DNA of 28,957 nt, from IMG/VR virus record IMGVR_UViG_3300022921_000073, positions 1 through 28,957 of that record; one strand, given 5' to 3'. The position numbers and the translations under genes were made by a program. The notes under the pieces are model-generated. The model did no database searches. It was not told the DNA's origin and was given only the letters and a program-made list of their open reading frames with translations. Positions 1 to 28,957 of this stretch are shown here, in pieces. How positions within the stretch are numbered: the first letter of the stretch is position 1; every line of letters starts with the position of its first letter. The DNA comes from a virus.

Positions 1-197
1 AACATATTCACTAACCACAACAGCATTTGGTTGGAATAATATATTTGGCAATTTGAATTTTTACCCCTGGAATTGGACATTTGACAACAGCACTATCACA
101 TATACTCAAACAAGAACACAAAATCTACAGGGTGGCGAAGGGTTTGAGCAAACAGCCAATCAGGTATCAACCAGTTTTAGTCTTAACGGAAGCCCAA
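1..197. repeat. Terminal redundancy, left copy
   Basis: Bases 1-197 are repeated at 28761-28957 with two substitutions (G55 versus A28815, G164 versus A28924) and no indels. Both copies sit in one open reading frame: the first change is synonymous (Leu TTG/TTA), the second conservative (Val GTA/Ile ATA). The frame is continuous across the joint, so this is best read as overlap of a circular or circularly permuted genome of about 28,760 bp. The differences look like population variation or consensus error. A true direct terminal repeat of the virion DNA cannot be excluded. Confidence 0.93.
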
Positions 198-1519
198 CAA
201 CATACAATCCACAACTGGATGCTGGCTTCTACACAACTGACAGCAATACCTATGCTATACATGAACTAGGAACCACAGTCCAAGGCACAGACGCCAGTTA
301 TAGTAATATCTTAACTGTATATGGTAATACCACAGTATACCTACAGGCACAGACCTATTTGGATTCACCAGGTATTGAAGGTGGTGACACAGCCAATGTT
401 CAATTGTGGGCTAGAAATCCAAGTAATCATCTTTCTAACCAGATTTATTCCCAGAACATCGAGCCACAGATACAGGGTAGTTATAGTTCACCTAATTGGT
501 ATGCAGACAATATAGAAACAATTACTGACAGCATCAGTTGGGATAATGAAACAGAATTTGATTACACAGCCATTAGAATACAGAATAGATATATTGATGC
601 AGGACAAGCCGTGCCTTTCTATGCCAATAGAAGAGAAGAGGCTGTGCTACTGTATGCTAACATTGCACGTTCAAATGTTGATGTTGGACTAACACAAACA
701 GTGGCAAGAGCAAGATACGTGCAGGATAAGATTGATTTTGCTAATGGCACGCCACACGATTTCACTTCACGTGGAACCAGTTATCTTGGATGGACTGACA
801 GTGATGGCATACAGGAGTATGGCACCACAATGAATGATCAGGGAGATGGTTATAGTCTTGGACTAAGCACAGCAAGATATACTCCTGTTATAGATCACAA
901 TCAGGCATTCCCATTCTATCATAAAGTCATATTACCTTATCGTTATGGTATGCTACAGACTGGTGCCAATACCGCCATATATACTGGCAATTTAATTTAC
1001 AAAGAATGGCCAGAAACTATTAGTGATTTTGGAAGAACAGCGTGGACGCAGAATTGGAGTAATGTTGATGTCACATCAACTAATTTATGGAATGTTTTAG
1101 CCAATGCCAGCCCTAAAGTCCAGCACGGACTAACCAACACATCAAACACTGGGGATATTCCGCCATTCGAAAGTAATCAAACAGGTTGGCTATGGGATGG
1201 ACATGATTACAAATGGAGCCCAGGTGGAGATCCTACTTGGGTAGGTGGTAGTGGTGGAACATACGCCAGTGGTGGAACAGAAGCACACCTACACGGTTAT
1301 GCTAGCCATAGTGATAGTATTGTGCCCAATACAGGTTGGCAAGACCAAGACACACAATATAATATGTATTGGTGGTTTAGAGGCGAAGTGCCCAATATTG
1401 GTATGACAAATTTAAAACTGTTTGTGAAATACAGAATGTGGTATTGGAAAGACGTGGGAGGCGTTCCTACCTGGACATATGATTATACTCCAACAATACT
1501 TTATAACTTAGGATTCTAA
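1..1519 (+). CDS. Tail-tip inserted protein (piece B), C-terminal part
   Basis: This is the 3' part of a gene that starts at 27730, runs off the right end and re-enters here in frame (codons begin at base 2). The joined protein is 849 residues. An apparent TTG start at 53 is only an artefact of the cut. The sequence is beta-rich, with many Asn, Thr, Trp and Tyr, and no catalytic motif that I recognise; residues encoded around 1200-1320 are Gly/His-rich. It stops one base before the next gene, which resumes the J-like tail-tip fold, so B sits between the two halves of a split tail hub. A role as an exposed tail-tip or host-contact domain is inferred from position. Confidence 0.8.
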   Translation, partial: TYSLTTTAFGWNNIFGNLNFYPWNWTFDNSTITYTQTRTQNLQGGEGFEQTANQVSTSFSLNGSPTTYNPQLDAGFYTTDSNTYAIHELGTTVQGTDASYSNILTVYGNTTVYLQAQTYLDSPGIEGGDTANVQLWARNPSNHLSNQIYSQNIEPQIQGSYSSPNWYADNIETITDSISWDNETEFDYTAIRIQNRYIDAGQAVPFYANRREEAVLLYANIARSNVDVGLTQTVARARYVQDKIDFANGTPHDFTSRGTSYLGWTDSDGIQEYGTTMNDQGDGYSLGLSTARYTPVIDHNQAFPFYHKVILPYRYGMLQTGANTAIYTGNLIYKEWPETISDFGRTAWTQNWSNVDVTSTNLWNVLANASPKVQHGLTNTSNTGDIPPFESNQTGWLWDGHDYKWSPGGDPTWVGGSGGTYASGGTEAHLHGYASHSDSIVPNTGWQDQDTQYNMYWWFRGEVPNIGMTNLKLFVKYRMWYWKDVGGVPTWTYDYTPTILYNLGF

Positions 1520-1520
1520 A

Positions 1521-3233
1521 ATGGGAACCAGTTCATTACCTTACAGATATCGCATCAATGGTGTTATAGACACCAATAGACCAGTTCTTGAAAATATAGA
1601 AACACTTTGTAGTGCCGCAGGTTCGTTCTTGAGTTATGATGTAAATGATGGCAAGTGGAGTGTGGTTATCAACAAAGCTGGGCCCAGTGTGCAGAGTTTT
1701 GGTGATGGCAATATCATTGGTCCCATCTCAGTATCCAGCACTGGCTTAACAGAATTATATAATAGTGTGTCAGTGGAATTTCCACATGTTGATCTAAATG
1801 ATCAACTTGACTTCGTAAGTGTCACAATACCAGACGCAGACAGAAATGTTAACGAGCCTGACAATAGGCTACAATTACAATTTGATTGCATCAATGACCC
1901 CGTGCAAGCAGAATATCTTGGTTATGTAGAACTACAACAGAATAGACTTGACAAGGTTGTTAGATTTAGAACAGATTATAGTTGTATACACTTAAAAGCA
2001 GGCGATATTATTGATATTACTAATAATGTATATGAATTCACTAACAAATATTTTAGGATTGTTGAATTAACAGAAACAGATGATGATGGCGGTGGTATAG
2101 ATATTGAAATCACAGCCATAGAATATAGCGATGATGTTTATTCAACAGATGACCTATTTAGATATGAAAGGTCAATACAAAATGGTATCAATACCATTGG
2201 TAATATTGGCATTCCAGGCACACCGACCATAACCAAAATAGAACGTGATAGCCATCCACGTGTATTCTTAGAATCAACAGCACCAACTGGTGTTGTAGAT
2301 GGTATGGAATTTTGGTATAGTAAACAACCTGAACTAAGCGAAGAACTTAGAACATACAATCTTATAAGCACGGTTAAACCTTTAGGCAGTGCCAATGTAT
2401 TTGCATTTGGCACAGATGTTAATCTAACCACAACGGTTAGTAGTATTACTTCAGGTAATCTTGCAGTCAAGACTAGAGGTAAGAATGGCACAACAGTTGG
2501 CCCCTTTAGCAGTTCAACCAATTTTGTGTATACACCTGTGCAGACCACTAACGCTATCAATCAGAACACAGAAGCGGCACAAGATGATAATGGAACAGGT
2601 GCGTTATTGGCAGGTGTTGGAGTATTAGGATTGTTGCAAGGAATAGATGGTATATTCTCAGGCAATACTGGAGCCGGTAGTGTGTTTGGAGAAATATTTG
2701 ATATCTTTGACACAGACACTGGATATGATATCTTAGAAGATGCAGGTAATATACAGACTATCAGCAACAATTTAAGTGGTGGTGTGCTGGACGGTGCTAT
2801 GATTAGTGCTAGTGCAGGCACTACAACACAATCAGGACTGGGGCAAACAGCCGGGGCGGTTATGTATCAGACTACTTTTACAGCACCTTTTGCAGGTGGC
2901 TATAAGTTAGATGCAATCATTGACCAGAATAGTAGTGGTGCTCAAGGAGGTAGAGGATCGTATTGGAGTGAGAACAATGACACAGTTAGTGTTGCATTCA
3001 CTATTGCCACAGGCAATTATGCTTCTCTTGGTGGTAGTGTTGTAACATCGGCTGGAAGTGGAGGCGTTGGTGCTTTTTTCTGGACTGACTTTGTGCTAAC
3101 AAACCAAGCGACCTTATCAACAGGAACAACATATTATTTAGAATTCAGCTATGTTCAACAAACCGCTTCCATTCCCGCCGCCAATGCTAGTTTTGATATC
3201 AGTTGGAACGTTTATAGTTACGTAAGGACTTAA
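1521..3233 (+). CDS. J-like tail-tip / central hub protein, C-terminal piece (C)
   Basis: A 570-residue protein whose first ~200 residues resemble the second half of the phage lambda J / tip-attachment hub domain (RINGVIDTNRPVLENIETLC, then FLSYDVNDGKWSVV, then FRIVELTETDDDG followed by an ITAIEYSDDVYS-type strand). An Fn3-like segment follows (about 225-340), then a Gly/hydrophobic stretch (about 355-395), then a beta-rich C-terminus. The first half of the J fold is encoded separately at 26952-27737. The ATG at 1521 follows the stop of piece B by one base and has AGGA at 1510-1513, a normal ribosome-binding distance, so it looks independently translated. At the tail tip it would form the hub through which DNA leaves and to which receptor-binding proteins attach. 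Confidence 0.75.
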   Translation: MGTSSLPYRYRINGVIDTNRPVLENIETLCSAAGSFLSYDVNDGKWSVVINKAGPSVQSFGDGNIIGPISVSSTGLTELYNSVSVEFPHVDLNDQLDFVSVTIPDADRNVNEPDNRLQLQFDCINDPVQAEYLGYVELQQNRLDKVVRFRTDYSCIHLKAGDIIDITNNVYEFTNKYFRIVELTETDDDGGGIDIEITAIEYSDDVYSTDDLFRYERSIQNGINTIGNIGIPGTPTITKIERDSHPRVFLESTAPTGVVDGMEFWYSKQPELSEELRTYNLISTVKPLGSANVFAFGTDVNLTTTVSSITSGNLAVKTRGKNGTTVGPFSSSTNFVYTPVQTTNAINQNTEAAQDDNGTGALLAGVGVLGLLQGIDGIFSGNTGAGSVFGEIFDIFDTDTGYDILEDAGNIQTISNNLSGGVLDGAMISASAGTTTQSGLGQTAGAVMYQTTFTAPFAGGYKLDAIIDQNSSGAQGGRGSYWSENNDTVSVAFTIATGNYASLGGSVVTSAGSGGVGAFFWTDFVLTNQATLSTGTTYYLEFSYVQQTASIPAANASFDISWNVYSYVRT

Positions 3234-3234
3234 C

Positions 3235-3420
3235 ATGGCATCACAAGCTAAAATAATTATAGGTGATTGGCAATTGGTTATTACCTATGAACAATTTAAT
3301 GAACTTAGATTGTTGTTCAAAAATCTCGACTACGATAGGATTACTGAAATACTACAACAGTTAGGATACACTGGCACAGTAACAGAATCTACTCGTATTT
3401 CCCTTTCGCACGAAAAATAA
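3235..3420 (+). CDS. Small hypothetical protein in tail module
   Basis: A 61-residue protein of unknown function, starting two bases after the tail-tip gene with AAGGA at about 3224-3228. It is predicted alpha-helical in the middle (EQFNELRLLFKNL and DRITEILQQLGY), with no membrane segment or cysteine. Its stop codon TAA is the first three bases of a TAAATA element. Position at the end of the tail-tip operon suggests a small tail accessory or assembly factor, but nothing in the sequence proves this. Confidence 0.6.
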   Translation: MASQAKIIIGDWQLVITYEQFNELRLLFKNLDYDRITEILQQLGYTGTVTESTRISLSHEK

Positions 3421-3423
3421 ATA
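3416..3423 (+). promoter_or_regulatory. TAAATA late-promoter-like element (AATAAATA)
   Basis: Octamer matching T4-type late promoter TATAAATA at 7/8, overlapping the stop codon of the 61-residue gene and 53 bases upstream of the next gene. No -35 box is visible. It would start the fibre/receptor-binding operon (3476-9389). Confidence 0.45.
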
Positions 3424-3430
3424 ACAATAT

Positions 3431-3468
3431 GCTGGGTGCCTTAGTGTCCAGCCAAATTCCCAGAGGAG
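3431..3468 (+). promoter_or_regulatory. Alternative hairpins next to the ribosome-binding site
   Basis: GCTGG (3431-3435) can pair with CCAGC (3448-3452). The overlapping CTGGG (3432-3436) can instead pair with CCCAG (3459-3463), which abuts the GAGGAG ribosome-binding site at 3463-3468. The two pairings exclude each other, so the second could partly mask translation of the gene at 3476. This is seen by eye only; helices are short. Confidence 0.3.
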
Positions 3469-3475
3469 TGCTATC

Positions 3476-3982
3476 ATGGCAGGTGTTTTAAATTTCCAAC
3501 AATACATTGGCGGACCCGACCAAGTAAAAGTTGAACAAATCTTTCCCAGCAACCAAAAAACTTTACGATATGATTTTGATAGAGATATCACAGATTGGAC
3601 GATATCCGCAGACTATCAAACCATTGTGGTAGACACAGTTGCTTTCAATAGATCAAGTGGTCAGCCTAACTTTAACAATTCTACTGTTATTGGCAGTTTC
3701 GCAAAGGTAGAACTTACAGGTGGCGATGCTCCTGTAATTACAGATGCTACTAATGGTATTGTGCATGTGTATTTCCCTGCAAACATGTATACTGGTCCCA
3801 TTATACCAGATGCAAGAGTAAATGTCCCAATCACTGTTGTTAGTGTAACTTGGGAAGATGATAGCACTCCTTCACAAATTAATTCGCATAGATGGGCGTT
3901 AATTAATGCTTGGGAACCTGACGTAGCCGTTGGGGATCCAATATCCGATGGAGGTTATACCGCACTGACATTGGCATCATAA
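3476..3982 (+). CDS. Tail/fibre-associated structural protein
   Basis: A 168-residue protein with a beta-strand-rich pattern and an N-terminus ([11 protein letters not shown], then [21 protein letters not shown]) like virion proteins found next to fibre genes in marine phages, where an N-terminal beta domain of a baseplate/fibre adaptor is common. GAGGAG lies at 3463-3468. It is first in the operon with the collagen-like fibre (3993) and the LamG protein (8113), so an adaptor or short tail fibre is likely. Specific family not identified. Confidence 0.65.
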
Positions 3983-3992
3983 GGAGACACAA

Positions 3993-6900
3993 ATGGCTAA
4001 TATTGTTACTATTACAGAATACCAACCAAACGTAAGTGTAAGTGGATCCACACAATCTAATTTAAGTGTTACAAGTGATGCCTATCCATTAACCGTTAGT
4101 TATAACAGCGTAGCAGTCACAGGACCCTCAGGTGCAACAGGACCCGTAGGAGCAACTGGAGCCACAGGCCCAGTAGGTGCTACAGGTGCAACGGGCCCAC
4201 AAGGAAACACAGGAGCAACTGGAGCCACAGGCCCGGTAGGTGCTACTGGTGCACAAGGCATTCAAGGTGATACTGGTGATACAGGAGCAGTTGGCGCCAC
4301 AGGTGCCACAGGCCCCCAAGGTGTTAGTCTTACACTACAAGGTAGTGTGGCTACTGTGGGTGATTTACCCAGTTCAGGCAACACAGTTAATGATGCTTAT
4401 ATTGTTGATACTGATGGTAATCTTTACATATGGAACGGCAGTGCTTGGTATGATGCAGGACAGATTGTGGGTCCAACAGGTCCCCAAGGAGACACAGGAC
4501 TAACTGGAGCAACTGGAGCAACAGGTCCAGTAGGAGCAACTGGTGCAACAGGACCCCAAGGCATTCAGGGTGATGTAGGTGCAACTGGAGTTACAGGCCC
4601 ACAGGGCCTACAGGGCGATACTGGTGATACAGGAGCAGTCGGTGCTACTGGTGCAACTGGACTTACAGGAGCCGCAGGTGTAAATGGTATTGATGGGGCG
4701 GGCATTCCGCTTCAATGGTCAACTAATACATCAGCACAGATTTCAACCGTAGGACAATTTAGAAGTAATGCTGGCGTGTTGGCAGATATTGTTCCAGGCA
4801 CAGCCGTTGAGTTAAGCATACCTTACAGTGATAGATATCTATCACCACAGTATGGATTATGGAGCACAATTAGCAATTCAGGTGCTACTGATGACAGAGG
4901 TATATTAACCTTATCAGCACAAAGCGGCACAGCCAATGGTAAGAGTTATAGTTTTAGAGTAACAGGCACACCCACATACAATACCTATTCAGGTAATATT
5001 CACCTAAGTTATTTCACAGTAGACGCAGAAATATTAAGCAATGGTAGTGTTAATCCTAGTGATACCAGTTTGTTTATGGCTACTTTTGCAGGCAGTGGTG
5101 ATGTTGGTGATACAGGAGCAGTAGGAGCAACTGGTGCAACGGGCCCACAAGGCATACAAGGCATACAAGGTGAAACTGGTGATACAGGAGCAGTTGGAGC
5201 AACTGGTGCAACGGGCCCACAAGGCATACAAGGCATACAAGGTGAAACTGGTGATACAGGAGCAGTTGGTGCCACAGGCCCAGTAGGTGCTACAGGTGCT
5301 ACAGGTCCGCAAGGCATACAAGGCGAAACAGGTCCTGCAGGTGCTGATGGAGCAGTAGGAGCCACTGGTGCAACTGGTCTAACAGGCGATGTCGGAGCAA
5401 CAGGTGTTACAGGTCCGGGTGTCCCAGCAGGTGGCAACACAGGTGAATATATCGTTAAGGAGTCAGCAACAGATTACGATACTGCTTGGACAGATCGTGT
5501 CAATGCTAAAACAATTTATGAAACAGTTAAAAACGAAACAGGCAGCCAAATTGACAAAGGCACGCCAGTATATCAAACAGGCATGGCAGGCAACTCTCCC
5601 ACTGTTGCTCCTGCTCGCTCTGATGATCCTACTAAATCTCCTGCTATCGGTGTTCTAGATGAAAACATAGCAGACGACGCAGAAGGTCGTATGTTGATCT
5701 TAGGTGAGATCAAAGGTGTAGATACCAGCAGTTTCTCAGAAGGTGATGCAATCTATCTTGATTCTGCAGGTGGTTATACCAATACTAGACCTACAGCAAG
5801 TGATGAAGCCAGTCAGTTCTTAGGTGTTGTGTTCCGTTCAGGTAACAGCACAGTGGGCAGTGGTTATATCACAGGCACACTAACAAACGATGAATTTAGA
5901 TACAATACTGCAACCAGCAGTTTCCAAGGTTGGAATGGTAGTGCATGGGCTAATGTAGACACAGGTGGTGGTGGTAGTGATACATTCAACAGTGGAATAT
6001 TATACGACCTAGGCGGCTTTGTTCAAATCAAAGGCACCAGTCTAAGTCTTGAAGCCAATGTTGGCAAGGGCATCTATATCGCAGACAACTTCTATGGTGG
6101 CACAATGTTTGCCAAGATGACCTCAACAGACGCACCAGCATACATTGATAGTGGTGAATGGATGGGTATTCAATCACATGGAGGTTATGCCAGCGTAGGC
6201 AATACCTATAACGACAACCCAAGTATTATTGTTCCAAGTCTAAGAGACTTGCCATTTACTGCCAATACAACCAATTACACAACACCGTGGACTGATACAT
6301 TTGGCAACGTCTACATTGTTGGTAGAGAGGATGCACGTTACGAGTTTGGTAATGTTGGTTTAAGATTCCCGGATGGAACACTACAAACCACAGCAACAGA
6401 TCTCACAACCATTACTGGTGATTTAAATACATTGGATGCTAATGTGGGATCATTCCAAACCTATGCTAATGCATCGTTTGGTAGTGGTAGTGATACATTC
6501 AACAGTGGAACATTATACGACCTAGGTTCCTATGTGCAGATAAAATACACGGGCGGTGCTCTTGTAGCCAATGTTGGTCAAGGACAGTATATCGCAGATG
6601 CAAATTATCAGGGTGCATTAATTGGAGTTAGCACTAGCACAAGTTCCCCAAGCTATTTGGATTCAGGCGAAATGGTGTCGTTGCAAAGTATGGCCAGCAC
6701 CTTTGCACCAGCAGGCAACCTATACAACGACAATCCAGGAGTTTTTGTTCCAAGTCTTAGAGACTTACCGCTTACAGGCAACACCACTAACTGGACTAAC
6801 CCATTTAATGATACCTACGGCAATGTGCATGTTCACACCAGAGGAGACAACAGATACGAATTCTCAAATGTTGGTTTAAGATTCCCAGATGGCACAATAC

Positions 6901-8111
6901 AAAACACAGCAGGTGAACCCACATTCGCTGATTTCACAGGACAGGGAACCAAGCAGATAGATGCTGACTCTATTATTTGGTTAGCATCACAAGCAGGATA
7001 TTTTGGAGCCGCTGGCTATGCAGGCCCATTAATGGGTTACGCAAATTCCGCCTGGAGTGGAGGATTACAGTCTGGTAAGGTAGGATTTTTGGCTGGTAAT
7101 GTATATAATGCTAAATTAGAAAACGGTTTTTATGTAGGTGATCCTAGTGATTTGCCATTCGAAACAGTTTCTAGTGTTGTAGGTAGCCAAGGCCACATAG
7201 TTGATACCTATGGTAATGCTTATATCAAAGTTACAGATTCGCCAATTGATGGTGCTAAAGTTTATAACTTCAGTAACATTGGTCTAACATTCCCAGATGG
7301 CACAAGACAATCAACAGCCGCTAGTGGTGATATGTGGCAAACATATAGTGGCTACAAGCAATTAGATGGCGACACTATTGCATTCTTAGGTGCCAATGGT
7401 GCTTATATCGGAATGGCAAGTTATGATGGACCCATCTTTGGTGTTGTTGACAGCACCAATGCTGGTGTGGACAGTGGTAAAGTTGGTTTCATGGCTGGCA
7501 ATCCATATGACGATAAGACATCAGCAGGTGTGTTTGTTGCTGGAACAACCAGTTTACCTTATGTGGGAAATGCTAATGTTAACGGAACACAAGGAGCGAT
7601 TACTGATACTTGGGGCAATGTTGTCTTAAGAGTAAGAGATAGCGACACCCTAGGTGGCAAACTGTATAACTTCAGTAACGTTGGTATAACATTCCCAGAT
7701 GGCACCGTGCAAACAACAGCACCTACTGCCACAAGCAGTTTTACCAGTAATGTCACACTAAATGGCAATTATATTAAAGATGCCATTATAGAAACCACAA
7801 GAGAAAAGGTTATTGACTACGGTAATACCACTGGTGATATTTCAATTGATGCTAACTTGGGACCAATACAGACATACACACTTACCGGTGATGTTACACT
7901 TTGGGCTAACAATGTCAGCAATTGGAATACAGGTCAATCCATAACACTGGTATTAACACAAGATGGAACAGGTAGCCACACACTCAGCAGTGACTGGAAA
8001 TTTGCTGGAGCCAGCAAGACACTCAGCACCGCAGGCAGCAGTATTGATACCATATCAGTCACATATGATGGCACAAACTATCTTGCTTCGTTAGTCAAAG
8101 GATACGCATAA
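3993..8111 (+). CDS. Large tail fibre with collagen-like repeats
   Basis: A 1372-residue protein. Three collagen-like Gly-X-Y blocks ([16 protein letters not shown] type) lie at about residues 42-109, 159-234 and 367-479, separated by short globular inserts. Residues ~484-655 form a domain common in marine phage structural proteins, ending in a [18 protein letters not shown] motif. Four related repeats follow, each closing with NVGxxFPDGTxQxTA (FPDGT codons at 6366, 6882, 7290 and 7692). The last ~110 residues ([23 protein letters not shown]) resemble the C-termini of marine cyanophage fibres. Collagen-like phage proteins form trimeric triple helices, so this is probably a trimeric receptor-binding fibre. 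AAGGAG lies directly upstream. Confidence 0.9.
5109..5269. repeat. 72-bp tandem duplication in fibre gene
   Basis: A 72-bp unit at 5109-5180 is repeated at 5181-5252 with a single visible change (GTAGGAGC versus GTTGGAGC), and a third copy begins at 5253 before diverging after ~16 bases. Seventy-two bases are 24 codons, or eight Gly-X-Y triplets, so copy number can change without frameshift. The near identity implies recent slippage or recombination. Confidence 0.9.
5976..7725. repeat. Four-fold FPDGT domain repeat in fibre gene
   Basis: Four diverged protein-level repeats of about 130-170 codons. Each begins with a strand such as [11 protein letters not shown] or [11 protein letters not shown] and ends in (E/Y)(F/N)FSNVGLxFPDGT followed by Q-T-A. 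Units 1 and 2 are closest to each other, as are units 3 and 4, suggesting duplication of a pair or sequential duplications. Confidence 0.75.
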
Positions 8112-8112
8112 T

Positions 8113-8904
8113 ATGTTAGGAGCCGGTAGACTAGGACTATACAATTCCAACCCAGTTGATGAAGGTTTCAGTAGAACTGCTAAAACAGTAACACTGGGAA
8201 CAGATCATAGTTATGATACCGGCACTTACAAATTTGGCAGTGCCAGTCTATTGAACGAATTGGCTGATTACAAAAATACCTTTACTGAAGCACACACTGA
8301 TTTTCAGATTGAGTCTGGAGATGATTTTACTGTAGAGTTTTGGGTATATCCATTTAATCTTGCAGGTGACAGCCGTCCCTTACTGATATTAATGGATGAC
8401 ATTGGCACAACCAATCCTAGTGGTCTAGGTGGTGGTGACTTCTGTATAGCAGTAATGATTAAATCAGGTGGTGTAAATGGAGATTACGTTAGTTGTTATA
8501 TTCCTAATGGTAGTGGTGGTGTAAGCTATGTTCAATTTGGAACATTTACATCAACAATACAAACAAGCCAATGGCAACATATTGCTGTATGTAGATCTAG
8601 TGGCGTAATGCGAGGATTTATCAATGGGGAAGAAGGCAGTCAAACATTCCCTACATCAGGAACAGACAACAGAACACTAGTTCAAACTACAGGCAACACC
8701 CCACCGAGACTTTGGCTTGGTAATAGTCCAGCATCAGGCGAAACCAATAGATTTAAAGGTTGGATTGATGATGTAAGATTAACACGCAGTGCTCTATATA
8801 CCGCTGACTTTGTTCCGTCTACTAGTGCATTAGTTAACGAAACTGATACAGTTTTACTATTGCATTTAGACAGCAACACTGATGACGACAATACCAGCAC
8901 ATAA
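8113..8904 (+). CDS. LamG / concanavalin-like lectin-fold protein
   Basis: A 263-residue protein with the typical laminin-G-like jelly-roll pattern: GSASLL near the N-terminus, FTVEFWVYPF at about residue 73, WQHIAVCRSSGVMRGFINGE in the middle, LWLGNS, then FKGWIDDVRLTRSALYTADF at the C-terminus. In phages, LamG proteins beside fibre genes usually bind surface glycans or decorate the tail. It starts one base after the fibre stop, so it is probably translated with it and may be part of the receptor-binding apparatus. Confidence 0.85.
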   Translation: MLGAGRLGLYNSNPVDEGFSRTAKTVTLGTDHSYDTGTYKFGSASLLNELADYKNTFTEAHTDFQIESGDDFTVEFWVYPFNLAGDSRPLLILMDDIGTTNPSGLGGGDFCIAVMIKSGGVNGDYVSCYIPNGSGGVSYVQFGTFTSTIQTSQWQHIAVCRSSGVMRGFINGEEGSQTFPTSGTDNRTLVQTTGNTPPRLWLGNSPASGETNRFKGWIDDVRLTRSALYTADFVPSTSALVNETDTVLLLHLDSNTDDDNTST

Positions 8905-8916
8905 GGACCTAACACA

Positions 8917-9180
8917 ATGATTTCAAATGCAGACTTAAAGACAAGAATGATTGCACTAGACAGTTTCCAAAGTTATGTTGTTTGCCTTATCCAAGATTGG
9001 GAAGACATCAATTTTGGTGATGCTGACACCAGTAGTCAAGATGAAGTTCAAAGATTAACTAACCATTATGTAGATACCTATAGAACAGATATCAGTGCAG
9101 ATAATAGACCTTATGCTTACCAAACAGTTTGGAGTGCATTTCAAGCGGCACTACCAGAAATAACCAACCCCACGGAGTAG
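8917..9180 (+). CDS. Hypothetical protein, fibre operon
   Basis: An 87-residue acidic, mostly helical protein of unknown function, with AAGGA upstream (about 8903-8907). No signal peptide, membrane segment or known motif is visible. It sits between the LamG protein and the small DCGGHRAG protein in one tight operon, suggesting a virion or assembly-related role, which is inference from position only. Confidence 0.6.
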   Translation: MISNADLKTRMIALDSFQSYVVCLIQDWEDINFGDADTSSQDEVQRLTNHYVDTYRTDISADNRPYAYQTVWSAFQAALPEITNPTE

Positions 9181-9182
9181 AC

Positions 9183-9389
9183 ATGGCAGCTAAAAAAGGC
9201 ACATATTACGGAGCAAATTGCACAGGTGATTGTGGCGGACATAGAGCAGGATATCGTTACGCCAAAGGTGGTGGTAGAGCATTAACACGTTCAAGCGCTA
9301 GTTTCAACAGCGGCATGCGTATTGCACAACGCCACCTTAAAAACCAAGGTGTCAAATCACGCATGGGCGTAACCAAACGCAGTAAATAA
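9183..9389 (+). CDS. Small basic protein with DCGGHRAG motif
   Basis: A 68-residue, strongly basic, Gly-rich protein. The motif NCTGDCGGHRAGYRYAKGGG (residues 11-30) followed by SASFNSGMRIAQ resembles a short module seen fused to or beside structural proteins in marine T4-like phages; its biochemical role is not known to me. The ATG at 9183 is preferred over an in-frame ATG at 9129 because GGAG lies at 9174-9177, five bases upstream, and the upstream extension overlaps the preceding gene in another frame. The two Cys, Asp and His could bind metal. Confidence 0.7.
   Translation: MAAKKGTYYGANCTGDCGGHRAGYRYAKGGGRALTRSSASFNSGMRIAQRHLKNQGVKSRMGVTKRSK
9381..9388 (+). promoter_or_regulatory. TAAATA element (AGTAAATA)
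   Basis: Late-promoter-like octamer (6/8 to TATAAATA) overlapping the stop codon of the small basic gene. It is the first of two such elements within 35 bases before the gene at 9420. Confidence 0.3.
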
Positions 9390-9407
9390 ATCCAAAAACA
9401 AAATTGC

Positions 9408-9415
9408 CGTAAATA
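9408..9415 (+). promoter_or_regulatory. TAAATA element (CGTAAATA)
   Basis: Second of two closely spaced late-promoter-like octamers. It ends four bases before the ATG at 9420, so a transcript begun here would be nearly leaderless or would use the in-frame ATG at 9450. Confidence 0.35.
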
Positions 9416-9419
9416 CTGT

Positions 9420-9728
9420 ATGGCCCCTGCACCACCAGAAATTATTAAGATGAAGGACGGTAAAATCAAAACCAAAGATGATTTTGCTTATATCGTGCTG
9501 GACGATGGCAGACAATATCGTATCGACGATCTAGTAGGTAAGGTAATAAAACACGAAACTCGACGACTTCCAGGTAGTAAACGCAGTAGTGGTGTTCGCT
9601 ATACAAAGGGTGAACGCATATGGATTGCTAATGCAAGTCAACAAAAGATCATAAAAAAATACGGTCTTACACCCACACAAGCCAATAGTTTAAGATACAA
9701 TTCACAACGTTATCTTCAAGATTTATAG
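9420..9728 (+). CDS. Hypothetical basic protein
   Basis: A 102-residue basic protein of unknown function, with a beta-rich N-terminal half (FAYIVLDDGRQYRIDDLVGK) and a helical C-terminal half (IKKYGLTPTQANSLRYNSQR) that could resemble a helix-turn-helix-like segment. The ATG at 9420 lacks a clear ribosome-binding site and lies just after a TAAATA element; the ATG at 9450 is an alternative start. It is the first gene of the accessory region rather than clearly part of the fibre operon. A nucleic-acid-binding role fits the charge but is not established. Confidence 0.55.
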   Translation: MAPAPPEIIKMKDGKIKTKDDFAYIVLDDGRQYRIDDLVGKVIKHETRRLPGSKRSSGVRYTKGERIWIANASQQKIIKKYGLTPTQANSLRYNSQRYLQDL

Positions 9729-9745
9729 CACCTGCGATAGTCTAA

Positions 9746-9753
9746 TATAAATA
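9746..9753 (+). promoter_or_regulatory. T4-late-type promoter element (TATAAATA)
   Basis: Exact TATAAATA in the 57-base gap before the HNH gene at 9786. No -35 box at the expected distance. Confidence 0.5.
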
Positions 9754-9785
9754 TGTTTATAGACTAAAGAAATGGCAGATAAATT

Positions 9786-10355
9786 ATGGGCGCACACAAA
9801 AATATCACATACACACCAATTGGTGATGGACGAAGAGCAGTAAATTTAAAATTGTTGTATAAGCACATTGGCGAACCTGATGATAACGGTTGTCGTCAAT
9901 GGCACGGCACAACCAACAATATTGGATATCCTTTTATGGGATTCAAAGCCATAGGCAACTGGACAAAAAGCAAGATGATACTTGCTACTCGTGTGCTACT
10001 TATGGTAAAATTAGGCAGGGAAATTTTGCCAGACCATCAAGCCAATCACACGTGTCATAATCGTTGGTGCATGAATATAGATCATATTGAAGAAGGCACA
10101 CAACACGAAAAACTTCAAAAGATGAAACAAGATAATCGCAGAAAACACATAAGGGGCGGTTGGATTATAGGCAAAGAATACCCACCCAAAAAACAAAATA
10201 GAAATTACAAGTATAGTGAAGAACAAATACAATTCTGCAGACTAAATCCTGTCCGAGACATACAACAAAAATATGGCTGGAATCAGCCTGAAGCAGAACG
10301 TGCTAAACGTGGAGTTAAATCCTTATATAAATGGTTGCCCTGGCCTGAAGCATAA
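9786..10355 (+). CDS. HNH homing-type endonuclease
   Basis: A 189-residue protein with an HNH nuclease core at about residues 86-105: ANHTCHNRWCMNIDHIEEGT, preceded by a helix (ATRVLLMVKLGREILPDH) typical of the HNH_3 family. The C-terminal ~60 residues include a possible DNA-binding helix-turn-helix (FCRLNPVRDIQQKYGWNQPE). Such genes are usually free-standing mobile endonucleases in phages; a packaging-linked nicking role is known for some HNH proteins, but this one is far from the terminase. No strong ribosome-binding site is seen; an out-of-frame ATG at 9772 opens only a short peptide. No intron is evident around it. Confidence 0.85.
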   Translation: MGAHKNITYTPIGDGRRAVNLKLLYKHIGEPDDNGCRQWHGTTNNIGYPFMGFKAIGNWTKSKMILATRVLLMVKLGREILPDHQANHTCHNRWCMNIDHIEEGTQHEKLQKMKQDNRRKHIRGGWIIGKEYPPKKQNRNYKYSEEQIQFCRLNPVRDIQQKYGWNQPEAERAKRGVKSLYKWLPWPEA

Positions 10356-10358
10356 ATA
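10351..10358 (+). promoter_or_regulatory. TAAATA element (CATAAATA)
   Basis: 7/8 match to TATAAATA, overlapping the HNH stop codon and ending three bases before the inverted-repeat element at 10362. A transcript from here would begin at about the first arm of that repeat. Confidence 0.4.
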
Positions 10359-10361
10359 ATT

Positions 10362-10441
10362 ATGGATGGGGTGTTAATTACTAATGCCATTTTAATTCCT
10401 TATAGCTCATATTCCCAATATGTTGCTATTGCCCCATCCAT
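10362..10441 (+). other. 80-bp inverted-repeat element (possible small RNA or DNA site)
   Basis: A perfect 10-bp inverted repeat, ATGGATGGGG (10362-10371) and CCCCATCCAT (10432-10441), encloses a 60-base AT-rich loop holding another perfect hairpin, CATATT-ccc-AATATG. No convincing ORF lies here and no T-run follows. It could be a small structured RNA made from the TAAATA element just upstream, a protein-binding site, or a replication-origin-like structure. Function not determined. Confidence 0.45.
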
Positions 10442-10455
10442 TCTCCCCAAACTGT

Positions 10456-10484
10456 TTGATATTTCCACGCAATTGCCGTATAAT
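10456..10484 (+). promoter_or_regulatory. Strong sigma70-like promoter
   Basis: TTGATA (10456-10461, 5/6 to the -35 consensus), exactly 17 bases, then TATAAT (10479-10484, 6/6). Expected start of transcription is about 10490-10491, right at the ATG at 10492. One of only two good host-type promoters found by eye, and likely to drive early expression. Confidence 0.7.
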
Positions 10485-10491
10485 TACGTGT

Positions 10492-10665
10492 ATGGACCCT
10501 TTTAAGACAACAATCCGTGGTTTAACTGACCCAAAAAGCAATACTCACACTATTGCACGTCAAATACAAAACAAGATTGTGACTTATGGTATTTGTAGTG
10601 ACAAAGAAACTGAATTTCTGACAACTTATATAAATACAAATGAGGAGAAACAAAATGGCAACTAA
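10492..10665 (+). CDS. Small hypothetical early protein, possibly leaderless
   Basis: A 57-residue protein (MDPFKTTIRGLTDPKSN...) of unknown function, basic at the N-terminus and acidic at the C-terminus. The ATG at 10492 is chosen because the predicted transcription start of the strong promoter at 10456-10484 falls at this codon, which would make the message leaderless; a longer frame back to 10420 would cross the inverted repeat and the promoter. Its end overlaps the start of the next gene by 11 bases. Being first behind a host-type promoter suggests early expression. Confidence 0.55.
   Translation: MDPFKTTIRGLTDPKSNTHTIARQIQNKIVTYGICSDKETEFLTTYINTNEEKQNGN
10629..10636 (+). promoter_or_regulatory. 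T4-late-type promoter element (TATAAATA)
   Basis: Exact TATAAATA inside the 3' end of the 57-residue gene and 18 bases before the ATG at 10655. It could give the next gene a second, late transcript. Confidence 0.5.
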
Positions 10666-11065
10666 ACAATCGTCCAACAACCGTTATCTATTGGTCGGTA
10701 TTGATTATAATCAACAAAGCAAATTGACTGGACGCCCCTATTGGCGTTTAACATTCATGCAGGTTAATGATGATTACACCACAGAACTATTTCATTGTGA
10801 TGTGGACGAATCAATGCAGAATTATAAGAAATCAGGGTGGCAAAATATCTTATCAAAAAGCAATCCTTTAGCAGTCTATGATGGTTTGCGTTTAACCAAA
10901 AGAACCAGCAGTGATGGATTGCCAGTTATAACAGCAGACAGCAAACCACAAGCTGTTATAGACAATATTGATATGGATGAGTTGCAGTCAATATATGATT
11001 TGATTGACAAGAAGCAAGCGTTTTTAAAACAAACAAATTATCAACGTCTATTTCAAACTGTTTAA
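10655..11065 (+). CDS. Hypothetical early protein
   Basis: A 136-residue protein of unknown function. The N-terminal half alternates strands (NRYLLVGIDYN, RPYWRLTFMQVN, TTELFHCDVD) in a way that could fit an OB-like fold; the C-terminus is helical (DELQSIYDLIDKKQAFLK). An OB fold would suit a single-stranded DNA- or RNA-binding protein, but this is a guess from secondary structure only. GAGGAG at 10642-10647 supports the ATG at 10655. Served by the sigma70-like promoter at 10456 and by the TATAAATA at 10629. Confidence 0.65.
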   Translation: MATKQSSNNRYLLVGIDYNQQSKLTGRPYWRLTFMQVNDDYTTELFHCDVDESMQNYKKSGWQNILSKSNPLAVYDGLRLTKRTSSDGLPVITADSKPQAVIDNIDMDELQSIYDLIDKKQAFLKQTNYQRLFQTV

Positions 11066-11090
11066 TTTTAATGAAGTTGCGTTAATGATA

Positions 11091-11098
11091 TATAAATA
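11091..11098 (+). promoter_or_regulatory. T4-late-type promoter element (TATAAATA)
   Basis: Exact TATAAATA 25 bases after the stop of the preceding gene and at the 5' edge of a ~540-base region without genes. It is placed to make the candidate large RNA at 11099-11640. Confidence 0.5.
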
Positions 11099-11575
11099 TA
11101 AAGAGTAAAAAGACACACAAGGTTAGCAGGCCGGTTATGATACTGCTGTGGAAAAGGTCCCCTGAGAAGGACACACGAAACATAATGAAACACTCCCGTT
11201 GGTAAATCCAACTATCCTGAAAGATGGAAGAGAGTCAGAGCGTGAGAACAAGGATACGCAACGTTTTGTTATAGTATGCATGTCACATACGAAAACACTT
11301 AGTAGCACGAACAGATGAAGTATAGCGGTAACGAATTCATCGACACATTATGTGTTGCCTTGGTAGGTGGGGAGTGAGCAAGAGATCCTGTGCTAGAGTG
11401 TATAAACAAAATACCTACTTCCAGTCTAGGCTGTATTGGACACTCCAGCATGAAGACAGATGGGACCTTTAATAGGTTCCGTCTGACTGCAACGTCGTGA
11501 CTCCGCATGAAGAGTGAAAGACATTCGCTTCGCTATGTCTCGAAAAACACGTTTTATCAAGAAGGCGATTGATGA

Positions 11576-11592
11576 AAAAAACGAAGTTTTTT
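11576..11592 (+). terminator. A/T hairpin near 3' end of large RNA (possible terminator)
   Basis: AAAAAAC (11576-11582), loop GAA, GTTTTTT (11586-11592). The stem is weak (one G-C pair) with a T-run as its 3' arm, so it could be a weak terminator for the large RNA or simply its 3'-terminal hairpin. Confidence 0.35.
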
Positions 11593-11594
11593 GA

Positions 11595-11630
11595 TATCAA
11601 AGATCACGTAGTGATCTCATTAAGTTGATA
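11595..11630 (+). promoter_or_regulatory. Leader hairpin upstream of the 91-residue gene
   Basis: AGATCAC-gta-GTGATCT (11601-11617) is a perfect 7-bp hairpin, extended by TATCAA (11595-11600) pairing with TTGATA (11625-11630) across a 7-base bulge. It ends at the AAGGA ribosome-binding site of the gene at 11647, so it may link the RNA region to that gene's translation. Confidence 0.4.
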
Positions 11631-11646
11631 AGGAATAAACAAAATC

Positions 11647-11922
11647 ATGACTAAGAAAAAAACAAAATTAAAACGATTACAGTATAGTCAAATCTTTCTG
11701 AGAAAACAATTTGAACTTGATGAAAGGGATCCTAGCGAATATATCCTATGTGAAGAAATTGCTTGGTTAAAGGAGCAGGGTTATCGAATGAGAACTATTA
11801 GACCCCGAAATGACGACTTGGAATGGATAACAGTTGAATATCACTTTTGGGTGCCAGAACGAGTTGCTACCTACGTGTTGTTGAGATGGCCTAACAGCAC
11901 ACAAGAATACATCGTAGAATAA
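11647..11922 (+). CDS. Hypothetical protein between two RNA regions
   Basis: A 91-residue protein with a Lys-rich start (MTKKKTKLKRLQYSQ) and a mixed alpha/beta body (CEEIAWLKEQGYRMRTIRP, then EWITVEYHFWVPERVATYVLL). Function unknown; the basic N-terminus would suit RNA or DNA binding. It is flanked on both sides by candidate non-coding RNAs, each led by a TAAATA element, which makes a role with one of those RNAs an attractive but untested idea. The only ribosome-binding site is AAGGA at about 11630-11634, rather far (12 bases) from the ATG. Confidence 0.6.
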   Translation: MTKKKTKLKRLQYSQIFLRKQFELDERDPSEYILCEEIAWLKEQGYRMRTIRPRNDDLEWITVEYHFWVPERVATYVLLRWPNSTQEYIVE

Positions 11923-11925
11923 ATA
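11918..11925 (+). promoter_or_regulatory. TAAATA element (AATAAATA)
   Basis: 7/8 to TATAAATA, overlapping the stop codon of the 91-residue gene, at the head of the gene-free stretch 11923-12279. Confidence 0.45.
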
Positions 11926-12121
11926 ACTTTACACTGGGTTGTGATAGCCATTCTAAACCTAAGTGTGTTTGTATCCGTTGAGCAGGGCAAGGTGGACAAA
12001 GCAATTTGTCCATTTTGTTTGACTAATGGGACAAAATCAGTATAATTACTAATAGCAGTTCAACAATGATGTTGGGCTGTTAGAATTGTTCGCTTCAACA
12101 ATTCAAAACTTCTTATGTATC

Positions 12122-12140
12122 AAAAACCCACAAGGTTTTT
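12122..12140 (+). terminator. First of two tandem terminator hairpins
   Basis: AAAAACC (12122-12128), loop CACAA, GGTTTTT (12134-12140). The A-rich left arm and T-rich right arm could work in both directions. It lies just before the stronger terminator. Confidence 0.5.
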
Positions 12141-12143
12141 AGG

Positions 12144-12174
12144 GCCCTGTAATCTAACTGCAGGGCTTTTTTTT
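12144..12174 (+). terminator. Strong rho-independent terminator
   Basis: GCCCTG (12144-12149) pairs with CAGGGC (12161-12166) across an 11-base loop, followed by eight T (12167-12174). It separates the non-coding RNA from the early operon promoter at 12205. Confidence 0.85.
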
Positions 12175-12204
12175 GACTGCAAAATCAATAACTTACACGC
12201 CTGG

Positions 12205-12233
12205 TTGACAACGGGCCCAAATTCGTCTAATAT
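12205..12233 (+). promoter_or_regulatory. Sigma70-like promoter of the early operon
   Basis: Perfect -35 TTGACA (12205-12210), a 17-base spacer and TAATAT (12228-12233, 4/6 to the -10 consensus). Transcription would start near 12240, leaving a ~40-base leader to the ATG at 12280. It lies directly after a strong terminator, as expected for a new transcription unit. Confidence 0.7.
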
Positions 12234-12244
12234 AACGCTTGTAG

Positions 12245-12252
12245 TATAAATA
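12245..12252 (+). promoter_or_regulatory. T4-late-type promoter element (TATAAATA)
   Basis: Exact TATAAATA 12 bases downstream of the sigma70 -10 box and 27 bases before the ATG at 12280. The stacking suggests separate early and late transcription of the same operon. Confidence 0.5.
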
Positions 12253-12279
12253 TAAACAAATACGTTAGGAGACAGCGTA

Positions 12280-12435
12280 ATGGATACTAAAGATAAGATA
12301 GAATGGCTAAAAGATGCGAGTTCAGGAATGGGTTGGTATTATAGCACCAACAAAGAAAGAGAAATCACAGATGAAGACCTTCTTATGCAAGAAGCGTATC
12401 AACATTATATTAAACATTTAGAGGAGACAGCGTGA
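12280..12435 (+). CDS. Small acidic hypothetical protein (51 residues)
   Basis: Starts at ATG 12280 behind AGGAG (12267-12271) and ends in HLEETA. No membrane segment or known motif; the composition is acidic and helical with an aromatic patch (GMGWYYSTN). First gene of the operon behind the sigma70-like promoter at 12205. Its stop overlaps the next start as TGATG, so translation is probably coupled. Small acidic proteins expressed first in phages often inhibit host functions, but no target can be named. Confidence 0.65.
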   Translation: MDTKDKIEWLKDASSGMGWYYSTNKEREITDEDLLMQEAYQHYIKHLEETA

Positions 12436-12686
12436 TGACACAATTAGCAAAATGGTTTGACAATGACCTAAACATCTGCGAACGCATTATGGATTGGGGC
12501 ACTTCAGACAGTCAGGCACACACACCTGCATATCAAATCCACGCAGATATCATCCAGCAAAATTTCACAGGCGATTGGTGTTGGAGTGAAGCAATTGAAC
12601 TGTGGACAGACAAAGCAATCAATCAGGTTGTATTAGCATATGAGGACCGTGATGAATACTTTGACTGGGAAGAGGAGACAGCGTAA
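12435..12686 (+). CDS. Acidic hypothetical protein (83 residues)
   Basis: Begins at ATG 12435 within TGATG; a GTG one codon earlier is also possible. Very acidic, with far more Asp/Glu than Lys/Arg and several Trp (GDWCWSEAIELW, DEYFDWEEETA). The charge pattern would be compatible with a DNA-mimic or inhibitor protein, but there is no sequence match I can claim. It overlaps the next gene by one base (TAATG), so it belongs to the same coupled operon. Confidence 0.65.
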   Translation: MTQLAKWFDNDLNICERIMDWGTSDSQAHTPAYQIHADIIQQNFTGDWCWSEAIELWTDKAINQVVLAYEDRDEYFDWEEETA

Positions 12687-13009
12687 TGACCACTGTAATT
12701 AACAAGGCAGCAATCAAACATCAAAATGAACAAGCGTTTGTTGATGGCATCGTTAAACTTGTAAATGAACAAGGTTTTGATATGATTCAAATTGTGCGTT
12801 CACCAAAAACTTTTGGTGCTCAAGCAAACCCTTATAAGGTAAGCAAAAGAAATGGCAAAAGTTTATTCAAATTGAATTTAGGCAGTTGCTATCCAAGTTA
12901 TTTTGATGGTGTTGATTATAGTCCTGAAAGTTTGATTGATTACACTCCAAACATACAGAAGTTTATTTCATCAGCACGAGTTAAGAAGTTTTTAGAGGAG
13001 ACAATGTGA
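12686..13009 (+). CDS. Hypothetical protein (107 residues)
   Basis: A mixed alpha/beta protein of unknown function: an N-terminal helix (HQNEQAFVDGIVKLVNEQG), strands (DMIQIVRSPKT, KSLFKLNLG), then a helical C-terminus (IQKFISSARVKKFLEETM). Third in the 12.3-13.8 kb operon, with AGGAG at 12673-12677. Its stop TGA overlaps the GTG start of the glycosyltransferase gene. It is one of the candidates to test for a divergent transcription factor, given the T4-type late elements and the absence of any recognised sigma factor. Confidence 0.65.
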   Translation: MTTVINKAAIKHQNEQAFVDGIVKLVNEQGFDMIQIVRSPKTFGAQANPYKVSKRNGKSLFKLNLGSCYPSYFDGVDYSPESLIDYTPNIQKFISSARVKKFLEETM

Positions 13010-13830
13010 AAATTAACATAATTGATTACAGAGGTGACAATACTGTAATCAATTCACGAGGCGAAACGCTGTTTGAATACAGAACACGATATTTTCATCG
13101 CATACAAGAAGACTTTAAACTGTGGCGTGATGCAGGACACACATTTACCTGTTTCACACAGCACCACAATCGTAACGATTTATTTGATGACTATTGGGCA
13201 TTTGATAAGGTTATACCAATCCCAAGAAGCAATGCTCCAGAGGCAAGAAATCACGTGCTAGACTATTACCCAAAAGGCGAGTGGATAGGCATATGGGACA
13301 ATGACGCTAGTGTATACTTGGACAAATTGGACACAAGAAACTTCATCAAAGATTTGGATGCTATATGTCAAGAAGCAGACAGACTAGGCATTGTGAGTTT
13401 TGTGCCTTTCAACGCACAACAAGCACCATACCCTAAAAACCCTAAGCGTTGGAAACCACGTGTTGAACAAAAGGGCACAATGATGTTCTTGCGTGTTATG
13501 GATTGGCGATATGACGAAACTCTTGCCTGTTTGGAAGATTTAGAAAACGCATTACGCCTAGCACAACAGGGACACAAAACAGCACAAACAGAATTGTGCA
13601 GTCTTAAGGAATACCAAAGTGCCAAGAGCACCATATTTAAAGTCAATGCTTATCATGCTGAATACAAGAATCCTGGGCCCAATGCTAATCCACAAGGATT
13701 AAAGAAATGGGATGCACAATTTGACAGGGTTGACAAGTATGCCCAGGCTAAACAACAGATAGAAACAAAATTGGGTGATACAATTCAAAACATAAAGCAA
13801 CAACATAAAAACACTTGGAAGACACTGTAA
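13006..13830 (+). CDS. GT-A-fold glycosyltransferase (family 2-like)
   Basis: A 274-residue protein. N-terminal strands lead to SNAPEARNHVLDYYPKGEW and then WIGIWDNDASVYLDKL (about residues 93-108), the classic layout of GT-A enzymes, in which the D-x-D (here DND) binds the metal and sugar-nucleotide. The C-terminal third is helical and Gln/Lys-rich. Starts at GTG 13006 overlapping the previous stop, with AGGAG at 12996-13000. Substrate unknown: it could modify phage DNA, virion proteins or host surface sugars. A second glycosyltransferase of a different fold follows at 13969. Confidence 0.75.
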   Translation: MKINIIDYRGDNTVINSRGETLFEYRTRYFHRIQEDFKLWRDAGHTFTCFTQHHNRNDLFDDYWAFDKVIPIPRSNAPEARNHVLDYYPKGEWIGIWDNDASVYLDKLDTRNFIKDLDAICQEADRLGIVSFVPFNAQQAPYPKNPKRWKPRVEQKGTMMFLRVMDWRYDETLACLEDLENALRLAQQGHKTAQTELCSLKEYQSAKSTIFKVNAYHAEYKNPGPNANPQGLKKWDAQFDRVDKYAQAKQQIETKLGDTIQNIKQQHKNTWKTL

Positions 13831-13833
13831 TCT

Positions 13834-13841
13834 GCTAAATA
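13834..13841 (+). promoter_or_regulatory. TAAATA element (GCTAAATA)
   Basis: Late-promoter-like octamer four bases after the glycosyltransferase stop, heading a short unit that ends at the terminator 13915-13935. Confidence 0.4.
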
Positions 13842-13844
13842 CAT

Positions 13845-13935
13845 GTGACGCAGGAGTAACGGCCGGTGTCAAAACTTTTCCTAGTGAAAATTTAGTATGG
13901 CTTACTAATACCTTAAAGGCACCCAGTGCCTTTTT
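13845..13935 (+). ncRNA. Candidate ~90-nt small RNA
   Basis: A gene-free stretch bounded by a TAAATA element (13834-13841) and an intrinsic terminator (13915-13935). Short helices are visible: TGAC/GTCA enclosing GCAGGAGTAACGGCCGGT, and TAGTA/TACTA near 13892-13906. It is followed at once by another TAAATA element for the next gene, so it appears to be its own transcription unit. It could instead be only the 3' leader-terminator of the upstream operon. Confidence 0.45.
13915..13935 (+). terminator. Rho-independent terminator
   Basis: AAAGGCAC (13915-13922), loop CCA, GTGCCTTT (13926-13933), followed by further T. Closes the upstream operon and candidate sRNA. Confidence 0.8.
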
Positions 13936-13940
13936 GTGTG

Positions 13941-13948
13941 GCTAAATA
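13941..13948 (+). promoter_or_regulatory. TAAATA element (GCTAAATA)
   Basis: Late-promoter-like octamer directly after a terminator and 20 bases before the glycosyltransferase ATG at 13969. Confidence 0.45.
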
Positions 13949-13968
13949 AAAAACCCACAAGGAAACAA

Positions 13969-15090
13969 ATGGCAAACACACATCGTATACACGTATTAGG
14001 TATCCCCCACACACAAACCAATCCTGTTTTCACAGGCTGTGCATTCACACAAAAAGTCCTAAAATTCTTAGACATGATGGCTCCTAGAGGACACCATATA
14101 TATCACTATGGACATGAACTTAGCCAAACGCCCGATCAACCCAATGTAGAACACGTCACAGTCATAACTGACCGTGAACATAGACAAGCCTATGGTGATG
14201 AGTATGTAGATCAACAACGGTGGAGAGACCTAGGTTTCGCCCACTATTATGATATTCAAGATACTGCTCATAGCCACTTTCACGCCACAGCCATAAAAGA
14301 GATTGAACGTCGCAAACAGCCAGGCGATTTGCTGTTATGCTTCTGGGGTTGGGGTGTGAAACCCATTAGTGACGCTCACCCCGACCTAATTGCCATTGAA
14401 CCTGGCATAGGATACGGGGGAGCCTGGGCACGTTGGCGTGTGTATGAAAGTCACGCAATAAGAAACGCAATGGTAGGCATTGATGGTGTTAACCAATGCA
14501 CTCAAGACTGGTATCATGTGGTTATACCCAACTACTTTAACCCTGACGACTTTGCTTACAACACTGTCAAGGATGATTATGTGTTATACCTAGGCAGAAT
14601 AGGGTGGAACAAAGGTGTAGACATTGCCATTGACGCAACTCAAGCCGCTGGCAAACGTCTAATCATCGCTGGACAAGGCAGTTTAAAGGATCTAGGCTAC
14701 ACCACTACACCCCAACACGTAACCTGCGTGGGCTATGCTAATCAAGACTTGCGTAAGTATCTAATGAGCCGAGCACAAAGCCTATTCATAGCATCAAGAT
14801 ACCTAGAACCCTTCGGGGGAGTGCAGGTAGAAGCCTGGCTAAGCGGCACACCAGTGATATCACCAGACTGGGGTGCGTTTGCAGAGTTTAACCGTGACGG
14901 TGTTACTGGCTATCGTTGTAGAACACGCCGCGACTTTGTGGATGCACTACACAACACACGGCAACTGAATGCACGTCAGTGTCGAGAACACGCACAACAA
15001 TTTACCTACCAACACATAGCACCACAGTATGAACGTTACTTTGATGATGTGCAAAATGTGTATACAAGTCAAGGTTGGAATACAATATAA
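13969..15090 (+). CDS. GT-B-fold glycosyltransferase, family 4-like
   Basis: A 373-residue protein with the two-domain GT-B pattern. The C-terminal domain opens with VLYLGRIGWNKGVDIAIDA (about residues 205-223) and carries LEPFGGVQVEAWLSGTPVIS (about 278-297), the E-x7-E sugar-nucleotide-binding motif of GT4 enzymes. The N-terminal domain has the acceptor-side strands (HRIHVLGIPHTQTN). The ATG at 13969 with AAGGA about 10 bases upstream is preferred over a GTG at 13936 that would translate through the terminator tail and promoter. It lies directly before the terminase genes. Substrate unknown; together with the GT-A enzyme and the methyltransferase it suggests glycan modification of the virion or host surface. 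Confidence 0.85.
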   Translation: MANTHRIHVLGIPHTQTNPVFTGCAFTQKVLKFLDMMAPRGHHIYHYGHELSQTPDQPNVEHVTVITDREHRQAYGDEYVDQQRWRDLGFAHYYDIQDTAHSHFHATAIKEIERRKQPGDLLLCFWGWGVKPISDAHPDLIAIEPGIGYGGAWARWRVYESHAIRNAMVGIDGVNQCTQDWYHVVIPNYFNPDDFAYNTVKDDYVLYLGRIGWNKGVDIAIDATQAAGKRLIIAGQGSLKDLGYTTTPQHVTCVGYANQDLRKYLMSRAQSLFIASRYLEPFGGVQVEAWLSGTPVISPDWGAFAEFNRDGVTGYRCRTRRDFVDALHNTRQLNARQCREHAQQFTYQHIAPQYERYFDDVQNVYTSQGWNTI

Positions 15091-15093
15091 ATA
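15086..15093 (+). promoter_or_regulatory. T4-late-type promoter element (TATAAATA)
   Basis: Exact TATAAATA overlapping the stop of the glycosyltransferase gene and ending six bases before the ATG at 15100. If used like a T4 late promoter, transcription would begin at about the small-terminase start codon. Confidence 0.5.
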
Positions 15094-15099
15094 ATAGTT

Positions 15100-15540
15100 A
15101 TGGAACAAAATAATCCTGTAATTGAACCTGAAGTAGCCGCCGAGGCTCCTGAACAGAAAGAAAAAGAAAAGTGGGTATTCAAACCTAGACAGAATCCCAA
15201 GTGGGGAACTGTAACTCGGGAAGGGCTCACTGTGGGTCGTGGCAACAACAAAAAGGTAGTGCCACCAGACGAAGTATTCTTTCTCAGCACATTAGGTTGC
15301 ACCATGCGTGACATCGCACAATGGTTTGGTGTGCCCGAAGAAACCATGAAGTATAACTTTTATGATTATTGGGTTAAAGGACAAGAACAAACCAAACAAA
15401 GATTAAGACAAGCACAGATCAAATTAGCACTCAGTGGTAATTGTTCAATGTTGATTTGGCTAGGCAAGAACATGTTAGGACAAAGTGATCAACCTGTTAA
15501 CACAGAATCAGATCAAGTTTTACCATGGACAGACGATTAA
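15100..15540 (+). CDS. Terminase small subunit
   Basis: A 146-residue protein: acidic/Glu-rich N-terminus, a helix-turn-helix-like segment (FFLSTLGCTMRDIAQWFGVP, about residues 60-80), then the helix QAQIKLALSGNCSMLIWLGKN, characteristic of phage small-terminase proteins that recognise pac/cos DNA. It lies just upstream of the large terminase, separated only by a methyltransferase gene. No ribosome-binding site precedes the ATG, and a TATAAATA ends six bases before it, so the message may be nearly leaderless. Confidence 0.85.
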   Translation: MEQNNPVIEPEVAAEAPEQKEKEKWVFKPRQNPKWGTVTREGLTVGRGNNKKVVPPDEVFFLSTLGCTMRDIAQWFGVPEETMKYNFYDYWVKGQEQTKQRLRQAQIKLALSGNCSMLIWLGKNMLGQSDQPVNTESDQVLPWTDD

Positions 15541-15552
15541 AGGCGAACAGAT

Positions 15553-16218
15553 ATGAAGATATTAGATATTGAATTAAACGAGAACAACGGTGCACACCTA
15601 ATCACACGCAAGTATCAAACAGAATTGCTAGACCTGTTTCCAGATGAACAGTTGCGTGGATGTGAGATGGGTGTTGCCTACGGTGGCGGACTGGCCAACA
15701 TGCGTCGTATATGGGGCGATAGAACAGACACCATATGGGGGTTTGACACCTATGAGGGACATCCTGTAGAAGAAATGTTGACACGATGTGAAGCCAGTCA
15801 ACGTGCAGGTGGTAAAGCCAGCATGGCGGCTGTGTGTATGGAACATTGGTATAATCTCAAAGACCGTTATGGCGATAGATATACTGATGAACACATACAA
15901 GCAGAACTGGATGAACTAGGCTATGATACGGTTGTTCTAGTCAAAGGCCTGGTTACAGACGCTACAGATGTCAGTTTCATTGAGGACCTACACTATGCAT
16001 TCATTGACATGGACTGGCCTCAAGCACAGCGTGATGGCTATGAACTACTAAAGAATAAGATCAAACCAGGTGGATATCTTGCACTACATGACATGTGCAA
16101 GCGGGGTCATATTCCTGGCTGTTGGGAAATCTATCAAGACATCCTAGCAGAAGGTGTGTTTGAATTGGTTGAAGAAAGACCAGATCCGCAGATTGTATCA
16201 GTGTTGAGACGACTTTAA
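15553..16218 (+). CDS. SAM-dependent methyltransferase, TylF-like
   Basis: A 221-residue class I methyltransferase. SAM-binding motif I is GCEMGVAYGGGLANM (about residues 36-50), followed by IWGFDTYEGHP (motif II acidic residue), LVKGLVTDATD, then YAFIDMDWPQAQRDGYEL (about 149-166) and IKPGGYLALHDM (about 171-182). This order matches TylF/CmcI-type sugar or small-molecule O-methyltransferases rather than DNA methylases; no NPPY-type motif is present. It is inserted between the two terminase genes and shares TAATG with the large terminase start, so it is expressed with the packaging genes. Likely partner of the two glycosyltransferases; substrate unknown. Confidence 0.82.
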   Translation: MKILDIELNENNGAHLITRKYQTELLDLFPDEQLRGCEMGVAYGGGLANMRRIWGDRTDTIWGFDTYEGHPVEEMLTRCEASQRAGGKASMAAVCMEHWYNLKDRYGDRYTDEHIQAELDELGYDTVVLVKGLVTDATDVSFIEDLHYAFIDMDWPQAQRDGYELLKNKIKPGGYLALHDMCKRGHIPGCWEIYQDILAEGVFELVEERPDPQIVSVLRRL

Positions 16219-17483
16219 TGGCATTAAACACAGGACAGAAATCAGTAACAGAGTCAGGGGCAAGGTTCCGTGTGCTGTGTGCTGGTAGACGTTTTGGCAA
16301 AAGTTATCTTGCTATGCGTGAGTTGGCACGTTTCTGTAGACATCCTAATAAACACGCATATTATGTAACACCCACATATCGCATGGCACGCAATATCATG
16401 TGGGACGAAATCAAAGGTCGACTTATAGACATGAACTGGGTTACCAAGACCAATGAAAGTGATCTAACCATTCATCTCAAAAACAATAGTCGTATTTCAC
16501 TTCGAGGTGCGGACAATTTCGAAAACCTTAGGGGAATCGGACTTGATTTCTTAATTATGGATGAGTTCGCCTTTATTGATGAGCGTGCATGGACAACAGT
16601 ATTGAGACCTACCCTGTCAGATCGCAATGGATCCGCACTATTCATCACAACACCCATAGGAAAGAACTGGGCCTACGATTTATATCAGCGTGGCGAAGAT
16701 GTCAACGAACATCAATGGGAAAGTTTTAGTTATACCACTCTTCAAGGAGGCAATGTTAGCCCAGAAGAGATAGAAGCCGCTAGACACGAACTAGACGAGC
16801 GCACATTTAGACAAGAGTATGAAGCCTCATGGGAGGATGTGTCTAACAGAATATGGTATAGTTACGATAGAGGATTAAATGTTAAACCATGGGAGGAGGC
16901 AACTCCCAACACTATCTATATTGGAATGGACTTCAACATAGACCCTATGACCATGGTTGTTCTCGCAAGGAAAGACAATGTCCTACACGCCATTGATGAA
17001 ATCGTTATGTATTCTAGTAATACCCAAGAAGCAGTGGAAGAAATACATTCACGCTACCCAAAACAAAACACGTGGGTTATGCCAGACCCAGCTTCAAGAC
17101 AACGAAAGACAAGTGCAGGCGGCGCTACTGACCTCACTATCCTACAGAACGCAGGATTTGTAGTCAAAGCACCAAACAAACACAACCCAGTTAGGGACGG
17201 AATAAACGCAGTAAATAGTAAACTATGCAACAGTTTAGGCGAACAAACACTGTTTATAGATCCTAAATGTCGCAGATTAATAGAGTGCATGGAAAAGCAC
17301 ACATATAAGCCAGGAACTAGTCAACCAGATAAGGATTCAGGTTATGATCACATGAGTGATGCACTACGTTATGCCGTAGATTTCTTGTTTCCTGTGCGTA
17401 GAGACAGAGCAGAAGACACAATACCTCAAAGATGGGGACATAACATCGGAACTCATCAGCCCACACGAAGGATTACGAGATGA
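16218..17483 (+). CDS. Terminase large subunit
   Basis: A 421-residue DNA-packaging motor and nuclease. ATPase domain: Walker A AGRRFGKS (residues 22-29), Walker B FLIMDE (about 112-117) and coupling motif ITTPIGKN (about 141). Nuclease domain: IGMDFNIDP (about 235, first catalytic Asp), VMPDPASR (about 287) and GYDHMSDALRYAVDF (about 376, final Asp). All key residues are present and the length is normal for this type. It overlaps the upstream methyltransferase by one base and the portal gene by four bases (ATGA). It moves DNA into the prohead at the portal vertex. Confidence 0.97.
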   Translation: MALNTGQKSVTESGARFRVLCAGRRFGKSYLAMRELARFCRHPNKHAYYVTPTYRMARNIMWDEIKGRLIDMNWVTKTNESDLTIHLKNNSRISLRGADNFENLRGIGLDFLIMDEFAFIDERAWTTVLRPTLSDRNGSALFITTPIGKNWAYDLYQRGEDVNEHQWESFSYTTLQGGNVSPEEIEAARHELDERTFRQEYEASWEDVSNRIWYSYDRGLNVKPWEEATPNTIYIGMDFNIDPMTMVVLARKDNVLHAIDEIVMYSSNTQEAVEEIHSRYPKQNTWVMPDPASRQRKTSAGGATDLTILQNAGFVVKAPNKHNPVRDGINAVNSKLCNSLGEQTLFIDPKCRRLIECMEKHTYKPGTSQPDKDSGYDHMSDALRYAVDFLFPVRRDRAEDTIPQRWGHNIGTHQPTRRITR

Positions 17484-18964
17484 CAATTATTAGAAGTTTA
17501 GACCAAGATATCAATTCAGTTGGTAGTAGCAACCAATTGTATATGGATTACAAAGAACGTTGGAAGTTTTACCTCGAAGCGTATCTTGGTGGAGAAGAGT
17601 GGCGTAATGGTAATCACCTAACACGCTACCAATTAGAAACAGATGCAGAATATCGTGCAAGATTAAGAGAAACACCCTTAGACAACCATTGTAAATCAGT
17701 TGTTAGTGTGTATAACAGTTTCTTATTTAGAACTAGACCTGAAAGAGATTTTGGAACATTGCAAAATTTACCTGAGTTGGCAGACTTCATGGATGACGCT
17801 GACTTGGAAGGAACAAGCCTAGACAATTTCATGAAAGATGTCAGCACATGGGCAAATGTGTTTGGACACTGTTTCATAATGGTATCTAAGCCCAACATTG
17901 ATGCAATCACAAGAGCAGATGAATTACGTGGCGGCGTTCGACCTTACGTTAGTGTGCTTACACCATTGGTTGTGTTGGATTGGAGTTACGAACGCCAACC
18001 TAATGGACGTTATGTGATTGATGCTATGAAATATATAGAAGACATCAATGACGAAATTAGAACAGTTAAACAGTGGACACCAGACACAATCTACACCTGG
18101 ATCCACAATACTGAAACAGGCGAAGCGATTGACGCATTTGAAGAAGAGAACCAATTGGGACGAGTGCCAGTTGTGGTTGCTTACAATGCTAAAAGCATCG
18201 TAAGAGGCATAGGTGTTAGTGCAATTGCGGATATCAGTGATATGCAACGTGCCATATACAATGCACACTCAGAAATCACACAAAGTGTTCGCCTAGACAG
18301 CCACCCTTCAATGGTAACAACACCTGATGTGCAGGTTGGAACGGGAGCAGGTGCACTTATACACATGCCAGAAACCATGGACTCAGGACTCAAACCATAT
18401 CTATTGGAATTTTCAGGTGCAAACATTGAAAGTATCTATCGTGGTATACAACAACAGATTGATGCTATAGACAAAATGGCAAACACTGGTGCAGTTCGTG
18501 CTACTGAAAGTCGCACCATGAGTGGGGTAGCAATTGAAACAGAATTCGCCTTACTGAATGCTAAACTGTCAGAAATGGCTGACAACTTAGAGTTGGCTGA
18601 AGAACAGATGTGGCGTTTGTGGGCTGAATATCAGGACAGTGAGTGGACAGGTTATATCGACTATCCTGGTAGTTTTAATATTAGAAACACAGAAGGTGAA
18701 ATAAGACAACTCCAAATTGCAGCCAGCACTGATCCTGTTGACCCAAGAGTAAAAGCGGGTATTGACAACAAGATTATGCATTGGCTTGATTTGGATGACG
18801 ATGAAAAACAAGAACTTGAAACCTTCCAAGTGCATATAATGTATAGTCCCTCAGGACAAGCAGTATTGGCAAAGACTGAAGCAGAACATCTTGCTCTGAG
18901 CGAACTAGGTTATACACACGAATATCTTGAAGGTGGGGACACACCCACACAAGATTTGCAGTAA
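17480..18964 (+). CDS. Portal protein
   Basis: A 494-residue protein directly after the large terminase, of usual portal length. Recognisable features: N-terminal region with YMDYKERWKFYLEAYLGG, a DNHCKSVVSVYNSFLF segment, the central wing and clip strands, and a long helical part (IQQQIDAIDKMANTG, then AIETEFALLNAKLSEMADNL) typical of SPP1 gp6/DUF4055-type portals. It forms the dodecameric channel for DNA packaging and tail attachment. Coupled to the terminase by the ATGA overlap. Confidence 0.9.
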   Translation: MTIIRSLDQDINSVGSSNQLYMDYKERWKFYLEAYLGGEEWRNGNHLTRYQLETDAEYRARLRETPLDNHCKSVVSVYNSFLFRTRPERDFGTLQNLPELADFMDDADLEGTSLDNFMKDVSTWANVFGHCFIMVSKPNIDAITRADELRGGVRPYVSVLTPLVVLDWSYERQPNGRYVIDAMKYIEDINDEIRTVKQWTPDTIYTWIHNTETGEAIDAFEEENQLGRVPVVVAYNAKSIVRGIGVSAIADISDMQRAIYNAHSEITQSVRLDSHPSMVTTPDVQVGTGAGALIHMPETMDSGLKPYLLEFSGANIESIYRGIQQQIDAIDKMANTGAVRATESRTMSGVAIETEFALLNAKLSEMADNLELAEEQMWRLWAEYQDSEWTGYIDYPGSFNIRNTEGEIRQLQIAASTDPVDPRVKAGIDNKIMHWLDLDDDEKQELETFQVHIMYSPSGQAVLAKTEAEHLALSELGYTHEYLEGGDTPTQDLQ

Positions 18965-18967
18965 ATA
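18960..18967 (+). promoter_or_regulatory. TAAATA element (AGTAAATA)
   Basis: Late-promoter-like octamer overlapping the portal stop codon, 31 bases before the 16-residue Lys-rich ORF. Confidence 0.35.
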
Positions 18968-18998
18968 AAACTGCACTAACATAAAAGGAGCAAACACT

Positions 18999-19049
18999 AT
19001 GTATGGCAAGAAGAAAAAGAAGAAGACAGGCTACAAGCCTAAGCGTTAG
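18999..19049 (+). CDS. 16-residue Lys-rich peptide
   Basis: ATG 18999 to TAG 19049 encodes MYGKKKKKKTGYKPKR. An AAAAGGAG ribosome-binding site at 18983-18990, eight bases upstream, is one of the strongest in the window, and the ORF fills the gap between portal and scaffold. Tiny Lys-rich peptides beginning M(x)YGKKK occur near capsid genes of other marine phages as far as I recall. The strong positive charge suggests binding to DNA or to the acidic scaffold, but function is unknown. Confidence 0.65.
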   Translation: MYGKKKKKKTGYKPKR

Positions 19050-19059
19050 AATTATTAAC

Positions 19060-19067
19060 ACTAAATA
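19060..19067 (+). promoter_or_regulatory. TAAATA element (ACTAAATA)
   Basis: Late-promoter-like octamer 31 bases before the scaffold gene; it would drive the scaffold, capsid, connector and tail-tube genes up to the terminator at 22085-22110. Confidence 0.45.
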
Positions 19068-19098
19068 CTAAATTACTCATATAGGAGGCGATGCTACA

Positions 19099-19797
19099 AT
19101 GTCAGAAAATACATTGGCTACAGGTGAAACAGCAACTGATGCTACAGACCTACCAGAAACTGAAAATCAGGCACAGGCAATAGAAAAATCATACACACAA
19201 AAAGAAGTTGATGATATGATGGCACGTATACGTGGCAGTTTATCAAAAAAAGTTCTTAAACCGTATGAAGATCTTGGCAGTCCAGAGGAACTACGACAGT
19301 TGAAACAGGAGGCTGAAAAACGGCAAACTGAACAGCAACTTAAGCGTGGTGAGTTTGAAAAAACTTTGTCAGAGATTGTTGCCAAAAAAGATAGTGAAAT
19401 CGCAAGACGTGACTCGCAGATTAAGGAATATAAAGTAGACATGCCTTTAACCACAGCCGCCGCTCGCTACAAAGCAGTCAACGCTGAACAAGTTAAAAGT
19501 CTGTTGAAAAATAATTTACGATTAAATGATGATGGTGATGTAGAGGTGGTTAGTGCAGAAGGGACTGTGCGTTATTTAGATAGCGGCAATCCATATGGAG
19601 TTGATGATTTGGTTAAAGAATTTTTAGAAGCAAATCCTCACTTTGTTGGTGCTACACCAGCAACTACTGCCACAAGGTCAAGTCTTAACGGTGACGCTAA
19701 AAACATATTAGACCTGGATGTGTCTAAATTAGACATGAATAATCCAGAAGATCGTGCCAGATACAAAGAGTTTCGCAAGGCACGAGGACTTAGATAA
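19099..19797 (+). CDS. Capsid scaffolding protein
   Basis: A 232-residue, highly charged, mostly helical protein. The acidic N-terminus leads into a long predicted coiled coil (about residues 60-115, rich in Glu, Lys, Gln and Arg), and the C-terminus is short and basic (KEFRKARGLR), the part that usually contacts the coat. Position directly before the major capsid gene and composition fit an assembly scaffold; no protease motif is seen. AGGAGG at 19083-19088 supports the start. Function is inferred from composition and context. Confidence 0.8.
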   Translation: MSENTLATGETATDATDLPETENQAQAIEKSYTQKEVDDMMARIRGSLSKKVLKPYEDLGSPEELRQLKQEAEKRQTEQQLKRGEFEKTLSEIVAKKDSEIARRDSQIKEYKVDMPLTTAAARYKAVNAEQVKSLLKNNLRLNDDGDVEVVSAEGTVRYLDSGNPYGVDDLVKEFLEANPHFVGATPATTATRSSLNGDAKNILDLDVSKLDMNNPEDRARYKEFRKARGLR

Positions 19798-19818
19798 ACT
19801 TAATAAGGAAATATTACA

Positions 19819-20670
19819 ATGAGTTCTACAACCACAAGTTTAAATGACTTGCTACCAAGTATTGTTGCAGAAGCAACATTCGTTGCTAGTGAGCAAAGCA
19901 TTATGCGCAATCTTGTTAAAGTCTATAACGTAGGCCCACAACAAGGTAAGACAGTTACAGTTCCAGTATATCCACAGCAGACAGCATTCAGCCTAAGCGA
20001 AGGTGGAGATCTAACTGCTAACACAGTAAGCACAAGCGGTGCAACTCTAACAGTTGCTGAAGTTGGTGTTATGACATCAGTTACAGACCTAGCTCGCATC
20101 TCAAGTGCAAGCGATGTTGTTGCAGACGTTGGTCGACTATTTGGTGAAGCAATTGCACGTAAAATTGACCAAGATATCACAGCACTGTTTAGCGACTTTA
20201 CAACCAACTTGATTGGTAATGTTACAGCCGCAAGTGCAACAATTGCAGCCGCAGACATCTTCAAAGCAGTTGCTAAGTTGAAGAGTTTGGGTGTTCCAAG
20301 CACAGATTTATCATGTGTGCTACATCCACGTATTGCATACGATCTAAAAGCTGATCTAACCAACACATACCAGAATCCAACAAACGGCATCATCCAGAAT
20401 GAAGCCATGGCAACTGGCTATTTGGGATTGCTTGCAGGCGTGCCTGTGTATGAAACCAGCAACCTAGCATCACAAGTCGCAGGTGATGACTTTACTGGTG
20501 CTGTGTTCCATCGTTCAGCATTGGGTCTTGCTCTTATGCGTGACATCCAAATTGAAACACAACGTGATGCTTCATTACGTGCAGATGAAATCGTTGCAAC
20601 AGCAATGTATGGCGTAGGCACAATCTATGAAGGACACGGATGTGCATTAGGTTTTGACAGCACAGTTTAA
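19819..20670 (+). CDS. Major capsid protein (HK97 fold)
   Basis: A 283-residue coat protein. The N-terminal helix region is followed by PQQGKTVTVPVYPQQTAFSL (E-loop-like strands), a long helix (DVGRLFGEAIARKIDQDITA, the spine helix position), then VLHPRIAYDLK and YLGLLAGVPVYETSNL, and a C-terminal A-domain (AVFHRSALGLALMRDIQIET, then TAMYGVGTIYEG), the usual order in this class of HK97-fold coats. Codon use is biased to a few codons, as expected for the most expressed protein. Preceded by the scaffold and followed by connectors. Confidence 0.9.
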   Translation: MSSTTTSLNDLLPSIVAEATFVASEQSIMRNLVKVYNVGPQQGKTVTVPVYPQQTAFSLSEGGDLTANTVSTSGATLTVAEVGVMTSVTDLARISSASDVVADVGRLFGEAIARKIDQDITALFSDFTTNLIGNVTAASATIAAADIFKAVAKLKSLGVPSTDLSCVLHPRIAYDLKADLTNTYQNPTNGIIQNEAMATGYLGLLAGVPVYETSNLASQVAGDDFTGAVFHRSALGLALMRDIQIETQRDASLRADEIVATAMYGVGTIYEGHGCALGFDSTV

Positions 20671-20684
20671 TTAGGAGATAAACG

Positions 20685-21194
20685 ATGGCCTTCATAAGCA
20701 ATGGAGTAACAGTTTTAAGTTTTGCTGAATACCAGGACGCGGTAGATGCAGATCAGCGGCTGTTTGACACCAACGAAGGCCTTACAGAAGATGTGGTAGA
20801 GACGCAGTTAATCCGAGCCACATCTCGTATATTAAGTTTGTTTAGGGCAACGTCATGGTGGCGGAGTTATTATGTAAAACGTAATCCATCCGTCACTATT
20901 GACACTGTCGCAGACATTCCACCATTAGATATTAATAGGATTAAGAATCGTCAGGCAGATTTTACTGATTTATGTGTTTACTATGCATTCTATAATTACA
21001 TCTTACCTTCAGTCGCAGACTTTGGGCCGGATGACAATGCAGAAAAACAAAAAATCAGTTTTTATCAGCAGAAATATAATATCTTATTTGATGAATTGAC
21101 TGTGTCAGGTGATTGGTATGACCATGACAATGACGGAGCAGTAGAAAGCTCTGAATTTCAACCATGGCAAGTTAACCTAAAGAGAATACGATGA
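20685..21194 (+). CDS. Head-tail connector (adaptor) with EF-hand-like loop
   Basis: A 169-residue, mainly helical protein directly after the capsid gene, the usual place of the gp6/gp15-type adaptor that binds below the portal. Near the C-terminus (about residues 147-158), DHDNDGAVESSE matches the 12-residue calcium-binding EF-hand loop at positions 1, 3, 5, 6, 8 and 12. Preceded by TTAGGAG. Its end overlaps the next gene (ATGA), as expected for coupled neck proteins. Confidence 0.72.
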   Translation: MAFISNGVTVLSFAEYQDAVDADQRLFDTNEGLTEDVVETQLIRATSRILSLFRATSWWRSYYVKRNPSVTIDTVADIPPLDINRIKNRQADFTDLCVYYAFYNYILPSVADFGPDDNAEKQKISFYQQKYNILFDELTVSGDWYDHDNDGAVESSEFQPWQVNLKRIR

Positions 21195-21595
21195 GAACAC
21201 AAATACTATCAGCAATACAAGGTCTAAGTTCAACCACCCTAGGAACATACCGGGTGGCAACTGAGTTGCCTTTTGAGGCTGACGGTAACCCATTGTATTT
21301 TAAAAACCCTAAAAAAATATATGTAGATGTTGATCAATACAGCCATACCCCAAGTTTTGACTTACTTGACGGCAACGGTTGGGTTGATGAAATCATCACT
21401 GTTCGTGCATTCTTCGTAAATGATGCTAAACAACTACCTTCAAACTATGAAACACTGGTAGAAACCATTAAAGAATTAAGATTGACGTCTGGCATAACTG
21501 GAGTATTAGAAAAGTTATGTCAGGTATCAACCGAATATTCTGGGGATTTATTGGTTACAGAGTTTGAATTTAGTTTTAAAAAATACTTAAATTAA
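21191..21595 (+). CDS. Neck / tail-terminator protein
   Basis: A 134-residue alpha/beta protein (MRTQILSAIQGL helix, then strands KIYVDVDQYSHT, DEIITVRAFFVND, LLVTEFEFSFKKYL), the pattern of small tail-terminator or tail-completion proteins such as lambda gpU-like factors. It lies between the connector and the tail-tube gene, which supports the role. Overlaps the connector gene by four bases. Family assignment rests mostly on position and fold pattern. Confidence 0.62.
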   Translation: MRTQILSAIQGLSSTTLGTYRVATELPFEADGNPLYFKNPKKIYVDVDQYSHTPSFDLLDGNGWVDEIITVRAFFVNDAKQLPSNYETLVETIKELRLTSGITGVLEKLCQVSTEYSGDLLVTEFEFSFKKYLN

Positions 21596-21607
21596 AGGAA
21601 CTATAAC

Positions 21608-22066
21608 ATGCCTACTAGTTATGTAGCAGTCCAACCAGGAACAGACTTTCCAACAGTCTCTATGAGAGTGTTGAGTCCTAGTCCTATCGTTGGCAACTTG
21701 GTGGTTCCAAGTATTCAAGACCTAACTGTTAACAACAGTAACGATGTCTTTACTTGGAGTCAGTTAAATGAAGGAAGTAAATTGCAGGTTGCGACTACTT
21801 CTACAAACAGTATTACCACAACAGTTGTTGTTGAAGAAGATACATTCTTTGGAAACACCAGTGCAACAGTTGGTAGTGCTGACAAACTTGGTTTATTGGG
21901 TTTATCCAATGCAAAAACCGAGGTAGAACTTCGCACAACATTAGGAACAAAGACTTTCGTGGCAACAGCCTACGTTACAGGTCTTGCTCCAACAATTAGT
22001 GCAGACCAGCCTGTATGGACAACACCAGTGACATTCACTATATCAGGTGAATACACAACGATTTAA
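21608..22066 (+). CDS. Major tail tube protein
   Basis: A 152-residue, nearly all-beta protein (SYVAVQPGTDFPTVSMRV, TTTVVVEEDTFF, TKTFVATAYVTG, ending TFTISGEYTTI), rich in Thr, Ser and Val, as in siphovirus tail tube subunits. Position before the tail chaperones and tape measure is diagnostic. A strong terminator follows, fitting a highly expressed structural gene whose level is separated from the chaperones. AAAGGAA precedes the ATG. Confidence 0.8.
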   Translation: MPTSYVAVQPGTDFPTVSMRVLSPSPIVGNLVVPSIQDLTVNNSNDVFTWSQLNEGSKLQVATTSTNSITTTVVVEEDTFFGNTSATVGSADKLGLLGLSNAKTEVELRTTLGTKTFVATAYVTGLAPTISADQPVWTTPVTFTISGEYTTI

Positions 22067-22084
22067 AGACACAAAGTTATGAGT

Positions 22085-22110
22085 AAAACAGGGCTTAATC
22101 GCCCTGTTTT
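22085..22110 (+). terminator. Rho-independent terminator after tail tube gene
   Basis: Perfect 10-bp stem AAAACAGGGC (22085-22094) and GCCCTGTTTT (22101-22110) with a 6-base loop; the right arm ends in TTTT. The symmetrical A and T arms could work in both directions. A TAAATA element follows seven bases later and restarts transcription. Confidence 0.88.
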
Positions 22111-22116
22111 ATTATC

Positions 22117-22124
22117 AATAAATA
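22117..22124 (+). promoter_or_regulatory. TAAATA element (AATAAATA)
   Basis: 7/8 to TATAAATA, placed between the tail-tube terminator and the next gene, where a promoter is required. It would serve the tail assembly, tape-measure and tail-tip genes. Confidence 0.5.
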
Positions 22125-22142
22125 CAATTAGGAGATTTGCAG

Positions 22143-22322
22143 ATGGACGTATTAGATAAAAAGACCAATGAAGAACTGGTAGCAAGTCAGATTGGTGAGT
22201 TGGCAAAAGCCACAAACGAATTACGATGTGCCAAAGGTGATTTAGAAAAAATTCAGAACAGATTAAATTTTAGTCTTGTTCTAATGAATGAAATGATTAA
22301 AAGACAAGGAGATCAGAAATGA
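22143..22322 (+). CDS. Small helical protein upstream of tail chaperones
   Basis: A 59-residue protein with an almost continuous heptad-like helix (ASQIGELAKATNELRCAKGD, then LEKIQNRLNFSLVLMNEMIK), probably a coiled coil. The ATG at 22143, eight bases after TTAGGAG, is preferred over an upstream TTG at 22137. It overlaps the chaperone gene by four bases (ATGA). Function unknown; context suggests a tail-assembly cofactor. Confidence 0.65.
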   Translation: MDVLDKKTNEELVASQIGELAKATNELRCAKGDLEKIQNRLNFSLVLMNEMIKRQGDQK

Positions 22323-22615
22323 ATTTAGCCGAACTTAGTAAAAAACCACAATTAGTAGTGATGACTCTAGATGACGAAGAAACAGTCAAAGAGTATGGGG
22401 AACCACTTGAATTTTATACCTGGGATAGACAGCCAATGGACGTGTTCTTAAAGATGAGTGCAGTTCAGGCAGATAACCAAGGTGCTATCATAGATGTTGT
22501 TAGAGACTTGATTATGGATGAAAAAGGCAATAAGTTAATCGAAGGTGAGAATACATTGCCAAGCAAAATCCTATTGAGAGTAATGACAAAGGTAGTAGAT
22601 GGGTTGGGAAAGTAA
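22319..22615 (+). CDS. Tail assembly chaperone, lambda gpG-like (short form)
   Basis: A 98-residue protein, alpha/beta, acidic. It lies immediately upstream of the tape measure region and ends one codon after a GGGAAAG slippery heptamer, the arrangement of lambda gene G. In that family the short form coats the tape measure protein during tail assembly. Most ribosomes would stop at the TAA at 22613-22615; a minority shift to -1 and make the G-T fusion of about 188 residues. Confidence 0.82.
   Translation: MNLAELSKKPQLVVMTLDDEETVKEYGEPLEFYTWDRQPMDVFLKMSAVQADNQGAIIDVVRDLIMDEKGNKLIEGENTLPSKILLRVMTKVVDGLGK
22606..22612 (+). promoter_or_regulatory. Programmed -1 frameshift site GGGAAAG
   Basis: In the zero frame the bases read TTG GGA AAG TAA, so the heptamer is phased G GGA AAG, the X-XXY-YYZ form used for -1 slippage and the same heptamer as in lambda G-T. 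The zero frame stops directly after it. The -1 frame is open from before the site through to 22884 without a plausible start codon of its own. Confidence 0.88.
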
Positions 22616-22884
22616 CCAATTCAGATGTAGATCCAGAAAGCGAACTGGCACATTTGATATTGTTAATAGATACGCTGGCTAGTAGATATCATTGTCTACC
22701 CAGCGAAATCGTTGCAAGAGGTGATAGTCTTGACGTGTATATTGTGACAGAGGCTTTGGAAATAAGGTCTTATCATGATCGTAGGGCAGATGCATTGAAT
22801 TCAGGACAAATGCCGCCAACGAAGAACTACACACAAGAACAATTACAAGAAATAGTCAAAAGGAGCAAGCAACATGGCAGTTAG
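22612..22884 (+). CDS. Tail chaperone frameshift extension, lambda gpT-like
   Basis: A 90-residue extension read in the -1 frame after slippage at 22606-22612, beginning GTA ACC AAT (VTNSDVD). It has no ATG/GTG start or ribosome-binding site; a TTG at 22654 is not convincing. The sequence LASRYHCLPSEIVARGDSLD, then EALEIRSYHDRR, is the pattern of gpT-like C-terminal domains that, fused to gpG, bring the tail tube subunits to the tape-measure complex. Its end overlaps the next gene by 11 bases. Confidence 0.85.
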   Translation, partial: VTNSDVDPESELAHLILLIDTLASRYHCLPSEIVARGDSLDVYIVTEALEIRSYHDRRADALNSGQMPPTKNYTQEQLQEIVKRSKQHGS

Positions 22885-23158
22885 AGTTACAAGAAACACA
22901 ATGACTCCAAGCCTAAGAAAGATGGCACGTGGTGTTAAAGAACTACCCCAAGTTGCCTTCAATTCTTTTGTTGGTTATACTCCTTACCGTTCAGGTAATG
23001 CTATTAACAAAACACGCCTCAATGGAAGAGTTATTGAAGCCAACTATCCTTATGCTAAAAGACTTGATAAAGGTTACAGTCAACAAGCACGTCGTGGTAT
23101 GACGGAACCTACCTTAAGAGATGTAGAACGATATCTTAAGAAAACAATAAGGAAGTAA
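22874..23158 (+). CDS. HK97 gp10-like small tail/neck protein
   Basis: A 94-residue basic protein. TPYRSGNAINKTRL followed by VIEANYPYAKRLDKGYSQQA matches the conserved core of gp10-like head-tail or minor tail proteins common in marine phages, with the PTLRDVERYLKK C-terminal helix. It lies between the chaperones and tape measure instead of the more usual place near the connectors. AAAAGGAGCAAGC precedes the ATG at 22874. Confidence 0.7.
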   Translation: MAVRVTRNTMTPSLRKMARGVKELPQVAFNSFVGYTPYRSGNAINKTRLNGRVIEANYPYAKRLDKGYSQQARRGMTEPTLRDVERYLKKTIRK

Positions 23159-23162
23159 CAAC

Positions 23163-25697
23163 ATGGCTGATGTAAGATATAGAGTAGACATAGACACCAG
23201 GAGTGCTCAATCCGCTATCAACGGATTAGGCAACACCATAAAAACAATTGGAGCCACAGTTGCTGGTGCCTTTGCTTTTAAGGAAATTTCTACGACTGGT
23301 GCCAAACTAGATGACCTACGCAGAACATTTGGAACTCTGTTTGGAGATCTAGAACGAGGCGGTAAAGCATTCCGTGATACTCAAAGTCTTGCACAGAGAC
23401 TTGGCCTCGACATTGATCAATTAGCCACCACAGTTATCAAACTGAAGAGTGCTGGTATTGAACCCACAGTAGCACAATTAAAACTATTTTCAGATGTTAG
23501 TAAGAGTTCAGTGGACAGTATGGGAGCCCTGCAGGCTGTTACAGACTTGTTTACAAGAACAATGGCTGGTGGTTTGGGACTTGAAGATCTTGAAAGACTA
23601 CAAGATCGTGGTATTCCTGTTTACACTATTCTTGCTGAAAAGGCAGGCATTGCACGTAATCAAATATCAGAACTTGGTCAGACCATGGAAGGTGCCGCGA
23701 GAATACGTGGTATTTTAAGTGAAGGTCTTAATGAATTGTTTGGTGGTGCCACTGAAGCACGTGCCAATAGTTTAAGCACAGCATTTACCAAACTTCAAAA
23801 TGCACTACAGCAATCAACAGATACCTTAGTCCAAGGTGGCTTTGGGCAAGCACTAGCAGACATAGTAAATGGCTTAGCCAATTGGATTAATGCTAACCAG
23901 GCATTGATTGGTCAGGTTGCCGGTGGTTTTGGAAAAGCAGTTGCTGTTGTTATTCAAAATGTAGAGATATTGGTAAAAGTATTAGCCGCACTCGCGGCAG
24001 CCGCAGTTACCACTAGACTTATCTCTATGGCAGTTGCATTGTATGATGTAGCCAAGGCTATGAAGGCAGCCGCTGTGGCAGGAACACTACTTCAAGGTGT
24101 TACAGGTGTAGGTTTAGTTAAAGCAACCGCCGGACTTGCAGCCGCAACAGGTGCAATTTTCACCATTGACAAAATGTTCGCAGATGCTACTGACGGAGCA
24201 GAAGAACTTAGAGCAAGTGTAGAGCAACTAAACCAGCAGATGGTTGAGATGCCTAATACAGAATTAGAAATATTCAAAACAGGCGAAATCGAAAAAGGCA
24301 TTAACGATTTTAGTGATCTAAACGATAAACTTAAGACTTTTAGATTAGAACAGGATATGATTCTAATCAATTTTGCCAAGCAAAATAGTGAACGTCGCCA
24401 AAGCATCAATTTAGAAACAGAACTGTTAGGTGCTAGTAGAGAATATAGTGAATTACGCCGTGCCGAAGCAGATTTATTGAGTAATTTGCAAGATCAGGTA
24501 TTGGCTTTACAAGAAGCCAAAGCCAAACTCACTGCAGAAGAAAAGAAAGAAGGGCGTGTAGCAGTAATAGATGCAACTATTGAAAAACTGCGTGAACAAT
24601 ACCAAGCAGACTTAGAAGCAACTCAAGCAGCCATTAGAAATAGTGAAGCAAGAAAAGCAGCCTATGAAATAGAACAATATGCTGTTCGCGAATCGCAAAG
24701 ACAACAGGATGCATTAAGGGATACTTACGATCGATTCCGTAGACAACAACTTAATACCTTAGAGCAGGCCTACTATGACATTGAGTTGGCTGCCAATGCA
24801 TCAGCAAGAGCACAAAAACGTGCAATGGAAGAGCAGTTAGGTAGAGAACTGACTCCAGAAGAATCGCAAAAAGTATTAGAAATAGCACGTAGAAATAATG
24901 AAAAACTAAAACAACAGCACAAAGAATTATATGATCAGAGTAGAACATTTAGTGCTGGTTGGAATAGAGCATGGAAGCGATATCAGGAAGATGCAACCAA
25001 TGCGGCTAAAACAGCAGAACGTGTATTTGAAAAAGCCACACAGGGTATGGAAGATGCTCTAGTTGACTTTGTCAAGACTGGTAAGTTTGAATGGCGTGAC
25101 TTTGTTAACATGATGTTAGAAGAATTACTACGCAGTCAGATTAAACAATTAATGGCCAGCATTTTCAACCCAGGACAAATCGGCGGTGGCGGTGGTGGTG
25201 GATTCATATCAGGCGGCGGCATTGGCGGTGCTATCAGTAGTCTTGCTCCTGCAGTCCTAGGTGGCGGCAGCGGTGGCGGTGGTGGAGGCGGCAACATATT
25301 AGGCGGTCTCGGCAATGCTGTCAGTGGTATCAGTAAGGTAGTAAGTGGTATCGGCAATATATTCAAACCAGGTGGTGGCATTGGCGGTGGCAGCAGTGGC
25401 GGCATTGGTGGTGCGATTGGTAAAGTATTTGGCGGAGTTAAAAGTTTCTTTGGATTTGCCAACGGTGGTATGATTCCAAATAATTCACCAGTGCTAGTTG
25501 GTGAGCGGGGGCCAGAGTTGCTTATTGGAGCAGGTGGTTCCAACGTAATACCTAATAGTAGCCTAGGACAAAGTGTAAACTACTATATCACAGCAGTGGA
25601 CGCACCAAGTTTCCAACAATTAGTAGCAAGAGATCCAGGTTTTATACATGCAGTAGCAGAACAGGGTCGTAGAAGACAACCTATAGGAAGAAGATAA
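23163..25697 (+). CDS. Tape measure protein
   Basis: An 844-residue protein that sets tail length and is ejected with the DNA. N-terminal region with LDDLRRTFGTLFGDLERGG and LERLQDRGIPVYTILAEKAG (about residues 142-161), typical of TMP N-domains; a hydrophobic stretch at about 255-330; a long Glu/Gln/Arg-rich coiled coil at about 380-630; then FEWRDFVNMMLEELLRSQIK and Gly-rich segments, ending in FANGGMIPNNSPVLVGERGP (about 760-780), the usual lambda-type C-terminus. At roughly 1.5 angstrom per residue the tail would be about 125 nm long. Overlaps the next gene as TAATG. Confidence 0.95.
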   Translation: MADVRYRVDIDTRSAQSAINGLGNTIKTIGATVAGAFAFKEISTTGAKLDDLRRTFGTLFGDLERGGKAFRDTQSLAQRLGLDIDQLATTVIKLKSAGIEPTVAQLKLFSDVSKSSVDSMGALQAVTDLFTRTMAGGLGLEDLERLQDRGIPVYTILAEKAGIARNQISELGQTMEGAARIRGILSEGLNELFGGATEARANSLSTAFTKLQNALQQSTDTLVQGGFGQALADIVNGLANWINANQALIGQVAGGFGKAVAVVIQNVEILVKVLAALAAAAVTTRLISMAVALYDVAKAMKAAAVAGTLLQGVTGVGLVKATAGLAAATGAIFTIDKMFADATDGAEELRASVEQLNQQMVEMPNTELEIFKTGEIEKGINDFSDLNDKLKTFRLEQDMILINFAKQNSERRQSINLETELLGASREYSELRRAEADLLSNLQDQVLALQEAKAKLTAEEKKEGRVAVIDATIEKLREQYQADLEATQAAIRNSEARKAAYEIEQYAVRESQRQQDALRDTYDRFRRQQLNTLEQAYYDIELAANASARAQKRAMEEQLGRELTPEESQKVLEIARRNNEKLKQQHKELYDQSRTFSAGWNRAWKRYQEDATNAAKTAERVFEKATQGMEDALVDFVKTGKFEWRDFVNMMLEELLRSQIKQLMASIFNPGQIGGGGGGGFISGGGIGGAISSLAPAVLGGGSGGGGGGGNILGGLGNAVSGISKVVSGIGNIFKPGGGIGGGSSGGIGGAIGKVFGGVKSFFGFANGGMIPNNSPVLVGERGPELLIGAGGSNVIPNSSLGQSVNYYITAVDAPSFQQLVARDPGFIHAVAEQGRRRQPIGRR

Positions 25698-26350
25698 TGA
25701 CAACCCTAGCATATCAATGGTTATTTGACAAGGCTGAAAGTATATCTATAGATAAACGTCCCACAGTGGCGTCAACCATTACACGGAATAATACCGTTAG
25801 AAGCATAAGTCGTGGAGGTGAAGCCTGGAGATTTAGAGTAAGGATGCCGGATGGTATGCCCTGGGATTTAAATCGTGCTTATATAGAAGAAATCATGGCA
25901 GCAGGCAGAACAACAACTGGTAATGTTCAGTTGAGTGATGCAGGATATACCAGTTGGTTAAATGCTTATCAGGGCGATTGTGCAACCACTACAGACTTTG
26001 TTGCCAATGTGACACAAGGATATGCCAACATTGAATTGTTTACCAACGGTAGTATAACAAGTGGCAATAAGTTTGTGGCAGGTGACTACATACAGATAGG
26101 TTATGTGTATGGGGTCAGTCCACAGACATTTGAAGGTAATGTATATACAGTAGCCAATGCTACTTCATATACCAGCAATACCGTTTACCTAAATAGACCC
26201 ATAAGAGAACCTAGCGAAGCATATCAACTGTATGTGGGTCCAGATGTATTTTGGAAAGTGGTTTGTGTAGAATTACCCAGTTGGAGTATTGCAGCCAGAA
26301 ACCAGGTGTTTTGGGATGGTGATTTTGTTTTTTATGAGACGGTAGAATGA
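25697..26350 (+). CDS. Distal tail / minor tail protein
   Basis: A 217-residue beta-rich protein directly after the tape measure, the position of lambda gpM/gpL-type or distal tail proteins that close the tube and attach the tip. Visible: ITRNNTVRSISRGGEAWRFR near the N-terminus, MPWDLNRAYIEEIMAAGRTT, and a VFWDGDFVFYETVE C-terminal strand pair. The precise family is not identified. Coupled to both neighbours by overlaps (TAATG upstream, ATGA downstream). Confidence 0.7.
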   Translation: MTTLAYQWLFDKAESISIDKRPTVASTITRNNTVRSISRGGEAWRFRVRMPDGMPWDLNRAYIEEIMAAGRTTTGNVQLSDAGYTSWLNAYQGDCATTTDFVANVTQGYANIELFTNGSITSGNKFVAGDYIQIGYVYGVSPQTFEGNVYTVANATSYTSNTVYLNRPIREPSEAYQLYVGPDVFWKVVCVELPSWSIAARNQVFWDGDFVFYETVE

Positions 26351-26955
26351 GCATAAACCTAAGCAATTACTCTACCATTGAAACTGCACTGTTTGTGAAT
26401 ATACTTTGTGAACATTACAAAGCCACACCTTCAGCCAATGCTAGTGTGCAGACCTTAACATTCAGCAGTTATGATATTCCCCAAACCATTGACGGTAATG
26501 TGTATACTCCATTAGGTGGATTATTGAATATCTCATCAACGGCTACAGAATTACGTTCAGCACCCAGCGAAGCAACCGTTAGTGTCAGTGGCATACCCAA
26601 TAGCAGTATTGCTGAAATTGTTAATAGCAAGATTAAAGGCAGTAGTGTGTATATCTTTAGAGCATTTTTTGATGGCTCCACTAGACAGATATTGAATATC
26701 GCTGGCAATCCCATGGGCAAATTTACAGGACAGGTTGTTAATTACAATCTAAATGAAGATTTTGATCCTGTTGAAGGTGTTGCAACCAATACCATAGACA
26801 TCATGTGTGCCAGCATTGTTGAAGCCATGAGTAATAAGGTCACTGGCAGAAGAACTAATCCTATAGATCAGAAAAAGTTCTTTGCTTCAGACAAGAGTTT
26901 TGACAGAGTGCTGTCATTAGCAAAGAGCAACTTTAACTTCGGAAGAAAAACGTGA
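26347..26955 (+). CDS. Minor tail protein (DUF2163/DUF1833-like)
   Basis: A 202-residue protein with an N-terminal beta domain (ETALFVNILCEHY, TLTFSSYDIPQTIDGNVYTP, ISSTATELRSAPSEATVSVS) in which a strand-loop plan of marine phage and gene-transfer-agent tail proteins is recognisable, and a C-terminal TNTIDIMCASIVEAMSNKVTGRRTN segment followed by a DQKKFFASDKSFDRV motif. Such proteins lie between the distal tail protein and the J-like hub, as here, and join tail tube to tip. The stop overlaps the GTG start of the next gene. Confidence 0.72.
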   Translation: MSINLSNYSTIETALFVNILCEHYKATPSANASVQTLTFSSYDIPQTIDGNVYTPLGGLLNISSTATELRSAPSEATVSVSGIPNSSIAEIVNSKIKGSSVYIFRAFFDGSTRQILNIAGNPMGKFTGQVVNYNLNEDFDPVEGVATNTIDIMCASIVEAMSNKVTGRRTNPIDQKKFFASDKSFDRVLSLAKSNFNFGRKT

Positions 26956-27737
26956 GTTTCATTACAGATATCTTAAACGTTGGTAAGAAAGCCGTTGGAT
27001 TTCTAACAGGCGGCGGTGTAGGTAGCCAATTGGCTAGAACTGCACTTACAGGTTTCCTATTAAACAAGGCAACCAAAAGTATTACCAGTGGTAATAGAGC
27101 CACTCGCAATCAGGTTGAAAGCAAACCTATTGACAGAAGTATTAGAATACAATTAAAGCCAGATGCAGAACACAAAATACCTGTGATATACGGCAATGCG
27201 GTATTAGAAGGCATCATAACTGACGCTCACATTGCCAATAATAATACCACCATGTATTATGTGGTTACTATATGTGAAAAGACAGGAACAAAAATATCAG
27301 ATGACACAGCCAGTGCATTTACGTTTCAGAATATCTACTGGAATGACAGTAGAGTAGTGTTTGACACTGACGGAACGTCAGTTAACTATGTGTCTGACAG
27401 AGAAGGCAACATAGATTATAGTTTGCAAGACCTAGTGGAAATATATTGTTTTGCAGGATCCAGCACAGATCCCGTTGTGCCAGACGGTTATACCAATGGC
27501 AGTCTTGCCAATGCTTATGACATAATACCCACGTGGGATTCAACATACACAATGAGTGATTTGATATTTGCCGTAATCAAAGTCAACTACAATGCTGAAA
27601 GAGCCGCCATAGAATTAGGCGACATTGCATTTAAACTAACTAATAGTATGACAATGCCAGGTGACTGCATACATGATTATATGACCAACACAAGATACGG
27701 TGCAGGTATTGATCCCGCGGAGATTTACGATGAATAG
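26952..27737 (+). CDS. J-like tail-tip hub protein, N-terminal piece (A)
   Basis: A 261-residue protein with an N-terminal hydrophobic/Gly-rich helix (about residues 13-36), then the start of the lambda J-type fold: RIQLKPDAEHKIPVIYGNAV, MYYVVTICEKTG, and SMTMPGDCIHDYMTNTRYGA (about residues 232-251) ending in GIDPAEIYDE. Family members normally continue through the rest of the hub in one chain; here the chain stops and the continuation is encoded at 1521-3233, with the 849-residue piece B between. Starts at GTG 26952 overlapping the previous stop. Its last eight bases overlap piece B. Confidence 0.75.
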   Translation: MSFITDILNVGKKAVGFLTGGGVGSQLARTALTGFLLNKATKSITSGNRATRNQVESKPIDRSIRIQLKPDAEHKIPVIYGNAVLEGIITDAHIANNNTTMYYVVTICEKTGTKISDDTASAFTFQNIYWNDSRVVFDTDGTSVNYVSDREGNIDYSLQDLVEIYCFAGSSTDPVVPDGYTNGSLANAYDIIPTWDSTYTMSDLIFAVIKVNYNAERAAIELGDIAFKLTNSMTMPGDCIHDYMTNTRYGAGIDPAEIYDE

Positions 27738-28957
27738 TTTACAAGAATTAAATGATTTCAGCAACACCAGTTTAAGATTTGGGGATGAGCGAGCAGAAAT
27801 CTTAGTATTTGACACACCCGATGCTGGACCCAATACCAATATAGATATTGCAACATTACCTGAAGGTGATGATTTCTATATGCAGACATATTTTGATATT
27901 ACACAGGCCCAAAGTTTGGATCCAACAATTACATTACAATGTAATGTTAAAAATATATCAGATGCCACAGTAAGTTGGTATAGTCCTTTACCTACAGGAT
28001 TAACAGCCAGTAATCCTTCTACAGGTATATTTCAATTGTCAGGTATTGCTGGAGTAGGCGAATGGGATCTCGTTAAAAGTCCTCGTATTGTTGTGCCAAG
28101 AGATTTCAGCACCAATACATTTATCACGATGAGTTTAACCAGTAGTGAAGGCACACGCATATGGAAAAATACCGTAACCTTTGTGCCGCATGATGAGTTG
28201 GATAAATCAAGTCTCTCACAAATCTCATTCACAGAAGATAGCATAGTTAACATAAACGACTATCCTCAAATTACAGACATAGAAGCAGATGGCACCTACC
28301 GTATGGTAATAACACCCAGCAGTAGTTTAGCCATTCATAGTTGGGATTGGGATGCTTATGAAGGTGTCAGCACCACGGTTAATCCTGTAGGCAGAGCCAT
28401 TACCATACAGGGAAATAGAGCTGGTGTTAACCTAACAATGCAAACCTTAACCTTCTATCCCTATATTGATTTTGATCAAAACTTCACACTTAACTGGAGC
28501 CTAACCAATCCAGATGGATTTAACACACAAGTTAATCAATGGGCGAACTGCACAGTTACCAATGACGAAATAAGTGCTAACATTGCAGATGCTAGAACAT
28601 ATACAGAAAATCAATCTGGTAGACTGTTTGGCAACACAACACATCCAGTCATCCAGGAATATGATTATGGGCAACAGTATACCATCAGCATGCAATTACA
28701 AAGTAATATCGGATATATTGCACAAACCCCAAGTGATAGTAATTGGGATGCTGGCACAAGAACATATTCACTAACCACAACAGCATTTGGTTGGAATAAT
28801 ATATTTGGCAATTTAAATTTTTACCCCTGGAATTGGACATTTGACAACAGCACTATCACATATACTCAAACAAGAACACAAAATCTACAGGGTGGCGAAG
28901 GGTTTGAGCAAACAGCCAATCAGATATCAACCAGTTTTAGTCTTAACGGAAGCCCAA
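27730..28957 (+). CDS. Tail-tip inserted protein (piece B), N-terminal part
   Basis: Open to the window end and continuing in frame at bases 1-1519, giving 849 residues in the circular genome. The ATG at 27730 follows GGAG (27719-27722) by seven bases and lies inside the end of piece A. The first residues (MNSLQELNDFSNTSL) look like the linker expected straight after the RYGAGIDPAEI strand of a J protein. What follows (DPTITLQCNVKNISDATVSW, LPTGLTASNPSTGIFQLSG) resembles Ig-like/cadherin-like beta domains, repeated in diverged form, with no enzyme motif. Reads as a large beta-domain insertion in the tail tip, presumably facing the host. Confidence 0.8.
   Translation, partial: MNSLQELNDFSNTSLRFGDERAEILVFDTPDAGPNTNIDIATLPEGDDFYMQTYFDITQAQSLDPTITLQCNVKNISDATVSWYSPLPTGLTASNPSTGIFQLSGIAGVGEWDLVKSPRIVVPRDFSTNTFITMSLTSSEGTRIWKNTVTFVPHDELDKSSLSQISFTEDSIVNINDYPQITDIEADGTYRMVITPSSSLAIHSWDWDAYEGVSTTVNPVGRAITIQGNRAGVNLTMQTLTFYPYIDFDQNFTLNWSLTNPDGFNTQVNQWANCTVTNDEISANIADARTYTENQSGRLFGNTTHPVIQEYDYGQQYTISMQLQSNIGYIAQTPSDSNWDAGTRTYSLTTTAFGWNNIFGNLNFYPWNWTFDNSTITYTQTRTQNLQGGEGFEQTANQISTSFSLNGSP
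28761..28957. repeat. Terminal redundancy, right copy
   Basis: Repeats bases 1-197 with substitutions at 28815 (A) and 28924 (A). It marks the closing point of the circular assembly, inside the tail-tip gene. Confidence 0.93.

Follow-up and report, generated by a model that had tools for sequence, protein, structure and literature searches.

Comparative sequence analysis of a new class of large structured non-coding RNA from two unrelated kinds of phage

GOLLD and ROOL are large, pseudoknot-rich phage RNAs of unknown function, which are often found in tRNA islands and which, together with OLE, are represented among the models of Rfam 15 according to a 2025 paper (PMC12286853). The phage RNA family described here resembles them in being large and rich in pseudoknots, and resembles GOLLD in having a conserved 3' part and a less conserved 5' part, but it is shorter (~400 nt against ~600-800). 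It also differs in that it matches neither covariance model (we take RF01998 to be GOLLD and RF03087 to be ROOL), is absent from the bacterial genomes and prophages searched here, and has no tRNA or tmRNA within 3 kb at any of the 128 listed loci, while its linkage to SegE endonucleases and its concerted repeats set it further apart.

Other structured RNAs offer partial parallels. The HEARO or omega RNA of IscB and the reRNA of TnpB lie beside an endonuclease gene, as the RNA often does here, with an overlap of the gene's 3' end in one lineage; however, the present family matches no HEARO model and has no guide segment, its nuclease is of the GIY-YIG type and not HNH/RuvC, and that nuclease is often absent and occupies no fixed position, so that the obligate partner of those systems is missing. 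Mobile group I introns that carry GIY-YIG endonucleases (such as I-TevI in T4 td) are likewise structured RNAs of T4-like phages that move together with a homing endonuclease, but the family matches no group I or II intron model, is intergenic, and has the endonuclease outside the RNA fold. OLE is similarly ornate and strongly conserved, but it is bacterial and ~600 nt long, and it shares neither sequence nor model with the family. Among open-licence papers, with hardly any preprints, no description was found of this phage RNA or of a non-coding RNA linked to SegE or another homing endonuclease.

The gene-free stretch and the fold of its RNA

The stretch analysed (the window) is a 28,957-base IMG/VR virus record with genes for tail fibre, terminase, portal, major capsid and tape-measure proteins, and its terminase is 50% identical to that of lake phage DSL-LC06 and ~48% identical to those of Pelagibacter phages such as HTVC111P. 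No tRNA is present in it. Between the ORFs at 10640-11065 and 11647-11922, the original prediction placed a gene-free region of ~540 nt with the hallmarks of a large, ornate non-coding RNA, preceded by an exact TATAAATA, which is indeed there. The lack of genes is borne out for the + strand, where an ORF scan of the window found nothing of 60 aa or more between 11065 and 11647; the sole ORF overlapping the RNA region, of 69 aa, lies on the - strand (11299-11508). The structured RNA also stood, supported by covariation in 80 members that includes the pseudoknots, but its length did not, as the RNA proper (~11105 to 11513) is shorter. By these comparisons, the + strand of the window encodes a structured non-coding RNA of ~400 nt (Table 1), which is one of the most divergent members of the family and occupies a long branch in the RNA tree.

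Folding alone could not settle this matter, since the single-sequence fold is only modestly better than those of 100 shuffles (z -2.71; 1/100 as good), whereas the comparative evidence does settle it. The model, counted on an alignment of 80 non-redundant members (A2), comprises 11 helices and 59 pairs with two pseudoknotted regions: P1 enters the loop of P5, and P10 and P11 cross P6 and P9. Its helices top the ranking by mutual information with product correction, and RNAalifold alone recovers most of the nested ones. The proportion of paired cells (97.5%, against 34-43% when the model is slid by 1-3 columns) is biased upward because the model derives from the same sequences, so that the stronger argument comes from the double changes (580 cells against 196 in shuffles) and from the covariation score (0.369 against 0.145 shuffled, reached by 0/500 shuffles). 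Compensatory changes, the mark of a structured non-coding RNA, occur in 33 pairs; homologues without covariation, named beforehand as the finding that would speak against the RNA, are therefore not what the 80 members present.

Several helices had been proposed from the window alone. The 12-bp hairpin with only G-U exceptions (11457-11485) is present and conserved, with two G-U pairs in the window and, across the family, mostly G-U and C-G/U-G exchanges. The long-range two-part stem (11295-11308/11390-11401) was confirmed; it is perfect in the window, its inner part is compensatory in all four aligned pairs, and its outer part scores 5.39 with its own partner against 3.91 with shuffled partners (maximum 4.26). 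The crossing helix 11363-11368/11413-11418 holds as a pseudoknot, but a second one, 11371-11376/11441-11446, had to be rejected, given that its pairing (41.9%) is the same as that of shuffled columns. P2 belongs to a conserved 5' domain, AAGGUU-GCnG-GCC...CnGC, and P13 counts only as a tentative helix, since it shows one-sided changes and, as judged by eye, is not maintained in the second type of RNA described below.

Table 1. Features of the RNA locus in window coordinates. The window row of alignment A2 is off by two bases in divergent parts, and the coordinates of P6, P9 and P11 were taken from the window sequence.
Feature	Position	Strand	Basis
TATAAATA, box resembling a T4 late promoter, which would put the start near 11105	11091-11098	+	sequence
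Structured RNA, family core	11107-11513	+	nhmmer on 128 loci, 80-member alignment A2, covariation
P1 5' strand GACA, pairs with 11281-11284 in P5 loop, pseudoknot	11112-11115	+	5/6 pairs compensatory, 99.8% paired family-wide
P2 hairpin, GCAG/CTGC	11126-11129/11143-11146	+	compensatory GC/CG/AU; common to type-2 RNAs
P3 hairpin	11157-11160/11169-11172	+	4/4 pairs compensatory
P4, encloses variable domain	11182-11188/11266-11272	+	3/7 pairs compensatory, 99.3% paired
P5 hairpin, loop pairs with RNA 5' end (P1)	11274-11278/11286-11290	+	5/5 pairs compensatory
P6 two-part long-range stem	11295-11299/11397-11401 and 11303-11308/11390-11395	+	inner part 4/4 compensatory; outer part beats partner shuffles
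P7 hairpin GATGAA/TTCATC, conserved GGnAACGA loop	11314-11341	+	4 compensatory pairs
P8 hairpin CACA/TGTG, length variable	11344-11354	+	alignment columns 249-251:292-294 covary
P9, 3 bp TTG/CAA, crossed by P10 and P11	11360-11362/11379-11381	+	3/3 compensatory (GAC:GUC, GUG:CAC, UUG:CAA etc.)
P10 GTAGGT/ACCTAC, pseudoknot	11363-11368/11413-11418	+	97.9% paired, 3/6 pairs compensatory
P11, inside P10	11370-11373/11386-11389	+	95.9% paired family-wide, 2 compensatory pairs; window register by eye
P12, 12-bp 3' hairpin	11457-11468/11474-11485	+	95.6% paired
Tentative P13	11147-11152/11502-11507	+	nearly invariant, one-sided changes only
Direct repeat 1, GCATGAAG	11448-11455	+	4-nt core same as that of repeat 2 in 79/80 members
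Direct repeat 2, GCATGAAG	11505-11512	+	4-nt core same as that of repeat 1 in 79/80 members
Simple hairpin after RNA, possible 3' end	11523-11541	+	sequence

Distribution of the family and a second RNA type

The blastn search suggested along with the prediction yielded homologues in several terminase-related contigs, in which a non-coding stretch ~5 kb upstream of the terminase is 73-77% identical to window positions 11113-11298; in the same contigs the terminase DNA is mostly only 64-68% identical, below the identity of the RNA. With the window terminase as bait 80 related contigs were gathered (the flanking proteins, used in the same way, gave no relatives), and a gapped 19-base pattern taken from the alignment of homologues was run on IMG/VR. 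At least 100 stretches matched, on contigs that include sizes of 236, 145 and 120 kb, and each of those listed carries the element by profile search. The family comprises at least 128 loci, with 80 non-redundant full-length members among the matches listed.

The distribution of the RNA is restricted to phages. Among 84,980 genomes of bacterial and archaeal species the same pattern gave 19 matches, none of them real by profile search (0/19), and blastn searches found nothing in PLSDB plasmids (one family member as query) or among INPHARED phages (six members). The carriers are of two unrelated kinds, ~30-kb phages like that of the window and T4-like myoviruses. In the RNA tree the small-phage RNAs nest inside those of the T4-like phages, with starred branches forcing at least two changes of genome type, and the SegE tree is concordant, with the small-phage SegEs inside those of T4-like phages; these phylogenies show that the RNA has moved between unrelated phage lineages.

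Whether the RNA was one of the known large phage RNAs or something new had been left undecided, with a search of Rfam for ROOL, GOLLD, HEARO and introns proposed as the check. Against the 4227 models of Rfam 15 the window has no match at gathering or permissive thresholds, and neither do eight relatives at gathering thresholds; 13 further relatives at E<=1 match no family, the permissive searches giving chance hits only. Since covariation establishes the RNA and Rfam 15 has no match for it, it is a new RNA class.

A second type of RNA occupies the same place in two relatives (L019 and L020) and shares only the 5' domain by profile. A pattern search for type 2 found 16 contigs of up to 349 kb, and Rfam 15 returned a single chance miRNA hit for it. 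Examined by eye, these RNAs share a 5' hairpin with AAGGUU and, in most cases, a core GUAGGU-GGG-UAAG-...-AGAG-CCC-...-ACCUAC followed by a 3' hairpin, and their P9 is readable as GUA:UAC, UUU:AAA, GUG:CAC or CCU:AGG. The ends and the pseudoknot core are mostly shared with the first type and the middle part is different (L226-L241; for example, L231:1590-2090); most are not near SegE, and they often have no AGGCA array (see below). At the corresponding locus of two relatives that lack the RNA (L036:1089-1900 and L048:4898-5700) an AGGCA-rich small ORF is followed by other non-coding sequence, which might represent further RNA types.

Putative transcription signals, neighbouring genes and repeats

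There are five copies of TATAAATA in the window, all on the + strand (9746, 10629, 11091, 12245 and 15086), where 2.3 are expected and 11/100 shuffles reach five. An ATG ORF follows four of them at a distance of 11-40 nt, and the fifth (11091) has the RNA just after it; taken as a set, they would be T4-late-like promoters in a phage of ~30 kb. In relatives, CTAAATA or TATAAATA occurs ~52-76 nt upstream of the RNA. It is inferred from this sequence pattern that TATAAATA acts as a promoter. At the other end, the 3' flank folds below -6 kcal in 71/111 loci, and no U-run terminator was found in this flank. In several 30-kb relatives a small RNA whose hairpin, with its T-rich tail, is terminator-like lies before the large RNA, with CTAAATA between the two, an arrangement that points to the large RNA as its own transcription unit.

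The small RNA, TAGCAG...CTGTTAGAA, was seen with its terminator-like hairpin in eight loci (L013, L019, L035, L036, L038, L040, L046 and L112), mostly ~220-240 nt before the large RNA of 30-kb relatives. The window has at 12019-12176 a near-consensus promoter (TTGACT-16-TATAAT, 11/12) and an intrinsic terminator (12141-12169), likely a second small RNA gene, whose homology to the small RNA of the relatives is only suggested by TAGCAG...CTGTTAGAA.

One protein of ~149 aa is a nearly constant neighbour of the RNA, present at 101/128 loci listed, and belongs to the SegE_GIY-YIG family (Pfam PF19835; 122.7 bits, cut-off 25). In T4-like contigs SegE is upstream, with its stop codon inside the 5' end of the RNA, and SbcC/gp46-, gp47- and portal-like genes are nearby (gp47, gp55 and portal are presumed identities); in the 30-kb phages it lies 65-110 nt downstream. 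In three T4-like loci (L100, L110 and L123) a PDDEXK_15 endonuclease replaces it upstream of the RNA, and the window, devoid of SegE, has an HNH-like gene (9786-10355) 0.75 kb upstream. SegE also occurs without the RNA in isolates such as Melnitz, in which a close SegE was found and the RNA was absent from the 12.4 kb searched. The pair is therefore not obligatory. Moreover, because SegE is upstream, downstream or absent depending on the lineage, and type 2 is mostly not near it, the RNA is not a cis element of SegE.

An array of AGGCA(A) precedes the RNA in most of the 128 loci listed (for example, L150, L147 and L116), spanning ~650 nt and ending at the RNA: the 500 nt before the RNA contain 5.2 AGGCA on the RNA strand, compared with 0.06 on the opposite strand and ~0.6 in other places. 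The array runs through SegE, unrelated ORFs and non-coding leaders in more than one frame, and where SegE occurs without the RNA, its gene contains 0 or 1 AGGCA. Given that most loci share homologous upstream sequence (93/118 form one group, and the small groups have 0 to 5 sites each), the independent cases are only ~15. Evidently the array cannot be essential everywhere, since the window has none within 650 nt upstream.

The two direct repeats flank P12, and their 4-nt core is the same within a molecule in 79/80 members over 8-9 variants (ACAUGAA, ACAUAAU, ACAUAAA, ACAGAAA, GCAUGAA, ACGUGAA and rarer forms of the motif). In type 2 the flanking repeats are identical to each other in 7/16 loci (AGCGAA, AGCAAA, ACACAAU and AGAUAAU), and two closely related loci (L227 and L229) have a different repeat, GATCTGATG or GATCTAATG, switched in both copies together. 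No internal partner covaries with the repeats in the aligned columns, and a search for the motif or its complement near the RNA on the same contigs gave weak enrichment and no clear partner. Judged from the sequences, the repeats resemble a pair of sites, both of which have to fit one and the same partner.

Possible roles of the RNA

The reading that we favour, with a probability of roughly 0.6, is that this new class of large non-coding RNA (~400 nt) works in trans while the phage goes through its lytic cycle, either as a folded RNA or as the scaffold of an RNA-protein complex, and that it has spread with an endonuclease. Transcription of the RNA would begin at a phage-type promoter of its own, TATAAATA in the window, and end near the hairpin at ~11523-11541; the pseudoknotted core would hold up the 3' hairpin with its two copies of a short variable motif, and these would bind two equal sites of one partner, either a dimeric protein or a host or phage nucleic acid met twice, the motif changing whenever the partner changes. 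The SegE-type endonuclease would drive the spread of the RNA gene between phages by homing.

A role in trans is the simplest reading because the RNA is neither a cis element of one gene nor part of an RNA-guided nuclease of known plan. The former was rejected on account of the varying flanking genes and of an order that is reversed between lineages. A broader proposal, that the RNA works in cis as a leader or trailer in antitermination or mRNA stability, or else primes replication, draws on the position of the RNA in a transcribed row of genes, on the strand specificity of the AGGCA array, which crosses SegE frames, other frames and leaders, and on the lack of an annotated replication gene in the 30-kb relative DSL-LC06; it is nonetheless unlikely, as the RNA is conserved between lineages whose flanking genes differ, and T4-like phages possess their own replication machinery. 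That the RNA serves as guide or scaffold for the neighbouring SegE, as in the IscB and TnpB systems, would agree with the TnpB-like overlap of the SegE stop codon, the co-transfer of RNA and SegE seen in the trees, and the variable repeats, which could be short guides. But SegE is missing at many RNA loci and in reversed order at others, and beyond the last repeat most loci have only a short simple hairpin and no long variable guide; moreover, the GIY-YIG domain is not known to have an RNA-guided member. An optional nuclease and no guide stretch do not fit an RNA-guided nuclease of known plan, and we regard this role for SegE as improbable.

It has also been considered that the RNA is a novel ribozyme, able to splice or cleave itself, and forms the RNA half of a mobile element with exchangeable homing endonucleases, in the manner of group I introns. 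The variety of endonuclease neighbours (SegE, PDDEXK_15 or HNH-like) and the ribozyme-like pseudoknots and invariant loops are in keeping with it, but not the lack of any group I, group II or other Rfam ribozyme match, nor the intergenic location outside any reading frame, with its own promoter-like box and an order relative to the endonuclease that flips, and the proposal seems quite unlikely. Equally doubtful is a single mobile RNP system carried by phages and made up of RNA, AGGCA array and endonuclease, with the two identical and interchangeable repeats determining which nucleic acid or host factor is bound or cut; if true, this would be a selfish element of RNA and nuclease that resembles neither CRISPR nor OMEGA nor mobile introns. 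As for a chance structure or a decayed coding region, compatible with the moderate significance of single-sequence folding, it is refuted by the compensatory pairs and by gaps that are not multiples of three, and virtually no weight is left to it.

It is rare to find a class of large structured RNA that covaries extensively, and such classes have frequently proved to be ribozymes, RNP cores or RNA cages. The one described here is common in uncultured environmental phages; neither Rfam 15 nor the isolate phages searched contain it. Its concerted repeats provide an experimental handle on the partner of the RNA. It has passed, along with an endonuclease, from one phage lineage to another unrelated one, and its link to exchangeable endonucleases offers a test case for the ways in which phage RNAs spread.
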